Origin: Fictibacillus nanhaiensis
GTDB taxonomy: Bacteria; Bacillota; Bacilli; Bacillales; Fictibacillaceae
Reading direction: 5' to 3'
Length of the DNA stretch: 64,000 bases
Assembly: GCA_016401345.1 (NCBI GenBank)
Contig: JAEACG010000001.1
Location: 806,001 to 870,000 of the forward strand
This document shows, piece by piece, positions 1 through 64,000 of this stretch (position 1 is the first letter of the stretch; every line of letters starts with the position of its first letter). The notes below the pieces were generated by a model. It ran no database searches and was not told where the DNA came from. It was given only the letters and a program-made list of their open reading frames with translations. Both the position numbers and the translations under genes were made by a program.

Positions 1-40
1 CATATTTTCGCTGAACGGGTTGTTGTCCATCAATTCTCAT
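1..40 (-). CDS. 5' end of an unidentified gene, cut by the window edge
   Basis: An ATG at 40-38 lies in an ATGA overlap with the stop of the 86-aa gene upstream, and an AGGTGA ribosome site precedes it by four bases. Only about 13 codons are visible, beginning MRIDGQQPV, so no family can be assigned. A second ATG at 30-28 opens another frame but is badly placed relative to the ribosome site. The overlap suggests translational coupling with the preceding gene. Confidence 0.4.
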   Translation of the reverse strand, partial: MRIDGQQPVQRKY

Positions 41-297
41 GATTTCACCTCTTCTGTGTATTGAAATGTGCCAAGCCATTTCCATTGATCATCATAATCC
101 AAGTTGTCCAACAGTCGGAAGAACAATTCTTGTCCTGATGTATCCCATTTTACTTCGAACTCATTTCCGTTTTCTTTATCCTTACAAAAAGAATGAATCC
201 ACTGTGAAGTAAACAAGTAAGGCGTAAACTGTTCAAAGTCTAATAGATGTTTCTCTAACAATTGAATGACATCATCATGTGTAAGTTTATGCATCAT
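37..297 (-). CDS. Uncharacterised 86-aa acidic protein
   Basis: I do not recognise this protein. It is small, acidic and rich in aromatic residues (several Trp and Phe), with no signal peptide or membrane segment, so it is probably cytoplasmic. It begins with two consecutive ATG codons behind an AAAGGA ribosome site. Its stop codon overlaps the start of the next minus-strand gene (ATGA), which continues off the left edge, so the two are likely co-translated. The divergent neighbour is a permease at 538. The gene is supported mainly by its ribosome site and the coupled overlap. Confidence 0.6.
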   Translation of the reverse strand: MMHKLTHDDVIQLLEKHLLDFEQFTPYLFTSQWIHSFCKDKENGNEFEVKWDTSGQELFFRLLDNLDYDDQWKWLGTFQYTEEVKS

Positions 298-537
298 TAG
301 AATCGTCCTTTGTTTGTGGTCGTCTTAACCTGTATCTATATAATTCGGCCACTACCATTTTTTTGAGGGTATACAAATAAAATAATTCACATTTTTTTCT
401 AATGTTCGTTATCAATACTTTCTTGCTTTATGGAGTTTTACCCGCTATACCTACATTTATAAACATCTTTCCTTTCTACGAATCAAGTGAAAGGTCTATA
501 ATGAATAGTGACGAAATACATAACAGAAGGTGTTTAC

Positions 538-1839
538 ATGAAATTAACGTTTTCTTCTCTTCAATGGATGGTTTTTATCCTTGCGGGTAGTTTAGTAGCT
601 CCTATCGCTATTGGTGATGCATTTGGAATGACACAAGCAGAGACTGCAGATCTTTTACAACGTTCATTCTTAATTATTGGAGTGTCTGCGATTCTGCAAG
701 CACTTTTCGGACATAAGCTTCCGATCAATGAAGGACCTGCTGGATTATGGTGGGGTGTTTTTACCGTTTACGCGGGGATTGTAGCTTCAGGGGCATTAAC
801 GGTTGCTGACGGGCTGCAGCAACTTACAGCGGGAATGCTGATCAGCGGCGTTCTTTTTCTACTGCTTGGAATGTTTCGCATCATAAGTTCGGTCAGAGCT
901 CTCTTTACTCCTTTAGTTACCGGCACTTACTTAATCCTTCTCGTCTCACAGTTGAGTGGTTCTTTTATTAAAGGTATGCTCGGGATTGGATATCTGCAGG
1001 AAGGTGCAGATAGCAAAGTGGCTCTCACATCACTCTTCATCTTAATTTTATCTATCGTTCTAGGAAAGTCTCGTGTGAAATGGTTAAGAAGTTATTCCAT
1101 CTTGATCTCTTTGTTACTTGGTTGGGGATTGTTCAGAATCTTGAACTTAACAAAAGAAACGATGCATAGCAATACGACTTTTGCTTTTCCAGAGTTACTA
1201 GCTTGGGGGATGCCAGAACTATCTTCCGGAACGATAATAACTTCTCTATTCGTAGGCATGCTCTTACTTACGAACATGGTAGCTAGTATTAACGTCGTCG
1301 AAAAAGCGTATGAAACAGAGAAAAAAGATTATGAACCTATCAATTATAATCGATCATCAATCATGATGGGTATAAACACGTGGATAGCTGGTCTATTTTC
1401 AGCAGTTGCAAGTGTACCCATCTCAGGTTCAGCAGGCTTTATACTAACTACAAAAATGTTCAGCAAACTAGCATTCATTATAGGAAACGCACTTATTATC
1501 TTGATTAGTTTTTTTCCGCCACTTACTTTTTTCTTTGCTGGTATTCCTGCTCCGGTAGGATATGCAACCATATTCCTCCCTTTTTCTAGTATGATTGGTT
1601 TAGCTTTCAAAGAATATAGATCCGAGCTAAAGTCGGAAAATAATCTCTTTATTATCAGTACTTCTCTTATGGTTGGAATCGGGAGTCTCTTCATTCCTGC
1701 TGCCGCTTTAAAAGAATGGCCAAATATTATCGTAACGCTATTAAGCAACGGCCTGATCATGGGGATGCTAACATGTATGATTCTTGAACAGTTCTATAAA
1801 CGAAGAAATTCGCATCAGCTTGTGCAGAAAGAAGACTAA
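538..1839 (+). CDS. NCS2-family purine/uracil/xanthine permease (YwdJ-like)
   Basis: This is a polytopic membrane protein of 433 aa with about twelve hydrophobic segments. The early stretch ILAGSLVAPIAIGDAFGM and the segment INEGPAGLWWG match the uracil/xanthine permease (NCS2) family, in which proton-coupled import of nucleobases is the known role. The closest Bacillus relative I recall is YwdJ, whose substrate is unproven. The start is taken at 538 because GAAGGTG lies seven bases upstream; the frame is open further upstream without a ribosome site. TATAAT at 497-502 is a possible -10, with a poor -35. No PurR box or guanine riboswitch is visible. A strong hairpin ends the gene. Substrate remains uncertain. 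Confidence 0.85.
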   Translation: MKLTFSSLQWMVFILAGSLVAPIAIGDAFGMTQAETADLLQRSFLIIGVSAILQALFGHKLPINEGPAGLWWGVFTVYAGIVASGALTVADGLQQLTAGMLISGVLFLLLGMFRIISSVRALFTPLVTGTYLILLVSQLSGSFIKGMLGIGYLQEGADSKVALTSLFILILSIVLGKSRVKWLRSYSILISLLLGWGLFRILNLTKETMHSNTTFAFPELLAWGMPELSSGTIITSLFVGMLLLTNMVASINVVEKAYETEKKDYEPINYNRSSIMMGINTWIAGLFSAVASVPISGSAGFILTTKMFSKLAFIIGNALIILISFFPPLTFFFAGIPAPVGYATIFLPFSSMIGLAFKEYRSELKSENNLFIISTSLMVGIGSLFIPAAALKEWPNIIVTLLSNGLIMGMLTCMILEQFYKRRNSHQLVQKED

Positions 1840-1844
1840 TAAAT

Positions 1845-1880
1845 AGAAAAGGGCTCCCTCATTGTAGGGAGCCCTTTTCT
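1845..1880. terminator. Bidirectional terminator between permease and hydrolase
   Basis: A perfect 15-bp inverted repeat (arms 1845-1859 and 1866-1880) with a six-base loop. It is A-rich on one side and T-rich on the other, so it can end both the plus-strand permease and the minus-strand hydrolase that converge here. Confidence 0.92.
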
Positions 1881-1885
1881 AGCAA

Positions 1886-2770
1886 TCATCTAAAAGATCT
1901 CTCTGAAACAGGTATTTCCGAGTGAAACTTTAATATGGCCGCTGCTAGTTCTTTGGCATGATCAAACATCATTAGATGTGTTGAATTAGGGATAATCACA
2001 GTCTCACTGTAAGGCAATCCCACCTTTGCCTGACCAATGAACTTTAATGATTGTTGGAAATGTCCTTCATTTTCTGCGGGTAGAAATAGAACAGGCGATT
2101 GAACCTTCTTATACCAAGTTAAGAAATCTATATAATAGATTTCGGATATAATCTTCTGCATCGTTTGGCCTGTAGTAATATTACCTACTTTTCCGTTCTC
2201 TTTCATGCGTGGTTCATATTCTGCTACATAATTGGCCCGTTCCTTATTCCATGGCAACCATTGCTCTCTATAGACCTGTTGAAATTCTTCTATCGATTCG
2301 TAATCCGGATCTAGTTGTCCTTCAAATTTAGCAAGGTGCTCTTCTAACGTCTCATCATTAAGACCATTCTCACCTGTATCGTTAATGATCGCGCCGTCTA
2401 TGTTTGCGAGTGACAGAACTCTATCCTGACGCATCGCTGTAAAATACAACCCTACCATACACCCGTAAGAGCTTCCTACAAGATGTGATTTTTCAATCTC
2501 AAAATGATTCATTACACTTTCTAAATCCTTCGCGGTATCCTCGAAAGAATATCCATAATCGGGTTGATCAGATTTCCCATGTCCACGAAGATCATAACTT
2601 ATTATTCTATAATGATCTCTCAAGAATGGAATTACTGGATTCCAGGCTTTCACTGTACCACCAAGATAGTGAATTAAAATCAACGGATTCCCCAAACCGC
2701 CATAATCATAACCTGTAAGCATTGTTCCATCATGTGATTGTATCTTATGTTGATCAAACGGAATATCCAT
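1886..2770 (-). CDS. Alpha/beta hydrolase
   Basis: This 294-aa cytoplasmic protein has the alpha/beta hydrolase fold signature. The strand-turn LILIHYLGG near residue 30 gives the oxyanion region, DLRGHGKS lies near residue 60, and the nucleophile elbow GSSYG places the catalytic Ser near residue 101. The likely catalytic His is in NSTHLM near residue 266. The substrate cannot be predicted; such proteins include esterases, epoxide or haloalkane hydrolases and peptidases. Its ATG directly follows the TAG stop of the MazG-like gene, so the two form a tight operon. Confidence 0.85.
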   Translation of the reverse strand: MDIPFDQHKIQSHDGTMLTGYDYGGLGNPLILIHYLGGTVKAWNPVIPFLRDHYRIISYDLRGHGKSDQPDYGYSFEDTAKDLESVMNHFEIEKSHLVGSSYGCMVGLYFTAMRQDRVLSLANIDGAIINDTGENGLNDETLEEHLAKFEGQLDPDYESIEEFQQVYREQWLPWNKERANYVAEYEPRMKENGKVGNITTGQTMQKIISEIYYIDFLTWYKKVQSPVLFLPAENEGHFQQSLKFIGQAKVGLPYSETVIIPNSTHLMMFDHAKELAAAILKFHSEIPVSERSFR

Positions 2771-3166
2771 CTATTTCACCTCCTCTTTCATCCGCTTCTG
2801 TAAATTTGATTTTGAACGAGTATTGATTTCGTTCAGTTTATTTCGAATATCTTGTTCGATATCTCTTTGGAAGAACGTTGCAAACTTGCAAAGATAAGCA
2901 ATACTGTCAGCAATTTCTTTCCCAATATCTTCAGCAACTTCTTCCTTTGCGAGTTTAAAAGCCTTCTCCCCTTCAACACCTTCTTCTTTCATCTCATACG
3001 CTCTATTTAACATTCTTCTTAATTCTTCAGCAATCTCCGCTATCTCTGTTGTTAATAGCATGTGATTTAGCAAAAGGGATTCCGTGCTTTTGCCAGCACC
3101 ATCTTGACTAATCTCCCATCCTTTTTGCAGTTGAAAATCCTCTAACTCTTTATGCATGCTTTTCAT
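2771..3166 (-). CDS. MazG-like nucleotide pyrophosphohydrolase
   Basis: This 131-aa protein is mostly helical. It carries the two acidic helices of the all-alpha NTP pyrophosphatase superfamily: EIAEIAEELRR near residue 42, and EEVAEDIGKEIADSIAYL near residue 80, whose E/D residues would bind Mg2+. Family members hydrolyse non-canonical or excess NTPs to NMP and PPi, and the size fits the single-domain MazG-like group. The start at 3166 has GGAGGGG nine bases upstream. It is first in a two-gene operon with the alpha/beta hydrolase, whose ATG abuts this stop codon. The nucleotide preference cannot be read from the sequence. Confidence 0.85.
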   Translation of the reverse strand: MKSMHKELEDFQLQKGWEISQDGAGKSTESLLLNHMLLTTEIAEIAEELRRMLNRAYEMKEEGVEGEKAFKLAKEEVAEDIGKEIADSIAYLCKFATFFQRDIEQDIRNKLNEINTRSKSNLQKRMKEEVK

Positions 3167-3232
3167 GATTTACAACCCCTCCGTTTACACCATTCTTTCT
3201 ACGTAATTCTCCACAATTTTACATAAACCTTT

Positions 3233-3260
3233 TTTACAATCAATAAATGTAGGTTATAAT
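3233..3260 (+). promoter_or_regulatory. Sigma-A promoter of the DUF402 gene
   Basis: TTTACA at 3233-3238 and TATAAT at 3255-3260 are separated by 16 bp, upstream of the ATG at 3284. A GGAGG ribosome site lies between the -10 and the start. Confidence 0.65.
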
Positions 3261-3283
3261 ATTACCGGATATGGAGGTTCACT

Positions 3284-3832
3284 ATGGAACATAAAACAGC
3301 AGATCGGCCAAATTGGAAAAGAGTAACAGACAAACATTTTGAAGTAACGCATAAAGAAAGTTCTTGCTTTAAAGGGAAAGTTACAGCGATTCATTTGAAG
3401 CAAGTTTCTGAACCATTAGTTGTAAACTATAAAGAGAATAAGATATGTATTGCTGACTCTGGCTATACATGGATGCAACATTTTCCTGAGGGAGAAAAAT
3501 ACACGATCACCACGGTATTGGACGATAACGGCGAGGTTGTACAATTCTATATTGATATGTGTGGGGATCATGGAGTTGATGATAGAGGTATACCTTGGTT
3601 TGATGACCTTTATTTAGATATCGTTATTCTTCCTGACAAAGAGCTCTTTCTTTTAGATGATGATGAATTGATGAAAGCCTTTCAAAAAGGGGATATCAAT
3701 GAAGAGCAAATGAAACTTGCACATGAAACGGCTCAAAAGATTATTTCAATGCATAAAGAAGGCAAGTTTGAACAACTAGAAACATGCATTGAGCATGCTA
3801 CAGAATGGAAACAAGCAAAAAAATTTTCTTAA
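3284..3832 (+). CDS. DUF402-family protein
   Basis: This 182-aa soluble protein carries the DUF402 core, seen in the stretches YTITTVLDDNGEVVQFYIDM, WFDDLYLDIVILPD and the C-terminal LAHETAQKIISM helix. Characterised relatives include a nucleoside tri-/diphosphate phosphatase in staphylococci and the Bacillus YgaC group; I infer a phosphatase- or RNA-related role but cannot decide between them. The acidic cluster D90-D113 region could bind metal. The gene is monocistronic, between its own promoter and a hairpin shared with the convergent gene. Confidence 0.78.
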   Translation: MEHKTADRPNWKRVTDKHFEVTHKESSCFKGKVTAIHLKQVSEPLVVNYKENKICIADSGYTWMQHFPEGEKYTITTVLDDNGEVVQFYIDMCGDHGVDDRGIPWFDDLYLDIVILPDKELFLLDDDELMKAFQKGDINEEQMKLAHETAQKIISMHKEGKFEQLETCIEHATEWKQAKKFS

Positions 3833-3850
3833 TCAAAGAGATTATTAAAA

Positions 3851-3875
3851 AACCAGAGGGCATATCCCTCTGGTT
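3851..3875. terminator. Bidirectional terminator
   Basis: AACCAGAGGG and its perfect complement (3866-3875) enclose a five-base loop. The hairpin sits between two convergent genes. Confidence 0.85.
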
Positions 3876-3879
3876 TCAT

Positions 3880-4116
3880 CTATTTGTTCATATTGTTGTT
3901 TTTCTCTAAAAAACGCAAAGCATCCTCTACTTCATCTAACACTTGTGATCCGATGATTCCCTCTTCCTCATCTAAGAAAGTGACTTGGAAATAACCACTT
4001 TCTCCTTGTGGAACATACCGCATTCTAACAAGTTCAGGCTGCTGATCTTCTTCTCTCCAAAACTCCAATTCTTGTTCTGGATTGTTCATCAATTTTTCTA
4101 TTTGATCACTATTCAT
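3880..4116 (-). CDS. Uncharacterised 78-aa acidic protein
   Basis: I do not recognise this protein. It is strongly acidic, with an EEDQQPE run and a DEEEG run, has no membrane segment and is likely cytoplasmic. It begins at an ATG with an AGAGGTG ribosome site and ends at the shared terminator. It has no operon partner, since the flanking minus-strand gene lies 117 bp upstream. Coding is supported by the ribosome site and a sensible composition only. Confidence 0.6.
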   Translation of the reverse strand: MNSDQIEKLMNNPEQELEFWREEDQQPELVRMRYVPQGESGYFQVTFLDEEEGIIGSQVLDEVEDALRFLEKNNNMNK

Positions 4117-4233
4117 CTGTAAGACACCTCTAGATTACTCTGATTAATTTAGTATATACATTTTTACCCTAAATAAAATCCTATAAACCATTAGCAGTAT
4201 ACGACATTTCCTGGGGAATATTGTCTATGTCTG

Positions 4234-4809
4234 TTATTGCATGTAAGGAGAAGTCCTAACCCATCGTGTTAAAGCTTCTTCTGTACTTATTATTTCCGCA
4301 AATTCTTGATGAAGGTGAGCAAGAGCAGACTCATGGACATCTTGAGCTGAGAACACTTTTTCATCATAAGAATGAATTTTAAATGCAGCAGTTGCATCAT
4401 GGATTAAAGACACTCCAAAACCGTAATTTGCTGCCATTCTTGTGGTTGTAGACACACAGTGGTTTGTTGTTAAACCTATTATCACAATGTGTTCGATACC
4501 CTCTTTTTCTAATGCGTCTTTAAGCTCTGTACCAATAAATGCACTATTAACATTCTTAATAAAAAGAAGTTCATCTTCTTTAGGTTCAAATCCTGTTTTC
4601 AACTGATAACCTAATTTTGAAGGATGCAATGGAGAGTGTTCATTTTCTGATTGGTGCTGGACATGAAAGACAGGCAATCCTACCTCTCGAAAGGCACCAA
4701 GTAATATAAGCATATTCACTTCAGCATTTGCATTATTTCGTTCTCCCCAGAAATCTGTTTCATCAAATCCTTTTTGAACATCAACAATAAGCAAACCTGC
4801 TTTTTTCAC
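4234..4809 (-). CDS. Isochorismatase-family cysteine hydrolase
   Basis: This 191-aa protein has the cysteine hydrolase triad of the isochorismatase/nicotinamidase superfamily: D10 in LLIVDVQKGF, K85 in LFIKNVNSAF, and C118 in GLTTNHCVSTT. The GLTTNHCV motif is typical. Members hydrolyse isochorismate, nicotinamide or N-carbamoyl compounds. The residue pattern around D10 is closer to the general YcaC/isochorismatase-like group than to PncA, so the substrate is unknown. It is monocistronic and cytoplasmic. Confidence 0.85.
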   Translation of the reverse strand: MKKAGLLIVDVQKGFDETDFWGERNNANAEVNMLILLGAFREVGLPVFHVQHQSENEHSPLHPSKLGYQLKTGFEPKEDELLFIKNVNSAFIGTELKDALEKEGIEHIVIIGLTTNHCVSTTTRMAANYGFGVSLIHDATAAFKIHSYDEKVFSAQDVHESALAHLHQEFAEIISTEEALTRWVRTSPYMQ

Positions 4810-4954
4810 ATTACAATCTCCTTATATTCAGACTGTGCTTCCTATTACATTACATTTTCGAGGTTACTTTAATTTTTCCTTCCGTACTATTTCTGATCTA
4901 AATCTCATATTTTGTAAGTACCTTAGACAAGCCACATGAAAAGGGGGGCACCCT

Positions 4955-5590
4955 TTGAACGAAATCATAATATTGAGTATTCATTTCGTTACGCTTGGTA
5001 TCAGTTTAGCTATTCCAATCGGCCCTGTTAAACTTGAGATGATTAAGCATGGATTATACGGTGGTTTTTGGCCATCTTGGCTCGTTGGAATCGGGGCAGT
5101 TTGTGCAGATATATTGTTTATGTCATTTATCTTCCTAGGACTCTCGCCTTTCCTACACGAGAGATGGATTACAGTCTGCATGTTGTTATTCGGTATTATG
5201 ATGCTTAGTTACTTAGGAATTTCAACAATTAGAAATTCCGTTACACCGTTGCCTTTATTCGAAGAAAATAAAAAAGACGTCAAAAAACCTTTTTGGACAG
5301 GTTTTGTCATCGCTCTTATGAATCCATATAATTTTATGTTTTGGTTTGGTGTTTATGGTGGTTCACTTCAAAGCATACCTTCTGCAACAAGTGAATTGTT
5401 AAAAATCGGGTTAAGTTTTTGTATAATAGTAGGAATTATTCTATGGAACCTTAACGTAGCCTTTACCGTTCATTTTTTTCGTACGCTCATTAATGATTTT
5501 ACAATAAGGTGGCTAGCAAGATTAGCAGGAATCGGTTTACTTGCCTTCTCTAGCTTCCTTACCTATAAATTATTCACATTGTTTTTATAA
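4955..5590 (+). CDS. LysE-family exporter
   Basis: This 211-aa membrane protein has about six hydrophobic segments and the LysE/RhtB signature near the N-terminus (SLAIPIGPVKLEMIKHGLYGG). Family members export amino acids or related metabolites across the cytoplasmic membrane. The start is a TTG at 4955 with a strong AAGGGGGG site seven bases upstream; no ATG fits. The exported compound cannot be predicted. The gene is monocistronic and ends at a strong hairpin. Confidence 0.82.
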   Translation: MNEIIILSIHFVTLGISLAIPIGPVKLEMIKHGLYGGFWPSWLVGIGAVCADILFMSFIFLGLSPFLHERWITVCMLLFGIMMLSYLGISTIRNSVTPLPLFEENKKDVKKPFWTGFVIALMNPYNFMFWFGVYGGSLQSIPSATSELLKIGLSFCIIVGIILWNLNVAFTVHFFRTLINDFTIRWLARLAGIGLLAFSSFLTYKLFTLFL

Positions 5591-5596
5591 ATCAAA

Positions 5597-5624
5597 AGGC
5601 GCTGCCTAAACATAGTCAGCGCCT
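5597..5624. terminator. Bidirectional terminator
   Basis: AGGCGCTG (5597-5604) pairs with CAGCGCCT (5617-5624) between the convergent LysE and YteA genes. The T-run on the plus side is short and interrupted. Confidence 0.72.
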
Positions 5625-5633
5625 CGTGTCTTT

Positions 5634-6362
5634 TTACTTGTCATACTTTTCTCTATCTGACTGCTTGTCCTCTTCCCTGTCCAACTCTTCTTCATATTCT
5701 TCATGATTTTTATTTTGAACAATACTTCTTTCTTTTCCAGTAATGTCAGTAGCAACAAAACTTTCATAATCTTCTACAAATCCTTCATCATCATCTGAAT
5801 CTTCATACATCTCGTTGTAGTCTCTCTTATCAGGATCAGTGAAGTCTGATGGAGTTTCACTCGTTCCATACTTGGCAACGGACTGCCATGTATCTTCTCC
5901 ATCAAAAAAAGTCGCATCCTTATTGTCATTGCTTCTTGTTTTATAATCAGGTCCAATTACCTCTTCTTCAATCGGACGATCATCTGATGAGTTTTGTGCA
6001 GGGCTATGTTCTTTACAATAAAGCGTATAAGGTACAATTTCTAACCGCTCTTTTAAAATATCTTGGCCACACGTTTTACAAACTCCGTAATCACCTGTCT
6101 CAATACTTTTTAAAGCTACATCTATATCTTCAAGTTCTTTTTCATGAAGATCATTTAACGCAATATCTTTTTCTTTTTCAAATAATTCAGTGCCAAGATC
6201 ACCAGGATGATTATCATAATTTGAAAGTTCACCTGTTGATTCTTTCGGAAATTCTGAATCATTACCAAATGAGTCGTTTCTTTCCCTCATTCCTTTTATC
6301 TCTTCTTTTCGTGATAATAAAATTTGCTTAAAATGGTCCATTTCTTGTGTAGATAATGCCAT
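5634..6362 (-). CDS. YteA-type TraR/DksA zinc-finger protein
   Basis: This 242-aa protein has an N-terminal coiled coil (residues 1-45, and ELFEKEKDIALNDLHEKEL near 58). A DksA/TraR-like zinc finger follows, with CKTCGQDI near residue 96 and a second half reduced to YCKEH (one Cys and a His instead of CxxC). A long acidic tail completes the protein. This layout matches the Bacillus YteA family, annotated as sporulation-associated, whose molecular role is unproven; DksA relatives act on RNA polymerase. The ATG has GGGAG nine bases upstream. No sigma-K-type promoter could be assigned in the upstream gap. Confidence 0.82.
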   Translation of the reverse strand: MALSTQEMDHFKQILLSRKEEIKGMRERNDSFGNDSEFPKESTGELSNYDNHPGDLGTELFEKEKDIALNDLHEKELEDIDVALKSIETGDYGVCKTCGQDILKERLEIVPYTLYCKEHSPAQNSSDDRPIEEEVIGPDYKTRSNDNKDATFFDGEDTWQSVAKYGTSETPSDFTDPDKRDYNEMYEDSDDDEGFVEDYESFVATDITGKERSIVQNKNHEEYEEELDREEDKQSDREKYDK

Positions 6363-6664
6363 GATTCAATCTCCCTTCCTACTTCCGTATACCATTTCAT
6401 ACCCGTTATTACTAATAATTATCCATCCTGTGTATTTTGCACCACTATCATACATGCTATACTTAGTGCCAAACCTTCTTGTTCTCCAGTCAATTACTAT
6501 CAATAATTTTCATTTCTTCTGAACCCATAACTCATAAATGAAGCGTAATACCTAGTTATTATCAAAAAATGTTAAAAAGTGTTGAAAAATCGCTTTTTTT
6601 CCAACTTTTTGTAAGGTATGCTAATAATATCTTTTAAAAGTCATAGTAAGAAAGGCGGGGGAAC
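6363..6664. other. 302-bp divergent intergenic region
   Basis: This gap separates the divergent yteA-type and HD-GYP genes. It holds a 13-bp palindrome, TTATTA-C-TAATAA, at 6406-6418, about 45 bp from the yteA start. The plus side near 6600-6640 is A/T-rich with several weak -10-like hexamers, but no clear sigma-A or alternative-sigma promoter. I see no small ORF with a ribosome site. Confidence 0.5.
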
Positions 6665-8161
6665 ATGAAGATATATGAGAATTTTGAAAAACGTTTATTA
6701 AAAAATTACGTGATTGGTTCAACCGCTGCCGTATTAGGAGTCGGAGGGGTATTTGTTTTTACCACACTCCGTTTATCAACCTTCGAATTTTTAGTTTTGT
6801 GTGGTATTCTCCTTATTTCTAGTATGATTATGTTTTCTCTTGAATTTGTTTTTTTCCGTATGCATACAGCCGTTTTTAAAAATTATTTCTCGAAACAACA
6901 ACCTGCCATACAGCTCGCAGAAAAAGCATATTTTCACGCGCACCATTTCCCGATAAGAACGGTTAAACGAATTCTTGGTCCACATTTATTTGGGTTATCT
7001 ATACCTGCACTATGTCTAACAGCTATTGCGATCTCGTCAGGTTATTTGTCACTACCCTATTATTACATGTATCTCGCATCACTCGGAGCTATCTTAGTGG
7101 CAGGTATGCATGCGATCATTGAATTCTTTTTGACGACGAAAGCTGTTCAGCCTGTGCTTCGAAACATTCAGGAAAGAACGCTTAAGGACCATGGGAAGAT
7201 ATTGTCTTTAGCAACCTCTAAACACATATCTATTCAACGAAAAATTCAATGGAGCACCTTATTTATTGGAACATTTCCATTGCTGTTGTTCGCACTCGCG
7301 AATCAAGTACGCTTATATCATTTATCCGCACCTGTAAACGGATCTTATTGGAGTTGGGCTTTCTTCATCTTATTGATCGGTATTTCTTTTGCTATCTATG
7401 GAGCATACTTATTGTTTAAAGATATTCAACAGCCTATGAACGAACTTCAAACAGGCATGCATGAGGTCCGCACTGGAAATTCTAATGCGAAAGTCAACGA
7501 TCTGTATTCAGATGAGTTCTCTAAACTTATAAAAGGCTTTAATCATATGGCTCAAGCTATACAATCTCGTGAACATGAAAATAAACAGCTGCTCGAAAGT
7601 TTTTTCGCGACGATGGCTGCCACTTTGGATGCACGTGATCCTTACACAGCGGGGCATAGCTTACGAGTTGCCGATTATGCAATGAAGATCGGTCAGATGG
7701 CAGGACTGCCGTTTCAACAATTGGTACAACTTCGAAAAGCAGCTCTTTTACATGATATAGGAAAAATCGGTATACCCGATGTCGTCTTATTGAAAGAATC
7801 TAAATTAACTTCAGAAGAATTTGAACAAATAAAAAAGCATCCAGTAATAGGTGCTGACATCCTAGCGCAAGTTCAGCCTTATGATGCGATGCAACCACTG
7901 CTTCCTGGTGTTCGTTATCATCATGAACGCTATGATGGTAACGGCTATCCTGAACAGCTAGCTGGAGAAAACATCCCTATTTTCGGAAGAATCATTGCTG
8001 TAGCAGATGCTTATGATGCGATGACATCTGATAGACCATACCGGAAAGGGATGACCCATGAAAAAGCATTGGCTATCTTAGAGGATGGAAAAGGTACACA
8101 ATGGGATCCATACTTAACCCAACTATTTATAGAAGAGATGTCGTTAAAATCTATTTCTTAA
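6665..8161 (+). CDS. Membrane HD-GYP phosphodiesterase with HAMP domain
   Basis: This 498-aa protein has about six hydrophobic segments in residues 15-250, a HAMP-like linker (about 250-305) and a C-terminal HD-GYP domain. The metal-binding H331, the HD pair H363-D364 in LLHDIGKIGIPD, H419-H420 in YHHERYDGNGYP and the ADAYDAMTSDRPYR segment are all present. HD-GYP enzymes degrade cyclic dinucleotides, mostly c-di-GMP, so I infer a membrane-signal-controlled c-di-GMP phosphodiesterase. The start has GGCGGGGG upstream. A GNAT gene follows after 15 bp and is likely cotranscribed. Confidence 0.88.
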   Translation: MKIYENFEKRLLKNYVIGSTAAVLGVGGVFVFTTLRLSTFEFLVLCGILLISSMIMFSLEFVFFRMHTAVFKNYFSKQQPAIQLAEKAYFHAHHFPIRTVKRILGPHLFGLSIPALCLTAIAISSGYLSLPYYYMYLASLGAILVAGMHAIIEFFLTTKAVQPVLRNIQERTLKDHGKILSLATSKHISIQRKIQWSTLFIGTFPLLLFALANQVRLYHLSAPVNGSYWSWAFFILLIGISFAIYGAYLLFKDIQQPMNELQTGMHEVRTGNSNAKVNDLYSDEFSKLIKGFNHMAQAIQSREHENKQLLESFFATMAATLDARDPYTAGHSLRVADYAMKIGQMAGLPFQQLVQLRKAALLHDIGKIGIPDVVLLKESKLTSEEFEQIKKHPVIGADILAQVQPYDAMQPLLPGVRYHHERYDGNGYPEQLAGENIPIFGRIIAVADAYDAMTSDRPYRKGMTHEKALAILEDGKGTQWDPYLTQLFIEEMSLKSIS

Positions 8162-8176
8162 TACAGGAGGTAATTA

Positions 8177-8755
8177 TTGAATACATACGATCATTTTCCA
8201 GTCATTGAAACCGATAGGCTAAGACTAAGACCTGTTATTCAATCAGATGTAAAGGAAATATACGAAACCTTCTCTGATGGTGACGCACTTCAATTCTATG
8301 GGATGGAACCTTTAAAAACAGAGGAAGAAGCTTATGAGCTTATTCAAGCGTTCGAAAAAGGATTTACAACAGGAAGCTCCATCCGTTGGGGAATCATTCT
8401 AAAAGAACAAGATAAACTCATCGGAACATGCGGATTTCATAATTGGAGCAAATCAGACAGAAGAACAGAACTCGGCTATGAACTAAATCGTGCATATTGG
8501 CATAATGGATTCATGAATGAAGCATTACGAGCGATTCTTCATTATGGTTTCAATGGGATCGAATTTAACAGAATTGCTGCTGTGATCAGACCGGAAAACA
8601 ATTCTTCACGCTCACTTGTAACTAAACTTGGTTTTCAAGAAGAAGCATTACTTCACGAACACCAAAGAGTTGGAGATCATTATTATGATATGTACATCTA
8701 TTCCTTACTAAAAAAGAACGCTGATCTATATGGACAAGAAGCTAAGAGTATTTAG
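8177..8755 (+). CDS. GNAT-family (RimJ/RimL-type) acetyltransferase
   Basis: This 192-aa protein opens with TDRLRLRPV, typical of the ribosomal-protein N-acetyltransferase subgroup. Further on it has the acetyl-CoA-binding region ELGYELNRAYWHNGFMNEA and RPENNSSRSLVTKLGF. Members acetylate protein N-termini or small amines; the acceptor is unknown here. The start is a TTG with GGAGG seven bases upstream. It lies 15 bp after the HD-GYP gene, so it is probably in the same transcript. Its stop codon sits inside the terminator stem. Confidence 0.87.
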   Translation: MNTYDHFPVIETDRLRLRPVIQSDVKEIYETFSDGDALQFYGMEPLKTEEEAYELIQAFEKGFTTGSSIRWGIILKEQDKLIGTCGFHNWSKSDRRTELGYELNRAYWHNGFMNEALRAILHYGFNGIEFNRIAAVIRPENNSSRSLVTKLGFQEEALLHEHQRVGDHYYDMYIYSLLKKNADLYGQEAKSI

Positions 8756-8759
8756 CTTC
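8738..8759 (+). terminator. Terminator overlapping the GNAT stop codon
   Basis: GAAGCTAA (8738-8745) and TTAGCTTC (8752-8759) form an eight-bp stem with a six-base loop, followed by a run of eight T. The TAG stop is inside the right arm. Confidence 0.9.
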
Positions 8760-8834
8760 TTTTTTTCTTTTCTACGTAATAGGTTTCAAAATAGCTTACT
8801 AGAGGTATGAAAAGGAAAAAGGAGGTATTCGAGA

Positions 8835-9197
8835 ATGGAGCAAAAAGGAACGTTTTATGTAACAGCTAAAGGCGATATGGAGCCCCTTCCTACTGATGAT
8901 CATGTGCATTATTTTGAGATTCAAGCTTCTTATGATGAAAAGCAACAGCTAGAGCATCTGTTTGCTAAAATGCACGCTAACAATAAACAAGAAGGATTGG
9001 ATATTTTCTCACCGAAAAGACACTTTTCTGAATCACATGCCCAATACCATCGAGGAAAAGACAGTAAGCTTGTGTACGAACTGTTTAGGAACCTCTACTT
9101 ATTAGGAACTGAAAAAACGAAGCGAGAAATTGAAGAGATGGAAGTTTTGCCTGAATTATACGAAGCTAGCCATGATACAATCGAAAAAGTAAAATAG
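8835..9197 (+). CDS. Uncharacterised 120-aa cytoplasmic protein
   Basis: I do not recognise a named family. The protein is hydrophilic and His-rich (HVHYF, HFSESHAQYH), with predicted helices in the C-terminal half and no signal or membrane segment. A strong GGAGG ribosome site precedes the ATG, and the gene is monocistronic with its own terminator directly at the stop. The compact layout supports a real gene; function is unknown. Confidence 0.7.
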   Translation: MEQKGTFYVTAKGDMEPLPTDDHVHYFEIQASYDEKQQLEHLFAKMHANNKQEGLDIFSPKRHFSESHAQYHRGKDSKLVYELFRNLYLLGTEKTKREIEEMEVLPELYEASHDTIEKVK

Positions 9198-9217
9198 CAC
9201 CGGAATTTTTCCGGTGC
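9197..9217. terminator. Terminator
   Basis: GCACCGGAA pairs with TTCCGGTGC around a three-base loop, followed by CTTTTCTT. It begins at the last base of the upstream stop codon. Confidence 0.88.
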
Positions 9218-9236
9218 CTTTTCTTGTTGAGCAACT

Positions 9237-9641
9237 CTATTCCCACTCTATCGTTCCATCTTCTTTAATCCAAAACCTTACCATTCCTAAATCATCCAAT
9301 GCATGTCTGATCGTATTTGCTTTTTCACGATAACTTGGAGTGTCGGGATGAGCAAGTACTAATGTCTTAGCAGGGTTTTTTTCATGACTTTTTAGCAGAT
9401 TTACAAATTTCAGACAAAATTCATTCTGGTTTTGATAGCCAGTTATTTCAGACATATTCCCTTCCGCTGCGATCAGAAGTGTATGATATTCATTTGTTGC
9501 AGTCAGATCTACGCCGTCAATCTCATTGCACGTTTCAGTCTCATAGCCTTCGCGTAATAAATATCCTTCTACTGCTTTAATCACTTCTGCTTTGTTCATT
9601 ACAAATGCATCACTAATATATGGATGGTCATGTAGAGCCAA
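9237..9641 (-). CDS. Uncharacterised protein, possibly a degenerate PD-(D/E)XK-like fold
   Basis: This soluble protein of about 134 aa is not a clear member of any family. The segment VDLTATNEYHTLLIAAEGN resembles the core of restriction-endonuclease-like folds (an acid, then a strand ending in E-x-K). Here the second motif reads A-E-G, so catalysis is doubtful. The frame is open to a GTG at 9650, but that codon sits inside the AAGGAG site; the TTG at 9641 has ideal eight-base spacing and is chosen. It is monocistronic. The fold suggestion is a weak inference. Confidence 0.6.
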   Translation of the reverse strand: MALHDHPYISDAFVMNKAEVIKAVEGYLLREGYETETCNEIDGVDLTATNEYHTLLIAAEGNMSEITGYQNQNEFCLKFVNLLKSHEKNPAKTLVLAHPDTPSYREKANTIRHALDDLGMVRFWIKEDGTIEWE

Positions 9642-9838
9642 ACTCATCACTCCTTCTTATCTATAACAGCATTCGCAACACTTTCCTATCAATAGAGGGG
9701 TACTTAAATGTCGTATACCCCTATTTTTCAATCAAAAAACCGTCTATAAAGGATTTTTCTTAAAAGAGAAACTTCTTTCCCCTTTTAACGTATTTCCTTT
9801 AAGATAGAAATAAGAAACTATAGTTGGGGGATTCATAC

Positions 9839-11086
9839 ATGGCTCAAAAAGCTGAAAAACAAAACCAATCCCGTATATGGACCGTCATAGCGGGAATAGG
9901 TTTGTTTCTGTTAAGTAAATTAAAGTGGGTGTTCAGCCTACTAAAATTAGGGAAATTCGCAACACTCATCTCCATGTTTATATCACTTGGTGCATACGCG
10001 GCATTTTATGGATGGAAATTCGCAGTAGCGATCGTATATCTAATTTTTGTGCATGAGATGGGCCATTTAGTCGCTGCTAAACAAAAAGGAATAAAAACAT
10101 CGCCCGCGATATTTATCCCGTTTATGGGTGCCGCGATCGGTATGAAAGAGTTGCCTAAAAATGCTAAAGATGAAGCCTATATCGCTTATGCAGGACCGTT
10201 GTTCGGGTTATTATCTTTCTTACCAGCCGTATTTCTGTATGAAACGACTGCAGAACCATTCTGGGGCTTGGTCATCTTTTTAGGGGCTCTGATCAACTTA
10301 TTTAATTTGTTCCCTGTCTCACCACTCGATGGCGGAAGAATCGTTGGAGTTCTGTCTACTAAGATCTGGTTTATTGGTTTATTACTTGTTCTGCCTTACT
10401 TGTTCATATCACCTGACCCAATCATTTTCTTAATCTTCATTTTCGGTATCCTAACATGGTGGAAACGAGTTCGTGAAGACTTTGAACAAAACAAACTGAA
10501 AGAAACACTTACTTTGTTTCAATCAGAACAAGATAAACTCACTGAGATTAATCAGGAGATGGATGAATACAAGGACATGCCGAACTTTGGTTATATCATC
10601 GGTACGTATTTAGAAGATGTGCGCGTTGCAAAAGATAGACTAAAGCGAAACATGCCCACCGGGTATTCGTTCCCTGTTCTGCAGGATAAAAAGAAAATTC
10701 GTAAGCATCGTACATTAGTGGAAATAGAAATTTTAAACAACCGAGAACGGTTCCTACAAACACTCTTAGAAGAATATGAGAGCAATCAACGTCAGAAAGA
10801 ATATATTCATAACATGTATAAAGAAGCTGATCCTGAAGAGTTGGCAACTATACCAGAGCTCTCAAACTTTAGCCACAGCAGCTTGTTTGAAGCGTATGAA
10901 CAAAGCTTGTTAACTGAAAAAGCAAACATCGAGAAACAATTTGAACAAACTAAAAACTATTACGTCTCAAACACCAAAACAAAAGTGATCGTGTTGATCA
11001 TGTATCTATTGTTAGCAGGAGTCTTGTCTGCTTTTGTTGTTTACGGAAATCAGCTTATGGATGCAAACCGTTTTTTAATAAGCTAG
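9839..11086 (+). CDS. Site-2 protease (M50) family membrane protein with coiled coil
   Basis: This 415-aa protein carries the intramembrane zinc-protease motifs: HEMGH with H72, E73 and H76, and NLFPVSPLDGG with D164 as third ligand. About five hydrophobic segments surround them. From about residue 215 a long charged coiled-coil region follows, and the protein ends with one more membrane segment near residue 385. Family members cleave substrates within the membrane; the target is unknown. The start is set at the ATG with GGGGG eight bases upstream, not at an earlier in-frame TTG. It is monocistronic and not adjacent to a sigma or anti-sigma gene. Confidence 0.83.
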   Translation: MAQKAEKQNQSRIWTVIAGIGLFLLSKLKWVFSLLKLGKFATLISMFISLGAYAAFYGWKFAVAIVYLIFVHEMGHLVAAKQKGIKTSPAIFIPFMGAAIGMKELPKNAKDEAYIAYAGPLFGLLSFLPAVFLYETTAEPFWGLVIFLGALINLFNLFPVSPLDGGRIVGVLSTKIWFIGLLLVLPYLFISPDPIIFLIFIFGILTWWKRVREDFEQNKLKETLTLFQSEQDKLTEINQEMDEYKDMPNFGYIIGTYLEDVRVAKDRLKRNMPTGYSFPVLQDKKKIRKHRTLVEIEILNNRERFLQTLLEEYESNQRQKEYIHNMYKEADPEELATIPELSNFSHSSLFEAYEQSLLTEKANIEKQFEQTKNYYVSNTKTKVIVLIMYLLLAGVLSAFVVYGNQLMDANRFLIS

Positions 11087-11093
11087 ACCTATC

Positions 11094-11117
11094 AAACACC
11101 TCTTAAAGGAGGTGTTT
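11094..11117 (+). terminator. Terminator
   Basis: AAACACCTC pairs with GAGGTGTTT around a six-base loop, and a T-run follows. Confidence 0.9.
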
Positions 11118-11280
11118 TTTTCATCCCTCTTTTTACCTGCAATCTTTCATTTCTAGTACATAAGCTACAGATGATCCAAAACATACATAAGGCTATTCGA
11201 CTTATCTTTTGCAAGTATAAAAGGAATGCCAAACCAAAAACACGAATGATGTAGAAAAATAGAAAAGGAGCGAAGGTGCT

Positions 11281-12303
11281 ATGAAAAAAATAGTAAAAAT
11301 ATTATTTTCACTTGCTGTGTTACTTGGTATATTTTCAAACACAGTTTCAGCTGAAAAAGGAGCAACAAACAAAGATATTGTTGGGAAAGATATGTATGTG
11401 AATGTTGCTGCAGCAACCCTTTGGGTAGGACCAGATGCAGCAAGACCTGTTGATGATCCATCGGTTTCTTACCCCGTTGACTTAAGAAGCTGGACAACCA
11501 GTATGACGTATGAAGAAAAGCTTTGGTTGGTAGGCGAACTTGAAACACAAGCGCTATATGGTCAAAAAGTACATATTTTGGAACAACAAGGTGATTGGGT
11601 AAAAGTTGCGGTCTATGGCCAGCCTACACCTAGAAATGAGCTTGGATATCCAGGGTGGATGCCGCTAGCACAATTAACTTACTCTGAGCACTTTAAAAAA
11701 GCTGAAGGAAAACAATTTGCATTGATTACAAGTCCAACTGCTTGGCTTACTAAAGGACCATTTGGACATAAAAAAGATCTTGAATTAAGCTACAACACGA
11801 AGTTGCCAGTTATTAAGAAACTAGCAAAAACGATTGCCGTTTTAACACCTCAAGGAAAAGTTCGTTGGCTAAATGCGAAAGATGCAAAAGTGTATAGAAG
11901 TGAAAGTGATATTCCGGTTCCAACAGGCGAAGAACTCGTAGAAGAAGCTAAGAAATTTCTAGGTCTTCCTTATTTATGGGCTGGAGCTTCAGGGTTTGGC
12001 TTTGATTGTTCTGGATTTACACACACCATCCATAAAGCAAACGGCATAACAATTCCACGAGACTCTGGCCCACAATCTAAGGAAGGGCTGATCGTTGATA
12101 AAGAGCAACTGCAGCCTGGGGATCTCATGTTCTTTGCTTATGATGAAGGAAAAGGACGCGTTCATCATGTAGCGATGTATGCCGGGAACGGTATGATGAT
12201 CCACTCTCCAAATACAGCATCTACAGTAAGACTCGATCCGATCTCAACACCTGCTTATGCTGTAGAATTCTCAGGAGCACGAAGATATATTCCACAACCT
12301 TAA
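11281..12303 (+). CDS. Secreted NlpC/P60 peptidoglycan peptidase (YkfC-like)
   Basis: This 340-aa protein has a signal peptide ending near VSA24. Two SH3b-like segments follow (about 35-135 and 145-205) and then a C-terminal NlpC/P60 domain. The catalytic Cys is C243 in FDCSGF, and the His is near 296 in VHHVAMY. The domain order resembles the YkfC group, which cut the gamma-D-Glu to diamino-acid bond in peptides derived from peptidoglycan. An export signal indicates action at the cell wall. RBS: AAAGGAG. It is monocistronic and ends at a strong hairpin. Confidence 0.87.
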   Translation: MKKIVKILFSLAVLLGIFSNTVSAEKGATNKDIVGKDMYVNVAAATLWVGPDAARPVDDPSVSYPVDLRSWTTSMTYEEKLWLVGELETQALYGQKVHILEQQGDWVKVAVYGQPTPRNELGYPGWMPLAQLTYSEHFKKAEGKQFALITSPTAWLTKGPFGHKKDLELSYNTKLPVIKKLAKTIAVLTPQGKVRWLNAKDAKVYRSESDIPVPTGEELVEEAKKFLGLPYLWAGASGFGFDCSGFTHTIHKANGITIPRDSGPQSKEGLIVDKEQLQPGDLMFFAYDEGKGRVHHVAMYAGNGMMIHSPNTASTVRLDPISTPAYAVEFSGARRYIPQP

Positions 12304-12310
12304 CAAAAGA

Positions 12311-12336
12311 GCAGAGCACAATGAAATGTGCTCTGC
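12311..12336 (+). terminator. Terminator
   Basis: GCAGAGCAC pairs with GTGCTCTGC, followed by CTTTTTATT. It could also serve the convergent membrane-protein gene. Confidence 0.88.
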
Positions 12337-12353
12337 CTTTTTATTATCATCAA

Positions 12354-14033
12354 TTATTCTAAACCTTCTATTGTCATTTCTGTTACAGGTAAAAATGCTT
12401 CTCCCGTATTTTGATAAGTAACGTTAACTTTATCTTGTTCTTTTAAATAGATAGCTAGAGGACTGTTTTCTGAAGATACGATGTAGCTCTTACGGTTATC
12501 CAGCAAGAAGGATACAATCGTATAATCCCCTACTTTTTCTTTATAAACGCGAAGCACGGCACCTGTTATCTGTTTTTCCTCTGCATTTGATGTTCCATCA
12601 ACTGTACCTCCACCTCGCTGTAAAGCGGTTTTGTATTGCTTTATTGCAGCATTCGGTGTATTTGCATATACCGAGATCTCTGGATTTGCGGCAGAGACGA
12701 TAAAATAGTTTTGTAGAAATCCATTCGAATCTAGAACAGGGGTCAGCCAGCTTGCTTCTCCATAGAAGTTATACAATACGGGCATCTCACCGTCCCATTT
12801 TTTCTCGATAAACTTCTTTTCTATGATCTCTAAAGCTCCTTCAGAATCCATATAAGACTCTTCAAGATTACCAGTAAAATAGGTCGCCTTCCCCGTTCTT
12901 GCATCTGTTAATGAATAACCGAGCATAGAGTCGACTCCCTCTTTCGGGCTTGTGAAGTCGGTAAAGTAAAACATATCACCATTCTCATCAAAGATTGGGC
13001 TTACATTAGCTTCCGTTCCTTCATCAGATGGAAGCTTCACATCCTTTTTACCGAATTTACTGTTCCAGAATCCATGCACATAGTTACCAAAGTAACTGTT
13101 TTGCAGGCTAACTGTTTCTGGAGATACTGCGCCATCAATAAAGGCTGGAATGTCCTTGATGTGATAATTTTTTGTATTTCCATTTTCAGGATCTGTTACG
13201 ACAATACCTTTTACTTTAAATCCGTTACGCGCAGATATGAATTCTCCATAGGAGCGAATATAAAACGGCTTTCCATCATCATCGATCTCTAGTTGTGGAT
13301 CGCCATAGAAAATGTATTCTGGATAACTTGAGCGCATATGTCGTTCAACGTTTTTATTAAAATAAGAAGATGGTGTATAAGTCATTTCTGATTTAATAAA
13401 CTTCGGGTTGGCCGAAGAATCGGTAGCACTCAATGTAAAATACCCTGGGGTCACATCGCCATTCCACCACTTAAAAAGTCCAGAGAATTCAACAGGTGCA
13501 ATATAGACGTATTTTCCGTCCACTTTTTGAATCTGTAGATTTCCTAATTCATAAAAGCTTGTGTTTGGCACTTGCCCGAAAGACTTTCTCATTTTATTTC
13601 TTGCAAACTTGGGCGGTACACTTGCCGGAGTTTCTTTCTCATCAAAAGACTCGATCTCTGTCTTTTCTGCCATTTTGGATGACTGATACTTTTCACTAGC
13701 GTTAAATAATCCAGCAGACAGAAAAAAGATACCAATAATCAAGCTAATAAGGAACAAAGCCAGCTTGAACAATCTTTCTTTGCCTGTCGCAAAAAACGCA
13801 CCAATGGCTGTAACAATAATCGCAAGTATCCAGATTGACGAAAAATTGCGATCCAGATTCGTTATATAATAGAAAACAAATATTGCAGGAATGGTACAAA
13901 TAGTAACACTAATCATAGTACCAGTAAGGTTGTTTTTCTTTTCTTTTTTTACAGGCTTTTTGCCGCTAGAGATCGGAAAGATCACTAATGCTGCGGCTAG
14001 ACCCACAATGATGGAAAATAACAAGATGTTCAT
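12354..14033 (-). CDS. Large uncharacterised membrane protein with extracellular domain
   Basis: This 559-aa protein has four hydrophobic segments in the first 115 residues and then a hydrophilic domain of about 440 residues that probably faces outward. That part contains repeated beta-rich segments in which short D/N-rich turns alternate with aromatic strands (for example DDDGKPFYIRSYGEF and DENGDMFYFTDF). I do not recognise a named family, and no catalytic motif is evident. It is monocistronic; its start is at an ATG with AAAGGGG upstream. A surface sensor or wall-associated role is only a guess. Confidence 0.75.
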   Translation of the reverse strand: MNILLFSIIVGLAAALVIFPISSGKKPVKKEKKNNLTGTMISVTICTIPAIFVFYYITNLDRNFSSIWILAIIVTAIGAFFATGKERLFKLALFLISLIIGIFFLSAGLFNASEKYQSSKMAEKTEIESFDEKETPASVPPKFARNKMRKSFGQVPNTSFYELGNLQIQKVDGKYVYIAPVEFSGLFKWWNGDVTPGYFTLSATDSSANPKFIKSEMTYTPSSYFNKNVERHMRSSYPEYIFYGDPQLEIDDDGKPFYIRSYGEFISARNGFKVKGIVVTDPENGNTKNYHIKDIPAFIDGAVSPETVSLQNSYFGNYVHGFWNSKFGKKDVKLPSDEGTEANVSPIFDENGDMFYFTDFTSPKEGVDSMLGYSLTDARTGKATYFTGNLEESYMDSEGALEIIEKKFIEKKWDGEMPVLYNFYGEASWLTPVLDSNGFLQNYFIVSAANPEISVYANTPNAAIKQYKTALQRGGGTVDGTSNAEEKQITGAVLRVYKEKVGDYTIVSFLLDNRKSYIVSSENSPLAIYLKEQDKVNVTYQNTGEAFLPVTEMTIEGLE

Positions 14034-14343
14034 AAACTATCCCCTTTTTTAACATTTACTTCTTTACCCTATTAATCAATACGACTGAATATGTAAAAAG
14101 TTCCATAACAAATACAATACGAGAAATTTAACTTCCTAAAAACAATAAGTCTCCAGATTCAACTCTACTTCCATTATAATGGAATAAAAAGGATGTATTT
14201 TCCTCGTTCCTTAGATTGATAGGCTATTCTGTACTAATCGTTACTTTGTTCCCTAACCTACTTCCTTTTTTGATTAATTATTATCTACCTAAAAGCATAC
14301 AAGTTCCTTTATCTATTATTTTTTTTAAAGGAGTTGTCACAAA
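14034..14343. other. 310-bp divergent intergenic region
   Basis: The region is A/T-rich with no small ORF carrying a ribosome site. Its one structured element is a perfect 16-bp palindrome at 14169-14184, listed separately. A GGAG site precedes the downstream ATG at 14344. Confidence 0.55.
14169..14184. promoter_or_regulatory. 16-bp palindrome over a TATAAT hexamer
   Basis: TTCCATTATAATGGAA is a perfect palindrome whose centre contains TATAAT (14175-14180), so a protein bound here would cover a possible -10. It does not fit PerR, Fur, Zur or CodY consensus sequences as I know them. The -35 region is poor. Confidence 0.4.
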
Positions 14344-14769
14344 ATGAAATACCCCTCAAAAAAAGATTGGTGGCTTGGATTGATTCTCTTTGGCGCCACC
14401 GGTTATGGCGCTTATATCAGTACATACGCCTTACTTTCAGAAAAAGCAGATCTGTTAGGAATACTGATTACAATCATCATTAATCTTACCTTAATCGCGT
14501 TTATCAGTTGGCTTTGGTTTACAACCTACTACGTTTTAGAAGAAAAAGAACTGATCATTAGATGTGGTCCGATCCACAAAAGAATCCCATATCGTGAAAT
14601 TTCATCTGCCCATAAAACGTTGAATCCAATTTCCAGCCCAGCTCTATCCTTAAAACGTATCAATATTACGTATCAGTTTGGAATGGCTCTTATCTCCCCT
14701 AAGAATAGGGATGAGTTTTTACAAGAACTTAGTAAACGATGTCCGAATGCAACAATCAAATTTGATTAG
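14344..14769 (+). CDS. Bacterial PH-domain membrane protein (YyaB/DUF1200-like)
   Basis: This 141-aa protein has two hydrophobic segments (about residues 9-32 and 37-60) followed by a bacterial PH-like domain. The start of that domain is marked by YYVLEEKELIIRCGPIHKRIPYREISSA, a run characteristic of the YyaB/DUF1200 group. It is therefore a membrane-anchored cytoplasmic domain of unknown role. RBS: AAAGGAG. The HAD-phosphatase gene starts 12 bp after its stop, so the two share an operon. Confidence 0.78.
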   Translation: MKYPSKKDWWLGLILFGATGYGAYISTYALLSEKADLLGILITIIINLTLIAFISWLWFTTYYVLEEKELIIRCGPIHKRIPYREISSAHKTLNPISSPALSLKRINITYQFGMALISPKNRDEFLQELSKRCPNATIKFD

Positions 14770-14781
14770 GAGCTGATATAG

Positions 14782-15345
14782 ATGACTGGAGCTTTTCAAG
14801 CTGTTTTTTTAGATCGTGACGGAACGATTGGCGGTTCAGACCAGATAGAATATCCAGGGGATTTTAAACTTTTTCATTTTACTGAAGAAGTGATTCAAAC
14901 TCTCAAATTTCATAATATTTCCGTCTTTTCTTTCACTAATCAGCCTGGAATCAGTCGTGGTGATGCATGCGTAGAAGATTTTATCAGTGAATTAAGTGCG
15001 TTTGGATTTGATGATGTTTATCTTTGTCCGCATCACCATACAGAGAGCTGTGATTGCAGAAAGCCTGCCATCGGCATGCTGAAGGAGGCGGCAAGTGATC
15101 ATAATCTTGATCTATCAAAGTGTATCGTGATTGGTGACCGGTGGACAGATATGCTTGCTGCCAAATCTGCTGGTTGCATAGCAATATTAGTACAAACTGG
15201 CTCTGGAAAAGCTTCGTGGAATCAAAATCATACTTCTTCTAATATTCAACCTGATCATGTCGCTGCAACATTAAAAGAAGGAGTGGAATGGTTGTTTGAA
15301 CAAACAATCATCGACCAAGAAAATAGAAGAAGCGCTCCTTTCTAA
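14782..15345 (+). CDS. HAD-IIIA phosphatase with zinc loop (histidinol-phosphatase/GmhB-like)
   Basis: This 187-aa protein has all four HAD motifs: FLDRDGT near residue 10, SFTNQPGISRG near 51, CRKPAIGML near 94 and VIGDRWTDMLAAK near 115. Between them sits the zinc-binding loop CPHHHTESCDC, the mark of the histidinol-phosphate phosphatase and heptose-bisphosphate phosphatase (GmhB) subgroup. It should hydrolyse a small phosphate ester in the cytoplasm. There are no his or heptose genes nearby, so the substrate is open. It is second in a pair with the PH-domain gene. Confidence 0.85.
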   Translation: MTGAFQAVFLDRDGTIGGSDQIEYPGDFKLFHFTEEVIQTLKFHNISVFSFTNQPGISRGDACVEDFISELSAFGFDDVYLCPHHHTESCDCRKPAIGMLKEAASDHNLDLSKCIVIGDRWTDMLAAKSAGCIAILVQTGSGKASWNQNHTSSNIQPDHVAATLKEGVEWLFEQTIIDQENRRSAPF

Positions 15346-15393
15346 AAGATATTTACTCTCACATCCTTTTTTTCACGAAAATAACCAAAAGAA

Positions 15394-15423
15394 AAAACGC
15401 CTCGAAAAAAGACGAGGCGTTTT
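15394..15423. terminator. Bidirectional terminator
   Basis: AAAACGCCTCG (15394-15404) pairs perfectly with 15413-15423 between convergent genes. Confidence 0.92.
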
Positions 15424-15427
15424 AACA

Positions 15428-15658
15428 TTAAACGATAAAGGATTGTACAGAAACATAAAGGTTTACAGCAAATGCAAAAAAGCAGAGATAACTTATCCAT
15501 TTTTTCTTTTTTTGCCACTCTTCAAATCCTATAACAAGTAATAATAATGCAACTCCAAGAGACGTATATGGTGTTAAATCATGATTTCCTGTAGATAACC
15601 CATATACAGCAAGCAATAAAACGACTGCAGAGAAAGCAATTTTCAATATACCGAACAA
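15428..15658 (-). CDS. DUF3953/YczI-like small membrane protein
   Basis: This 76-aa protein has three hydrophobic segments, with a short loop STGNHDLTPYTSLG and the segment ALLLLVIGFEEWQKKKK. That pattern matches the DUF3953 family that includes Bacillus YczI; no function is known. It starts 19 bp after the YitT-type gene, so both probably share a transcript, and it ends at the bidirectional hairpin. Confidence 0.72.
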   Translation of the reverse strand: MFGILKIAFSAVVLLLAVYGLSTGNHDLTPYTSLGVALLLLVIGFEEWQKKKKWISYLCFFAFAVNLYVSVQSFIV

Positions 15659-15677
15659 GTTACACTCTCCCTCTATT

Positions 15678-16586
15678 TTAGTGAATTCCCTTTTTCTTAA
15701 ACCTTCCGCCTTTTACTTCAGCAATATCAGCAATCGCTAGAAAGGCACTCGTATCAAATTCATCGACAATATCTTTGAGCTTTGCCTCTTCTAGACGAGT
15801 GATCACACAGAATACAACACCTTTTTCGTCACCTGTATACGCGCCTTCACCTTTTAGATAGGTAACTCCACGTCCTAAGCGATGAAGGATGGCGTCCCCG
15901 ATCTCTTTATGATTATCACTAATGATCCATGCGGACTTCGATTCTTCGAGACCTGTAATCGTTAAGTCAATCGTCTTGAATGCAATAAAGTAAGCGATTA
16001 GTGAATACATAGCTCTATCCCAAGTGAAAACAAAACCTGCTGCTCCAAGAATAAAAATATTAAAGAACATGATAATTTCACCAACAGAAAAAGGCAGTTT
16101 GTTATTTGAGAGTATAGCTAAGATTTCTGTACCATCTAAAGATCCACCACTTCGGATTACCATTCCAATTCCGACACCGATAAATATGCCTCCAAAAACA
16201 GTCGCTAATAATAAATCGTCTGTAAAAGGTGGAACGGGATGTAATAATGTTGTTGCGATTGAAAGAACGATGATTCCATATAATGTTGAGATCGCAAATG
16301 TTTTTCCAATCTGCTTATAACCAACAAAAATAAACGGTAAGTTTAATGTGAATAGAAAGAGTCCTAATTTTAATCCTGTGATGTGAGATAGCATGATCGA
16401 GATACCAGCTATGCCACCATCAATAACATTGTTTGGTACTAAGAATATTTCTAATCCAACTGCCATCAGTATGGCTCCGAACGTTATGAGGATCGCTCTT
16501 GTAGCAAGTTTTCCTTTCGTTAATTTCTTGTGTTGTTTTTTTATCTGGTCCATGGCCTGTGCATTTGTTATCGCTTCTTCTGTCAT
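15678..16586 (-). CDS. YitT-family membrane protein (DUF161-DUF2179)
   Basis: This 302-aa protein has a five- to six-segment membrane domain containing FLVPNNVIDGGIAGISIML, the YitT hallmark, and GMVIRSGGSLDGTEILA. The C-terminal DUF2179 domain includes GRGVTYLKGEGAYTG and FDTSAFLAI. The paralogues YpjC, YqfU, YvjA and YxkD of B. subtilis belong here; the function is unproven and transport is suspected. The start is the ATG with GGAGG seven bases upstream; a GTG four codons earlier lies within that site. It follows the recombinase gene by about 20 bp. Confidence 0.87.
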   Translation of the reverse strand: MTEEAITNAQAMDQIKKQHKKLTKGKLATRAILITFGAILMAVGLEIFLVPNNVIDGGIAGISIMLSHITGLKLGLFLFTLNLPFIFVGYKQIGKTFAISTLYGIIVLSIATTLLHPVPPFTDDLLLATVFGGIFIGVGIGMVIRSGGSLDGTEILAILSNNKLPFSVGEIIMFFNIFILGAAGFVFTWDRAMYSLIAYFIAFKTIDLTITGLEESKSAWIISDNHKEIGDAILHRLGRGVTYLKGEGAYTGDEKGVVFCVITRLEEAKLKDIVDEFDTSAFLAIADIAEVKGGRFKKKGIH

Positions 16587-16606
16587 AAGTACCTCCACAC
16601 TTTCCC

Positions 16607-17167
16607 TTATAATCTTACGTCAATCTGCGTTTTAATGGGATCTTCCCTAGAGATCCCAAGATATTTAAGTGTTTCAGAAGGACTTGAATGGTTGAAATGC
16701 CTTTGCAATAGAGATATGGCTACTCCCCTTTTATAGGCATGGTAGCCGAATGTTTTACGCAGCGAGTTCGTGCCAATTTTACCTTTGATCCCCGCATGTT
16801 CTGCAGCTTGATGAATGACTCGATAAGCTTGCTGTCGAGTAATCGGCAACTTTGTTTTTTTAGATAGAAATAAAAAATCCTCTCGCTTTAGATCTGCACA
16901 TTCAACATACTGAATAATGATCTTTTTAACTGTTTCGTTTAAGAATACCTCTTTATTCCCCTCTTTATTAGGGACAGAATAAAAATCATGAACGATGAGA
17001 TCTTCCGAAAGTAAATCTTTTACTTGTATGCAAAGTAATTCAGTAATTTTTAAACCCGTGTTGATTCCTAAAACAAATAAAACATAATCACGTACCGAGT
17101 TTTTCTTTAAATAACGTTTAATCGCATTGATCTCTTTAATATCTCTTAAAGCTTCAACATATTCCAT
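16607..17167 (-). CDS. Short tyrosine recombinase-like protein with altered catalytic residues
   Basis: This protein of about 186 aa corresponds to the catalytic domain of a tyrosine recombinase without the N-terminal core-binding domain. The first catalytic Arg position is Lys (TGLKITE, K40), and the His of HxxR is Asn (N134 in GTNSLRKTFGYH, R137 kept). His157/His160 and the nucleophile-position Tyr169 in HSSPSETLKYLG remain. Such short integrases are common in Bacillus, but two substitutions make strand cleavage doubtful. The start is the ATG with AAGGTGG eight bases upstream. The YitT-type gene follows within about 20 bp. No attachment-site repeats were found beside it. Confidence 0.8.
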   Translation of the reverse strand: MEYVEALRDIKEINAIKRYLKKNSVRDYVLFVLGINTGLKITELLCIQVKDLLSEDLIVHDFYSVPNKEGNKEVFLNETVKKIIIQYVECADLKREDFLFLSKKTKLPITRQQAYRVIHQAAEHAGIKGKIGTNSLRKTFGYHAYKRGVAISLLQRHFNHSSPSETLKYLGISREDPIKTQIDVRL

Positions 17168-17187
17168 CTGAATATCCACCTTATATG

Positions 17188-17227
17188 ATGTTACTTAATA
17201 CTATTATATCAAACGGTTATGTAACAT
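17188..17227 (-). promoter_or_regulatory. Extended -10 promoter flanked by an inverted repeat
   Basis: On the minus strand TTTGATATAAT forms an extended -10 (TGnTATAAT) upstream of the recombinase gene. ATGTTAC at 17188-17194 and GTAACAT at 17221-17227 form a 7-bp inverted repeat bracketing it, a plausible operator or autoregulation site. Confidence 0.45.
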
Positions 17228-17280
17228 TAAAAATATATGCTCAAAGTTACTCCTTTATTAATCTCTGCTTTCATAAAGAA

Positions 17281-17308
17281 AAAAACCTCCTTAGAATAGA
17301 AGGTTTTT
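17281..17308 (-). terminator. Terminator of the Nif3 gene
   Basis: AAAAACCT pairs with AGGTTTTT (17301-17308) just downstream of the minus-strand stop codon at 17314. T-rich sequence follows. Confidence 0.8.
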
Positions 17309-17313
17309 AACAT

Positions 17314-18075
17314 TTAACATGATTCTATATGTTCTTCGTTTATCTTAACCACTTTTACATTTGGATAATGTTTCTGAATTCGAAAAACTAAGTTCTCTAC
17401 ACCGAAGATTTCAGTATATGTGTGACTTCCAACATATAAGGAAATGCCTGCAAAATTTGCATACTGAACAGAATATAACGTTCGTTCTCCCGTAATAAAT
17501 GCATCGCAGTTCTGTTTCTTCGCATACTCAAGGAGTGCTGTATTATTTCCTGCACCAGTAAGGATACCTACTTTGTTAATCCGCCGATCGTGATTTTTCC
17601 ATGCTTTTACTGGTTCTTCCATTACATGTTCAAGTCGTTCTTTTAGTTCCAAAAAAGTAAGTGGCTCATGAAAAATGCCGATGCCTGGAAACTCTTGATT
17701 ATCCTTAAATGAGGATAAACTCGTAATCTCATCAATATCTATCCGTTCGAATAAAGCTGTACTCGTCCCAAATTCCACAAAATCAAGTGGATAATGAGTA
17801 AAGTAATGCGATATATGATGTTTCTTTAACGCATCCACACACACTTCTTTCATTCCGTAAACAAAATCCCAAGCATCGTGATGAGTGATCAATAGATCTG
17901 CTTCGCTAATATGCGCTTTCTCCACAGTCTCTGGGGTTAAATTTGTCGCATAAGCGAGTACTTTAATCTCTTTCTCAACCTTATGCGTAAAGCCGTATTC
18001 ACCCTCGTCTTCAAATTCCTTGATCCACTTTCCAAAAAGCTGTGTCATCAATATCTCGAAATCTCCAGTATTCAT
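17314..18075 (-). CDS. Nif3-like dinuclear metal-centre protein
   Basis: This 253-aa protein has the conserved metal-binding segments of the Nif3/YbgI family: LLITHHDAWDF near residue 78, GAGNNTALLEYAKKQNCDAFITGE near 170-193, and LYVGSHTYTE near 210. Family members are hexameric rings with a two-metal site; suggested roles include GTP-cyclohydrolase-like or hydrolytic activity, none firmly proven. It is the short form without the inserted domain seen in YqfO. The start at 18075 has GGAG nine bases upstream; an earlier in-frame ATG lacks a site. It is monocistronic. Confidence 0.85.
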   Translation of the reverse strand: MNTGDFEILMTQLFGKWIKEFEDEGEYGFTHKVEKEIKVLAYATNLTPETVEKAHISEADLLITHHDAWDFVYGMKEVCVDALKKHHISHYFTHYPLDFVEFGTSTALFERIDIDEITSLSSFKDNQEFPGIGIFHEPLTFLELKERLEHVMEEPVKAWKNHDRRINKVGILTGAGNNTALLEYAKKQNCDAFITGERTLYSVQYANFAGISLYVGSHTYTEIFGVENLVFRIQKHYPNVKVVKINEEHIESC

Positions 18076-18142
18076 AACGGCATCTCCAATTCTCTGTCTC
18101 AACCATTATTACATGTTTTTCCATATGATTCTATAAGAAAAG

Positions 18143-18160
18143 ACCAAGTATTTAAACTTG
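18143..18160 (-). terminator. Probable terminator of the 78-aa gene
   Basis: CCAAGT and ACTTGG form a short stem around ATTTAA. Read on the minus strand it is followed by TCTTTTCTT. The stem is short, so termination may be partial. Confidence 0.5.
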
Positions 18161-18176
18161 GCCATACCGATTGCAC

Positions 18177-18413
18177 TTATTTTGTTTCGTCCTCTAATGA
18201 ACTTTCAAGGTGCTTCATTAAATCGTAATAGTCATCTGGTCTTTGAAACTGTTCAACAGACCAATGCTGTTTAATCCACTGAGCAACTTCACTAGCACTG
18301 TTGAAGACTTCACCTGTCGTATCACTATCCCGTACTGTAAAGACCATATTGTCATAATCAACTGTAACATCACATGGAAACTTTCCGTCCTTTTTATATA
18401 GTGAATACTCCAC
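18177..18413 (-). CDS. Uncharacterised 78-aa protein
   Basis: I do not recognise this family by name. The protein is small and soluble, with an N-terminal beta-rich part (EYSLYKKDGKFPCDVTVDYDNMVFTV) and an acidic helical tail. The ATG has an AGGAGG-type site (GGAGGC) upstream in the minus strand. It is monocistronic between the Nif3 gene and a repeat element. Its composition is like that of its neighbours. Confidence 0.62.
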   Translation of the reverse strand: MEYSLYKKDGKFPCDVTVDYDNMVFTVRDSDTTGEVFNSASEVAQWIKQHWSVEQFQRPDDYYDLMKHLESSLEDETK

Positions 18414-18581
18414 CTTTCTAGCCTCCTTGTAAATTACTTTCTTACAGAAGTAATACCCACTCTCTTCATGTTTTATGACACTTCAAGGAAGAAGTTTTTA
18501 AACAAGGTATAAAACATGGCTGTAACGTTCATTCTGTTAAAGATTGCAACTATAGGTCTTTTACGATGGATTTAGCATCAT

Positions 18582-18805
18582 TCGAAAAGGCTGTTTTCGT
18601 AAGCTTTGTTGCTTTAGGAAGTGTTGATTTCCGTTCCAGGCTGCTCGCTTTCCACGGGGCAGACGCTGAGCCACATTCGTACGTTTCACTCTTAAGTGTC
18701 TCAGCTGTCCGGCTGTCCCGTAGGAGTCTCACACCTTCCACTCCAATCAATTTTCAAAGGTGACAAGGAGTTCAAAGCAACAATCTTTTAGAAAAGAGCG
18801 TTCGA
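18582..18805. repeat. Bacillaceae-type palindromic intergenic repeat (about 225 bp)
   Basis: Outer arms at 18582-18615 and 18774-18805 are imperfect inverted repeats, both carrying TTGTTGCTTT when read inwards. Inside lie a second inverted pair (TTGATTTCCGTTCC near 18624 and its complement ending CCAATCAA near 18750) and the GC-rich core CTCGCTTTCCACGGGGC ... CCCGTAGGAGTCTC. I recognise this layout as a non-coding element recurring many times in Bacillaceae genomes. It has no transposase and could move only in trans, like a MITE. It is far more GC-rich than the surroundings. An ORF crossing it is not a gene. Confidence 0.8.
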
Positions 18806-18854
18806 AAAACATAAGAATCCCTATCAATTTAATCAGGACAAGGAGTAAATGAGC

Positions 18855-19208
18855 ATGCAAAGTTTGATGATAAAAATTTTAGGTATTCCACTCGCACTTA
18901 TATTAGCCAACTTTATATTTAAAAGTGTAGATTTTGAATTTGTCCAACCTTATATTTGGATCACGGCCATATTAGCTCCTCTAGGTGTATTGCTAGAATA
19001 TATTATGGTTCCTCGCATTTCATACAGCAAGCAGCTTACAGTCGATTTTGCTTCAAGTTTTGTACTTGTCTACTTATTGGGACTTGCTTTACCTGGTGTA
19101 AGTATCACTTTGTGGGGCTCGTTTCTTATTGCCATCCTGATAACATGTATGGAGGCGATGGTTCATAAGCATTTAATCTCTGATCACTTGGACCATTCTT
19201 ATCGTTAA
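18855..19208 (+). CDS. DUF2512 (YndM-like) membrane protein
   Basis: This 117-aa protein has four hydrophobic segments and the order LGIPLALILANFIF, ILAPLGVLLEYIMVPR and VDFASSFVLVYLLG, matching the DUF2512/YndM family of Bacillus, of unknown function. The ATG at 18855 has AAGGAG nine bases upstream; the ATG two codons earlier is too close to that site. It ends at a perfect 17-bp hairpin and stands alone downstream of the repeat element. Confidence 0.78.
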   Translation: MQSLMIKILGIPLALILANFIFKSVDFEFVQPYIWITAILAPLGVLLEYIMVPRISYSKQLTVDFASSFVLVYLLGLALPGVSITLWGSFLIAILITCMEAMVHKHLISDHLDHSYR

Positions 19209-19210
19209 AC

Positions 19211-19250
19211 AAAAAAATGATCAGCACTTAACCGTGCTGATCATTTTTTT
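19211..19250. terminator. Bidirectional terminator
   Basis: A perfect 17-bp inverted repeat (19211-19227 and 19234-19250) with a six-base loop and A/T runs at both ends, between convergent genes. Confidence 0.95.
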
Positions 19251-19259
19251 GTCTTTCAT

Positions 19260-19817
19260 TTATTTTTCACAAATATATACGAAAGCTGGAGGGAAATTTT
19301 TCGCTACAAATGATATTTCAACGGTACGAAAGATGTTCTGAAATGTTCTTTTCATCTGAGTAGAATATTGAAATGCTACTAATATTCCCCCGGGCCGTAG
19401 CGACCTGTATACTTCCTCGACAATCTCGTTTTGTAATTCGCGTGTGAAATTTGCAAAAGGCAACCCTGAGAAAATCGCATCGAGTGTTTCCTCATCTTTT
19501 CCAGTACTAGATAAGATATAACGAGCATCTTCACATACGGTATTTTTAAAAAATTCAAGTTTGAGTTTTTTTCTCATCTCTTCATCTTTTTCGAATATAT
19601 AAAGCTCTGAGCCTGGCTTTAGATTGCGTATTATTTCCTTCGTTATTACACCTGTGCCTGCTCCTAATTCAGCAGCGATGTCTATATGATCCCAGCATAG
19701 AGGAGCCGTCATTCTCTTAGCTAAACTAAGAGAGCTTGGAAACAGACTCCCTACTTGTTTTGGTGATTGAAAAAACTTTTGTATAAATAAAGGGGTTCCG
19801 CCATCCACCCTCAACAC
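19260..19817 (-). CDS. SAM-dependent methyltransferase (phospholipid N-methyltransferase-like)
   Basis: This protein of about 185 aa opens with FIQKFFQSPKQVGSLFPSS, the N-terminal pattern of PmtA-type phospholipid N-methyltransferases and rRNA-dimethylase relatives. The SAM-binding motif AAELGAGTGVIT follows near residue 49 and IFEKDEEM near 75. The acceptor motif IFSGLPFANF replaces the NLPY of KsgA. I infer a class I methyltransferase acting on a lipid or small molecule. The start is uncertain: GTG at 19817 is the longest, but GTG at 19808 has a better spaced AGGTG site. It is monocistronic. Confidence 0.8.
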   Translation of the reverse strand: MLRVDGGTPLFIQKFFQSPKQVGSLFPSSLSLAKRMTAPLCWDHIDIAAELGAGTGVITKEIIRNLKPGSELYIFEKDEEMRKKLKLEFFKNTVCEDARYILSSTGKDEETLDAIFSGLPFANFTRELQNEIVEEVYRSLRPGGILVAFQYSTQMKRTFQNIFRTVEISFVAKNFPPAFVYICEK

Positions 19818-20036
19818 CTACTTTAATTCCGATTATTACAATCAATTTTATCTAGTATATTCATTAAATATAGGTTGGTGAAAATACTGGACTCTTGAAA
19901 TCTTTTTCCATTTATACCGTTTGTTCCTACATACTTCAGGGAATATTTATTTGGAAGAAATAAACGGAGCTCATCAATGTTTATCAGCTAACCTTACATG
20001 CTAAAAGAGAGTGGAAAAAATTATAATTGATAATTA

Positions 20037-20053
20037 TGTAAGGTTTTGTTACA
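20037..20053. promoter_or_regulatory. TnrA/GlnR box upstream of the amino-acid symporter
   Basis: TGTAAGGTTTTGTTACA matches the 17-bp TnrA/GlnR consensus TGTNA-N7-TNACA at every fixed position. It starts 69 bp upstream of the symporter ATG. Its left half also forms a 10-bp inverted repeat with 19990-19999. TATAAT at 20022-20027 would place the box at about +3 to +19, a repressing position, but the promoter is not certain. Confidence 0.65.
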
Positions 20054-20105
20054 TTAAAAAATGGTGTACAGCTGAGATAGACAAAAGAATAAATGAGGTG
20101 TATGT

Positions 20106-21512
20106 ATGGATTGGATTAACAATTTCATAGGAAGTGTTAACACATATTTATGGTCTTATATCCTAATTGTCATGCTAATTGGGTTAGGACTTTATTTTAC
20201 GGTCAGAACAAAATTTGTTCAGTTCCGTATGTTAGGAGAGATGATTCGCCTTTTAGGTGAAGGAGCAAGAGCTGATAAAAAAGGCGTTTCTTCATTCCAG
20301 GCTTTTTGTATCAGTACAGCTTCACGCGTAGGTACTGGTAACTTAGCTGGGGTGGCTCTCGCCATTACGGCAGGTGGACCCGGTGCAGTGTTTTGGATGT
20401 GGCTGATCGCATTAATCGGATCTGCGTCTGCATTCGTAGAAAGTACATTAGCTCAGATCTACAAAGTTAGAGATGGCGTTGCATTCCGCGGTGGACCCGC
20501 TTATTACATGGAAAAAGCATTGAATGCTCGCTGGATGGGTGTTATTTTTGCCATTTTAATTTCTATCACGTTCGGACTTGCCTTTAATTCTGTTCAATCG
20601 AATACGATAGCAAGTGCGTTTGGACAATCTTTTGATATAAAACCTGTTTATGTAAGTATTTTCTTAGCCGTTGTAACAGCAATTATCATTTTTGGTGGCA
20701 TCAAACGTATTGCGAAAGTATCTGAGATCATCGTTCCAATCATGGCAGGTCTTTATATACTCGTAGCTCTGTTTTTGATGATCACAAATATTACAGAACT
20801 TCCTGCTGTTTTTAGCATGATCTTCGAAGGTGCTTTCGGTGTAGAGGAAGTAGCTGGCGGAGCACTAGGTGCAGCGATGATGAACGGTATCAAACGTGGT
20901 CTGTTCTCAAACGAAGCGGGTATGGGTAGTGCACCGAACGCAGCAGCGACAGCTGATGTCAGCCACCCTGTCAAGCAAGGCTTAATCCAATCCCTAGGTG
21001 TTTTTGTTGATACGCTATTGATCTGTTCTTCTACTGCCTTTATCATTCTATTGTCCGGGATGTATGATTCTAAGGAAGCAGATGGCATTATTTTAACGCA
21101 AGAAGCTTTAAACACTTTACTTGGATCTTGGGGTGGCCCTTTCCTAGCGATAATCGTTATGTTGTTTGCATTCAGTTCCGTAGTTGGAAACTATTATTAC
21201 GGTGAGTCTAACATCGAGTTTATCAGTACGAACAAAGCTTGGTTGTTCATCTACCGAATAGCTGTTGTAGCTATGGTTGGTTACGGTGCAATAGCATCAC
21301 TTGATTTTGTTTGGAGTTTAGCTGACATGTTCATGGGACTTATGGCGATCATCAACTTAATTGCTATTTCACTGCTTGGAAAAATTGCCTTTGATGCACT
21401 TGGTGACTATATGAAGCAAAAGAAAAAAGGAAAAGATCCTATTTTCCGTCCGTCTAGCATCGGACTAAAAAACACAGAGGCATGGGAAGAAGATGTTTCT
21501 TCAGATAAATAA
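20106..21512 (+). CDS. Sodium:alanine/glycine symporter (AGCS family, AlsT-like)
   Basis: This 468-aa membrane protein has about eleven segments. Its AGCS signatures are SSFQAFCISTASRVGTGNLAGVA near residue 65, AFRGGPAYYMEKAL near 128, and LFSNEAGMGSAPNAAATA near 268. The family imports alanine, glycine or glutamine with Na+; B. subtilis AlsT is the nearest named type I can suggest. A perfect TnrA/GlnR box upstream points to nitrogen control. RBS: GAGGTG. It is monocistronic with a 17-bp terminator. The substrate is inferred from the family only. Confidence 0.9.
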   Translation: MDWINNFIGSVNTYLWSYILIVMLIGLGLYFTVRTKFVQFRMLGEMIRLLGEGARADKKGVSSFQAFCISTASRVGTGNLAGVALAITAGGPGAVFWMWLIALIGSASAFVESTLAQIYKVRDGVAFRGGPAYYMEKALNARWMGVIFAILISITFGLAFNSVQSNTIASAFGQSFDIKPVYVSIFLAVVTAIIIFGGIKRIAKVSEIIVPIMAGLYILVALFLMITNITELPAVFSMIFEGAFGVEEVAGGALGAAMMNGIKRGLFSNEAGMGSAPNAAATADVSHPVKQGLIQSLGVFVDTLLICSSTAFIILLSGMYDSKEADGIILTQEALNTLLGSWGGPFLAIIVMLFAFSSVVGNYYYGESNIEFISTNKAWLFIYRIAVVAMVGYGAIASLDFVWSLADMFMGLMAIINLIAISLLGKIAFDALGDYMKQKKKGKDPIFRPSSIGLKNTEAWEEDVSSDK

Positions 21513-21552
21513 AAATAAAAGAAGACTTCCTGAGTGAAGTCTTCTTTTATTT
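21513..21552 (+). terminator. Terminator of the symporter gene
   Basis: A perfect 17-bp inverted repeat (21513-21529 and 21536-21552) starting directly after the stop codon. Confidence 0.92.
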
Positions 21553-21590
21553 ATGTTAGTTTTAAAATAACTGAAGCTTGAAAAAAATAA

Positions 21591-21614
21591 AAAACTGGCA
21601 TAGAAGCCAGTTTT
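21591..21614 (-). terminator. Terminator of the FbpA-like gene
   Basis: AAAACTGGC pairs with GCCAGTTTT (21606-21614). Read on the minus strand it is followed by TTTTTTATTTTTTT. Confidence 0.88.
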
Positions 21615-21640
21615 AGTTACCATTTATCACTCATCTTATT

Positions 21641-21805
21641 TTAAGTGGCTTTTTCTTCTGCAGGCGGGGATAGTAAATCCTTTAATTGTTGTTCAAGATC
21701 CTGCAAAGAAAGCTCGTATAAATGACGTCCATCTGCTGTCTTATAAATATTATGTAACAATAGATCAGCAATTAAATTTTCTCTTTTTTGATGGTCCGCT
21801 GACAC
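21641..21805 (-). CDS. FbpA-type (Fur-regulated basic protein family) small protein
   Basis: A 54-aa ORF reads QKRENLIADLLLHNIYKT followed by DGRHLYELSLQDLE, which matches the short FbpA family in Bacillus, known from the Fur regulon where FbpA works with the sRNA FsrA in iron sparing. The start is the GTG at 21805, eight bases after GGAGG; a TTG two codons upstream is too close to that site. Its terminator follows. I could not find a Fur box upstream, so iron control is not shown by the sequence. Confidence 0.78.
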   Translation of the reverse strand: MSADHQKRENLIADLLLHNIYKTADGRHLYELSLQDLEQQLKDLLSPPAEEKAT

Positions 21806-22055
21806 GTTCAATCCCTCCTGTAAATCTCTTCAACATTTTACTTACCCTGAAATGATGGAGAAAAAACTTCCATTAATAGTTTATGTAAAAAAATGACGAA
21901 GGTGATGTAATTTTACGACCATTATCTTCCGTCAAGATTACCCGCTTTTGGTTAAAATGTCAATTGTTACAAGACAATAATTGTCGTTGTTACTGTAAAA
22001 CGATTTGTTGAATACTGGAGGGCTACATAATTGTAAAAAATAAAGGAGAGTTGTT

Positions 22056-23540
22056 ATGTTCGAAGGTGGTCTTAACGTAGATTATTTTATTTTATTACTT
22101 GCAATTTTACTGCTGCTAGGTGTGGTGACTACAAAATTTTCTTCTCGTTTTGGAGTACCCGCTCTTGTTCTATTTATTGGAATAGGGATGCTTGTTGGAA
22201 GTGACGGGCTTAATTTTATTTATTTTGATGATCCACACTTAAGTCAGCTTGTTGGAGTAATTGCTCTGATTATTATTCTATTTGAAGGTGGGCTACAGAC
22301 AAAATGGGGAAGCGTAAAACCTATCTTGACCACATCACTTTCACTCGCAACTTTTGGCGTATTCCTTACAACTGCTGTTGTAGCTGTATCTGTTAAGTTG
22401 TTATTAGATGTTAATTGGCTTGAAGCTTTTCTATTCGGATCAATCGTTGGTTCAACAGATGCTGCAGCGGTTTTCTCTGTATTAGCCGGAAAAAATGTGA
22501 AAGAAAAGCTTTCTTCAACGCTTGAAGCAGAATCTGGTTCCAATGATCCAATGGCAGTATTTTTAACGATTACCTTTATTGAACTGCTCACAAAAGATTC
22601 CACTTCAATTCTTGGACTCATTCTTTCATTCTTTTGGCAGATGGGAATGGGAGCTGTATTTGGGTATCTCTTTGGTAAACTTGCGGTTTATGCCATCAAC
22701 CGTATACGACTTGAATCAAGTGGGCTCTATCCCGTATTTGCTCTTTCGTTTGCAATCTTAACATATGGGGTCACGATGCTTGCCGGAGCAAGTGGACTGC
22801 TTGCGGTATATGTTGCGGCTGTCTTAATGGGAAATAGTCACCTTACATACAGAAACTCAATTGTACGATTTAATGAGGGTTTCGCATGGATGATGCAAAT
22901 TTTAATGTTTGCCATATTAGGTCTTCTTGTTTTTCCAAGTGAGCTGTTTCATGTTGATATCATGCTAAAAGGCTTAATAATCTCTTTTGTACTTATTGTT
23001 ATCGCACGTCCAATAGGTGTTTTTCTAAGTATGCCTACTTCTGCTTTTACAATAAATGAAAAATTATTTATCTCATGGTCCGGCCTTCGTGGCGCTGTTC
23101 CTATTGTTCTAGCGACGTTCCCACTCATTGAAGGTGTAGAGAACAGCCAATTACTCTTTAATCTTGTATTCTTCGTTGTTCTTACTTCGGCTCTCATCCA
23201 AGGATCTACTATTCCTTGGGTAGCTCAGAAATTAAAATTAACTGAAAAAGAAAAACCTACTTCTCCACATGTATTGGAACTTGTTTCAATGGGTAAAGCA
23301 AACGCAGAGATCGTAGAGTTCTTTGTACCAGAACATGCAAAAATCATTGGACAGACACTTGAAGAAATTTCATTACCAAAAGAATCGGCCGTTAGTGCTA
23401 TGATCCGTGGTGACGAATTGATCACACCAACAGGAAGAACCGAGATTCACGCTCACGATATACTTTATATTATGGCTCATAAAAGCAAACTGAAGAGTGT
23501 GACCGAATATTTATCAAAACAGAATATCGAAAAGAATTAA
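22056..23540 (+). CDS. CPA1 cation/proton antiporter with RCK_C domain (CvrA/NhaP2-like)
   Basis: This 494-aa protein has about twelve membrane segments with the CPA1 core: IIILFEGGL near residue 70, FGSIVGSTDAAAVFSVLAG near 128, SGSNDPMAVFLT near 160 (the ND ion-binding pair) and SWSGLRGAVPIVLA near 345. The C-terminal 75 residues form a TrkA-C/RCK_C domain (AKIIGQTLEEISLPK), typical of K+/H+ antiporters of the CvrA/NhaP2/CpaA type and in some cases a c-di-AMP-binding site. I infer potassium or sodium export. A 13-bp palindrome GACAATAATTGTC lies upstream at 21973-21985. No ydaO aptamer is present here. Confidence 0.87.
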   Translation: MFEGGLNVDYFILLLAILLLLGVVTTKFSSRFGVPALVLFIGIGMLVGSDGLNFIYFDDPHLSQLVGVIALIIILFEGGLQTKWGSVKPILTTSLSLATFGVFLTTAVVAVSVKLLLDVNWLEAFLFGSIVGSTDAAAVFSVLAGKNVKEKLSSTLEAESGSNDPMAVFLTITFIELLTKDSTSILGLILSFFWQMGMGAVFGYLFGKLAVYAINRIRLESSGLYPVFALSFAILTYGVTMLAGASGLLAVYVAAVLMGNSHLTYRNSIVRFNEGFAWMMQILMFAILGLLVFPSELFHVDIMLKGLIISFVLIVIARPIGVFLSMPTSAFTINEKLFISWSGLRGAVPIVLATFPLIEGVENSQLLFNLVFFVVLTSALIQGSTIPWVAQKLKLTEKEKPTSPHVLELVSMGKANAEIVEFFVPEHAKIIGQTLEEISLPKESAVSAMIRGDELITPTGRTEIHAHDILYIMAHKSKLKSVTEYLSKQNIEKN

Positions 23541-23541
23541 A

Positions 23542-23570
23542 AAAAGCCGGGGAACGTTCGCCCGGCTTTT
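23542..23570. terminator. Bidirectional terminator
   Basis: AAAAGCCGGG (23542-23551) pairs with CCCGGCTTTT (23561-23570) between convergent antiporter and channel genes. Confidence 0.92.
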
Positions 23571-23571
23571 C

Positions 23572-24417
23572 TTATGCTCCTTTTTCTACATTTACTTGAT
23601 GAGGATACGGAATCTCGATGCCGTTTGCGTCTAAAGCTTCTTTTAAAGCTTTGCGCAACTCTCTCTCGACCGCCCACTGTTCTCCGTTTATCGTCTTAGA
23701 AATAATACGTATGACAACGTCGGAGGATCCTAACATTTGAACACCTAACACGTTCGGTCCTTCGATAATGCTAGGGTTCTTTTCTTTTACTTTGTCGCAA
23801 GCATCTTGTAATACAACAAGAGCCTTATCTATATTTTCTTCGTATGCGATCCCAATATCAACGAGTGCTCGCATATTACCGCGTGTATGGTTTGCGATCG
23901 TACTGATCTCACGGTTCGGCATATAGTTTAATGTACCATCAAATGCACGTATGTGAGTCGTTCGTAAACCCACTTCTTCTACAATTCCATCAACACCGCC
24001 AATCGTTACGTAATCTCCGACCTCCATCTGTTTTTCAAGGAGGATGAAGAATCCGGTAACAACATCACTTACAAGTCCCTGTGCTCCAAAACCTATGGCT
24101 AATCCGACTACTCCAGCCCCCGCAATAAGAGTACCAATTTCAAGTCCGAACTGCTTGAATAAGATACCAGCAAAAACAAAGATTAATACGTATGAAAATA
24201 GGTTGACCACAAGCTTTTGCAACGTAATGATTCTTCCTGAAGACATCTTTCTATGTGTTGCTGCTTTATCAAACATTCGGTTGATCACACGTCTACCGAT
24301 TGAACGGATAACCAAGAACATGACGATGATCAATAAGAATTTCGCCGCCCATAAACCAGCTGCTAGCATAATCTCAGCCCAGTTTATTTTCCCCATCCAA
24401 TTTTGCCATTTTTCCAA
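23572..24417 (-). CDS. Small-conductance mechanosensitive channel (MscS family, YkuT-like)
   Basis: This 281-aa protein has three N-terminal membrane segments; the third contains the Gly/Ala-rich pore helix GTLIAGAGVVGLAIGFGAQGLVSDVVTGFF near residues 102-131. The beta domain (GDYVTIGGVDGIVEEVGLRTTHIRAFDG) and the C-terminal alpha/beta domain follow. It opens under membrane tension to release solutes. The length fits YkuT. The TTG at 24417 with GGGAGTGG upstream is preferred to an earlier ATG in the frame. It lies beside a K+/Na+ antiporter, a sensible osmotic pairing although convergent. Confidence 0.88.
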   Translation of the reverse strand: MEKWQNWMGKINWAEIMLAAGLWAAKFLLIIVMFLVIRSIGRRVINRMFDKAATHRKMSSGRIITLQKLVVNLFSYVLIFVFAGILFKQFGLEIGTLIAGAGVVGLAIGFGAQGLVSDVVTGFFILLEKQMEVGDYVTIGGVDGIVEEVGLRTTHIRAFDGTLNYMPNREISTIANHTRGNMRALVDIGIAYEENIDKALVVLQDACDKVKEKNPSIIEGPNVLGVQMLGSSDVVIRIISKTINGEQWAVERELRKALKEALDANGIEIPYPHQVNVEKGA

Positions 24418-24496
24418 AAAAACCACTCCCACTATATACAATAGAATACTCCTTATTGTACAAAGCTTCGAGTGGCTTTTCAATCTTTAACAAAAA

Positions 24497-25483
24497 CTAT
24501 CGCGCTATAACTGGAGTTCGATCAATCAGAAAGCCCATATCTTCTAACATCTTATGGTCTGTTGTTGACTCTTGCCCTCTCGTCGTCAGATAGTCACCTA
24601 CGAATATGGAGTTCGCGGCGTATAAACCGAGTGGCTGCAGACTTCTCAAGTTCACCTCACGTCCCCCTGAAATGCGAATCTCCTTTGTAGGGTTAATATA
24701 ACGAAATAATGCAAGTACCTTTAAACAGTAGCGTGGATCTAACTCGTCTGTCCCTTCTAGCGGCGTTCCATCGATCGCATGCAAGAAATTCACTGGAATA
24801 GAATCTGCGTCTAGTACGTTAAGATTTCTTGCCATATCAATAACATCTTGTTTCGTCTCTCGCATACCAACGATAACTCCTGAGCAGGGAGAGATTCCGC
24901 TTTCCTTAACGATGTTTACCGTATTCACTCGATCATCATATGTATGAGACGTTGTTATATTTTTATGATTCCGAGCTGAAGTGTTTAAGTTATGATTGTA
25001 TCGATCGACACCCGCTTCTTTTAGACGCTCTGCTTGTTCTGGTTTTAAGATTCCTAGACAAGCACATACTTTTAAGCCATATGTATCTTTGATTTCTTTG
25101 ACAGCTTCAACCACTTTATCTACATCTCGATTAGAGGGTCCGCGACCACTCGCAACGATGCAATATGTTCCAACGTTCAAGTTATAGGCTGATTCAGCAC
25201 CTCTAACCATCTCATCTTTATCCATCATTCGATAAGTTTCAATAGGTGCAGTTGAAACAATAGATTGCGAGCAATATCCACAGTTCTCTGGGCATGCGCC
25301 TGACTTTGTATTAATAATCATATTGAGTTTCACTAGATTACCATAATAATGCTTTCTGATTTGATAAGCCCCATGCAGAAGCAATAGCAAATCTTCATCT
25401 GGACAATTCAAAATATCAAGTGCCTCTTCGTTCGTAATCTCTTCACCACTCAAAACTTTTTTTGCAAGAGCATTCCATATCAT
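24497..25483 (-). CDS. bioB: Biotin synthase BioB
   Basis: This 328-aa radical-SAM enzyme inserts sulfur into dethiobiotin. The cluster-binding Cys are C64, C68 and C71 in ACPENCGYCSQS. Also seen are CACLGILK, RYNHNLNTS and CSGVIVGMRET, plus the C-terminal ISGGREVNLR with the Arg that helps bind the [2Fe-2S] cluster. It follows bioY by 15 bp and must share its transcript. No other biotin-synthesis genes are in the window. Confidence 0.96.
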   Translation of the reverse strand: MIWNALAKKVLSGEEITNEEALDILNCPDEDLLLLLHGAYQIRKHYYGNLVKLNMIINTKSGACPENCGYCSQSIVSTAPIETYRMMDKDEMVRGAESAYNLNVGTYCIVASGRGPSNRDVDKVVEAVKEIKDTYGLKVCACLGILKPEQAERLKEAGVDRYNHNLNTSARNHKNITTSHTYDDRVNTVNIVKESGISPCSGVIVGMRETKQDVIDMARNLNVLDADSIPVNFLHAIDGTPLEGTDELDPRYCLKVLALFRYINPTKEIRISGGREVNLRSLQPLGLYAANSIFVGDYLTTRGQESTTDHKMLEDMGFLIDRTPVIAR

Positions 25484-25498
25484 CTAAATTGCACTCCT

Positions 25499-26101
25499 TT
25501 ATGATGCATGTTTTGTTCGTTGAGAAATCGTCTTTTTACGTGCAAAGTTAATTCTCGGAGCTAACATACCTGCACAAATGGCTAGAATGATATCTTTAGG
25601 TAGTGGAACCATCATCCACGCCCATGCCATAGAATATGTGAAACCTTCTGGTGCATCTGCCCACATTTTATACGCCAAGAACATTAAGTTTGTCCCTACA
25701 ATGTAGTTAATCGCTGTTCCTACAAGTGTTGCTACAATATAAGAAGTTTTTCCGCCATACTTTTCAATGATCAGACCCGTAAGATATGCCACTAAAATGT
25801 ACGATAGTAAAAATCCAAAAGTCGGGCTGATCACTGTTGCAAAGCCACCTTTAAATTGAGCGAAGACAGGTGCTCCGACTAATCCGACTAATACGTATAC
25901 ACACATCGCGATGGCACCTAATCTACTTCCTAACAAGGCTCCTGCCAGAATACAAAAAAAGGTCTGCAGCGTGATCGGCACTCCCCCAACCACCATGAAA
26001 GGAAACATGGTCGTGATGTTTGCACCTATCGCCATAAGAGCGACAAACATGCCGACTAACGTAATATCGATCGTTTTCAAGCCATTTCTTTGTGCTGTCA
26101 T
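25499..26101 (-). CDS. bioY: Biotin transporter BioY (ECF S-component)
   Basis: This 200-aa protein has about six membrane segments and the BioY pattern (VPITLQTFFCILAGALLGSRLGAIAM, FKGGFATVISPTFGFLLSYI). It is the biotin-binding S-component of an ECF transporter; the energising module is not in the window. The ATG has GGAGG ten bases upstream. A TTGACG-17-TATTCT promoter precedes it, with a BirA-like operator over the -35, so repression by biotinylated BirA is likely. It is cotranscribed with bioB. Confidence 0.94.
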   Translation of the reverse strand: MTAQRNGLKTIDITLVGMFVALMAIGANITTMFPFMVVGGVPITLQTFFCILAGALLGSRLGAIAMCVYVLVGLVGAPVFAQFKGGFATVISPTFGFLLSYILVAYLTGLIIEKYGGKTSYIVATLVGTAINYIVGTNLMFLAYKMWADAPEGFTYSMAWAWMMVPLPKDIILAICAGMLAPRINFARKKTISQRTKHAS

Positions 26102-26139
26102 CTTTAATAAACCTCCAATATAAGTTCTATATACGATTT

Positions 26140-26168
26140 AGAATAGCGAAGGTTCACAATTACGTCAA
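26140..26168 (-). promoter_or_regulatory. bioY-bioB promoter
   Basis: On the minus strand, TTGACG (26168-26163), a 17-bp spacer and TATTCT (26145-26140) lie about 40 bp upstream of the bioY ATG. Confidence 0.7.
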
Positions 26169-26192
26169 CTTAAAATAAAATTATGTTAACAT
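26161..26192 (-). promoter_or_regulatory. Probable BirA operator
   Basis: The half-site ATGTTAACAT (26183-26192) and a degenerate second half, AGTTGACGTA (minus strand, 26170-26161), are separated by about 12 bp, resembling the bipartite GTTAAC...GTTAAC biotin operator. The second half covers the -35 hexamer, so binding would block RNA polymerase. Confidence 0.55.
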
Positions 26193-26202
26193 TTATGTTA
26201 TA

Positions 26203-26273
26203 AGTAAACCATTCAATAGACTGGAATGGTTTACTCCATTAATACACTAAATGAGCTTGTCGACTATAGTCGA
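26203..26273. other. Two palindromic elements of unknown role
   Basis: A 12-bp inverted repeat (26203-26214 and 26224-26235) with a nine-base loop and no T-run, followed by the perfect 14-bp palindrome TCGACTATAGTCGA at 26260-26273. Neither overlaps a gene. Confidence 0.5.
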
Positions 26274-26312
26274 AGATCGTTTAAATTATTTTATGTGTGA
26301 AATTGTGTGCAG

Positions 26313-26363
26313 TTACCGTGAATAAAATGTTGATTACCGTGAATAAAAAAGCGATTACCGTGA
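26313..26363. repeat. Three direct repeats at exact 21-bp spacing
   Basis: TTACCGTGA occurs at 26313, 26334 and 26355, with TTACCGTGAATAAAA shared by the first two. The 21-bp period equals two helical turns, as in phased protein-binding sites. Confidence 0.6.
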
Positions 26364-26385
26364 AATTAGTGGTTTTTTAGCAAAA

Positions 26386-26430
26386 AAACTGGCTATCCGT
26401 GTGCTTAGTTCCCACACCTCAAGCCAGTTT
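26386..26430 (-). terminator. Terminator of the sugar ABC operon
   Basis: AAACTGGCT (26386-26394) pairs with AGCCAGTTT (26422-26430), with an inner GTGTG/CACAC pair. On the minus strand a run of seven T follows. Confidence 0.85.
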
Positions 26431-26443
26431 CACTTCGATTATT

Positions 26444-27268
26444 TTATTTGTCTCCCGTAAACTTGATTCCTTTTACAAAATATCGGTTAAAGAAAGCGTA
26501 CAGGACAATAATCGGTAAAGTAAAGACCATCGATGCGGCCATTATATAGTTCCAAAATGAGATGAACTGACCTTTGAATGAGTTCAGTCCTAGTGGTAGA
26601 GTGAACATGTCTTGATCGGACAAAATGATGAGTGGTCTCATAAAATCGTTCCAGAACGCCATGAATACGAAAATCGTCTGAGCTGCAAGTGCCGGTTTAG
26701 CAAGAGGCAAAACGATACGGAAAAATGTCCCGAAGCGTCCAAGCCCGTCGATCGCAGCTGCTTCTTCCACCTCTTTTGGAAAATTGATAAAGAACTGCCT
26801 CATCATAAAGATAAACGTCGCGTTCACCGCACCTGGAATGATCATTCCTTGATACGAGTTCAGCCATCCAAGTTCTTTAAGTATTAAGAAGTTTGGAATG
26901 AGCGTTACTTGGAAAGGAATCATCAGTACGGCCAAGATCATTAAGAAAATGCTCTTTTTCCCTGAAAAGCTTAATCTTGCGAGTGCATATCCAGCCATAG
27001 AATTGAACAATAAGTTTAATAGGGTTCCGATTGTTGCAATGAACAAACTATTAAACAACCATCTTCCGAATAGTGGCTCCCTCGTAAAGATCTGTTTATA
27101 GTTATCAAGTGTAAAGTCTTTTGGAATAAAATTAATCGATCCACTTACGATCTCACCAAGTGTTTTAAAGGAAGAAGACAGTGCCCACAAAAACGGAATA
27201 ACGGTGATAATTGCGTAAACGACAAGGATTACATACAAAGCTTTTCTTCCAGCCGTACGTTTTTTCAT
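26444..27268 (-). CDS. Carbohydrate ABC transporter permease, MalG type
   Basis: This 274-aa inner-membrane protein has six segments and the permease EAA loop near residue 170 (EEAAAIDGLGRFGTFFRIVLPLAKPALA). The C-terminal FNRYFVKGIKFTGDK is typical of CUT1-family MalG-like subunits. It is the last gene of the LacI-controlled operon, 12 bp after the other permease, and it ends at a strong hairpin. No ATPase is encoded here, so a shared MsmX-type ATPase is expected elsewhere. Confidence 0.92.
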   Translation of the reverse strand: MKKRTAGRKALYVILVVYAIITVIPFLWALSSSFKTLGEIVSGSINFIPKDFTLDNYKQIFTREPLFGRWLFNSLFIATIGTLLNLLFNSMAGYALARLSFSGKKSIFLMILAVLMIPFQVTLIPNFLILKELGWLNSYQGMIIPGAVNATFIFMMRQFFINFPKEVEEAAAIDGLGRFGTFFRIVLPLAKPALAAQTIFVFMAFWNDFMRPLIILSDQDMFTLPLGLNSFKGQFISFWNYIMAASMVFTLPIIVLYAFFNRYFVKGIKFTGDK

Positions 27269-27280
27269 GGTATCTCCTCC

Positions 27281-28177
27281 TTAGTATAGTGATTCTTCTT
27301 TTGAAAATTTGCGCTGTAAAAGGGTTGCAACTAAGATGATGATGGCAAGCATGAAAGCGATAGCTGTAGCATAACCCATCGTTCCTAGTGTCTTAAATGC
27401 ATATTGATAGATTAAGAGAACGACAGTTAGAGTGGAGTTGTTCGGTCCGCCTGATCCTCCAGAGAAAATATAAGATTGATCGAAAAGCTGGAATGTCCCG
27501 ATCAGACCCATGACCACAACAAAGGATGTTACCGGTCTTAAGTTTGGAACCGTAATATGCCAAAACTTTTGAATCGGACCTGCTCCGTCGAGTTCAGCAG
27601 CTTCATAATGACTATCTGGAATGTCTTGAAGAGCAGCTAAATAAATAACCATGAAAAACGGTGCTGTTGCCCAGATATTCATAATCATGATAGCGATAAG
27701 AGCTACGTCTGGATCACCAATCCAGTTATACGTTGGTAGATTTAAGAACTTTAGGACATAGTTAATTAATCCGTTCTGATTATACATCCACATAAAAATA
27801 AGTGTTAACACAGCAGATGAAGTTAACGTTGGTAAGAAGTATACGATGCGAAAGAACTTCTGACCTTTGAGCCCTGCATTCAATGAAGCTGCTAATACTA
27901 GAGCCAAAAATGTCTGAGTTGGTACTACGATTGCAACATAGATAGCCGTGTTCTTCAGTGCAATAATAGCTCGATCATCAAATGTAACTTTCATAAAGTT
28001 ATCAAGCCCTCTAAACTCGTAGGTGGCTCCGCCGATCAGTTCTACTTTATGAAAGGAAAGAAACACAGCGTAAAGTATGGGTGCGATCACAAATACACCT
28101 AACACTAGGAGCGCAGGCAGTAGAAATAGATACCCTTGTCCCGCTTCTCTTCTATCTTTTTTTGATAACATCTTCAC
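27281..28177 (-). CDS. Carbohydrate ABC transporter permease, MalF type
   Basis: This 298-aa membrane protein has six segments and the EAA motif YEAAELDGAGPIQKFWHITVPNLRP near residue 215. It lacks the extra N-terminal segments and the large periplasmic insertion of E. coli MalF, as usual for Bacillus CUT1 systems. The GTG at 28177 with GAGGTG eight bases upstream is preferred to the longest frame. It pairs with the MalG-type subunit. Confidence 0.92.
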   Translation of the reverse strand: MKMLSKKDRREAGQGYLFLLPALLVLGVFVIAPILYAVFLSFHKVELIGGATYEFRGLDNFMKVTFDDRAIIALKNTAIYVAIVVPTQTFLALVLAASLNAGLKGQKFFRIVYFLPTLTSSAVLTLIFMWMYNQNGLINYVLKFLNLPTYNWIGDPDVALIAIMIMNIWATAPFFMVIYLAALQDIPDSHYEAAELDGAGPIQKFWHITVPNLRPVTSFVVVMGLIGTFQLFDQSYIFSGGSGGPNNSTLTVVLLIYQYAFKTLGTMGYATAIAFMLAIIILVATLLQRKFSKEESLY

Positions 28178-28202
28178 ATGATTCACCTCGATTCAAAAGT
28201 CT

Positions 28203-29453
28203 TTATTCAGTTACTTTTATCTCCCTGTTCGCCTGTTTCTCTGCATCTTTTAATGCTTCCTTTAAAGGTCGATCACCCAAGTACGCACTTAGAAATTGAT
28301 TGTTAAAATTGTTCATCACAATTGGCAATGTTGGCCCATCCTGCCATACAGTTGCATATTCCGCTCCGCTAACAAGCGGACCGCGTAGTTTGTCTTGATC
28401 GAATCCTAGTTCAGCGGCTACAGACTTTCTTGTTGGAAGTGCAAAACCTTTGCTCGTCCACTTCTTCATACCTTCTTTACCCGTGAGATAATCAATCAGT
28501 TCCCAAGATTCTTTCTTATGCTCTGATTCTGCATTCATAGCGTATCCGACCGTGAAGGACATCGTTCCTTTTTTACCGTTTATAGTCGGCAATTCAGCTG
28601 TTCCATAATCGAGCTCTGGAAACGTGTCTTCTAAAAACGGGATGTTCCAATTTCCTTCCATTACCATTGCTGCATTGCCGCGACCAAACATCTCACCAGC
28701 TGATTGCCCTGCACCCACTTCTGAAGGTGTTGCTGCAGTCTTATCTTTCACGTGCATATCAACAACTGGCTGAATGGCATCCACGACTTTATCGTCAGCA
28801 AAAGTGGCTCGACCGTCTGTGATGACCTGTCCACCACGAGATTCTGCCATATAATACATCCGTTCAATCTGTGGAAGCATACCAAGTCCGTATACTTGCT
28901 TTTCTTGATCGGTCAACTTTTTAGCCGCTAACTCCATTTCTTCCCACGTTTGTGGAGGATCTGTAATACCGGCTTCTTTAAACATCTTTTTGTTATAAAA
29001 AAGAGCAAGTGTTGAGTAATCCTTTGGTAAACCATAAAGCTCCTCACCTTTTTTAAAGGCGTCAAGCATCGGCTTTTCAAAATCTGCTATTTCAAAGTCT
29101 TGAGTCACATATTTGTTGAGCGGTTCAACAGCGCCTGTCTCGATTAAAGCAGGGGCTTCAAAAGCATCAAGATAGAATACATCTGCTGCAGTACCTCCGA
29201 TCAATCGGGTCTTTAGTACGTCCATGTACTGATCACTGATTGTATTCAATTTCACATCGATGTGAGGATGTTCTTTTTCAAAATCTGAAAGGACTTCATC
29301 TAAAAGTTTCTTCTCAGTCGGATTCCCTCCCCATCCACTCAGTACGATCTCTGTTTTTTCTGATTGACTCTCTTCATTTCCACAGCCAGATAATATCGTT
29401 GCTAGAAGCAATGAAGATATACTTAACGTAGACAGCCACTTTGTACGCCTCAT
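28203..29453 (-). CDS. Sugar-binding lipoprotein of the ABC transporter
   Basis: This 416-aa extracellular solute-binding protein of family 1 has a lipoprotein signal with lipobox LSGC (Cys24), so it is anchored outside the membrane. The segments YFLDAFEAPAL-like (VFYLDAFEAPALIE), GLPKDYSTLALFYNKKMF and MVMEGNWNIPFLE are typical of maltodextrin- and oligosaccharide-binding members. GGAG precedes the ATG. The neighbouring debranching-type enzyme suggests alpha-glucan oligosaccharides as ligand, an inference from context. Confidence 0.92.
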   Translation of the reverse strand: MRRTKWLSTLSISSLLLATILSGCGNEESQSEKTEIVLSGWGGNPTEKKLLDEVLSDFEKEHPHIDVKLNTISDQYMDVLKTRLIGGTAADVFYLDAFEAPALIETGAVEPLNKYVTQDFEIADFEKPMLDAFKKGEELYGLPKDYSTLALFYNKKMFKEAGITDPPQTWEEMELAAKKLTDQEKQVYGLGMLPQIERMYYMAESRGGQVITDGRATFADDKVVDAIQPVVDMHVKDKTAATPSEVGAGQSAGEMFGRGNAAMVMEGNWNIPFLEDTFPELDYGTAELPTINGKKGTMSFTVGYAMNAESEHKKESWELIDYLTGKEGMKKWTSKGFALPTRKSVAAELGFDQDKLRGPLVSGAEYATVWQDGPTLPIVMNNFNNQFLSAYLGDRPLKEALKDAEKQANREIKVTE

Positions 29454-29498
29454 TTTCTCAAGCTCCCTTCTTTAACTAAACTAAGGTGATGAATCACT

Positions 29499-31592
29499 CT
29501 ATTTTTGAATCATTTGATATCCTGTCGTATTCTCTTTAATCTCCACTATCGTTTTTTCTTTCTCACGTCGAACATGAACAGAAAGATGTCCTTCGCCAAT
29601 CTTAATTCCATCTACTCTAAGCTCATTCATGTTCTCCAACAGGTGTGGAGAGAGGTGAACAACTTTATTTAAACTATCTGGAAATAAACCAAGAATGGTT
29701 TGGATGAAAACTAATGGTGTTCCTGCAGCCCAAGCTTGAGGCGAACACGCGACCGGATATTTTACTGCTCTTCCTGTTTTAGAACCATATCCACAGAAAA
29801 GCTCAGGAAGTCTGTCGTATTCAAAGTGACTAGCAGCTTTAATCAATCCTGATATCACAGTGTTTGCATCCCTTTGGTGGTTAACCTTACTCATTCCAAG
29901 CAGGATCATGCTGTTGTCATGTGGCCATATGCTACCATCGTGGTAACTCATCGGGTTGTACCCGGCTTCTTCTTCTGCCATCGTTCGAATACCGTAACCA
30001 GAGAAAAAACGAGGTGAAACAAGTTTTTCTATCACCTTACTTGCTTTATGATCGTCCAGCATCTCTGCAAAAAGGACATGACCAGGATTGGTCGTTAATG
30101 TACCTACCTGTTTTTTATCCTTGTCTAACGCAATCGCATGGAACCCTTGCTCTTCCATCCAGAATTTCTCATCATACAATCTCTTTAGCTTTTCAGCTTC
30201 ATTACGAAGTCTGTTTGCTTCCTCCACTTTTCCTTGTACTTCGAAAATGGCGGCGATACCGTTTTTAGCTTGATATACATAACCTTGAACCTCTGATAAC
30301 GCGATCGGTGTTTCAGCGTAATCTCCGTTTCGATGCACGATAGAATCTCCGGAATCCTTCCACCCTTGGTTCGCGATTCCCTTACTCGATTCTTGATGAT
30401 ATTCTACGAATCCATCACCATCACGATCACCATATTCATCGATCCAATTCAGTGCTGCCTCTACATTCGGCTGCAGTTGATCTGCCAAAGTTAAATCACC
30501 TGTCCATTTTGTATACTCAGATAAAAGAACCAAAAACAGAGGTGTTGCATCAATCGTCCCGTAATAAGGTGTAAAAGGAACTTGGTTTGTAGAAGCTAGT
30601 TCTCCGTAACGAATTTCATGCATAATCTTTCCAGGCTGCTCATCCCGCCATGGATCCACCTTAGTACCTTGTTGAGATGCCATGGTTAATAAAGTGCCTT
30701 TTGCGATTTCAGGATTAAAGGCAAGCATCTGAAGCGCAGCGATCAAACTATCTCTTCCGAAAGGAACACCAAACCAAGGTAACCCCGCTACCGGAAATGC
30801 TCCATGCCCAATATCTGTTAGCAATACGCGAAGATCCATAATTCCTCTGTCAACAAGTCTTTGAAGAGGCTTATGATCTGTTTGAACTCTTGTCGTGTCT
30901 CTTTCCCAATCTTTGTATGAAGTCTTTAGTAGTTGAAGCGCTTTCTCCGGATTCATAACTGTTCCTGATTTCCCGTTTATTTCTGGAGTTACAGAAAACG
31001 TAACCGTCTCGGTGTCACCGTGATTCAAATGAAAATCAAATGCGATAGATCCGTCCCTATCAACTGACTTTGCATCTCGATCCCATTGAACTCTCGTCGC
31101 ACGTTCAATATCGTCTGCGCCGCTGTAAAAATAATTGATAGAGTTCTCTGTAACTTCTTCGCCCGTCCTTCTTCCAATTTCACCATATTGAAACCCGCGA
31201 ATAATAAACATGTCTGTAAAATCAGCATCAACATGAACACTAATTTCAAAATCTACCGGCTTTGGATAATAGCTTTTCAGATTAAGTGTTTCGTATAAAA
31301 CTCCATCATAAATTAAGCGCTTTCTTTCGATCTCAACAGATTCCCTCCATAGGATGAGTTTTCCGTCCTCTTCCATGTGAGGGTTGGTTAGCAGGATTTC
31401 AGCTTCATAATTCTCATCCGCAGATGAAGAAAGAAGAATGGGATCTTGACCGTTTATTTTGATATCGAACTTGCTAAGAAACCGGGTGTCTTTCGTATAC
31501 AAACCTAGTCCGTAATCATTCTCTTTCGGGATATTCCCTTTGTCATCTGTTAAAAAAAATAGATCGTTTTCTTTGATTACACGGTAGTCCAT
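29499..31592 (-). CDS. Amylo-alpha-1,6-glucosidase/glycogen-debranching family protein
   Basis: This 697-aa protein has an N-terminal beta domain (residues 1-210, GDE_N_bis type: GLYTKDTRFLSKFDIKING). An (alpha/alpha)6 barrel follows, with HGAFPVAGLPWFGVPFGRDSL near residue 265, WKDSGDSIVHRNGDYAETPIAL near 405 and YHDGSIWPHDNSMIL near 555. The acids D and E in these segments are candidates for catalysis. Related proteins remove alpha-1,6 branches or act on sucrose-like glucosides. There is no signal peptide, so it acts on imported sugar. A LacI-type operator lies just upstream. Confidence 0.86.
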   Translation of the reverse strand: MDYRVIKENDLFFLTDDKGNIPKENDYGLGLYTKDTRFLSKFDIKINGQDPILLSSSADENYEAEILLTNPHMEEDGKLILWRESVEIERKRLIYDGVLYETLNLKSYYPKPVDFEISVHVDADFTDMFIIRGFQYGEIGRRTGEEVTENSINYFYSGADDIERATRVQWDRDAKSVDRDGSIAFDFHLNHGDTETVTFSVTPEINGKSGTVMNPEKALQLLKTSYKDWERDTTRVQTDHKPLQRLVDRGIMDLRVLLTDIGHGAFPVAGLPWFGVPFGRDSLIAALQMLAFNPEIAKGTLLTMASQQGTKVDPWRDEQPGKIMHEIRYGELASTNQVPFTPYYGTIDATPLFLVLLSEYTKWTGDLTLADQLQPNVEAALNWIDEYGDRDGDGFVEYHQESSKGIANQGWKDSGDSIVHRNGDYAETPIALSEVQGYVYQAKNGIAAIFEVQGKVEEANRLRNEAEKLKRLYDEKFWMEEQGFHAIALDKDKKQVGTLTTNPGHVLFAEMLDDHKASKVIEKLVSPRFFSGYGIRTMAEEEAGYNPMSYHDGSIWPHDNSMILLGMSKVNHQRDANTVISGLIKAASHFEYDRLPELFCGYGSKTGRAVKYPVACSPQAWAAGTPLVFIQTILGLFPDSLNKVVHLSPHLLENMNELRVDGIKIGEGHLSVHVRREKEKTIVEIKENTTGYQMIQK

Positions 31593-31629
31593 TTGCTAAA
31601 TCCTCCTGTTTTTTTAAGAATGGTTGTTT

Positions 31630-31644
31630 CCAAAACGTTTTCGG
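31630..31644. promoter_or_regulatory. LacI-family operator upstream of the debranching gene
   Basis: CCAAAACGTTTTCGG is a near-perfect palindrome with central CG, nearly the same as the site at 32691-32706. It lies 38 bp upstream of the ATG at 31592. Confidence 0.65.
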
Positions 31645-31665
31645 TCTTAGTCTAAGTAAAAACCA

Positions 31666-32682
31666 CTATCTGTGGTTTTCGGTTGTTGATTCTCTTTTTA
31701 TGAATGCAGTCTGGAGAACTTTATTCTTTTCAACTTCCTTTCCTTCTAGCAATTTCGTTAGAAGTGTAGTAGCTTCAAACCCTAATTTATAGCGATCTTG
31801 TGCAATCGTAGATAGAGAAGGCGTTGAATAAGCGGATAGGATAATGTTGTCATAGCCAACAACAGATAGATCTTTTGGTAGTATCTTACCCATCTTTTTA
31901 GCGGCTCTCATAGCCCCCATCGCCATTAGATCACTGGCACAAAACAGCGCTGTAATCTCAGGGTGTTTACTTAATAGTTTGGTTGTTTCAAGTTCTGCCG
32001 ATTCCTCTAAAAAAGCACCGTTTACAACATACTCTTCGTTGAAAGGAATTTCTTTATTCTGTAATGCTTCCTGATAGCCTGCTAACCGTTCCCGGCTAAC
32101 AAAAGCTTGACTGTGCCCATTAATCATCGCAATGTTTTTATGTCCGAGATCAGTGAGATGCTCTACCGCTGTTTGTGCCCCGCCTTTGTTGTCGGTTGTA
32201 ACATATCCAACTGATTCACTTTCAATCGGTATATCGATTAGAATACAAGGAATATCGCTTTTTAATACCTCATCCAAATAAGGATCGTCTGTTTTAATTC
32301 CTTGCAGAATCACCCCTTCTACTTTTCTTTCATTGCATAGCTGGTTATACGTTTTTTCCTGTTGTTTTTTTGAATCTGTACTGATTAATACTAGTTCATA
32401 TCCAAGCTCTCCAGCACAGTCATTAACACCGCAGAGTACTTCAAAGGTAAAATTATCTTTACTTCCTTCAATTCGAAGTCCAGATACGAGTAATCCAATG
32501 GTTTTCGTCTTTTTCATCACAAGACTTCGAGCTAGCAAACTCGGACTATAATTAAGTTCTTGAGCGATCACCTTAATTTTTTCCCTTGTCTTTTCGTTTA
32601 CATCAGAGTAGCCGTTCAACGCTCTCGAAACCGTTGTAACAGATACACCTGCTTTTTTCGCAACATCTCTAATTGTAGCCAT
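31666..32682 (-). CDS. LacI-family transcriptional regulator of the glucan operon
   Basis: This 338-aa protein has the LacI helix-turn-helix at its start (ATIRDVAKKAGVSVTTVSRALNGYSDVNEKTREKI), the YSPSLLARSL hinge helix and a periplasmic-binding-like effector domain. The ATG at 32682 is set by GGAGG seven bases upstream; an ATG two codons earlier touches that site. A palindrome, TCCAAAACGTTTTGGA, covers its ribosome site, implying autoregulation, and a second copy lies before the debranching gene. The effector is probably a maltodextrin-type sugar, by context. Confidence 0.93.
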   Translation of the reverse strand: MATIRDVAKKAGVSVTTVSRALNGYSDVNEKTREKIKVIAQELNYSPSLLARSLVMKKTKTIGLLVSGLRIEGSKDNFTFEVLCGVNDCAGELGYELVLISTDSKKQQEKTYNQLCNERKVEGVILQGIKTDDPYLDEVLKSDIPCILIDIPIESESVGYVTTDNKGGAQTAVEHLTDLGHKNIAMINGHSQAFVSRERLAGYQEALQNKEIPFNEEYVVNGAFLEESAELETTKLLSKHPEITALFCASDLMAMGAMRAAKKMGKILPKDLSVVGYDNIILSAYSTPSLSTIAQDRYKLGFEATTLLTKLLEGKEVEKNKVLQTAFIKRESTTENHR

Positions 32683-32690
32683 CCGCATCC

Positions 32691-32706
32691 TCCAAAACGT
32701 TTTGGA
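32691..32706. promoter_or_regulatory. LacI-family operator at the regulator's own start
   Basis: TCCAAAACGTTTTGGA is a perfect 16-bp palindrome with the central CG typical of LacI/CcpA-family sites. It overlaps the ribosome site of the regulator gene. Confidence 0.75.
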
Positions 32707-32720
32707 ATTGATTAGTTGTT

Positions 32721-32749
32721 ATCTTAACGTTTTTTGTGACCGCTTTCAA
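32721..32749 (-). promoter_or_regulatory. Promoter of the LacI-type regulator
   Basis: On the minus strand TTGAAA (32749-32744), a 17-bp spacer and TAAGAT (32726-32721). The operator lies just downstream. Confidence 0.65.
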
Positions 32750-32771
32750 GTATAAGTTAGTAACCATTTAA

Positions 32772-32811
32772 AAACCCTGAGAGAAGTCTCTTAAGACTAA
32801 TCACAGGGTTT
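32772..32811 (-). terminator. Terminator of the LapA gene
   Basis: AAACCCTG (32772-32779) pairs with CAGGGTTT (32804-32811), with an inner AGTC/GACT pair, just past the stop of the LapA gene. Confidence 0.72.
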
Positions 32812-32819
32812 CTTAGCAT

Positions 32820-33158
32820 CTACTTGTTTTCTTCTACTTTTTCATGAGGAATTTCTTCTGTTGGAGTTCCAGTTTCAGCAGAATTTTCAATAATACGTTC
32901 CTCTTTCCAAGATTCTTTTTCATTATGGATCTGGTGCAACTTTTTCACTTGTCGCTGCAGTTGAATTACTTTAATCAGACCAAATAGTCCGACTGATAGG
33001 CCACCGATTACGGCTGATCCTAAAATGACGAGTACTAATGGCCAGTTGGCAGTTCCAAAGAGGTAGTTGATCTCTACATCACCAACGTTTATGACCGCGA
33101 ATGTTGCTATGATCAGTGCGAAGATAAAACCAAATAATAGATACAATTGCATTTTCAT
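32820..33158 (-). CDS. LapA-domain (DUF1049) membrane protein
   Basis: This 112-aa protein has two membrane segments (about residues 5-24 and 41-65) joined by INVGDVEINYLFGTANWPLVLVI, the LapA/DUF1049 pattern. A coiled-coil segment (LQRQVKKLHQIHNEKESWKEE) and an acidic tail follow. LapA proteins assist lipopolysaccharide assembly in Gram-negatives; the Gram-positive role is unknown. The ATG at 33158 has GAGGTG six bases upstream; the longer frame starts at a GTG without a site. Confidence 0.8.
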   Translation of the reverse strand: MKMQLYLLFGFIFALIIATFAVINVGDVEINYLFGTANWPLVLVILGSAVIGGLSVGLFGLIKVIQLQRQVKKLHQIHNEKESWKEERIIENSAETGTPTEEIPHEKVEENK

Positions 33159-33283
33159 TATTATCACCTCATTGTTATCTATTCCCTCAATGACAGGGAA
33201 ATTCACCTAAATTTTTATAAAATTTTTTTTGAAGTTAATCAGCTATGATTTCGGGTAACCTTGTATTATGAGGAGGTGCTTCA

Positions 33284-33958
33284 TTGACGATTAAAGCCTA
33301 TGTTTATGACGCATATGGAACGCTTTTCGATGTACATTCAGTTACTGAAAAAGCCGAATTTCTTTTTAGTGGTCATGGTGCTGCCATTAGTGAAGAGTGG
33401 CGAAAAAAACAATTAGAGTATTTCATGCTTCACCAACTAACTGGAACATACATTCCATTTTCCGAAATCACACGCAATGCTCTTTTATATACTTTAAAAA
33501 AATTCTCTCTACAATGCAAAGAAGATGCACTTGATTCCTTAATGGAGGCTTATCTAGAGCTCCAAGTGTATGAAGAAGTTCCCGAAACTCTTCATAAAAT
33601 TCAACAGAATAATGTAAAGCAGGTTATTTTTTCTAATGGAACTTATAAAATGTTAAAGCCATTAATTGAAAAAAGAGAGCTCACTGATGTTATAGATCTA
33701 CTTTCAATTGAGGATGTTAAACAATATAAACCTGCACCTGCTGCCTATCAGTATGCTCAAGAGACGTTAGCGGTAAACCGAGATGAAATCTTATTCATGA
33801 GTTCTAACTATTGGGACATAACGGGTGCAACAACATATGGTTTTAAGACTGCTTGGATCAATCGAGGAAATCAGCCAATGGATGTTTTAGGTGTAACTCC
33901 TCATTATATATTTGCCTCCCTCAATGATTTGTTGAAAGAAAAAGAGCTGCACTCATAA
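33284..33958 (+). CDS. HAD hydrolase, haloacid dehalogenase type II
   Basis: This 224-aa protein begins YVYDAYGTLFDVHS, giving nucleophile D9 and the type II 2-haloacid dehalogenase signature. It continues with QVIFSNGTYKMLKPLI (motif II), DVKQYKPAPAAYQYA (motif III Lys) and FMSSNYWDITGATTYGFKTAWINR (motif IV). Type II enzymes hydrolyse L-2-haloacids, although many such genes act on other substrates. The start is a TTG with GGAGG upstream. It is monocistronic, and the terminator overlaps the stop. Confidence 0.87.
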   Translation: MTIKAYVYDAYGTLFDVHSVTEKAEFLFSGHGAAISEEWRKKQLEYFMLHQLTGTYIPFSEITRNALLYTLKKFSLQCKEDALDSLMEAYLELQVYEEVPETLHKIQQNNVKQVIFSNGTYKMLKPLIEKRELTDVIDLLSIEDVKQYKPAPAAYQYAQETLAVNRDEILFMSSNYWDITGATTYGFKTAWINRGNQPMDVLGVTPHYIFASLNDLLKEKELHS

Positions 33959-33971
33959 CGATGCAGCTCTT
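33942..33971. terminator. Terminator spanning the HAD stop codon
   Basis: AAGAGCTGCA (33942-33951) pairs with TGCAGCTCTT (33962-33971). The left arm is coding, and the right arm overlaps the end of the convergent small gene. Confidence 0.82.
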
Positions 33972-34155
33972 ACCTATCCTTCGTATGACTTCTAGAATTA
34001 ACTACATAATCCGGTATTAACAAAGTACCTATGAAGAATAAACTACCCCCACCTATGCGAATAAGCCTCTCATGTTCAGTATCTATCATAAAAGAACTTA
34101 GCATAATTAGTGCACCTATAATAACGAACGTAATTCCCCAATATCGATATTTCAA
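33970..34155 (-). CDS. Small two-span membrane protein
   Basis: This 61-aa protein has two hydrophobic segments (WGITFVIIGALIMLSSFMI and GGSLFFIGTLLI) and a basic tail. I do not recognise a family. The TTG at 34155 has AAGGAG eight bases upstream; a GTG three codons earlier overlaps that site. It is convergent with the HAD gene and may follow the 34181 gene in one transcript. Confidence 0.6.
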   Translation of the reverse strand: MKYRYWGITFVIIGALIMLSSFMIDTEHERLIRIGGGSLFFIGTLLIPDYVVNSRSHTKDR

Positions 34156-34180
34156 TATAAGCACTCCTTGTTTTAAAAAG

Positions 34181-34744
34181 TTAATTCAGCCACTTCATGA
34201 TAAAAGACTTATTTTCTTCCAATTCTTTTTCTTGTTTTTCAGAAGTAGGAATCTGCTCTCTTTGCACGTTACGAATCTTCTTTTCAGCTTTAGATTCTGA
34301 ATAGTTCGTATGAGATACAAACCAACCGGAATCCTCTTTCTTTATACGAACCCATACATCTTTTTGACAATCTGCACAGGATTCCATTTTGTAGTAGTGA
34401 AGCTTGTAAATATATTCCTTACTGTTTATACGATATTCAAACTGATCTAACTCTTTAAATGAGTAGGTAGGTTGTTCTTCTTTATTAGTTTCTGAAATAA
34501 TATCCACGTACTTCATTTTTTCTGAATCGGAGAGCAAAGTGTATTGCATTGATTCATTATTTATTAACTTGGCCTCTCCCCACTGTCTAGCAATTCCTTG
34601 TGTCTCAACACTTTGATAATCTATATCTACAACAAGAACAAACAAAAGACAAACGATCAAGAAAGTAAATATTAAATGAAATGCATAGATTGATTCCTTA
34701 TCTTCTTTTAATTCCAATTTAAATTTAATTTTGTCTTCATTCAT
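34181..34744 (-). CDS. Uncharacterised single-span membrane protein
   Basis: This 187-aa protein has one membrane segment near residues 20-42 and a hydrophilic outer domain of about 145 residues. That domain contains a CADC pair (ESCADCQKDVWVRIK) and a Lys/Glu-rich end. I do not recognise the family. The ATG at 34744 has AGGAG seven bases upstream and overlaps the end of the GyrI-like gene by eight bases, so translation is probably coupled. Confidence 0.65.
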   Translation of the reverse strand: MNEDKIKFKLELKEDKESIYAFHLIFTFLIVCLLFVLVVDIDYQSVETQGIARQWGEAKLINNESMQYTLLSDSEKMKYVDIISETNKEEQPTYSFKELDQFEYRINSKEYIYKLHYYKMESCADCQKDVWVRIKKEDSGWFVSHTNYSESKAEKKIRNVQREQIPTSEKQEKELEENKSFIMKWLN

Positions 34745-35375
34745 TTCGTACTCCTGGTTGACTTTTATTAATCTCCACACTCACAACTGTTTGCCATGTT
34801 TCAGGTTTATGACATTTCATTGCAGGAGTTAAATAGATTTCTTTATAACTTGATTTCAGTGAAAGACTCTCTTGATCAGCAAAGTTCATGATTTCACTTA
34901 AAGTCTCAATTGAGTTTCGATAGTGACCTCTATGTAACTTTTGAACACAAGTGAGCGACTCATTAGAAATGAGTTGTAGTGTAGAAAGCTTGTTTCCCAA
35001 TCTCTTTTCAACGTGAAAACATGCTTCTTCAAATAATTCTTCGGTTATACAATCAGGTACTTGCATCATTTGAGTTGTAAGAGATCTGCTGTCATTCTTC
35101 TCGTGCCATAAAATCTCGTGAGGCATAAGAGTAAATTTATATCTCAACTTATTTTTTGTTAAATGTTTAAGCTGATTTACGACTTTCCAGACGATCCATT
35201 GCTCATCAACTGGTTCAGGTCTACCTGCCCAATCCATTTGATAATTCGTGTTCATCTCTTGCGTAACATACTTCATAGCTGGTATCTCACGAACAGCAAC
35301 TGGTCCCATCTTCATTTTATAGATCTCAGAATGAATGTTTCGATGGTCATGAGTCATTAAGTTCGTTTTCATCAT
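34737..35375 (-). CDS. GyrI-like small-molecule-binding domain protein
   Basis: This 212-aa protein resembles the GyrI-like/effector-binding (SOUL-related) fold. It has KMGPVAVREIPAMKYVTQEM near residue 20, MPHEILWHEKND in the middle and the C-terminal YKEIYLTPAMKCHKPETWQTVVSVEI with the conserved PETW-like end. No DNA-binding domain is attached, so it may bind or sequester a small hydrophobic ligand. The ATG at 35375 follows GGAGG. It overlaps the membrane-protein gene downstream. Confidence 0.7.
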   Translation of the reverse strand: MMKTNLMTHDHRNIHSEIYKMKMGPVAVREIPAMKYVTQEMNTNYQMDWAGRPEPVDEQWIVWKVVNQLKHLTKNKLRYKFTLMPHEILWHEKNDSRSLTTQMMQVPDCITEELFEEACFHVEKRLGNKLSTLQLISNESLTCVQKLHRGHYRNSIETLSEIMNFADQESLSLKSSYKEIYLTPAMKCHKPETWQTVVSVEINKSQPGVRNE

Positions 35376-35463
35376 AGCACCTCCTTCAATAAGGATTGGA
35401 AAATAATGATAATAAAAGAATAGCATAAAATAAACCGAATTTCTTTACAAAGGAGAGATTCAA

Positions 35464-35889
35464 TTGTACAAAAAGTGGCTAATAGGATTAGGAATGTTTT
35501 TGCTTTCCTTTGGAATCATCTTCATGCTTTTCAATACTTACTTCTTAGCTGTGACACCAGAAAAACACATGGAATGGATAGAAAGATACGGCTGGAAAGC
35601 AGACGTTTTTCTTCCACGTAAGAAAGTATTTGTGATTCCTATTCAGCCTGAGTTCCGGCATACATACCAACTTGCCGATGTTAATTTTCATGGTTTAGAA
35701 AAGGGCACTATTGAACAAAATATATATCGGCTAAAAGGGAATTGCGGGAATCATCATCTTGAAGCTGTCCTATTAACGTATGAAGAGAATATAATTGATA
35801 GCTTCATTCAACTGTCTGAAAGTGACCCTGGTATCGTTAAGATGATGGACCAACCTGTGTTCATGGAACAAATTTGTCAGAAGCAGTGA
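35464..35889 (+). CDS. Uncharacterised membrane-anchored protein (possible DUF4830)
   Basis: This 141-aa protein has one N-terminal membrane segment (LIGLGMFLLSFGIIFMLFNTYF) and an outer domain starting EWIERYGWKADVFLPRKKVFVIP, which resembles DUF4830. It contains two Cys (GNCGNH and QICQK) that could form a disulfide. The start is a TTG with GGAG eight bases upstream. It is monocistronic and divergent from the GyrI-like gene. The family assignment is tentative. Confidence 0.62.
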   Translation: MYKKWLIGLGMFLLSFGIIFMLFNTYFLAVTPEKHMEWIERYGWKADVFLPRKKVFVIPIQPEFRHTYQLADVNFHGLEKGTIEQNIYRLKGNCGNHHLEAVLLTYEENIIDSFIQLSESDPGIVKMMDQPVFMEQICQKQ

Positions 35890-35934
35890 TTCGTGCATCC
35901 TCTTTTTCTCTTCAGAAAGCTTTAAATACGCAAA

Positions 35935-35968
35935 AAAACACTTATTCCCCTAAAGTCACAAGTGTTTT
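35935..35968 (-). terminator. Terminator of the CobW-family gene
   Basis: AAAACACTT (35935-35943) pairs with AAGTGTTTT (35960-35968). T-rich sequence follows on the minus strand. It may also serve the convergent 35464 gene. Confidence 0.75.
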
Positions 35969-35978
35969 CTCTTTTTCT

Positions 35979-36896
35979 CTATTTACTTCTTACTTCAACT
36001 TCACTCAGCCCTCTTGTTAACTGATCAGAATCAAGATCTTCACCAATAAAAACAAGTCTTAGCGGCATCTTCATCAACTCTTTTTCATATGTAGGCAATC
36101 CATATGAGTACTGAAAGAGATAAATTTGATCTATAAATTGAATATACCCTTTAATTCTATAGATTGATGAAGGTACATTTCTGAGCCAGTGTTCAAACAA
36201 CTCTTTATTCACAGGTGCTTCAAACCTATACATAAATGTTTTCACTTTTAGTTTTTCTGCTGACACAGATTGATGTTCTGATCGTTGCTTTACCGAAAGT
36301 GAAAAAAGTTGGGATAGTTCTACTTTTGCAAAATCTGTTAATACAAAAGGAGTTCCTTCATTCAACCTTGTTGAATCACTCGTAAGTTGCCTCTTCTGTT
36401 TCTCCGTCAAAGCGCTTGTTTTGTTCCACACGATGTAATCGGCGTGTTTGATCTGCTCCATCATGAGCATTTTCGCCTGAACATTCATTCCCTCACGATC
36501 CAACCATCGAGGCGCGTCCATGACTGAAATAATTCCTGATATCTGTAAATCGTCGATTAGATACGGTGACAAACAGGCATCAAGAACATCTATAGGATGA
36601 GCTACACCTGTTGCTTCAATGATCAAAGTATCCAGTTCATTTTCCTTACAAAGTCCCCAAAGCTGTTTTTCAAGCTGATCTGATAAAGAGCAGCATATAC
36701 AGCCGTTGAGAAGTTCTTTTAGTGGCACATCTTCTGGAACACTATCAGAATCTATTGAAACTTTCCCGATCTCATTCATCAACACAGCCGTTTTATGATT
36801 ATGTTCTTTTTCATACGCTAGCAGCTGTTTGAGTAACGTTGTTTTTCCACTTCCTAAAAAGCCAGCTAGAATAATAACATTTGCTTTCTTTTTCAT
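35979..36896 (-). CDS. CobW/COG0523-family metal-chaperone GTPase
   Basis: This 305-aa protein has Walker A GFLGSGKTTLLKQL near residue 12, the metal-binding LNGCICCSL (CxCC) near 63, IIEATGVAHPIDV near 92 and NKTS near 155. A C-terminal CobW_C domain follows. COG0523 GTPases insert or distribute Zn2+, Co2+ or related metals; Bacillus relatives such as YciC/ZagA respond to zinc. The ATG at 36896 has GAGGTG upstream. No Zur box is visible. It is monocistronic. Confidence 0.85.
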   Translation of the reverse strand: MKKKANVIILAGFLGSGKTTLLKQLLAYEKEHNHKTAVLMNEIGKVSIDSDSVPEDVPLKELLNGCICCSLSDQLEKQLWGLCKENELDTLIIEATGVAHPIDVLDACLSPYLIDDLQISGIISVMDAPRWLDREGMNVQAKMLMMEQIKHADYIVWNKTSALTEKQKRQLTSDSTRLNEGTPFVLTDFAKVELSQLFSLSVKQRSEHQSVSAEKLKVKTFMYRFEAPVNKELFEHWLRNVPSSIYRIKGYIQFIDQIYLFQYSYGLPTYEKELMKMPLRLVFIGEDLDSDQLTRGLSEVEVRSK

Positions 36897-36969
36897 CGTA
36901 CACCTCAAACTTAATTCTTTTATATGGCATCAATTTCTTCATTTTAACACAAAACAAAAAACAGCCTAT

Positions 36970-37548
36970 TTACAGGCTGTTAACATTAAGTTTAGCTAAT
37001 AATTTTTTTATGATATCAAGGCTTACTTCTTCCCAAAGAGCATGGTCAGTCGTAAACAAACTAGAGATACGATCAGCAAATAGTTTGAATGCTTTTTCAT
37101 ATCGTGGATCTTCTTTAGAAGGTATCTTCTTTTTGCGTTCTTCTACGATCTGCTGCAATTTTGGTGCACGCGGCCCCCACTTTACAACCTCTTTGCCCTT
37201 TTCATCAATAAAGATGATGATGGGAATTGATTTTGCTTTTGCAGTTAGGTATCGATCCATTAATTCCGGATGCTGGTCGCGTAAGATAAAGCGGATATCT
37301 ATAAGTGCTTCATCTGCCATGCGCATAAAAACAGGAAGATTCAACATCGCATCGCCACACCAATCTTCGGTAATAACGATCGCTCTCAACCGGTTTTTTT
37401 GGATGCCTTGCAACGCATCTTTCATAGGTTCAGGCAGTACGAATGAATTATATATCGTAAGCAAGTTTTCCTTGTGTGTTTTCATTGAATGGATATATGC
37501 ATAGCGTGTCATGCCTTTATCGAACCATGTATTGAGGTCAGTCATCAT
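36970..37548 (-). CDS. Thioredoxin-like protein with single active-site Cys
   Basis: This 192-aa protein has a thioredoxin-fold core: IVITEDWCGDAMLNLPVF near residue 60 and SIPIIIFIDEKGKEVVKWGPR near 108, with a cis-Pro context. The motif is WCGDA, so only one redox Cys is present, as in the Thioredoxin_9 group; it cannot form the usual CxxC disulfide. It is helix-rich and cytoplasmic. RBS: GGGAGG. The role is unknown. Confidence 0.78.
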   Translation of the reverse strand: MMTDLNTWFDKGMTRYAYIHSMKTHKENLLTIYNSFVLPEPMKDALQGIQKNRLRAIVITEDWCGDAMLNLPVFMRMADEALIDIRFILRDQHPELMDRYLTAKAKSIPIIIFIDEKGKEVVKWGPRAPKLQQIVEERKKKIPSKEDPRYEKAFKLFADRISSLFTTDHALWEEVSLDIIKKLLAKLNVNSL

Positions 37549-37644
37549 CCTGTGTTCCTCCCTGTTTATCTTGTATTCTTATTTTAACCAAACAAGGGGG
37601 AGTTGTGGCAACGAAAACGCCTTAAATTTATTTTTTTGGTTCTT

Positions 37645-37746
37645 TTAACCTGCTCTCAGCTTTTTCTGGAGTTGGGAAACAGCGAATAAAAGCAGGTATC
37701 TCTCATTCGGCGTTAACCGGAGCCAGTCCTTCGCTTTGTACTTCAT
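37645..37746 (-). CDS. Possible 33-aa protein
   Basis: An ORF reading MKYKAKDWLRLTPNERYL and ending with Lys/Arg-rich residues lies behind AAAGGTGG, eight bases from the ATG. The peptide is amphipathic and basic with no signal sequence. A TATGAT hexamer lies 35 bp upstream. I do not recognise it, and coding rests only on the ribosome site and reasonable codons. Confidence 0.42.
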   Translation of the reverse strand: MKYKAKDWLRLTPNERYLLLFAVSQLQKKLRAG

Positions 37747-37971
37747 ACTGATTTCCACCTTTCACTAACATTTATCATACGTAACTATCTAATACCTCTT
37801 TTCACATAAAAGAAAACTTTTTTTAACACATAAGTTTTCGTCATTTATTGAGGAATTTCGCATTATTGCTCTTATTTTCTTTTTTCTCCTATAATTTTTT
37901 CCGAAAGAAGACGGGTTTCTTTTCATAAAAATAAGGGAATGGATACGAAAACAGGGGAGGGGTTATATGGT

Positions 37972-38478
37972 ATGAAAATGCTTAGCGAAGATGTCAAAAC
38001 TTTATTCTTTACAGACGATGGGAAGATTCCGAATCATCCTTCCTGGCCAGTTTTGCTATACGTAGGTAAATTAAAAGAGCCACAGGATGCATTAGACGTT
38101 TTTGAACAAAACGGCTGGACAAATGGTTGGAAGAACGGTGTTTTTGATTATCATCATTATCATAGCAATACACATGAAGTTCTCGGAGTTATGAGCGGCG
38201 AGGCTGTCCTTCTTCTTGGAGGAGAGGATGGCGTGTCAGTTACTGTTTCAAAAGGGGATGTCATCGTACTCCCTGCTGGTACTGGACATAAGTGTATCGG
38301 TAGCAGCACGGATTTCAAAGTAGCTGGAGCTTACCCAAACGGTATGGAGCACAACTTAAAAAAGGGTGAACCTGCTGATCGACCTGCTGTATTAGATGAT
38401 ATTATGCTCGTACCTTTACCTGATAAAGATCCTCTTTTTGGAAGTGATGGTCCTCTGATGGAATTGTGGAAAAGTTAA
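37972..38478 (+). CDS. Cupin-domain protein (YjlB-like)
   Basis: This 168-aa protein has a single cupin barrel: motif 1 is HYHSNTHEVLGVMSGEAVLLLGG and motif 2 is KGDVIVLPAGTGHKCIG. The two His and the Glu of motif 1, with the His of motif 2, form a metal site. The opening TLFFTDDGKIPNHPSWPVL matches the YjlB group of Bacillus, of unknown function. The ATG at 37972 has GGGGAGGGG nine bases upstream; the longer frame begins before that site. It is monocistronic. Confidence 0.82.
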   Translation: MKMLSEDVKTLFFTDDGKIPNHPSWPVLLYVGKLKEPQDALDVFEQNGWTNGWKNGVFDYHHYHSNTHEVLGVMSGEAVLLLGGEDGVSVTVSKGDVIVLPAGTGHKCIGSSTDFKVAGAYPNGMEHNLKKGEPADRPAVLDDIMLVPLPDKDPLFGSDGPLMELWKS

Positions 38479-38489
38479 TGAATACATGC

Positions 38490-38522
38490 AAAGAGTGCCC
38501 TCCAAAGTGAAGAGCACTCTTT
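38490..38522. terminator. Bidirectional terminator
   Basis: AAAGAGTGC (38490-38498) pairs with GCACTCTTT (38514-38522) between convergent genes. A T-run follows. Confidence 0.85.
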
Positions 38523-38523
38523 T

Positions 38524-39627
38524 TTATAAATTTGAATTCTCTCTCCACCATTTGGAGCTAGATCGTAACTCTGAGCCAATAGTTACTGTCTCACCAATCT
38601 GAGGTGTACATATTTTAACATTCATTTTTGTTGCAGCATTTACAGCTCTTTCAACAGGGTCTGTCCAATCGTGCAAAGATAGTGTAAAAGCTCCCCAATG
38701 GATTGGAATCATGACTGTGCCTCTTACGTCAATGTGTGCTTGTACTGTTTCTTCAGGCATCATATGTATCGCAGCCCACTTCTCATGATATTGTCCACAT
38801 TCCATTAAAGAGAGATCAAATGGTCCATATTGATCTCCTATCTCTTTAAAGTGTGGCCCATATCCACTGTCTCCACTAAAATAAATGTTAGATTGCTTTC
38901 CTTGAATAATCCAAGAACACCATAGAGTTGAGTTACGGTCAGTTATGCTTCTTCCTGAAAAATGGCGTGCTGGCGCACAGATTAATGAAATTTCACCGAC
39001 TTTTATTTCATCCCACCAATTACATTCCTTTATACGTTCTGGTTCCACTCCCCACCTCTTTAAATGTCCAGCAACACCAAGCGGGACAACAAACTGTTTC
39101 ACTTTATGTTTGAGTTGTTTGATGGTTCCATAATCCAGATGGTCATAATGATCATGTGACAAAACCACTAGATCCACTTGGGGAAGTTCTTCAATTTTAA
39201 AAGGCAGTTCTTTGCTATAACGTTTGTTTCCAAACCAGGGAACCGGGGATGGCGCGGAGCCGAACATAGGATCGATAAGTATGCGTTTTTTTTCCATCTC
39301 TATCAATAATGCAGAATGTCCAAACCAAGTTACCCTTGTTTCATGATTTGCTTTTTCAGGTAACTGAAACGAGTGTATAGGAATTGCTTTCTTAGGCTGA
39401 CGATTCGGGCTTCCACTTAAAAATTCTTTTAATACAGGGAGCATAGAGCGTAGGTCGGAAGTCATCACTGTTTCTATCTGATTGGTAAAAATACCTTTTT
39501 GATAGTGTTCAACTGGTTCATAGGTGCTCCTATCATGTTTTGAAGGTTTCTTTCCAAAAACAGGATGAAACATCATAAATAAAAATACAGCAGCTACAAT
39601 TACAAGTAGAATGCCTAATAAAAGCAT
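38524..39627 (-). CDS. Membrane-anchored metallo-beta-lactamase-fold hydrolase (NAPE-PLD-like)
   Basis: This 367-aa protein has one N-terminal membrane segment and then a metallo-hydrolase domain. That domain shows VTWFGHSALLIEMEKKRILIDP near residue 99, the metal motif SHDHYDHLD near 157, APARHFSGRS near 216, YFSGDSGYG near 250 and MIPIHWGAFTLSLHDW near 307. The order matches N-acyl-phosphatidylethanolamine phospholipase D-like hydrolases (lactonase_2 group). Phospholipid or lactone hydrolysis is inferred. It is monocistronic. Confidence 0.85.
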   Translation of the reverse strand: MLLLGILLVIVAAVFLFMMFHPVFGKKPSKHDRSTYEPVEHYQKGIFTNQIETVMTSDLRSMLPVLKEFLSGSPNRQPKKAIPIHSFQLPEKANHETRVTWFGHSALLIEMEKKRILIDPMFGSAPSPVPWFGNKRYSKELPFKIEELPQVDLVVLSHDHYDHLDYGTIKQLKHKVKQFVVPLGVAGHLKRWGVEPERIKECNWWDEIKVGEISLICAPARHFSGRSITDRNSTLWCSWIIQGKQSNIYFSGDSGYGPHFKEIGDQYGPFDLSLMECGQYHEKWAAIHMMPEETVQAHIDVRGTVMIPIHWGAFTLSLHDWTDPVERAVNAATKMNVKICTPQIGETVTIGSELRSSSKWWRENSNL

Positions 39628-39870
39628 AGTTACGTTCCTCTCTATTTTACAGTAGTGCTCATATATTACTCCTTTTCAAATCATAGAAGCAACTTTCCAG
39701 TACTTTTTCTCCCTATGAAAAGCGAACAACCTGGAGCAGAAATCAACTACTTTCAAAGAGCATCAATAAATACGAACACATTCTTCTGAGTACTTAAAAA
39801 AACGACAAAAAAGCTAATCCATGTGAAAATACCTCATCTCACTGAATCAGCTTTTATTCCATCTATTCAT

Positions 39871-40047
39871 TTAAGCACTTTCCTTTTCCTTTTTCTTTAC
39901 TGCTTTCTTTCGCTTTCTTTTCTTTTTCTTTTGAAGCTCTTCTTCTTTTGCCCGATTCTTTGCTCGTCTGCTTATCTCTTCATAGATTCTAATGCAAAGT
40001 GTCGCAAAGCTGATCAGCAACGCAATAATTTTGTACGCCATCCCCAT
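39871..40047 (-). CDS. 58-aa membrane-anchored Lys/Arg-rich protein
   Basis: The ORF begins MGMAYKIIALLISFATLCI, a single membrane segment, and continues into a tail of alternating Lys, Arg and Glu (about 20 Lys in the last 35 residues). AAAGGG lies before the first ATG; a second ATG is two codons on. It sits 35 bp after the intracellular protease gene and may be cotranscribed. A weak AAAAGCT/AGCTTTT hairpin lies downstream near 39808-39855. The function is unknown; a basic cytoplasmic tail could bind nucleic acid or lipid head groups. Confidence 0.6.
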   Translation of the reverse strand: MGMAYKIIALLISFATLCIRIYEEISRRAKNRAKEEELQKKKKRKRKKAVKKKEKESA

Positions 40048-40081
40048 ACACGCCCTTTCTTCCTAAGAAACGGGGCAAACT

Positions 40082-41086
40082 TTATGATTCTGACTCTTTC
40101 GCTGCAGCCGTTTCAATAGGAGTTCTCATCGCTCTTAAATTCTCCTGATCGCAAACTGCTTTTTCTTGTGCATTTAAAACTAGCAATCCATTTCCTTCTG
40201 CTTTCTTTGTTAATCCGATACTTAACGTATTTTTTACCAATTGAGCGTAAACCTCCGCTTCTGAAAGTTCACGGCCAAACAATTTTTCTTCTCGTTCAAT
40301 CAGTAATGCAGCTGCTCCCGATACATGAGGCGTCGCCATCGAAGTTCCGGACAACTTGGCGTATTTATTTCCTGGATAAGTAGAAACCACATCTACGCCT
40401 GGAGCAACAAGGTCAATCTCATCATTCGTGTTCGAGAATGGAGCAAGTTTCATTTTCGCATCTACTGCACCAACTTGTACTACTTCTTTGTACGCCCCAG
40501 GATAAGCGTGCTCATTCGTATTCTCTTTGTTATCCCCTTCGTTACCTGCAGCACATACCACAAGCACATCTTCCAATACTGCTTGCTGAATCGCTTCGTG
40601 TAACTCAGGTACATCCGTCGGTCCACCAAGAGACATCGAGATCACACGTACTCTTTCTCCGTTTTCTCCTCTCCATCTGACTGAGTAATCAATAGCATCG
40701 ATGATTCCTTGATATGATCCACCGCCATCTTTACCAAGAACTCTACAGATCAAGAGTTTCACATCTGGAGCCACACCAGCTACACCGGCATTGTTTAAAG
40801 TAGCTGCAATCGTACCTGCAACATGTGTTCCGTGATAGTGGGCATCTTGATAATCTTCTTCATTCCCATCAACAAAATTCCGTCCATCAATGACCCTTTC
40901 AGCAAGTTCCGGATGGCTCGTGTCACAACCTGTATCTAGTACGGCAACAACCACACCCTTTCCTTTTTCACCTTCACGCCAAAAAGCTGGTGCATTGATC
41001 ATCTCGACTCCGTATGGAATCTCTTCTTTTGATTCTTCTATGACTTCTTCTAACACAAACGGAATTAAGCAAACTTCACTCATCAT
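40082..41086 (-). CDS. Intracellular subtilisin-like serine protease (Isp type)
   Basis: This 334-aa S8 protease has no signal peptide. Its catalytic triad is D51 (AVLDTGCD), H85 (HGTHVAGT) and S249 (GTSMATPH), with oxyanion N182 (AAGNEGDN). The N-terminal VCLIPF resembles the LIPY-type inhibitory extension that keeps intracellular subtilisins inactive until cleaved. It degrades cytoplasmic proteins, mostly in stationary phase, in related species. GGAGG precedes the ATG. It lies next to the secreted subtilase gene on the same strand, 354 bp away, with a terminator between. Confidence 0.92.
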   Translation of the reverse strand: MMSEVCLIPFVLEEVIEESKEEIPYGVEMINAPAFWREGEKGKGVVVAVLDTGCDTSHPELAERVIDGRNFVDGNEEDYQDAHYHGTHVAGTIAATLNNAGVAGVAPDVKLLICRVLGKDGGGSYQGIIDAIDYSVRWRGENGERVRVISMSLGGPTDVPELHEAIQQAVLEDVLVVCAAGNEGDNKENTNEHAYPGAYKEVVQVGAVDAKMKLAPFSNTNDEIDLVAPGVDVVSTYPGNKYAKLSGTSMATPHVSGAAALLIEREEKLFGRELSEAEVYAQLVKNTLSIGLTKKAEGNGLLVLNAQEKAVCDQENLRAMRTPIETAAAKESES

Positions 41087-41440
41087 CTTTACCTCCTTTT
41101 TAATTAAAAAGAATGTTTTGTAAAGAAAGTGACGCTAGGAAATACAAGGGGAATTTCTGAACCTCCCTTCTTATAGAATGTAATACACGTAAGAAAAAAG
41201 ATTCTAGTTGAGGTTTTATATTACTATTCTACCAAATTGTTAAAAGTTACCACAAGTCCTGTATTTAAAATGAGCTATTAAGTCTACATCGACATTTTAC
41301 GCAATGCGAACATATGTCCTTATCCTTAAATTCCAACACAATTCGACAAGAATTGCTAGTTCTATTAAACTATGGTAAACAAAAAACTTCCCAGGCTAGA
41401 ACAAATCTAGCCTGGGAAGTTTGAAAGTATAAATAAAAGA
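41087..41440. other. 354-bp gap between the two protease genes
   Basis: The gap holds the terminator at 41384-41422 and an interrupted palindrome, CAATTC-GACAA-GAATTG, at 41339-41355. No supported small ORF is seen. A promoter for the intracellular protease gene must lie here, but no clear -35/-10 pair stands out. Confidence 0.5.
41384..41422 (-). terminator. Terminator of the secreted protease gene
   Basis: A perfect 16-bp inverted repeat (41384-41399 and 41407-41422) with a seven-base loop. On the minus strand T-rich sequence follows. Confidence 0.93.
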
Positions 41441-42601
41441 TTAGTAGCGTACTGCGTCTGCTGCGTTTACACGGCCTTTAGAGTAGTAAGATCCTGTTCC
41501 TGAGATTGGATCTGCAGTGTTCTCGATTGCAGCACGGATATTAGAAGCACTTCTTCCTTGTGAAGCAAGTAAGCCTGCAACACCAGCTACTAGAGGACAA
41601 GCCATGGATGTACCAGACATGTAAGCATATCCCCCATTACGTACAGTAGAAGCGATGTCTACACCAGGAGCAGCAACGTCAACCCAAGATCCATAGTTAG
41701 AGAAAGAAGCACGAAGGTCATTGCGGTCAGTTGCAGCTACTGCAATGGCACCCGAATAGTATGCTGGGTAGCTAGGTGCTGAAGTGTTTTCGTTACCTGC
41801 TGCGGCAACTACAACTACTCCTTTAGAGACCGCATAGTTTACTGCGTTTTGTAATGAAGTTGCAGATCCAGGTCCGCCAAGACTTAGTGAAACTACTTTT
41901 GCTCCGTTATCTACAGCATGGTAGATTCCGTTCGCAACATCATCAAGAGATCCGCTTCCGTTCGCATCAAGTACACGTACAGCATAGATAGATACGTTTG
42001 GTGCCATACCTGCGATACCTCTAGCGTTATTCGTTGCAGCTGCTGCGATACCAGCAGCATGTGTTCCGTGGTCGTTCTGATCCATTGGATCCCAATCATC
42101 ACTTACATAGTCATACCCTTTAATGACTTTTCCAGCTAGATCAGGGTGATTGTAATCAACACCTGTATCAATGATTGCTATTTTTGTAGTAGATGAACCG
42201 CGTGTGATGTCCCAAGCTGATTGAGCACTTACTTTTTGAGGTGCATATTGTACTCCGTTTGAGAAATACGTGTCATTTGGAGTCCAGCTCGCATGGTATG
42301 TATAGTTTGGCTCTGCATACTCTACATCTCCACTCGCTTCATATTCTGCAATGGCTGCATCTACGTTTCCGTCTTTTACTTTGATTACATGAAACTTAGA
42401 GCCTTTTTCTTTAACTTCATCTTTTCCTTTTACTGCTAGAGACTTTACTTTTGACTCTGACACGCTGTCTTTAAATTTTACGATAATTTCTTGAGGTGTA
42501 ACCTTTGCTTTCACCTCTGTGCTTTTTGCAGCTGCCGCTGGTGTTGCAAGTGAAACTACTAATGGTAAAACCGCTGCCATCGTGGCAATCTTCTTAATCA
42601 T
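41441..42601 (-). CDS. Secreted subtilisin-family serine protease
   Basis: This 386-aa preproprotein has a signal peptide (residues 1 to about 25, ending AAAA) and an I9-type propeptide (about 30-105). The S8 domain carries D145 (IIDTGVDYNHPDL), H178 (DHGTHAAG), N270 (AAAGNENT) and S332 (GTSMACPLVAG). The serine motif is unusual: the canonical His five residues after Ser is Leu337 and Thr is Cys335, leaving a free Cys. It degrades extracellular protein. It is monocistronic with a 16-bp terminator. Confidence 0.92.
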   Translation of the reverse strand: MIKKIATMAAVLPLVVSLATPAAAAKSTEVKAKVTPQEIIVKFKDSVSESKVKSLAVKGKDEVKEKGSKFHVIKVKDGNVDAAIAEYEASGDVEYAEPNYTYHASWTPNDTYFSNGVQYAPQKVSAQSAWDITRGSSTTKIAIIDTGVDYNHPDLAGKVIKGYDYVSDDWDPMDQNDHGTHAAGIAAAATNNARGIAGMAPNVSIYAVRVLDANGSGSLDDVANGIYHAVDNGAKVVSLSLGGPGSATSLQNAVNYAVSKGVVVVAAAGNENTSAPSYPAYYSGAIAVAATDRNDLRASFSNYGSWVDVAAPGVDIASTVRNGGYAYMSGTSMACPLVAGVAGLLASQGRSASNIRAAIENTADPISGTGSYYSKGRVNAADAVRY

Positions 42602-42906
42602 TTACTTCACTCCTCTAATTTGGTGTTGAACTACAATTTCTAATATAGAGCCCAATTTACAGAAAATAAAGAAGAATTTTACTATTCTAACAAAAACAAA
42701 TATAAACTACTAATTTTTAAAAGTTTTAACTTAAAATAGGAATAAAGTCATTGATTAGACTCTTATTTTATTACTTCTTTCCTCATCTAGACGTAGCTAT
42801 GACCTAGTATGAAGAGTGATTTTTTTAGAATTAAAAAGCTTAAGAGTTTAAAATCTTCTGCAAGAGGAATACCTAAAGAAGAAACTTATTTTGGAGGGAT
42901 GTTCAC
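42602..42906. other. 305-bp divergent intergenic region
   Basis: A/T-rich DNA between the secreted protease and peroxiredoxin genes. On the minus strand TTTATT-17-TATATT about 50-75 bp before the protease start is a weak promoter candidate. An ORF on the plus strand beginning at 42809 has no ribosome site and overlaps the peroxiredoxin gene. No repeats or strong hairpins were found. Confidence 0.45.
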
Positions 42907-43401
42907 ATGTTACAAACAGGAGACACTGCACCTGACTTTACTATTAAATCCGAAACCGGAGAATCTTTCTCCTTTTACAATCACCTTGAAAAAGATGATC
43001 GTTTTCACTTACTTGTCTTCTTCCGTGGTGAATGGTGCCCGGTATGTAATGATCAATTGAAAGAGCTAGAGCAAAATATTGATACATTCAAAGAATTGAA
43101 TACTCACATCATCGCGATTTCTACTGATGAAGAACAAAACCTAAAGAAGATGAAGGACAAACATTCCCTTTCTTTTCCTGTTTTCAGTGATACAGAGCGT
43201 GTGGCGGGAGAAATATATGGGGTTCAATACCATAACGGAAAATTATATGACGATCATGGTGAACATGGAGAACCAGCGTTATTTTTAGTTGATGATCAAA
43301 AACGAGTTGTCTATTTTGATATTCAAACAGGACCTTTCGGACGACCAACAGCAGAAGATTTAAGAAAGACAATAAAATATATTAAAAAAACGTTAAGATA
43401 A
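42907..43401 (+). CDS. Peroxiredoxin-like redoxin (AhpC/TSA family)
   Basis: This 164-aa protein has a thioredoxin-fold core with the redox motif FFRGEWCPVCNDQLKEL near residue 43 (CxxC, with the peroxidatic-type WCPxC context). It continues with IIAISTDEEQNLKKMK and FPVFSDTERVAGEIYGV. It belongs to the peroxiredoxin-like group that reduces peroxides or thiols in the cytoplasm. GGAGGG precedes the ATG. It is monocistronic, with a strong hairpin at the end. Confidence 0.85.
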   Translation: MLQTGDTAPDFTIKSETGESFSFYNHLEKDDRFHLLVFFRGEWCPVCNDQLKELEQNIDTFKELNTHIIAISTDEEQNLKKMKDKHSLSFPVFSDTERVAGEIYGVQYHNGKLYDDHGEHGEPALFLVDDQKRVVYFDIQTGPFGRPTAEDLRKTIKYIKKTLR

Positions 43402-43408
43402 TATAAGA

Positions 43409-43449
43409 AAACGACGAAGCGAGGCAGTACCAACCTCACTTCGTCGTTT
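43409..43449. terminator. Bidirectional terminator
   Basis: An 11-bp perfect outer stem (43409-43419 and 43439-43449) with an inner GAGG/CCTC pair, between convergent genes. Confidence 0.9.
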
Positions 43450-43474
43450 GTTGTTTTCAGGTTTGTGAATCCAC

Positions 43475-43927
43475 TTACCCTTCTTCTGTCCCTACAAAAT
43501 ATTCATTCTTCCGATAAGATAGAGCGCTCACATGAGCAACAAGCTCTTTATCGTTCTCCACTCTCACTTCATACCAAGAAGTTCTATGATTACGTTTAAT
43601 CTCTATAGCTCTTGCTGTAATTTTATCACCACTTTGACATGCAGCGAGATATCCAATATTTACAGAAAGTCCTACTGATGTTTTTCCATAGGAATTACAT
43701 GCTACAGCAAAGACAAAGTCAGCAATAGCAAATAATGCAGCACCATGTGCTGTACCATGAGCATTGAGCATATTTTCAGAAATTGTCATTTGTGCTACTG
43801 CCGTTCCTGGTCCAACCTCTACTAATTCAATACCTAACCACTCTGCAAAAGTATCATTCTTTAGCTTTTCCTCAATCTCCTTCGCATACTGAAAATGCAC
43901 ATCACGATCGTTTCTTTTTATCTTCAT
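43475..43927 (-). CDS. PaaI-type hotdog thioesterase
   Basis: This 150-aa hotdog-fold protein has the PaaI pattern MLNAHGTAHGAALFAIADFVFAVACNSYG near residue 58 and SVNIGYLAACQSGDKITARA near 93. The HGxxHGGxxxxxAD-like motif carries the likely catalytic Asp. It should hydrolyse an acyl-CoA, perhaps a phenylacetyl- or other aromatic one, but no paa genes are nearby. The ATG at 43927 has GAGGTG upstream; a longer in-frame start lacks a site. Confidence 0.86.
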   Translation of the reverse strand: MKIKRNDRDVHFQYAKEIEEKLKNDTFAEWLGIELVEVGPGTAVAQMTISENMLNAHGTAHGAALFAIADFVFAVACNSYGKTSVGLSVNIGYLAACQSGDKITARAIEIKRNHRTSWYEVRVENDKELVAHVSALSYRKNEYFVGTEEG

Positions 43928-44063
43928 TATTCTCACCTCGCTATAAGACATTCTTGTTATAACAAACAATCCCCTTCTTTCATTAATAAGGATTAACACT
44001 TCACATTACTGACGAATACATTTACAATAAGATAACTAAACCTATGAGAAAGGTCGGATTTCC

Positions 44064-44495
44064 ATGTCCCACTCCTCCATTTCAATTCCAAGACCTTTAG
44101 TGCGAACAAATCAGTGGTTCATTTTTTTATCAACGCTAGCAACATGGCTTTCTGGTCAAACTTGGTTTTTGTTGCTGCCTTTAATCGCTGGACTTCTTGG
44201 TATGTTGTTCGATTACAATCCTATAATGAGAGCTGCTAAATTATTCTTGAAAAAGAAACCTTCTGAATACATTCCAGAAGATAAAGATCAGCAACAGTTT
44301 AATCAATTGATTGCGATCTCACTCCTTACTGTAGGATTTTTAAGTCATTTAATGGGATGGAGTACTATAGCTTGGATTGCTACTATAATGGTTGCAACAG
44401 CTTCGTTCGTAGCCATACTTGGCTTTTGTATCGGGTGCTTTATCAGGTTCAGATGGCAGCAATATCGTTACAAAAAAGCTCAAGACTCTAACTAA
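44064..44495 (+). CDS. DUF4395 membrane protein
   Basis: This 143-aa protein has four hydrophobic segments. The N-terminal ISIPRPLVRTNQWFIFLSTL and the later ILGFCIGCFIRFRW (a C-x-x-C pair at the membrane border) match DUF4395, including YoaT-like proteins of Bacillus. The Cys pair suggests redox or sulfur chemistry in some relatives, which is unproven. RBS: AAAGGT. It is monocistronic. Confidence 0.78.
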   Translation: MSHSSISIPRPLVRTNQWFIFLSTLATWLSGQTWFLLLPLIAGLLGMLFDYNPIMRAAKLFLKKKPSEYIPEDKDQQQFNQLIAISLLTVGFLSHLMGWSTIAWIATIMVATASFVAILGFCIGCFIRFRWQQYRYKKAQDSN

Positions 44496-44503
44496 AGCAT
44501 AAA

Positions 44504-44538
44504 AAAGAACCATTCCCTTTACCTGTGAATGGTTCTTT
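44504..44538 (+). terminator. Terminator
   Basis: AAAGAACCATTC (44504-44515) pairs perfectly with 44527-44538. Confidence 0.88.
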
Positions 44539-44708
44539 CCAATTTTATCGCTTCAAATACAAAGCTTTGTCTAGATCCTATCGAGAGAACGACTCCCTTA
44601 CTCCCTGGAAAACGAATCTTAAGTGTTCCTATTTTTCTAAATGTATAGCTTTTTCAGTTAACAGTAATTTGATTACAAATTTTTCTACTATAACCTCACA
44701 CGAAAATG

Positions 44709-44775
44709 AGTGAGTACTCACTTGACGATTTAAACCCTACCGCGTATGATATTTATAAATGAGTGATTACTCACT
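44709..44775 (+). promoter_or_regulatory. ABC-exporter promoter with two TetR-type operators
   Basis: TTGACG (44722-44727), a 17-bp spacer and TATGAT (44745-44750) form a strong promoter. AGTGAGTACTCACT (44709-44722), a perfect palindrome, abuts the -35, and AGTGATTACTCACT (44762-44775) lies just after the start of transcription. Their centres are 53 bp apart, about five helical turns. Confidence 0.8.
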
Positions 44776-44799
44776 TTAAATTTTGGAGGTGGTTTCCAT

Positions 44800-45528
44800 A
44801 TGCAAACCGTAATTCAAGTGAAAAATGTTTCTAAAAATTATCGATCTCATCATGTGTTACAGAACATTGATTTAACGGTGAACAAAAATGAAATCTATGG
44901 ATTGCTCGGTCCATCAGGTGCTGGAAAAACAACACTTGTTAAGATGATTGCAGGGATCGAAACCCCAACAACTGGCAGTATAAGTGTTCTTGATTCGGAT
45001 ATGCCAAAACTTAACACCATGACACAAATTGGATTTATGGCTCAATCTGATGCCCTTTATGGAGAATTAAGCGGAAAGGAAAATCTTGAATTCTTCTCCT
45101 CTATTTATGGTTTAAAGGGACAAAAACAAAAAGAACGGATCGATCAGGCATCAGACCTCGTAAACCTTACAAACTTCCTGCAAAAACCCGTTAATCAATA
45201 TTCCGGGGGCATGAAACGGAGATTATCTTTAGCTGCTGCACTCTTGCATGACCCTAAGATCCTCATTCTAGATGAACCTACTGTAGGAATCGATCCAGTT
45301 CTCAGGCAATCTATATGGGATGAACTGTATAAGCTAAGCAAGAGTGGTACAACGATCTTAGTCACAACACATGTAATGGATGAAGCAGAAAAATGCAACC
45401 AGCTGGGAATGCTTCGTGATGGAAAGCTAATTGCATCTGGTTCACCAAGAGAACTAAAGGATAACACTTCAAGTACTTCAATCGAAGAAGCATTTCTTTA
45501 TTATGGAGGTGTTCATCATGCGAATTAA
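44800..45528 (+). CDS. ABC transporter ATP-binding protein (exporter)
   Basis: This 242-aa ATPase has Walker A GPSGAGKTTLVKM near residue 39, signature YSGGMKRRLSLAAAL near 134, Walker B KILILDEPTVGIDP near 154 and the H-loop VTTHVMDEA near 190. It belongs to the ABC-2/DrrA-type drug or lipid exporters. GGAGG precedes the ATG. The downstream permease starts inside its last codons, and the unit is preceded by a doubly operated promoter; the TetR gene follows. Confidence 0.92.
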   Translation: MQTVIQVKNVSKNYRSHHVLQNIDLTVNKNEIYGLLGPSGAGKTTLVKMIAGIETPTTGSISVLDSDMPKLNTMTQIGFMAQSDALYGELSGKENLEFFSSIYGLKGQKQKERIDQASDLVNLTNFLQKPVNQYSGGMKRRLSLAAALLHDPKILILDEPTVGIDPVLRQSIWDELYKLSKSGTTILVTTHVMDEAEKCNQLGMLRDGKLIASGSPRELKDNTSSTSIEEAFLYYGGVHHAN

Positions 45529-46555
45529 GGCTCTAGTGATCCGGATAATCAGACAATTCGTGCGGGACAAACGTACACTCGCGATGATGTTCATTGCCCC
45601 TCTTCTCATCTTAACGCTTGTGAACCTCGTTTTTTCAAGCAATGACTATGAACCAAAGATAGGCGTTGTCAGTGATCAACAAATGGTGGTAGACAAACTG
45701 AAATTATCAGATAAAGCTTTCATAGTTTATCAAAAGCGTTCAGAAGCTCATCAAGACTTATCAGAAGAAAAACTTGATGCCGTACTTGAAGTCGAACTTC
45801 CCTCAACTACTATTACTCTAGAAGGAAGCAATCCGACAGCAAACAAGGCTTCTATTATGATGATTGAAAAGACATTGAAAACAATGCCGGATCAAGACAC
45901 AGAAAAAATAAAATTAAATCCGGAGATTCATTATTTGCATGGTTCAGCTGATATGGAAACTTTCGACTATATCGGTCCATTCTTAATAGGATTTTTTATT
46001 TTCTTTTTCGTTTTTTTAATTTCAGGGGTTTCATTTCTACGCGAAAGAACGACTGGAACACTTGAACGGCTGCTCGCTACTCCGATGCGTCGATGGGAAA
46101 TGGTAGTTGGATATGTTCTAGGCTTTGGCATTTTCACGATTCTACAATCAGCCATTATTGTTTCGTTTGCCATCTATGTTCTCGATATTATGATGGCTGG
46201 GTCTCTTTGGTTAGTAATTTTGATTACACTTATGCTTGCTATAACGGCCCTCACACTCGGAACATTACTTTCTGCTTTTGCAACGAACGAACTGCAGATG
46301 ATTCAATTCATCCCGCTCGTCGTGGTACCGCAAGTGTTTTTCTCTGGTTTATTTACCATTGAAACAATGGCAGATTGGCTTCAGCCCCTGAGCTATATTA
46401 TGCCTTTAACATACGGAGGAGAAGCGATTAGGGATATAATGATTCAAGGTGACGGTTGGGGAGATATTTACGGAAACGTGCTAGTGCTCCTTGGGTTCTC
46501 TCTTTTATTTATGATATTAAACGTGCTCGCTTTGAAAAAACACCGCAGACTATAA
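45518..46555 (+). CDS. ABC-2-type exporter permease
   Basis: This 345-aa membrane protein has an N-terminal segment (TLAMMFIAPLLILTLVNLVF), a large external loop of about 130 residues, and five C-terminal segments. These include FIFFFVFLISGVSFLRERTTGTLERLLATPMRRWEMVVGY, a typical ABC-2 motif. It pairs with the ATPase to export a drug or lipid. The ATG at 45518 follows GGAGG and overlaps the ATPase gene by 11 bases, so translation is coupled. Confidence 0.9.
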   Translation: MRIKALVIRIIRQFVRDKRTLAMMFIAPLLILTLVNLVFSSNDYEPKIGVVSDQQMVVDKLKLSDKAFIVYQKRSEAHQDLSEEKLDAVLEVELPSTTITLEGSNPTANKASIMMIEKTLKTMPDQDTEKIKLNPEIHYLHGSADMETFDYIGPFLIGFFIFFFVFLISGVSFLRERTTGTLERLLATPMRRWEMVVGYVLGFGIFTILQSAIIVSFAIYVLDIMMAGSLWLVILITLMLAITALTLGTLLSAFATNELQMIQFIPLVVVPQVFFSGLFTIETMADWLQPLSYIMPLTYGGEAIRDIMIQGDGWGDIYGNVLVLLGFSLLFMILNVLALKKHRRL

Positions 46556-46564
46556 GTTAAGCGT

Positions 46565-46593
46565 TTGTACTGCCTGACTTTAGTGTCTATAAT
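46565..46593 (+). promoter_or_regulatory. Promoter of the TetR-type gene
   Basis: TTGTAC (46565-46570), a 17-bp spacer and TATAAT (46588-46593), upstream of the ATG at 46629. No copy of the exporter operator is present here, so the regulator may not repress itself at this promoter. Confidence 0.7.
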
Positions 46594-46628
46594 AAAGAAA
46601 ATGTACGTTTTTAAAAGGAGTAGCTTTA

Positions 46629-47285
46629 ATGTCCAATTCAGAGTGGATCAACGACCTAATTAACGACCACGATGTCCCAACTATGAGTGATAAACAGCGA
46701 AAAATCTTAGAAGCAGCCATCGATACATTCTCAGAAAAGGGATATGCCGCTTCTTCTACGAGTGAGATTGCCAAAAAAGCTGGAGTTGCTGAAGGCACGA
46801 TTTTTCGTCATTTTAAAACGAAGAAAGAGCTGTTGCTTGCTATTGTTACACCAACAGTAGCAAAATTTGTAGCTCCCTTCTTCATCAAGTCCTTCACTAA
46901 AGAGGTATTTGAAAACGAATATGAACATTATGAAGATTTTATAAGAGTGATTGCTAAAAACAGGCTTGAATTCGTTCGGAAGCAATTTCCTGTATTAAAA
47001 ATTTTTATTCAAGAGATTGCTTTTCACGATGAATTACGCGAGCCTTTTCAAAAGCTTTTCACTGAACATGTTTATCAAAAATTCAAGAAAATCATCGAGC
47101 ACTTCCAAGAAAAAGGGGAGATTGTTCCCCTTCCTCCGGAAACGATTATGCGCATGACTGCATCAAGTATCATAGGCTATATCCTGCCACGCTTTCTTCT
47201 CTTCTCTGATAAAGAATGGGATGATGAAAAAGAAATTGATCAAATCGTGGCGTTTATTATGTATGGTCTTACAGGAAAAAGATAA
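46629..47285 (+). CDS. TetR-family regulator of the adjacent exporter
   Basis: This 218-aa protein has the TetR DNA-binding domain at residues 20-66 (RKILEAAIDTFSEKGYAASSTSEIAKKAGVAEGTIFRHFKTKKELLLAIV) and an all-helical ligand domain. It lies just downstream of the exporter genes, and the two palindromes at their promoter are the natural target: repression relieved by the exported compound. RBS: AAAGGAG. It has its own promoter and a strong terminator. Confidence 0.92.
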   Translation: MSNSEWINDLINDHDVPTMSDKQRKILEAAIDTFSEKGYAASSTSEIAKKAGVAEGTIFRHFKTKKELLLAIVTPTVAKFVAPFFIKSFTKEVFENEYEHYEDFIRVIAKNRLEFVRKQFPVLKIFIQEIAFHDELREPFQKLFTEHVYQKFKKIIEHFQEKGEIVPLPPETIMRMTASSIIGYILPRFLLFSDKEWDDEKEIDQIVAFIMYGLTGKR

Positions 47286-47290
47286 CGTAA

Positions 47291-47327
47291 AAACAGAACC
47301 CGCTTTCTAAGGAAACGGGTTCTGTTT
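47291..47327. terminator. Terminator of the TetR gene
   Basis: AAACAGAACCCG (47291-47302) pairs with CGGGTTCTGTTT (47316-47327). It reaches the stop codon of the small convergent gene. Confidence 0.88.
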
Positions 47328-47467
47328 TATTCTACTAGTATTTGAGGTTCGGGGGTAAAGTGAGAAAGTTGAACATTAGGATCAGTTGTTGTCGGTGACA
47401 TTACCTTAGCAGCGGGACTAATAGCAATGAGCAAACAAATGATGACAAATATATTCACTTTCTTCAT
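47327..47467 (-). CDS. 46-aa secreted peptide precursor
   Basis: The ORF starts MKKVNIFVIICLLIAISP, a signal-peptide-like hydrophobic stretch, and ends with an exported tail of about 24 residues rich in Pro and Thr (MSPTTTDP, then a C-terminal PQILVE). GGGAGGTG lies six bases before the ATG. The size and layout resemble Phr-type signalling precursors, but no rap gene is adjacent, so the likeness may be superficial. It is divergent from nothing and ends in the TetR terminator. Confidence 0.62.
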   Translation of the reverse strand: MKKVNIFVIICLLIAISPAAKVMSPTTTDPNVQLSHFTPEPQILVE

Positions 47468-47548
47468 ACACTCACCTCCCACTCTTCACTTTAAATCTTC
47501 ATTTATCCTCGAGATTCATAATATACATTACCCAATATTCTCACAGTC

Positions 47549-47836
47549 TCAAGCCTGTTTTTTTGGTGTGATCGGTTTTAGTGTGCTTTTTTCACTTAAT
47601 AGAATGACGAACAAGCAAACAGCAAGAATTAAAAATATAATGCCAGAACCCATAAAACCATTTGAATAGGATGGTATATCTACCGTTGGAACCCTCTCGT
47701 TGATTTCTATTCCTAAAAAGTACACACCAATGCCGTCTCCGTCGACCTGGGTTTCAGCAACCTCCCTTAGATTTAGTCCATAGGTTAACAATAAGATACC
47801 TAATATAGAAAAAAAGATACCTATTAACCACCTCAT
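47549..47836 (-). CDS. Small two-span membrane protein
   Basis: This 95-aa protein has hydrophobic segments near residues 3-20 and 63-83 separated by an outer loop of about 40 residues. I do not recognise a family. Its start overlaps the stop of the VOC gene upstream by four bases (ATGA), so the two are probably translated together. The C-terminal tail is basic. Confidence 0.65.
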   Translation of the reverse strand: MRWLIGIFFSILGILLLTYGLNLREVAETQVDGDGIGVYFLGIEINERVPTVDIPSYSNGFMGSGIIFLILAVCLFVILLSEKSTLKPITPKKQA

Positions 47837-48267
47837 CTTTCAATCTCTGAAACAGTTTCTTTCCGTAAAGTTTTATACTTTGGACTCAGGACACTCCAAA
47901 CATCAAAACAATTTCCATCAGGATCGAAAAAAACGAAATTCTCACCGTTATGTCCACGATCTTCAATATCTCCTGTTTGTATGCCCTGAGTTCTAAATTC
48001 AGCATGCAAGTTATACAGTGCTTCCTTTCCGTCTACTTCAAATGTTAATGAAAATCTTTTTTCCCCTTTGTAGTCTGTAAAGTTTGAAGTCTCATCTTTT
48101 AATGACCTCACTAGAAAAAAACTTTGGTCTGCTAGATCTAATATGGCTTTTTCCTCATCACAATAGTTGATCTTTGCACCAAGCTCTTCAGCGTACCACT
48201 TAGCTGAATGATCAACATGCAAAACAGGCACATAGGTCGTACCTACACGGATTAGTTTTTTATTCAA
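47833..48267 (-). CDS. VOC-superfamily (glyoxalase-like) protein
   Basis: This 144-aa protein has the beta-alpha-beta-beta-beta repeats of the vicinal-oxygen-chelate fold: VGTTYVPVLHVDHSAKWYAEELGAKI at the start and NFVFFDPDGNCFDVWSV near the end. The FxDPDGN motif with a possible metal ligand is typical of glyoxalase/bleomycin-resistance/dioxygenase relatives. The substrate is unknown. It is first in a coupled pair with the small membrane protein. RBS: GGAGGAGATATCC region. Confidence 0.82.
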   Translation of the reverse strand: MNKKLIRVGTTYVPVLHVDHSAKWYAEELGAKINYCDEEKAILDLADQSFFLVRSLKDETSNFTDYKGEKRFSLTFEVDGKEALYNLHAEFRTQGIQTGDIEDRGHNGENFVFFDPDGNCFDVWSVLSPKYKTLRKETVSEIER

Positions 48268-48408
48268 GGATATCTCCTCCTCATAAAATAGATTTATTTA
48301 ATATAAAAAATTCTTCTATTAAAAGAAAAATCCTCCTAGAAAACAAGGGAACTCGTCATGCGTAGCAGAAATAGTCTTATAACAAAATACTTGGAGAGTG
48401 ATTACTTC

Positions 48409-48786
48409 ATGAATCATTATCAATTTAAAAATACAATCCCTGTCCTTCGAATATTTGATGAAGATAAGGCAAGAGAATTCTACTTTGATTTCCTTGGATT
48501 TTCATTAGATTGGGAACATCGTTACGAAGAAGATTTCCCCATCTATATGCAGGTTTCTCTAGGGGAATGCTCTTTACACCTATCTGAACATCATGGTGAT
48601 TCGAGCCCTGGAATAAAAGTAAGGATACATGTTGAAGGAATCGAAGCCTACCATCAATTTTTGGCAGAAAAAAAGTATAAGTATGCTAGACCTGGACTAG
48701 AAGAGGCACATGGCTTTAAAGAAGTTAGAGTAGGGGATCCGTTCGGTAACGAATTTTGTTTTGTAGAACGGATTGAATCACTGTAA
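48409..48786 (+). CDS. Glyoxalase-superfamily protein
   Basis: This protein of about 125 aa has one VOC module: IPVLRIFDEDKAREFYFDFLGFSLDWEH at the start, CSLHLSEHHGDSSPG in the middle and FKEVRVGDPFGNEFCFVE at the end. That matches the bleomycin-resistance-like Glyoxalase_7 type. The start is uncertain: 48409 begins the domain but its GGAG is 12 bases away, whereas an ATG at 48358 has AAGGGA at seven bases and would add 17 residues. It is monocistronic and divergent from the other VOC gene. Confidence 0.8.
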   Translation: MNHYQFKNTIPVLRIFDEDKAREFYFDFLGFSLDWEHRYEEDFPIYMQVSLGECSLHLSEHHGDSSPGIKVRIHVEGIEAYHQFLAEKKYKYARPGLEEAHGFKEVRVGDPFGNEFCFVERIESL

Positions 48787-48807
48787 TATGTTTTCAGAAA
48801 ACGAGAA

Positions 48808-48846
48808 AAAAGACACCTCGAGTTAAAACTCCAGGTGCCTTTTTTC
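48808..48846. terminator. Bidirectional terminator
   Basis: An imperfect stem (about 11 of 13 pairs, AGACACCT...AGGTGCCT) with A and T runs on the two sides, between convergent genes. Confidence 0.8.
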
Positions 48847-50005
48847 ATTTATCTAATGCTCTTTTGGCTAGCGTACTAATAACCATATCATCCATCGGAG
48901 GATTATGAAGCCCTGCTCTAACATCCCGGTAATGTCGTTGTAGGGGGTTTGACATAGCTAGACTTCTTGCTCCAACAATCCTCATAGCGAGATCAACCAC
49001 CTTTGCAGCCGCATTCGTTACAACGTGCTTCACTGCCATCAATTCTGGACCCATTTGCATTCTGCGATGAGGTTCATTTACCCATCTTAGAGCAACACTG
49101 TATAATAGCTCTCTAGCATGAAAAAGCTCAAGCTCCATCTCCCCCACCTTTCGTTGCACTTCTGGTACTTCTCCGATTGGTCCTCTCAGACTATTGGGTT
49201 TGTACGTTTTTGCAAAGTGAACGGCTTCATTACGAGCTGCAACCGCAACGCCAATGTAACACGCTGGTATATGAAGCAGCCACGCTTTTGGCAATTCGCT
49301 TTTGCCTCGTTCTTGTTCGACTAAAGCATTATTTTCAACTTTTACATCCTTCATGATAAGATCATCACTTCGAGTTCCACGCATCGCTACAGTGTCCCAC
49401 GTTTCTTCAATTGATACACCTTCGGATTTCATAGAGATCATGAAATTCCCTTTCTTACCCGTATCTCCTACCTGTGCCGAAACAATTGCATAATCAAGGG
49501 CTGGGGCCATAGAAGTGAAGGTTTTCCTACCATTGATAATCCACTTATCATCACTTTGAAATGCTGTTGTTTGTGGCAATCCTCCACGAGTAGGACTTCC
49601 TGTTGCTGGCTCCGTTGCTGCACGGTTCACTAAAACTCGATCATGCACTACCTTTTCACAAAGCATCTTAAATATTGCATCATCCCAAGTTCGCTCTTCT
49701 GCGAGTTCTAAAAAACAGCCAAGGTGCCAACCGAGACACAAAGCAGTAGCTGCATCACCAGTCGCAATTTTCTCTTGTAATAGAACAAACTCGTACAAAC
49801 TTAATCCTTCTCCACCAAACTCAGTCGGAATAGTTAATGATAGGTACCCCGCTTCTTTTAACTCTTTTATATTTTCAAATGGAAATTCACTTTTTTGGTC
49901 ATATGTGTCCGCTCTCTTAGCAAATCCACCAGCAAGAGCATCAATCTTATCAAACCATTCTTGCTGTTTCTTTGTTTGTATATATCTTTCATATAAATAA
50001 TCCAT
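48845..50005 (-). CDS. Acyl-CoA dehydrogenase-family flavoprotein (YdbM-like)
   Basis: This 386-aa protein has the three-domain ACAD layout. The N-terminal helices contain LSLTIPTEFGGEGLSLYEF, the middle beta domain NRAATEPATGSP and WIINGRKTFTSMAPALDY, and the C-terminal helical domain RGPIGEVPEVQRKVGEMELELF and AMRIVGARSLAMSNPLQRHYRDVRAG. It should oxidise an acyl-CoA or related thioester with FAD. YdbM of B. subtilis is the relative I would suggest. The usual catalytic Glu position cannot be fixed by eye. It is monocistronic. Confidence 0.85.
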   Translation of the reverse strand: MDYLYERYIQTKKQQEWFDKIDALAGGFAKRADTYDQKSEFPFENIKELKEAGYLSLTIPTEFGGEGLSLYEFVLLQEKIATGDAATALCLGWHLGCFLELAEERTWDDAIFKMLCEKVVHDRVLVNRAATEPATGSPTRGGLPQTTAFQSDDKWIINGRKTFTSMAPALDYAIVSAQVGDTGKKGNFMISMKSEGVSIEETWDTVAMRGTRSDDLIMKDVKVENNALVEQERGKSELPKAWLLHIPACYIGVAVAARNEAVHFAKTYKPNSLRGPIGEVPEVQRKVGEMELELFHARELLYSVALRWVNEPHRRMQMGPELMAVKHVVTNAAAKVVDLAMRIVGARSLAMSNPLQRHYRDVRAGLHNPPMDDMVISTLAKRALDK

Positions 50006-50109
50006 ACGACGACAATCCCTTCTTTACAAATCAGAACACTATGTTTTTTAAAAATAGTGTATGCCCTTTACATAAAAAACGGCAAGGTATTAGTCTCATA
50101 ATTCCCCTT

Positions 50110-50132
50110 TGACATCTTACTGACACATTAAA
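50110..50132 (+). promoter_or_regulatory. Distal TGACA direct-repeat box
   Basis: TGACAT (50110-50115) and TGACAC (50121-50126) are spaced 11 bp start to start and followed by ATTAAA. This is the form of an OmpR-family response-regulator site. It matches the proximal box at 50233. Confidence 0.5.
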
Positions 50133-50232
50133 CCTTCATAATCACTATATGAAATAGCTTATTTTAGAAGAATATATGAGCTTAATTGAATGTTGAGTAG
50201 ATTTTATATTTTTTTTATATTTTTACTACGCC

Positions 50233-50255
50233 TGACATGATGCTGACACGTTCAA
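50233..50255 (+). promoter_or_regulatory. Proximal TGACA direct-repeat box
   Basis: TGACAT (50233-50238) and TGACAC (50244-50249), again 11 bp apart and followed by GTTCAA. It is about 70 bp before the ATG of the repeat protein and would cover the -35 region of a promoter with TACATT near 50259. Confidence 0.5.
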
Positions 50256-50320
50256 TGGTTACATTATTGGTACAAGGAAAGAAACACAACACTTTAGAAA
50301 CTTAGTAGGAGGAACATTCA

Positions 50321-51373
50321 ATGAAAAAGAAAGTAATCGGATTTACAATTGCAGGTGCATTACTAGTTGGTGGTTATGCTACAACATCTCTTGCAGCAGA
50401 TAATGATCGTTCTAGTTCGAATTCAGTTTCAGAAAAATGGGAGATGAAAGACAAAGGGTTTGGACACAAACATTTCAGAGGTTTACTTAAAGGAAACTCA
50501 GAAGAATTAATCAAAAAAGCCAAAGAACTTGGAATTGCTACAAGTGGGAAAGATGCTGAAACGCTCATGAAGGAAATTCGTGACGCAAAAATCAAAAAGG
50601 AAGCAAAGGAATTAGGCATTAAGACTTCTGGTAAAGAGATTGATACACTCGTTGAAGAAGTAAGGCTAGCTAAACTAAAAGAAAAAGCTAAAGAACTTGG
50701 AATCTCTACCACAAAGAAAGATGCCGAAGTTCTTCGCGATGAAATTCATATGGCAAAGATTAAGAAGGAAGCAAAAAAACTAGGTATTGCAACTGATGGA
50801 AAAGATGAACAAACATTAAGACAAGAAATCAAACAAACCACACTAAATAAAAAAGCAAAAGAGCTTGGCATCTCTACTGATGGCAAAGAGCAAAAAGTGC
50901 TTCAACAGGAAGTGTTGACTGCTTCGATTAAAAAAGAAGCTAAATCATTAGGTATTACTGTGGACGGAAAAAATATTCGTGAAGTTGCTCAAGAAGTTAC
51001 ACGTGCAAAAGTAAAAGCTGATGCTAAGAAGCTTAGCATCACGATTGACGGAAAAACTATTCCAGAAATTGCTTCAGAAATCAAAAAGAAAAAGATAGAA
51101 AATTTAGCAAAAGAACTAGGAATTTCAACAAAAAATCAATCAACAAGAGAACTAATTGAAGCTATTGAAAAGAAGGATCCAAATAAACTAGAAGCATTAA
51201 AAGATGAAGGCTTCTTCCCTCTGATGGGTAAAGGTTACGGAGGCTTTGGACCAGGTGGTCACTCTACTAAACATCATAAAAAAGGACAGCGTTTTGAAGG
51301 TGAAGCACCTCCGTCAAACAATAAGATGCAACCACAGATGAATGAGCAGGCCGAATTCGGAAACGATATGTAA
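50321..51373 (+). CDS. Secreted protein with eight 28-residue helical repeats
   Basis: This 350-aa protein has a signal peptide (cleavage near SLAA26) and a short linker. Eight tandem repeats of exactly 28 residues follow (about residues 63-287), each of the form K-K-x-A-K-E-L-G-I-x-T-x-G-K-x-x-x-x-L-x-x-E-I-x-x-A-K-I. The LGI-T-GK-L-EI core resembles SAP/HeH helix-extended-loop-helix motifs. The tail is Gly/His-rich (GKGYGGFGPGGHSTKHHKKG) and then Pro/Gln-rich. The protein is very basic and should lie outside the membrane. I know no function. GGAGG precedes the ATG. A two-component system follows, and TGACA boxes lie upstream. Confidence 0.82.
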   Translation: MKKKVIGFTIAGALLVGGYATTSLAADNDRSSSNSVSEKWEMKDKGFGHKHFRGLLKGNSEELIKKAKELGIATSGKDAETLMKEIRDAKIKKEAKELGIKTSGKEIDTLVEEVRLAKLKEKAKELGISTTKKDAEVLRDEIHMAKIKKEAKKLGIATDGKDEQTLRQEIKQTTLNKKAKELGISTDGKEQKVLQQEVLTASIKKEAKSLGITVDGKNIREVAQEVTRAKVKADAKKLSITIDGKTIPEIASEIKKKKIENLAKELGISTKNQSTRELIEAIEKKDPNKLEALKDEGFFPLMGKGYGGFGPGGHSTKHHKKGQRFEGEAPPSNNKMQPQMNEQAEFGNDM

Positions 51374-51381
51374 AGTCTATG

Positions 51382-51406
51382 ATCCCCAGTCTATAAAACT
51401 GGGGAT
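51382..51406 (+). terminator. Terminator or attenuator before the response regulator
   Basis: ATCCCCAGT (51382-51390) pairs with ACTGGGGAT (51398-51406), with TTTTT after it. Leak-through would give a low level of the downstream two-component genes. Confidence 0.75.
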
Positions 51407-51443
51407 TTTTACAGTATAGTATGGGTTAACAGGAGGTATGAAC

Positions 51444-52127
51444 ATGAAAAGTATATTGCTAGTAGAAGATGAAGTAACCATATCAAGAGTATTAACTGTC
51501 TATTTAAAACACGAAAACTTTGATGTTGTTCAAGCATTTGACGGTAAGACCGCACTTCAACAGTTCAAAGAAACTTCCTTTAACCTAGTATTGCTTGATG
51601 TAATGCTTCCCGATCAGGATGGGTGGTTAATCCTTCAAGAGATTCGTCGAAATAGTTCATGCCCTGTTATCATGCTCACAGCCTTAGGAGACATCGATTA
51701 TCGCTTGAAAGGATTAAATCAAGGAGCAGATGACTACATAGCAAAGCCCTTTATCGGCGAAGAAGTTATTGCGAGAGTTCATGCAGTCCTTCGTCGATCT
51801 ACGAATGTACTAGAAACCGAGAACACAAAACAATATGGAAGTCTGAGCATCAACTTCGACTCTCATTCTGTAAAAATAAATGGTGAGCCTATCATTCTAA
51901 CACCAAAAGACACCTCCTTATTGCTCTTTTTGGCCAATCATCCAAACCGCACCTACACAAGAGAGATATTAATTGAACAAATATGGGGCTTAGATTATTA
52001 TGGCAGCGAACGTGCTGTAGACTTATCGATCAAACGTGTTCGTCAAGCACTTGCTGCATGGCCAGACACACAAGGAGAAATCCGAACACTTAGAGGACTG
52101 GGGTATCAATTCTGTGTATACGAATAA
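51444..52127 (+). CDS. OmpR-family response regulator
   Basis: This 228-aa protein has a receiver domain with phospho-acceptor D52 (LVLLDVMLPDQDG), acidic pocket VEDE, Thr in MLTALG and Lys in AKPF. A winged-helix DNA-binding domain follows (LTPKDTSLLLFLANHPNRTYTRE and RAVDLSIKRVRQAL). The ATG at 51444 has GGAGG seven bases upstream; one at 51438 is too close to it. It pairs with the overlapping sensor kinase. Its likely targets include the TGACA boxes at 50110 and 50233, an inference. Confidence 0.93.
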   Translation: MKSILLVEDEVTISRVLTVYLKHENFDVVQAFDGKTALQQFKETSFNLVLLDVMLPDQDGWLILQEIRRNSSCPVIMLTALGDIDYRLKGLNQGADDYIAKPFIGEEVIARVHAVLRRSTNVLETENTKQYGSLSINFDSHSVKINGEPIILTPKDTSLLLFLANHPNRTYTREILIEQIWGLDYYGSERAVDLSIKRVRQALAAWPDTQGEIRTLRGLGYQFCVYE

Positions 52128-53526
52128 AAAAGACAGAACAACTTTATTAAAGTATTGGACCACCCGATATGTCCTCACCCTCTTTATTGGTCTTGTAATC
52201 TTAGGTTTATGTTCTTTGTGGTGGATACGGCATACGGCTTTAGAAAATCGTTTAACACTCATGGAATACATGGCAGCTGATACAACGGATCGTATTGAAT
52301 CCGGAGACAGAAAGAATGATTTAGGTCGGTTCAATCGTAAACTAGATGATCGCGCAGAACTATTGCAGATGGAAAAGCCACCTGAACTATATATTACGGA
52401 TTTGAATGGTAACATTCTTAATCTAAAATCTATAAAAAAGGGTCCAGATGCAAATAAACCTACATTAAAATTGAATACTATCCCGGTTGAAATAGTAAAC
52501 AGTGAAAAAACAACTAACAAATTTAAAGTGAATGGCAAGTCTGCCTATGCAGTAAAAAAACCTTTAATATACGCTGGAGTCCAAGCAGGTTGGGTAATCA
52601 TCATACAATCTGCCTCAAACCTCTCAGATGTGGATCAAGGTTATCGTCTTCCTATCTTCCTATTGATAAGCCTTGGTCTTCTCGGATGGTTGATCATCTA
52701 TATTCTATTAAAAAAGATTCTAAAACCCATCCAAGATGTGGCACATGCTGCTTCTCAGATTAAAGATGGAAATTACGACATTCAATTAGCTACAGATGCT
52801 AAAGAACAAGAAATTTATGATCTTTTAACTTCCTTTGAACAGATGAGTACGAAGTTGAAGCATTTAGAAAAGCTCCGAGCAGAATTACTGGCAGGAGTTA
52901 CACATGACTTAAAAACACCTGTTACGTCTATTAGTGGTCTCGTGCAAGCTGTTAAAGACGGGATTGTTTCAGGAGATGAAAAAGAAGAATTTCTGCAGAT
53001 TACAATGAAGGAAATTTATAGATTGCAAAGGATGATTGAAGATTTATTAGATTATAACTCTCTTTCCGCCGGAGCTTTTACGATGCGTAATGAAACATGC
53101 AACATGAACGAGCTTGTTCAAGATATCGTTCACCAATGGAGTATGACCAAGAACAAAGAAGTTATGTGTAAGGCTATTGTTCCAGAAAGCTTCATATATA
53201 GAGAAGTTGATCCACTTCGTTTACAGCAGATCATCATTAACCTTTTAAACAATGCTTATCAAGCTTTAGGAGATGAAAAAATGATCAGCATTGTCTTGTA
53301 CGAAAATAGGATTGAAGTGACAGACACAGGGTCAGGGATTCCCGAAAATGAACAGCCCTATATTTTTGAACGGTTTTTTCGTGGTGAAAAGAAAAAGTTA
53401 AAAGTGCGTGGCCTTGGCCTTGGACTACCATTTAGTAAAATGCTAGCAAAAGCGTTAGGTGCAGAACTAGTTCTTAAAAAAAGTTCCACTGCTGGAAGCA
53501 CTTTTTTAATAGAATGGAAAAAATAA
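52114..53526 (+). CDS. Sensor histidine kinase
   Basis: This 470-aa kinase has two membrane segments (about residues 19-40 and 179-199) flanking a 138-residue sensor domain, then HAMP. The phospho-acceptor is H264 in LAGVTHDLKTPVTS, followed by the N box QIIINLLNNAYQAL, G1 DTGSGIP and G2 GLGLGLPFSKML. The GTG at 52114 is chosen because it follows GGGG and overlaps the regulator gene by 14 bases; the frame is open much further upstream inside that gene. The ligand is unknown. The neighbouring secreted repeat protein may be part of its circuit. Confidence 0.9.
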   Translation: MYTNKKDRTTLLKYWTTRYVLTLFIGLVILGLCSLWWIRHTALENRLTLMEYMAADTTDRIESGDRKNDLGRFNRKLDDRAELLQMEKPPELYITDLNGNILNLKSIKKGPDANKPTLKLNTIPVEIVNSEKTTNKFKVNGKSAYAVKKPLIYAGVQAGWVIIIQSASNLSDVDQGYRLPIFLLISLGLLGWLIIYILLKKILKPIQDVAHAASQIKDGNYDIQLATDAKEQEIYDLLTSFEQMSTKLKHLEKLRAELLAGVTHDLKTPVTSISGLVQAVKDGIVSGDEKEEFLQITMKEIYRLQRMIEDLLDYNSLSAGAFTMRNETCNMNELVQDIVHQWSMTKNKEVMCKAIVPESFIYREVDPLRLQQIIINLLNNAYQALGDEKMISIVLYENRIEVTDTGSGIPENEQPYIFERFFRGEKKKLKVRGLGLGLPFSKMLAKALGAELVLKKSSTAGSTFLIEWKK

Positions 53527-53536
53527 GTATTATACA

Positions 53537-53565
53537 TTTACAAGAACACATGTTCGTGTTATGAT
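53537..53565 (+). promoter_or_regulatory. Promoter with a LexA-like box in its spacer
   Basis: TTTACA (53537-53542), a 17-bp spacer and TATGAT (53560-53565). The spacer contains AGAACACATGTTCG (53543-53556), which keeps the GAAC-N4-GTTC core of the Bacillus LexA/DinR site. Bound LexA would block the promoter. Confidence 0.7.
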
Positions 53566-53571
53566 TATTTC

Positions 53572-53637
53572 AGGTTAGGTCATCCAACAGCCTACCTCCC
53601 CACCAGTGAGACCGGCCTACCCAGCCGGTCATTTTTT
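53572..53637 (+). ncRNA. Candidate SOS-controlled small RNA (about 66 nt)
   Basis: The promoter at 53537-53565 would start transcription near 53572. The product has a first hairpin (AGGTTAGG with CCTACCT, one bulge), a C-rich single-stranded linker (CCTCCCCACC, able to pair with Shine-Dalgarno sequences), and a terminator hairpin with six T ending near 53637. There is no start codon with a ribosome site. The unit lies between the kinase stop and the convergent CBS gene. It could simply be the kinase terminator with a chance promoter; no expression data are available to me. Confidence 0.5.
53610..53637 (+). terminator. Terminator after the kinase gene
   Basis: GACCGGC (53610-53616) pairs with GCCGGTC (53624-53630), followed by ATTTTTT. 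Confidence 0.85.
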
Positions 53638-53645
53638 CATAAATC

Positions 53646-54041
53646 TTATACCTTACTCAAATAATGAATGATGTCCATTCTACGTATGATACCGATAAAT
53701 ACTTCGTTGTCATCCACAACTGGTACGAAGTTTTGAACTGCAACAAGCGACATTAAGTCTTCCATCTCAGCATCTATATGAACAGGCTGATAGTCCCTGT
53801 TTACCATTATGTCCTTAATATAATGATGCTCACTATTTTGAAAAGAAAGACCTTCTGTGTTTTTAATTTTCCATAAAAGGTCACCCTCTGTGATCGTTTT
53901 TATATAATGTCCCTTTTCATCAATTACAGGTACAGCGGTGTATCTGTGATACTCCATCTTTTCCATAGCCTGGCGAATGGTTGATTCTGCATGTAAACAG
54001 ATCACTTCTTTCTTTGGAAGAAGAAAGAATGCAATATTCAT
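53646..54041 (-). CDS. Twin-CBS-domain protein at the end of the kdp unit
   Basis: This 131-aa protein consists of two CBS domains (STIRQAMEKMEYHRYTAVPVIDEKG and DAEMEDLMSLVAVQNFVPVVDDNEVFIGIIRRMDII) joined by a short linker. Such free-standing CBS proteins bind nucleotides; in Firmicutes some (DarB/CbpB) bind c-di-AMP. Its position as last gene after a c-di-AMP-riboswitch-controlled kdp cluster makes that ligand attractive, but the sequence is not clearly the DarB type. It lies 42 bp after the KdpD-like gene. GAGGGG precedes the ATG at a rather long distance. Confidence 0.78.
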   Translation of the reverse strand: MNIAFFLLPKKEVICLHAESTIRQAMEKMEYHRYTAVPVIDEKGHYIKTITEGDLLWKIKNTEGLSFQNSEHHYIKDIMVNRDYQPVHIDAEMEDLMSLVAVQNFVPVVDDNEVFIGIIRRMDIIHYLSKV

Positions 54042-54083
54042 AACTTGTAAATCCCCTCTTGATTGTAATTTTATTCGTATTAA

Positions 54084-55238
54084 TTATGACTGTTCTTCAG
54101 AAACGATGTGTATGTCTATGTTTTTTGAATTTCTCATTATACTGTTAACAATAGAACCCTTTGTAATCTCTTCCCATCTCGTTCTTGCCGATTGGCCTAA
54201 AATAATCTGAGTGATATGATGTTCTTTTGCGACATCTGTAATAACTTGTGGTATTTTTCTTTGTCTGGATCTTTCTAGAATAAATTTAGCGTTAAATTCT
54301 ACAGCAAGTTTTTTCCAGCCTCTGATTCTTTTTCGCTGTTCTTGAGAAATGTTCCCTCTGTGATCGATCAACACATTTAAAACATATAATTCTGCATTTA
54401 AACGATTGGCTATTCGCCAGCCTCTTCGGATCAGCTTTTCTGCACTTGGACCATATTGTACACAGACTAAAATTTTTTCTGCCACACCTGTTGGACCACT
54501 ATCGGTAAAGACGATATCGGATTTTAAGAGCTTTTCATCTACATCATCTGCAATTTCACGGAGAGATAATTCACGCAGTGCACCTAAATTGTTCTTAGTA
54601 AAAAAGTTGTTCAATGCCTGGTCTATTTTTTCCTGCGCATAAATTTTACCTTCTATTAAACGTTGCCTCAGCATTTCTGGTGTCACGTCGATTAAGATTA
54701 CTTCATGTGCAATATCCAGAATCCTGTCAGGTATTCGTTCGCGAACTGCTACACCTGTAATATGCTGAACAATATCATGAACACTTTCAATATGTTGGAT
54801 GTTTACTGCTGATACAACATTAATTCCGGCATCAAGTATTTCTTCCACATCCATGTATCGCTTTTTGTTTTTTGAACCTGGAACATTGGTATGGGCCAAT
54901 TCATCAATTATGACCACATCTGGTCGGCGTTCAATGATCTTTTCTATATTTAACTCTTCTAGTTTTTTATCTTTGTATTCAATGATTTTTTTAGGTATGA
55001 TTTCAAGATCTTTAATTCTTTCTGCTGTTTCTTTTCTACCATGGGTTTCAATTAAGCCGATTACGATATCGACTCCTTGTTTTTTTAAATCATGAGCTTC
55101 TAAAAGGATTCTATACGATTTACCTACACCTGGTGCTGCTCCAACGAATAGCTTTAACTTTCCCTTTTCATCTTGATAGATTTCCTGCAGAAACTCTTCA
55201 GGCGTTTTCCTTTTAAGTTGAGGGTATTTGTCATACAT
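54084..55238 (-). CDS. kdpD: Truncated KdpD (sensor and Usp domains, no kinase)
   Basis: This 384-aa protein has the KdpD N-terminal domain with Walker A GAAPGVGKS (33-41), GLIETHGRKETAE, IIDELAHTNVPGS (Walker B-like) and VSAVNIQHIESVHDIV. A UspA-like domain follows (ILVCVQYGPSAEKLIRRGWRIA, then IILGQSARTRWEEITKGSIVNSIM). The membrane, HAMP and histidine-kinase parts of full KdpD are absent, and there is no kdpE. Short KdpD forms of this kind occur in other bacilli, and the Usp part can bind c-di-AMP in some species. RBS: GAGGTG. It follows kdpC by about 90 bp. Confidence 0.88.
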   Translation of the reverse strand: MYDKYPQLKRKTPEEFLQEIYQDEKGKLKLFVGAAPGVGKSYRILLEAHDLKKQGVDIVIGLIETHGRKETAERIKDLEIIPKKIIEYKDKKLEELNIEKIIERRPDVVIIDELAHTNVPGSKNKKRYMDVEEILDAGINVVSAVNIQHIESVHDIVQHITGVAVRERIPDRILDIAHEVILIDVTPEMLRQRLIEGKIYAQEKIDQALNNFFTKNNLGALRELSLREIADDVDEKLLKSDIVFTDSGPTGVAEKILVCVQYGPSAEKLIRRGWRIANRLNAELYVLNVLIDHRGNISQEQRKRIRGWKKLAVEFNAKFILERSRQRKIPQVITDVAKEHHITQIILGQSARTRWEEITKGSIVNSIMRNSKNIDIHIVSEEQS

Positions 55239-55327
55239 TTACGCACCTCGTTATCATCATCATCGACTACAAACCAAGAAGCAAGAACCTTTACCCTAGG
55301 TGTTTAGAGTAAAGGCTTTGTCTTCTA

Positions 55328-55942
55328 CTATTGTAACAATTTCTCTAAAGCAATATTAAGTGTCAGTACATTCACGCGAGGTTCACCAAACAGACCAAGC
55401 TCTCTTCCTTGAGTATTTTCTTTAATCAATTTTTTAAGTTTTTCTTCATTTATTCCTGTTGCTTCTGCAATTCTTGGAACCTGTACATCTGCAGCCTCAG
55501 GAGTAATATGCGGATCAAGTCCGGATCCGGAGTTTGTGATTAAATCAATCGGAAGCTCGTTAACAGGTACAGCTGGGTTAGCCTTTTCCCATGCAGCTAT
55601 GCTTTCTTTCATTCGTTTCATCATATCTTCATTTGAAGGTGCATAGTTTGGACTTCCAGAACCAGCCGCGTCGTACTCGATACTGGAAACACGCCCGCTG
55701 AAGTATTCGGGTTTCGTAAACGTTTGACCAATAAGTTCAGAACCTATTACTTCTTTATCTTCATTATAGATTAAGCTTCCATCCGCTTGATTCGGCATAA
55801 CGACTTGTGCAATTCCTGTGACAACAACAGGATATACAAGACCGCATATCACCATTAAAGCAAGGGAAAGGCGAAGCATCTTAACGATATTGTTAAAGAT
55901 AAATACTTTTTCATTATGTTGATTTAATGAATGTGATTGCAT
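55328..55942 (-). CDS. kdpC: KdpC, K+-transporting ATPase subunit C
   Basis: This 204-aa protein has one membrane segment ([24 protein letters not shown]) and the KdpC pattern [45 protein letters not shown] and [24 protein letters not shown]. It stabilises the KdpFABC complex. The ATG at 55942 has AAAGGA ten bases upstream; an earlier in-frame TTG is too close to that site. It follows kdpB by 28 bp. Confidence 0.95.
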
Positions 55943-55970
55943 ATCGATCAATTCCTTTCTTTTCTAACGG

Positions 55971-58085
55971 TTACACGAACAAGTGAACAATCAGATCAAT
56001 CAATTTTATTCCGATAAAAGGTACGATTACACCACCGAAACCATAGATTAAGAGGTTACGTTTCAATAATGCATTTGAACTCATCGGTTTGTAAGCTACT
56101 CCTCTCATAGCCAGAGGAATGAGCAATGGAATAATAATCGCATTAAATATTAACGCAGATAGTATGGCCGACATCGGTGAGCCAAGCTTCATGACTTTGA
56201 GTACTTCCATCTCAGGAATCGCCAGCATGAACATCGCTGGGATGATGGCAAAATACTTCGCAATATCATTCGCGATACTGAATGTTGTTAACGCACCACG
56301 AGTCATTAGCAATTGTTTCCCAATGGAAACCACTTCAATAATTTTCGTCGGATCGGAATCCAAGTCTACCATGTTGGCAGCTTCTTTCGCTGCAGTCGTT
56401 CCACTGTTCATGGCAAGCCCTACATCCGCTTGTGCAAGTGCTGGTGCATCATTCGTTCCATCACCAGTCATCGCAACCAATTTCCCTTCTGCTTGTTCAC
56501 GCTTAATTACAGCGATTTTATCTTCCGGTTTACTTTCAGCAATAAAGTCATCCACGCCGGCTTCTCTTGCTATTGTTTTAGCCGTTAACGGGTTATCACC
56601 TGTACACATGATCGTTTTGATTCCCATTTTTCGTAACTGTTCAAAACGTTCTTTCATTCCAGGCTTTACGGTATCTTTTAAATAAATCAGTCCGTATATA
56701 TGCTGATCCACAGCTACTGCCAGCGGCGTTCCACCTTCAGATGCAATTCGGTTTCCTTTTTCTTCAAGGTCATGTGGCACTTCTCCACCAGTTGCAAGTA
56801 CCCAGTTTTTAATTGCGTCTACCGCTCCTTTTCGTACTTTTTTTCCATCTTTTAAGTCGATTCCGCTCATTCGCGTTTCGGCTTTAAACTCAATAAATTC
56901 TCCATCTTCACCAAGAGATTGATCAAACGATAAGTGTTCTTTTTTCATGAGTTCCAAAACGGATTTACCTTCTGGTGTATCGTCTTTTAATGAACTGATG
57001 GCAGCCCATTCCCCAACTGATTTTTTCGTATCGAATCCTACTGGTACAAATTCGCTTGCCATACGGTTACCGAATGTAATCGTCCCCGTTTTATCTAGGA
57101 TGATCGTATTGATGTCACCTGCAGCTTCAACCGCTTTACCAGACATAGCGATTACATTAAATCTCGTAACACGGTCCATTCCAGCAATACCGATCGCGGA
57201 TAAAAGTCCACCGATTGTTGTCGGAATCAAACAAACGAGTAATGCGATTAAGACCGGTACTGGTATGTCAAAACCTAGATACTTTGTAAAGAATGGAAGT
57301 GTTACAACTACAATCATAAAAACAAGTGTCAAACTCGTTAAAACAGTACTTAACGCAATTTCATTCGGTGTTTTTTGACGCTTCGCTCCTTCTACGAGGG
57401 AGATCATGCGATCAAGGAATGATTCTCCTGGATCTGCTGTAATTCGTACTTTAATTTCATCACTTACTACACGTGTTCCTCCTGTTACGGAGTTAAAGTC
57501 ACCGCCAGCTTCTTTAATTACAGGAGCTGATTCTCCTGTAATCGCCGACTCATCAACAGAGGCAAGACCAGATATGACTTCACCGTCTCCTGGAATCATT
57601 TCACCTTGTTTTACAATAACGATGTTTCCTTTACGAAGATCAGCTGATGAAACTGTTTTGTGTTTACCGTTTTCCAGCACAAGGTTTGCATAAACTTCTT
57701 TTTTCGTTTTCTTTAATGAATCAGCCTGAGCTTTCCCTCTTCCTTCAGCTATTGCTTCAGCGAAATTTGCAAACAGGAGGGTTACAAACAGAATGAAGGT
57801 TACAGCAATATTGAAACCAACTTGAGTTTGATCTCCAAAAAAGGTTAATAATAATGTAATTACAAAACCAATTTCAACAACAAACATGATCGGATTTTTA
57901 ATCATTACCCTTGGATCTAGTTTAATAAAAGATTCCTTTATCGCCTGATTCACGATTTCTTTATTCATCATTGTTTTATTCATTTGTACTTCCTCACGAT
58001 TCTTTTTCATAGGTCCGTTCCCACCTTTTTGGGGAGGAACGTACTGAGATAATTCTTTTTTGGTCCTTAAGCCTTGAGCACCCAT
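55971..58085 (-). CDS. kdpB: KdpB, P-type ATPase subunit
   Basis: This 704-aa P-type ATPase has the TGES motif ([17 protein letters not shown]), the phosphorylated Asp in [13 protein letters not shown], the hinge [18 protein letters not shown] and the KdpB-specific N-terminal [21 protein letters not shown]. It supplies energy for K+ uptake. About 34 residues precede the core, which is normal for Bacillus KdpB; both the ATG at 58085 (AGAGGTG) and one near 57983 (GAGGAAG) have ribosome sites. Confidence 0.95.
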
Positions 58086-58109
58086 TATTTTTTCACCTCT
58101 CTACAGCAT

Positions 58110-59777
58110 CTATAATGTTAAATATTCGGCAATCGGGCCTAATACCAATACTGGGAAGAATGTTAAAGCCCCAACAATAAATACAGCCCCAATAAACACA
58201 CCTGCAAATAGCCCGTTATCTGTTCTGAACGTTCCGATCGTTTCTGGAACGGTTCGTTTTACAGCCAATGATCCTGCAACCGCAAGCATCGTTACAATGG
58301 AAAAGAATCTTCCAAGATACATAACGATTCCGGTAGAAATATTCCAGAAGTTTGTCGCATCTCCTAATCCTTCAAAACCAGAGCCGTTATTTGCTGCTGA
58401 AGAGGTATATTCATAGATTACTTGTGAAATACCATGAAAACCTGAGTTCGAAATGGCCTCATGTCCGAGTGGTGTAAAGAAAGCTACAGCAGATGCTCCT
58501 AAAATAAGGAACGGGTGGATTAACAACGTCGCTGCAATCAGCTTCATTTCTTTCCCTTCAATCTTTTTACCTAGAAATTCCGGGGTACGCCCCACCATTA
58601 ATCCAGATAAGAAAACACCAATAATCGCATACATTAAGACGTTGACAAAGCCTGCCCCTACACCGCCATAAACGGTATTTAACATCATATTGGATAATGT
58701 AACTAATCCGCCAAGCGGAGTCAGTGTATCGTGCATCGTATTAACAGCCCCCGTTTCTGAAGCCGTTGTAACAACCGAGTAAAGTGAAGACTGAGCGACA
58801 CCAAATCGTACTTCCTTTCCTTCCATGCTTCCTTGATCATGTTGCACACCTAGAGCATTGATTGCTTGGTTTCCCTGATATTCCGCACTCAGGGAGATGC
58901 CAAGGAACATAATAAACATCATCGTCATGGAAACGAAAAGAATACGTCCCTGCTTTGGATTTCCAACCATCTTTCCGTACGTAAACGGTAATGCCATCGG
59001 TAATAGTAGCATCAATAAGATTTGAATAAAGTTGCTCGGTCCGTTCGGATTTTCAAACGGATGCGCTGAGTTAACTCCGAAAAACCCACCGCCGTTATTT
59101 CCTAATTCTTTTATGGATAGGAACGAACCAACTGGTCCAACTGCTATGTTTTGTTTTCCACCTTCAACTGTAGTGACTGTAACCGTTGGATCTAATGTCT
59201 GCGGTACTCCAAGTGCAACGAAAATGAGTCCTGTTACAAAAGCGATCGGTAGTAACACACGAATGATACCCCTAACCATATCCACAAAAAAGTTTCCTAA
59301 AGACTTGCCAGATAGCCCACGAATGAATGCGATTGCTACTGCTAATGCTGTAGCTGGTGCAACAAACATCATGAAAAGAATGCCAATCATTTGTGAAAGA
59401 TAGGATAAACCACTTTCACCACTGTAATGCTGCAGATTCGTATTCGTCATAAAACTTACTGCTGTGTTAAACGCAAGACTTGGATCCATGTTTGCTATCT
59501 TACTCGGATTCAGAGGCAAACTGCCTTGAAAACGGAAGATTAAGTAAACTAATAGAATCATAATCGCATTGATCACGATTACTGATGAAGCATAAACTTT
59601 CCAAGATTGATTTTTATTTTTCATTCCACTAATGGAATAAATCAGATTTTCGAAAGGATAAAAGAGTTTGTTCTTATTCGAATAATTGAACGAGTTCGCT
59701 AAATAAATTCCTACTGGTTTTGCAAGTAAAAGAGCTATAAGTAGAGTTATAGCTATAGAGAGTAAACTGACTATCAA
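58110..59777 (-). CDS. kdpA: KdpA, K+-translocating subunit
   Basis: This 555-aa membrane protein has about ten segments and four selectivity-filter loops, including NTNLQHYSGESGLS, NNGGGFFGVNSAHPFENPNG, ETGAVNTMHDTLTPLGG and SSAANNGSGFEGL. It belongs to the superfamily of K+ transporters and carries K+ through the KdpFABC complex. The start is a TTG with GGAGG eight bases upstream. kdpF ends 12 bp before it. Confidence 0.95.
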   Translation of the reverse strand: MIVSLLSIAITLLIALLLAKPVGIYLANSFNYSNKNKLFYPFENLIYSISGMKNKNQSWKVYASSVIVINAIMILLVYLIFRFQGSLPLNPSKIANMDPSLAFNTAVSFMTNTNLQHYSGESGLSYLSQMIGILFMMFVAPATALAVAIAFIRGLSGKSLGNFFVDMVRGIIRVLLPIAFVTGLIFVALGVPQTLDPTVTVTTVEGGKQNIAVGPVGSFLSIKELGNNGGGFFGVNSAHPFENPNGPSNFIQILLMLLLPMALPFTYGKMVGNPKQGRILFVSMTMMFIMFLGISLSAEYQGNQAINALGVQHDQGSMEGKEVRFGVAQSSLYSVVTTASETGAVNTMHDTLTPLGGLVTLSNMMLNTVYGGVGAGFVNVLMYAIIGVFLSGLMVGRTPEFLGKKIEGKEMKLIAATLLIHPFLILGASAVAFFTPLGHEAISNSGFHGISQVIYEYTSSAANNGSGFEGLGDATNFWNISTGIVMYLGRFFSIVTMLAVAGSLAVKRTVPETIGTFRTDNGLFAGVFIGAVFIVGALTFFPVLVLGPIAEYLTL

Positions 59778-59789
59778 CGGAAAAACCTC

Positions 59790-59870
59790 CTAAAATTTCT
59801 CTGGATTCAATAATACGTAAAGAAGATACACCGTTGTTAAAACGGCTACTCCAAACATGACAGTCATCAT
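59790..59870 (-). CDS. kdpF: KdpF, small stabilising subunit
   Basis: This 26-aa single-span peptide begins MMTVMFGVAVLTTVYLLYVL and ends NPEKF, the form of KdpF. In the known complex KdpF stabilises KdpABC in the membrane. Its ATG overlaps the stop of the 35-aa ORF upstream (ATGA), and its stop lies 12 bp before kdpA. AAGGAAG precedes it. It is too short for most gene finders. Confidence 0.85.
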   Translation of the reverse strand: MMTVMFGVAVLTTVYLLYVLLNPEKF

Positions 59871-59974
59871 TTATTTACACTTCCTTCATCAACAACACTT
59901 GATGACCATTTTGCTAGACCCATCATTAAGACTGGCATTCCTACCATCAATAAAACCATCATCACATCTAACAT
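59867..59974 (-). CDS. 35-aa membrane ORF coupled to kdpF
   Basis: The ORF begins MLDVMMVLLMVGMPVLMMGL, one Met-rich membrane segment, and ends with a short polar tail (VVDEGSVNK). AAGGTG lies five bases before the ATG, and its stop overlaps the kdpF start by four bases. Its size, membrane span and coupling suggest a second small subunit or assembly peptide of the Kdp complex, which is an inference. I do not recognise it as a named family. Confidence 0.7.
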   Translation of the reverse strand: MLDVMMVLLMVGMPVLMMGLAKWSSSVVDEGSVNK

Positions 59975-59997
59975 TTTTACACCTTCTTTTTATTAGT

Positions 59998-60273
59998 TCA
60001 TTGTTCTAAGTAACCATTCAGCATTAGAGATAAATTTTTGATAGCCTCTTGAGCATCACAACCTTCTATTCTAAGTGTGATCGGTTCGTTTTGATTTCTT
60101 GAATAGTGTGACAAAAAGAATAGATTAACGGATAGTAAGCCTTTCGCATTAATCTGTATGCCTTGATAAAAGAATAGAATCTCACTTTCGAAAGAACCAG
60201 CAGCATTGACAAATTCATTGATCTGTCCGATCGACAACCTTTTTGGCAATAAAACAACTGACTCTGTCCCCAT
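59998..60273 (-). CDS. HPr-like protein lacking the phosphorylation residues
   Basis: This 91-aa protein follows the HPr fold along its length (VLLPKRLSIGQINEFVNAAG, EILFFYQGIQINAKGLLSVNLFFL, ITLRIEGCDAQEAIKNLSLML). Aligned by eye with HPr, the active His15 is Ser, the following Arg17 is Gly and the regulatory Ser46 is Gly, so it cannot accept phosphate in the usual way. CAGGGTG precedes the ATG. It sits in the kdp transcript 24 bp before the 35-aa ORF. A role as a regulator linked to PTS or to Kdp is possible, but nothing is proven. Confidence 0.72.
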   Translation of the reverse strand: MGTESVVLLPKRLSIGQINEFVNAAGSFESEILFFYQGIQINAKGLLSVNLFFLSHYSRNQNEPITLRIEGCDAQEAIKNLSLMLNGYLEQ

Positions 60274-60308
60274 GTTTTCACCCTGCCTATCACTGGTATG
60301 GATTTACA

Positions 60309-60340
60309 GAGGGAACATCTTATCTTTGATGGGTTCCCTC
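60309..60340 (-). other. Intercistronic hairpin in the kdp transcript
   Basis: GAGGGAAC (60309-60316) pairs with GTTCCCTC (60333-60340). No T-run follows on the minus strand, so it is more likely an RNA-processing or stabilising stem than a terminator. Confidence 0.5.
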
Positions 60341-60350
60341 CTGTAATGGT

Positions 60351-60488
60351 TTAACCTTTACTTCTAAGCGTGTCTTGTATGATCCATTTTGAGAGACTAT
60401 GTTGAATCACACTTGCATAATAAGCATTCAATTGATCTCTTTTTGCTTTTAACAAAATCTGTTCAATTTCGTTTGGACTTAATCTCAT
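60351..60488 (-). CDS. 45-aa ORF in the kdp leader cluster
   Basis: The ORF begins MRLSPNEIEQILLKAKRDQL and continues as one amphipathic helix-rich, basic peptide ending RSKG, with no membrane segment. GGAGG lies nine bases before the ATG. It is 24 bp after the Rossmann-like gene and within the same transcript downstream of the c-di-AMP riboswitches. I do not recognise a family. The clear ribosome site supports coding. Confidence 0.62.
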   Translation of the reverse strand: MRLSPNEIEQILLKAKRDQLNAYYASVIQHSLSKWIIQDTLRSKG

Positions 60489-60512
60489 AAATGAATTCCT
60501 CCGCTCTTTTTT

Positions 60513-60926
60513 TTATGAAGAAAGTAAGAATTGAATATTTCCGGTTTTGTTATAGATTACGTAATCGGCACCTAACTCCTTATAAACTCTGGAAATATAC
60601 CGTGTGTCTGATTTGATAACATAAACAGGTATGTTATAAATGCTGCGAATGAGTTCAATCGTTTGGCAGCATTCTAAAAATCCAGATTCAACAACAATGA
60701 TTTTTTGAACAAAAGGACCTACCATCTCGATAACTTTACGCTTGTCACCATAATTCATAACATATACATGTTGAAACCCAACTTGTGAGAGTCTATCTGC
60801 TTCTTCTCGGTTAGGAACACAGAGAACAAGAGATTGATAGTCTTCACACAATCTTAGTTTTGAAATAAATACATCTGAAACTAGATCAGGAAACATAATG
60901 AGCACGTTCCCAGATGATTTCTCCAT
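60513..60926 (-). CDS. Rossmann-like protein, possibly a degenerate RCK domain
   Basis: This protein of about 137 aa alternates strands and helices (GNVLIMFPDLVSDVFIS, SLVLCVPNREEADRLSQVGF, KIIVVESGFLECCQTIELI, VYVIKSDTRYISRVYKELGADYVIY). The last part recalls the end of RCK/TrkA-N domains, which bind NAD or nucleotides and gate K+ transport. The glycine-rich GxGxxG loop is missing. It is the first gene after the tandem c-di-AMP riboswitch. The ATG at 60926 has GGAGGG seven bases upstream. The family link is a cautious inference. Confidence 0.68.
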   Translation of the reverse strand: MEKSSGNVLIMFPDLVSDVFISKLRLCEDYQSLVLCVPNREEADRLSQVGFQHVYVMNYGDKRKVIEMVGPFVQKIIVVESGFLECCQTIELIRSIYNIPVYVIKSDTRYISRVYKELGADYVIYNKTGNIQFLLSS

Positions 60927-61070
60927 CGTTCCACCCTCCATCTCGTAAAGAAATAGGCTGAATTCTAGCCTCTCATGTCAGCCTTAATTGCGCTTATACT
61001 ATCGTCTTAAACTTGTTGCTACGTCGAAAACCATCGTGCCGACAAGTTATACTTTTAGATAGTGAAAAAA

Positions 61071-61163
61071 AGGCAACAAAAAAGAAGCCTGCGGAAGAGG
61101 AACTCTTCTCGCGGCTTCTACGCATACTTGAATAAGCGTGTGAATACACGAAATTTGTTGCCT
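61071..61163 (-). terminator. Riboswitch expression platform with terminator
   Basis: On the minus strand a terminator hairpin (61118-61084, GAAGCC...GGCTTC with inner GAAGAG/CTCTTC) is followed by TTTTTT. A perfect 10-bp inverted repeat (TTTGTTGCCT at 61154-61163, AGGCAACAAA at 61071-61080) encloses it and uses part of the T-run. TAAGCGT at 61133-61139 can also pair with the aptamer's 3' P1 strand (61173-61179). These alternatives fit ligand-controlled termination. Confidence 0.75.
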
Positions 61164-61171
61164 CTCTCTGT

Positions 61172-61300
61172 ACGCTTACGGAGTTAGCTGACGGATTCGG
61201 GCTTGAGAGTAGCCCTACTCGATCTCTCGAGATTCACCCCATGCAGACGCAATGGCCTGCGATTGGTTCCCCCGCTCCCTAAATTAGGAATTAAGCGATA
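61172..61300 (-). ncRNA. c-di-AMP riboswitch (ydaO/yuaA class), proximal aptamer
   Basis: On the minus strand the conserved blocks appear in order: P1 strand ATCGCTTA, AGCGGGGGAACC, GGGGTGAATC, CCCGAATCCGTCAGCTAAC and the closing GTAAGCG. These are the hallmarks of the ydaO/yuaA aptamer. Ligand-bound forms promote termination in known examples. The platform terminator lies directly downstream, before the Rossmann-like gene and the kdp genes. Confidence 0.93.
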
Positions 61301-61375
61301 AAGACGCATGATATAATAATCATAATTTGTAAAATTGTTATTATTACTCTTTTTTAATGTTCACCTTCCCTCTCC

Positions 61376-61498
61376 TACCACGCTTACGAAGTTAGCTGAC
61401 GGGTTCGGACGGCAGAAGTCGCCCGACTTTATAAGTTTCACCCCAGGCAATGGAAACTGCCGATGGTTCCTCCGTTCCAAATTTGGATTCAGCGGTCA
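61376..61498 (-). ncRNA. c-di-AMP riboswitch (ydaO/yuaA class), distal aptamer
   Basis: A second complete copy lies 75 bp upstream in the transcript: ACGGAGGAACC, GGGGTGAAAC, CCGAACCCGTCAGCTAAC and GTAAGCG in the same order, with different variable stems (GGCAGTTTCC...). No T-run hairpin follows it, so it seems to lack its own terminator. Both aptamers are downstream of one promoter. Confidence 0.9.
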
Positions 61499-61530
61499 TG
61501 GAAAAAATTTAAAGTTTTACGATAAGCAAT

Positions 61531-61559
61531 ATATTACTCCTGGTTTCAGCCGTTGTAAA
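61531..61559 (-). promoter_or_regulatory. Promoter of the riboswitch-kdp transcript
   Basis: On the minus strand TTTACA (61559-61554), a 17-bp spacer and TAATAT (61536-61531), placing the start near 61524, about 25 bases before the first aptamer. Confidence 0.68.
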
Positions 61560-61753
61560 TCCATTAAAAACTCTGAAATATTCATATTTCGTATAAAAAC
61601 GAATTAAATAAACTTATTTAAGAAACAAAAAACAAACAAATCATCTTTTTTCTTTTACTTTCTCAATTTTTCGATACATTTCAAACAAAATAATAGTTGT
61701 AATATTCTAAAAAAACCAAGTACTGAACTTAAATTTTTTTTTAAAAAATAAAA

Positions 61754-61783
61754 AAGCTAAGCAAATTTTACTTTGCTTAGCTT
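61754..61783 (-). terminator. Terminator of the small membrane-protein gene
   Basis: AAGCTAAGCAAA (61754-61765) pairs with TTTGCTTAGCTT (61772-61783) just after the stop at 61786. T-rich sequence follows on the minus strand. Confidence 0.88.
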
Positions 61784-61785
61784 GG

Positions 61786-62034
61786 TTAAAACGATCTAAA
61801 ATCCAATCTCTGTCTTTTAGTCCAGAGCCATACGCCTGTGAACAGATGAATCGCAAACACTACAAAGACAGCTCCATAACTTTCTGTAATCCAGCTCACA
61901 AACCAAATGATCGGTAGAGCTAAAAAAAAGTTAACAAGCAACAACACCCATGAAGTTCTCGCTATAGCTACAAAGAATAAAATAATTGGTAAGATTAAAA
62001 AAATCCAGAATAGTACGTTTTGAAAAGTTGCCAT
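61786..62034 (-). CDS. Small three-span membrane protein
   Basis: This 82-aa protein has three closely spaced hydrophobic segments (NVLFWIFLILPIILFFVAIA, LLLVNFFLALPIIWFVSWI, AVFVVFAIHLFTGVWLW) and a basic end. I do not recognise a named family. The ATG at 62034 has GGAGGGG six bases upstream. It follows the MFS gene by about 50 bp and may be cotranscribed. Confidence 0.68.
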   Translation of the reverse strand: MATFQNVLFWIFLILPIILFFVAIARTSWVLLLVNFFLALPIIWFVSWITESYGAVFVVFAIHLFTGVWLWTKRQRLDFRSF

Positions 62035-62085
62035 GACTTCCCCTCCGCTTTTCATTATAAAAGGGCTTCGCCATAATCTCCAGCT

Positions 62086-63369
62086 TTAAACTGGTACTTT
62101 TTCTAATTCCAAATCATTTTTGTTATCATTTTCTTCAATATCATACCTGGGTAGAGTGAACATGTAGAATAGTCCAACAAGAATCAGACATCCTCCCACA
62201 ACCCAGAACAGCATTTCTACGGTTAGAATTTTCGGGAAAAACACAGCGATTAAACCGAGTGTCATGGTGTGAGATAGCATGTTGATCGGTGTAATCCATC
62301 CTTGAACACGTCCCATCATTTTAGGATCTACGATCTTAGGTAACCAGCCACCGATTCCAATATTGATTAATGGAATGCTAAACCCAGCCAATCCTGTAAA
62401 AATAAAGAATGTCAACACATTTGGCGCGATGGCGCATAAACCAAGTGACAATCCACTTACGAATAGTCCAAGAACAATCGCATACGAGAGTCTGATCTTT
62501 TTAGCGAGCATCGAACAAATAACACTCCCTGTAAGGATAGATACACCAAACACCACACCCATCCACATCATCATTTGTTCGTAATTATCTGGAGCGAGTT
62601 TATATTTCATGATAAAAGCCGGCATAACTGACAATCCACCATTTACTATACCAAACAAGAAAAAACCAAAGATTAATGAAAGTAGAAGCTTAGATTGTTT
62701 AATGTAATTGAACCCCGCAACAAAATCCTTCCATACCATCTTTACACGAATATCTTTGAACCTGTGTTGTCCGTTCGGCAGACGAACATCTTCATCAACT
62801 CTCATACTCATAATTAATAATGCTGATATAACATATGTAATAAGGTCAAATGCAATTGCTCCTTGTATTCCTATACTCCAATAAATAAAAATGGCGATCA
62901 TGTTCCCAAAAAGCATAAATAAACTACCTACCATTTGATTCAATCCAGCTGCAATTGCATACTCCTCTTTCGAGAGTACACCTTGTACCATCGCTTGATC
63001 AGCAGGAAAAAAGAATTTACCTACTGCACTTCTTAAGAATAAGATAGCAAAAATCAAAGGCATCCAGTCTAGCCATATAGCACCCATTAATAAGAGGCAC
63101 AGCCCTGCACAAATCCAATCACAATAAAGCGCGATTTTTTGACGATCCATTCGATCGGCTAATACCCCTACGATAAAGAAAACAGCTAGTGTTGGCAGAG
63201 AATACATCAATTCTGCAAGTGTGGCATAAAACGGCTGTTCACCGAACTTATCCAACAAATAAAACATAAAAGCTGTAACGCCGATAATACTTCCCATCAT
63301 TGAAGTAAAACCAGCAAAAAACAGCTTGCTGAAGTTTTTATTCTGAAACACTTTCAGAAACTCCTTCAC
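62086..63369 (-). CDS. MFS transporter (MDR-type exporter)
   Basis: This 427-aa protein has twelve membrane segments and the MFS loop motif GVLADRMDRQKIALYCD near residue 63 (G-x-x-x-D-R-x-x-R). It also has the second-half equivalent MLAKKIRLSYAIVLG near 290. The pattern fits enterobactin/macrolide-exporter-like MFS proteins of the EntS/MefA type; the substrate is unknown. The start is a GTG with GGGGG seven bases upstream. A 26-bp perfect palindrome lies 70 bp upstream, in the region shared with the divergent NrnB-type gene. Confidence 0.85.
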   Translation of the reverse strand: MKEFLKVFQNKNFSKLFFAGFTSMMGSIIGVTAFMFYLLDKFGEQPFYATLAELMYSLPTLAVFFIVGVLADRMDRQKIALYCDWICAGLCLLLMGAIWLDWMPLIFAILFLRSAVGKFFFPADQAMVQGVLSKEEYAIAAGLNQMVGSLFMLFGNMIAIFIYWSIGIQGAIAFDLITYVISALLIMSMRVDEDVRLPNGQHRFKDIRVKMVWKDFVAGFNYIKQSKLLLSLIFGFFLFGIVNGGLSVMPAFIMKYKLAPDNYEQMMMWMGVVFGVSILTGSVICSMLAKKIRLSYAIVLGLFVSGLSLGLCAIAPNVLTFFIFTGLAGFSIPLINIGIGGWLPKIVDPKMMGRVQGWITPINMLSHTMTLGLIAVFFPKILTVEMLFWVVGGCLILVGLFYMFTLPRYDIEENDNKNDLELEKVPV

Positions 63370-63438
63370 ATCATAACCCCCAACTTTAAATAATTTTCAT
63401 CATTACCATTTTCTACCTAATGAAATCAATTGTAAATA

Positions 63439-63464
63439 AATTCTTGTGAAATTTCACAAGAATT
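63439..63464. promoter_or_regulatory. 26-bp perfect palindrome between divergent genes
   Basis: The arms (63439-63451 and 63452-63464) are exact reverse complements with no loop; each contains TTCTTGTGAAA read towards the centre. The core resembles Rex or CRP-family half-sites (TTGTGAA...TTCACAA), but the spacing is two bases, not the four of a Rex site. It lies 70 bp from the MFS start and 136 bp from the NrnB-type start. Confidence 0.6.
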
Positions 63465-63599
63465 ATTTAGCATATTCATCCGGTTTCGGTGTTAAAATCA
63501 GCTGAATTTGTAAATGAAAAGAATACTACGATATAAAGGTTGAACTTTATGCTTTATGACGATACTCTAGACAGAGAGCATAATAGAGAGGATACTAAC

Positions 63600-64000
63600 A
63601 TGATTCATTTATTTTCACACAACGATTTAGACGGAAAATCGTGCGGTTATTTAGCACAACTAGCATTTGGAGACAACTGTAAAATATCGTATTGTTCACA
63701 TGGAACGATTAATGACCGTGTAGAGATGCTGCTTGATAATCCGAGAGAAAGAAAAACAGAAATTATCATTACAGATATTGCGGTTAACGAAGAATTAATG
63801 ATGCGACTTGATGAACGATCTAATGCAGGTGGAAAAGTAAAGCTGATCGACCACCATGCAACAGCGCTTCATTTCAATGGGTTTGATTGGGGGCATGTTC
63901 AAGTTCGTTATGATGATGAACGTTTAACATGTGCTACTTCCCTTTTCTATGAATATTTGATCGAGAACGGTAAGCTTAAACCAACAGGTGCGCTCGATGA
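63600..64000 (+). CDS. nrnB: NrnB-type DHH phosphodiesterase, 5' part
   Basis: The reading frame stays open from the ATG at 63600 to the window end (133 codons). It carries DHH-family metal motifs: SHNDLDGKSCGYLA near residue 6, IIITDIAVNEE near 57 and IDHHAT near 82. B. subtilis NrnB (YngD) has the same start and degrades short RNAs (nano-RNase) and pAp-like substrates; the same superfamily includes cyclic-dinucleotide hydrolases. GAGAGGA precedes the ATG. The C-terminal DHHA1 part is outside the window. Confidence 0.82.
   Translation, partial: MIHLFSHNDLDGKSCGYLAQLAFGDNCKISYCSHGTINDRVEMLLDNPRERKTEIIITDIAVNEELMMRLDERSNAGGKVKLIDHHATALHFNGFDWGHVQVRYDDERLTCATSLFYEYLIENGKLKPTGALD

Follow-up and report, generated by a model that had tools for sequence, protein, structure and literature searches.

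Tandem c-di-AMP riboswitches have been described before. Sherlock et al. 2022 (PMC9481103) report 77 doublets of this class, most of them with a terminator in between and some without a strong one, and remarked that in the terminator-less doublets four ligands might bind cooperatively and that these merit study. In Table 1 of that paper, as we understand it, c-di-AMP doublets are placed under multiple expression platforms, and dual aptamers with one platform are represented by the glycine and guanidine-II riboswitches, NAD+-I being treated elsewhere. The terminator-less doublets are mentioned there without their genes, and 'kdp' has no occurrence in the main text. A mixed Na+/c-di-AMP tandem, cited in the same paper, was studied in PMC9337991. 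Among the titles and beginnings of abstracts listed in searches of open-access literature, no experimental study of a c-di-AMP/c-di-AMP doublet was found.

Single c-di-AMP aptamers in front of kdp are established in bacilli, as the original prediction for this locus had stated. In Bacillus thuringiensis BMB171 one such riboswitch on kdpFABC works as an OFF switch, c-di-AMP promoting termination, and the kdp riboswitch was reported together with a truncated KdpD in 12 species (Wang et al. 2019, PMC6488665).

The DNA analysed here, referred to as the window, is a stretch of 64,000 nucleotides from Fictibacillus nanhaiensis. It contains a kdp operon on the minus strand, whose leader has the following features, given in the order of transcription.

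61531..61559, minus strand: promoter-like site TTTACA-17-TAATAT, upstream of both aptamers, 9 of 12 matches
61365..61504, minus strand: distal (transcribed first) c-di-AMP aptamer, RF00379, 95.5 bits, E 3.8e-22, model positions 1-134 of 134
61411..61418, minus strand: loop strand CUUCUGCC of the distal pseudoknot, forming an 8-pair helix with 61372-61379
61372..61379, minus strand: tail strand GGUAGGAG of the distal pseudoknot, the other side of the 8-pair helix with 61411-61418
61308..61364, minus strand: AT-rich linker of 57 bases between the aptamers, without terminator and without conserved promoter, mean identity in the genus 0.756
61157..61307, minus strand: proximal c-di-AMP aptamer, RF00379, 99.7 bits, E 2.6e-23, model positions 1-134 of 134
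61157..61168, minus strand: 3′ tail GAGAGAGGCAAC of the proximal aptamer, pseudoknot strand if folded and antiterminator strand if free
61095..61103, minus strand: GUUCCUCUU, the antiterminator partner, within the terminator loop and 3′ arm
61078..61118, minus strand: single intrinsic terminator, stem 61084-61118 followed by a T run, -22.1 kcal/mol

Rfam cmscan of window positions 55000-64000, with E up to 1, returned exactly two matches, both to RF00379 and both on the minus strand. Each covers the full model and exceeds the gathering score of 38 bits, which places both aptamers in the family. Two complete ydaO/yuaA aptamers had been predicted here, with coordinates that correspond to the cores of our matches, and the unlike variable stems that had been pointed out were seen on comparing the two copies. 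The whole genome has four RF00379 matches, and the two outside this leader sit elsewhere. A pseudoknot is a feature of the c-di-AMP (ydaO/yuaA) aptamer (PMC5393176), and in our reading of the sequence printed there it would join a loop and the 3′ tail. Both window aptamers have such a pseudoknot, the distal one by covariation (see below) and the proximal one by CUCUC/GAGAG pairing. The two aptamers are expected to sense the same ligand, and both copies would bind it.

The genes that follow the leader are, again in the order of transcription:

60513..60941, minus strand: open reading frame of 142 aa, first gene of the operon, no Pfam or NCBIfam family, predicted RCK/TrkA-N-like fold with pLDDT 81.7
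59998..60273, minus strand: HPr-like protein of 91 aa, PTS-HPr E 2.9e-6, above the Pfam cut-off and below the NCBIfam cut-offs
59867..59974, minus strand: hydrophobic open reading frame of 35 aa
59790..59870, minus strand: KdpF-like open reading frame of 26 aa, named from its position
58110..59777, minus strand: kdpA, KdpA E 4.5e-228
55971..58085, minus strand: kdpB, with E1-E2 ATPase and HAD domains and its place between kdpA and kdpC
55328..55951, minus strand: kdpC, KdpC E 3.7e-74
54084..55238, minus strand: KdpD-like protein without kinase domain, with KdpD sensor and Usp domains, NF038185 with 599.7 bits at a cut-off of 550
53646..54041, minus strand: protein with two CBS domains, closest to CbpB and below the CbpB cut-off

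Pfam and NCBIfam thus confirmed the predicted kdp operon for KdpA, KdpB, KdpC and the KdpD-like protein, whose family NF038185 is named 'KdpD-like non-kinase potassium sensor'. The true start of kdpB possibly lies further inside its open reading frame. The first genes after the leader are the 142-aa open reading frame and the HPr-like gene, not kdpF or kdpA, and the 26-aa frame is called KdpF-like partly for its size, which is like that of KdpF. An RF00379 leader, kdp genes and a truncated (non-kinase) KdpD occur together here, the combination expected of a c-di-AMP-controlled kdp operon.

Regarding the start of transcription, the promoter-like site of the window alone is near chance in AT-rich DNA, since 0.205 of shuffles score equally well. 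All 13 terminator-less kdp doublets tested, the window included, have a comparable site at a comparable distance before the distal aptamer. The spacer is 17, the -35-like hexamer is TTTACA in 12 of these sites and TTGACA in one, and the second hexamer is TAATAT, TAAGAT, TAGAAT or TAACAT. The recurrence agrees with the single shared promoter of the original prediction. A separate promoter between the aptamers was considered and rejected: within the linker, the highest-scoring promoter-like sequence (ATAACA-17-TATTAT, 61341-61313) is at chance level, with 0.195 of shuffles scoring equally well, and relatives lack it. The congeners G002 and G015, whose linker is the same, have a 10/12 promoter-like site there (0.055 and 0.065), at a position that differs from that in the window.

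The expression platform lies behind the proximal aptamer. The proximal 3′ tail GAGAGGCAAC has two alternative partners, its own loop in the pseudoknot or GUUCCUCUU of the terminator, and in the window only 5 % of shuffled tails paired with the terminator equally well (over 11 leaders, 0.02-0.21). In growing-chain folds of the platform alone the antiterminator is present at 80-88 bases out and the terminator from 92, the energies being computed without ligands, pseudoknots and magnesium. This terminator/antiterminator anatomy fits an OFF switch like the kdp riboswitch of B. thuringiensis, with which the window shares the truncated KdpD, a long 5′ UTR holding promoter, aptamer and intrinsic terminator, and the expected OFF direction; that leader has one aptamer (+28 to +171), whereas the window has two (PMC6488665).

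We scanned the linker and the downstream stretches of all 29 doublets at hand (described below) for a hairpin followed by a T run, with -7 kcal/mol or better as a pass. At gaps of up to 75 bases, a linker hairpin was found in none of 17 doublets and a downstream terminator in all 17, the window included, and at gaps above 75 bases a linker hairpin passed in 11 of 12, L075 being the exception; the 75-base limit was drawn with the data already in view, chance hairpins find more space in a longer linker, and the scan had no shuffle control. Two of the passing hairpins are borderline (L061, -7.8; L069, -7.0), and the shape of the L150 and L151 hairpins is doubtful. As a positive control, the same scan found terminators behind 28 of 28 single riboswitches. 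A linker terminator was therefore rejected for the window, where no hairpin precedes a T run in the linker, and for the other short-linker doublets. The split between short and long linkers places the window in a distinct, terminator-less kind. It shares with seven kdp doublets of Paenibacillus, Cohnella and Niallia (L060, L069, L074, L080, L081, L086 and L088) the two RF00379-type aptamers before kdp; unlike the window, those seven have a hairpin and then T's between the aptamers. Two Paenibacillus doublets do not fit, L075 with a gap of 113 and no hairpin found, and L085 with a gap of 52, none found and a weak distal copy.

The comparison set came from several searches. Among 100 genomes, the window's own included, 11 have two adjacent same-strand RF00379 matches with gaps of 47-71 bases, and all 11 pairs lie before kdpA. 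The survey of related kdp leaders that the original prediction had proposed thus did find doubled aptamers: of the 34 genomes in the family sample, kdpA is present in 8, the very 8 that carry a doublet. From an order search over 397 genomes four further pairs were fetched among the matches listed (G132, G299, G347 and G288), and pattern searches added the doublets G112 and G217. The pattern-search counts, at least 11 of 397 and at least 3 of 398 genomes, are lower bounds: G018, a known doublet, was missed, and the spacing that the pattern required may have hidden others. Altogether 17 doublets were found without reference to kdp, 15 of which precede kdp genes; the independent cases are few and many are close kin, 6 of the 17 coming from the window's genus. 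Near the doublets G347 and G288, kdpA or kdpB had no match in the fetched stretch. A kdpA search of named genomes, in which the best match to the window had 77 % identity, followed by an aptamer model search of the best 80 loci gave 12 more doublets, which are biased to kdp and were excluded from the 15 of 17. Ten of them lie before kdp in Halalkalibacter, Niallia, Paenibacillus and Cohnella, and two (L056 and L067) point away from kdp.

These figures bear on the one part of the original prediction that did not hold. Its aptamers, promoter-like site, kdp operon and single terminator, visible only behind the gene-proximal aptamer, were all recovered, but its view of a tandem pair as unusual disagrees with the 15 of 17 doublets that precede kdp and with the 77 already published. 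The window is like those published doublets in having two RF00379-type aptamers in one leader, and like some of them in having no strong terminator in between, whereas most of the 77 have an intervening terminator (PMC9481103). The absence of that terminator is the less usual aspect of the window.

The distal aptamer is as conserved as the proximal one. When six genomes of the genus are compared in pairs, the mean identity is 0.959 in the distal copy, 0.944 in the proximal copy and 0.952 in the platform. The distal pseudoknot was evaluated on an alignment of 15 chosen distal-type aptamers (14 distinct rows), 12 from doublets and three related single copies. The distal copies of L043 and L056 were not among them, nor was that of L038, which in the tree is identical to L037. 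In this alignment 89.3 % of cells are paired, a value reached by 2 of 500 shuffles, and slid controls are 34-62 % paired. Changes on both sides occur in 5 of the 8 pairs (1 of 500 shuffles). One of the five measures, further pair types, was not above shuffles (149 of 500), and pair 26-58 is formed in just 7 of the 14 distinct rows.

In a tree of 119 aptamers, the distal copy of the window falls in a supported set (96/93) of 13 rows, ten of which are the distal members of terminator-less doublets; the proximal copy falls elsewhere. Because the two copies do not group together, a recent duplication was rejected. Fifteen rows carry the label 'distal copy of a terminator-less doublet', which changes 6 times on the tree, at least 3 times on well supported branches; these counts are rough, as the columns are few for the number of rows and the bootstrap was still unsettled, and some changes are possibly losses. 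The tree indicates more than one origin of the distal-copy design. The distal copies of the terminator-less doublets G073, G112 and G217 belong to a different lineage from the window's distal set, and the ones from the G043-like locus L043 and from L056 lie outside it as well. The design is therefore not marked by any one type of distal sequence. Judged by its sequence, the distal copy of the window is neither a recent copy nor visibly decayed.

We consider it reasonably probable, somewhat better than an even chance, that the leader is a c-di-AMP OFF switch for kdp with two aptamers and a single expression platform, in which the distal aptamer acts through the proximal one. No platform was found for the distal aptamer, yet it is conserved, and the simplest account would be an action via the proximal aptamer, as in cooperative tandem aptamers. 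Plentiful potassium would raise c-di-AMP and both aptamers would be bound. The bound proximal aptamer would lock its GAGAGG tail in its own pseudoknot, the terminator would form and transcription of kdp would stop. When c-di-AMP falls, the proximal tail would be freed and would pair with the terminator loop and 3′ arm, and transcription would run into kdp. Occupancy of the distal aptamer would make folding or ligand binding of the proximal one easier or harder; with as many as four c-di-AMP molecules setting one terminator, the response would become steeper or shifted. The OFF direction is suggested by analogy with B. thuringiensis, whose single kdp riboswitch has been tested, and it is above all the coupling of the two aptamers that we infer here. 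The pair is probably cooperative. In its bolder form, a four-ligand cooperative c-di-AMP switch, a possibility already in print (PMC9481103), this reading is tentative and we would put it a little short of even. As both aptamers are expected to sense one ligand, the 'logic' of the original prediction would amount to a threshold or cooperativity effect.

The glycine riboswitch, with tandem aptamers on one platform (PMC9481103), is a described parallel; in cooperative tandems of the glycine type, a ligand bound to one aptamer favours binding by the other. Its aptamer differs, and a single c-di-AMP aptamer already binds two ligands. For the window leader no inter-aptamer contact is known, and its OFF control is proposed by analogy. 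Our tail-pairing and pseudoknot comparisons found no specific inter-aptamer pairing, and no docking motif was seen by eye. In the window, 0.575 of shuffled tails pair with the linker as well as the distal tail does, 0.97 with the whole proximal aptamer, and 0.47 with its first 60 bases (0.115-0.53 over 11 leaders). The swapped pseudoknot of the distal loop with the proximal tail (-7.7) is weaker than the self pairings (-12.9 and -11.7), and that of the proximal loop with the distal tail (-11.6) is comparable to the proximal self pairing, partly via a neighbouring stem. We also considered the distal tail as a second antiterminator strand. Its pairing with the terminator is energetically possible (-16.8 kcal/mol in the window), yet shuffled tails equal it (0.305 in the window; 0.11-0.76 over 11 leaders, the nearest case being Alkalihalobacillus bogoriensis with 0.11), and the candidate was rejected.

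The end of the distal aptamer raises a different explanation. Its purine-rich, Shine-Dalgarno-like tail is followed by a possible GTG mini-ORF of 6 codons (GTG AAC ATT AAA AAA GAG TAA, 61344-61364, minus strand). The distal aptamer could bind c-di-AMP with a non-terminator output of its own, on the ribosome site of the mini-ORF, on pausing or on RNA decay, and leave the proximal riboswitch independent. Within the genus the tail AGGAGAGGGAAGGUG is conserved, and other genera have a similar one. The AGGAG of the tail overlaps the pseudoknot strand, so that ligand binding would hide AGGAG. However, a similar purine-rich tail with GUG is found in single riboswitches that end in terminators and is maybe a leftover of an old platform, and the length of the mini-ORF varies across genera, its stop codon in the window lying 36 bases upstream of the proximal aptamer. 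We regard an output of this type as unlikely, though it is the best placed of the alternatives.

Regarding the ligand, the 13 rows of the distal set share a purine at column 184 together with C at column 238 (13 of 13 against 0 of 106 other rows), as G with C in 5 rows and A with C in 8, and most of them have further changes at columns 81, 256 and 286. Columns 184 and 238 correspond to window positions 61436 and 61425. Of the 48 columns with 95 % conservation or more, 3 differ in the distal copy of the window and none in the proximal copy. These differences could mean that the distal aptamer has changed its ligand, so that one terminator would answer both to c-di-AMP and to a second signal. 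On the other hand, 45 of the 48 columns are intact, the Rfam score is high (95.5 bits), and the 184/238 change may be merely a swapped contact. A second signal is improbable in our view, and just as doubtful is the specific proposal that the purine/C change gave the distal aptamer another ligand or a very different range of c-di-AMP response, with two inputs to one kdp terminator. Four-ligand cooperative binding of c-di-AMP is more likely than a changed ligand.

The design may stem from the loss of a first terminator, since the distal tail resembles the first platform half of many single riboswitches and several Paenibacillus kdp doublets keep a terminator at the corresponding place. Both observations would also suit a distal aptamer that is a relic, a former full riboswitch which lost its terminator and no longer matters, and the weak distal copy of L085 (41.9 bits) indicates that such copies can decay. 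Against a relic stand the identity within the genus, 0.959 compared with 0.756 for the linker, the covarying pseudoknot, the doublet in all 8 kdp operons of the family sample and the more than one origin, and we find this reading very improbable. Two riboswitches in series, each with its own terminator and the first missed by our scan, would be the common, pseudo-cooperative form of c-di-AMP doublets (PMC9481103), but the sequence contradicts this highly implausible reading, as 0 of 17 short linkers pass a scan that succeeds for all 28 single riboswitches and the AT-rich window linker has no hairpin before a T run.

The terminator-less c-di-AMP doublets left for further study in PMC9481103 here gain a concrete and conserved test case, whose target, the high-affinity potassium pump, is known. 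The kdp leaders also offer a natural contrast between one aptamer, two aptamers with two terminators, and two aptamers with one terminator. A cooperative pair would amount to an RNA switch with four sites for a major second messenger.

Several observations were made on the operon and on related loci. The predicted model of the 142-aa protein matched, in Foldseek, RCK/TrkA-N domains of K+ channels and transporters (KefB, KtrA, MthK), with a best E of 4.3e-5 and a TM of about 0.6, and distant relatives of this frame sit between leader and kdpA in other kdp operons. On the strength of the model, the protein is a possible unrecognised RCK-like regulator of Kdp. The HPr-like protein has a weak PTS-HPr match, and by eye it seems to lack the histidine of the HPr active-site motif. 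Across 55328-60941 of the window compared with L035-L039, kdpA, kdpB and kdpC are 94-97 % identical to those of G015 and 55-71 % to those of four other congeners, and for the 142-aa frame and the HPr-like gene the likeness is 84-100 % with all five congeners compared. This split in identity makes it likely that a recombination point separates the HPr-like gene from kdpA.

In the congener G007, whose genome has no kdpA match, we noticed two weak, degenerate-looking RF00379 copies (L053 1947-2097 and L054 2148-2289, both plus strand; 50.2 and 45.9 bits). Two loci, L043 6364-7604 (taken as Alkalihalobacillus bogoriensis) and L061 4121-5397 (Halalkalibacter alkalisediminis), have a third RF00379-type aptamer downstream, before kdpA, which in L043 sits behind an HPr-like gene, and both also have a divergent RF00379-type aptamer upstream.

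A divergent and very uniform RF00379 variant lies before kdpA, at about 4.0-5.4 kb on the plus strand, in 15 of the best 80 kdpA loci (L055, L056, L057, L058, L059, L062, L063, L064, L066, L067, L068, L077, L079, L082 and L096), in Cytobacillus, Rossellomorea, Jeotgalibacillus and others. It scores 53.9-70.5 bits in our own model, and 9 of 9 copies tested exceed the Rfam threshold (69.9-83.6 bits). It has GGGGUUAAU or GGGGUUUAU in place of GGGGUGAAU and a 3′ end of GUCGGCUAAAGCG-AGGAGGUC, and a changed affinity or ligand is possible.

The two doublets that point away from kdp are terminator-less and precede a glutamine synthetase gene beside kdp (L056 3678-4003 and L067 3733-4052, both minus strand). 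A single aptamer that groups with the distal clade, L077 3071-3205 (minus strand), likewise lies before a glutamine synthetase gene beside kdp and directed away from it. The glutamine synthetase protein of L067 passes GlnA, TIGR00653, and a putative c-di-AMP control of a glutamine synthetase seems worth checking.
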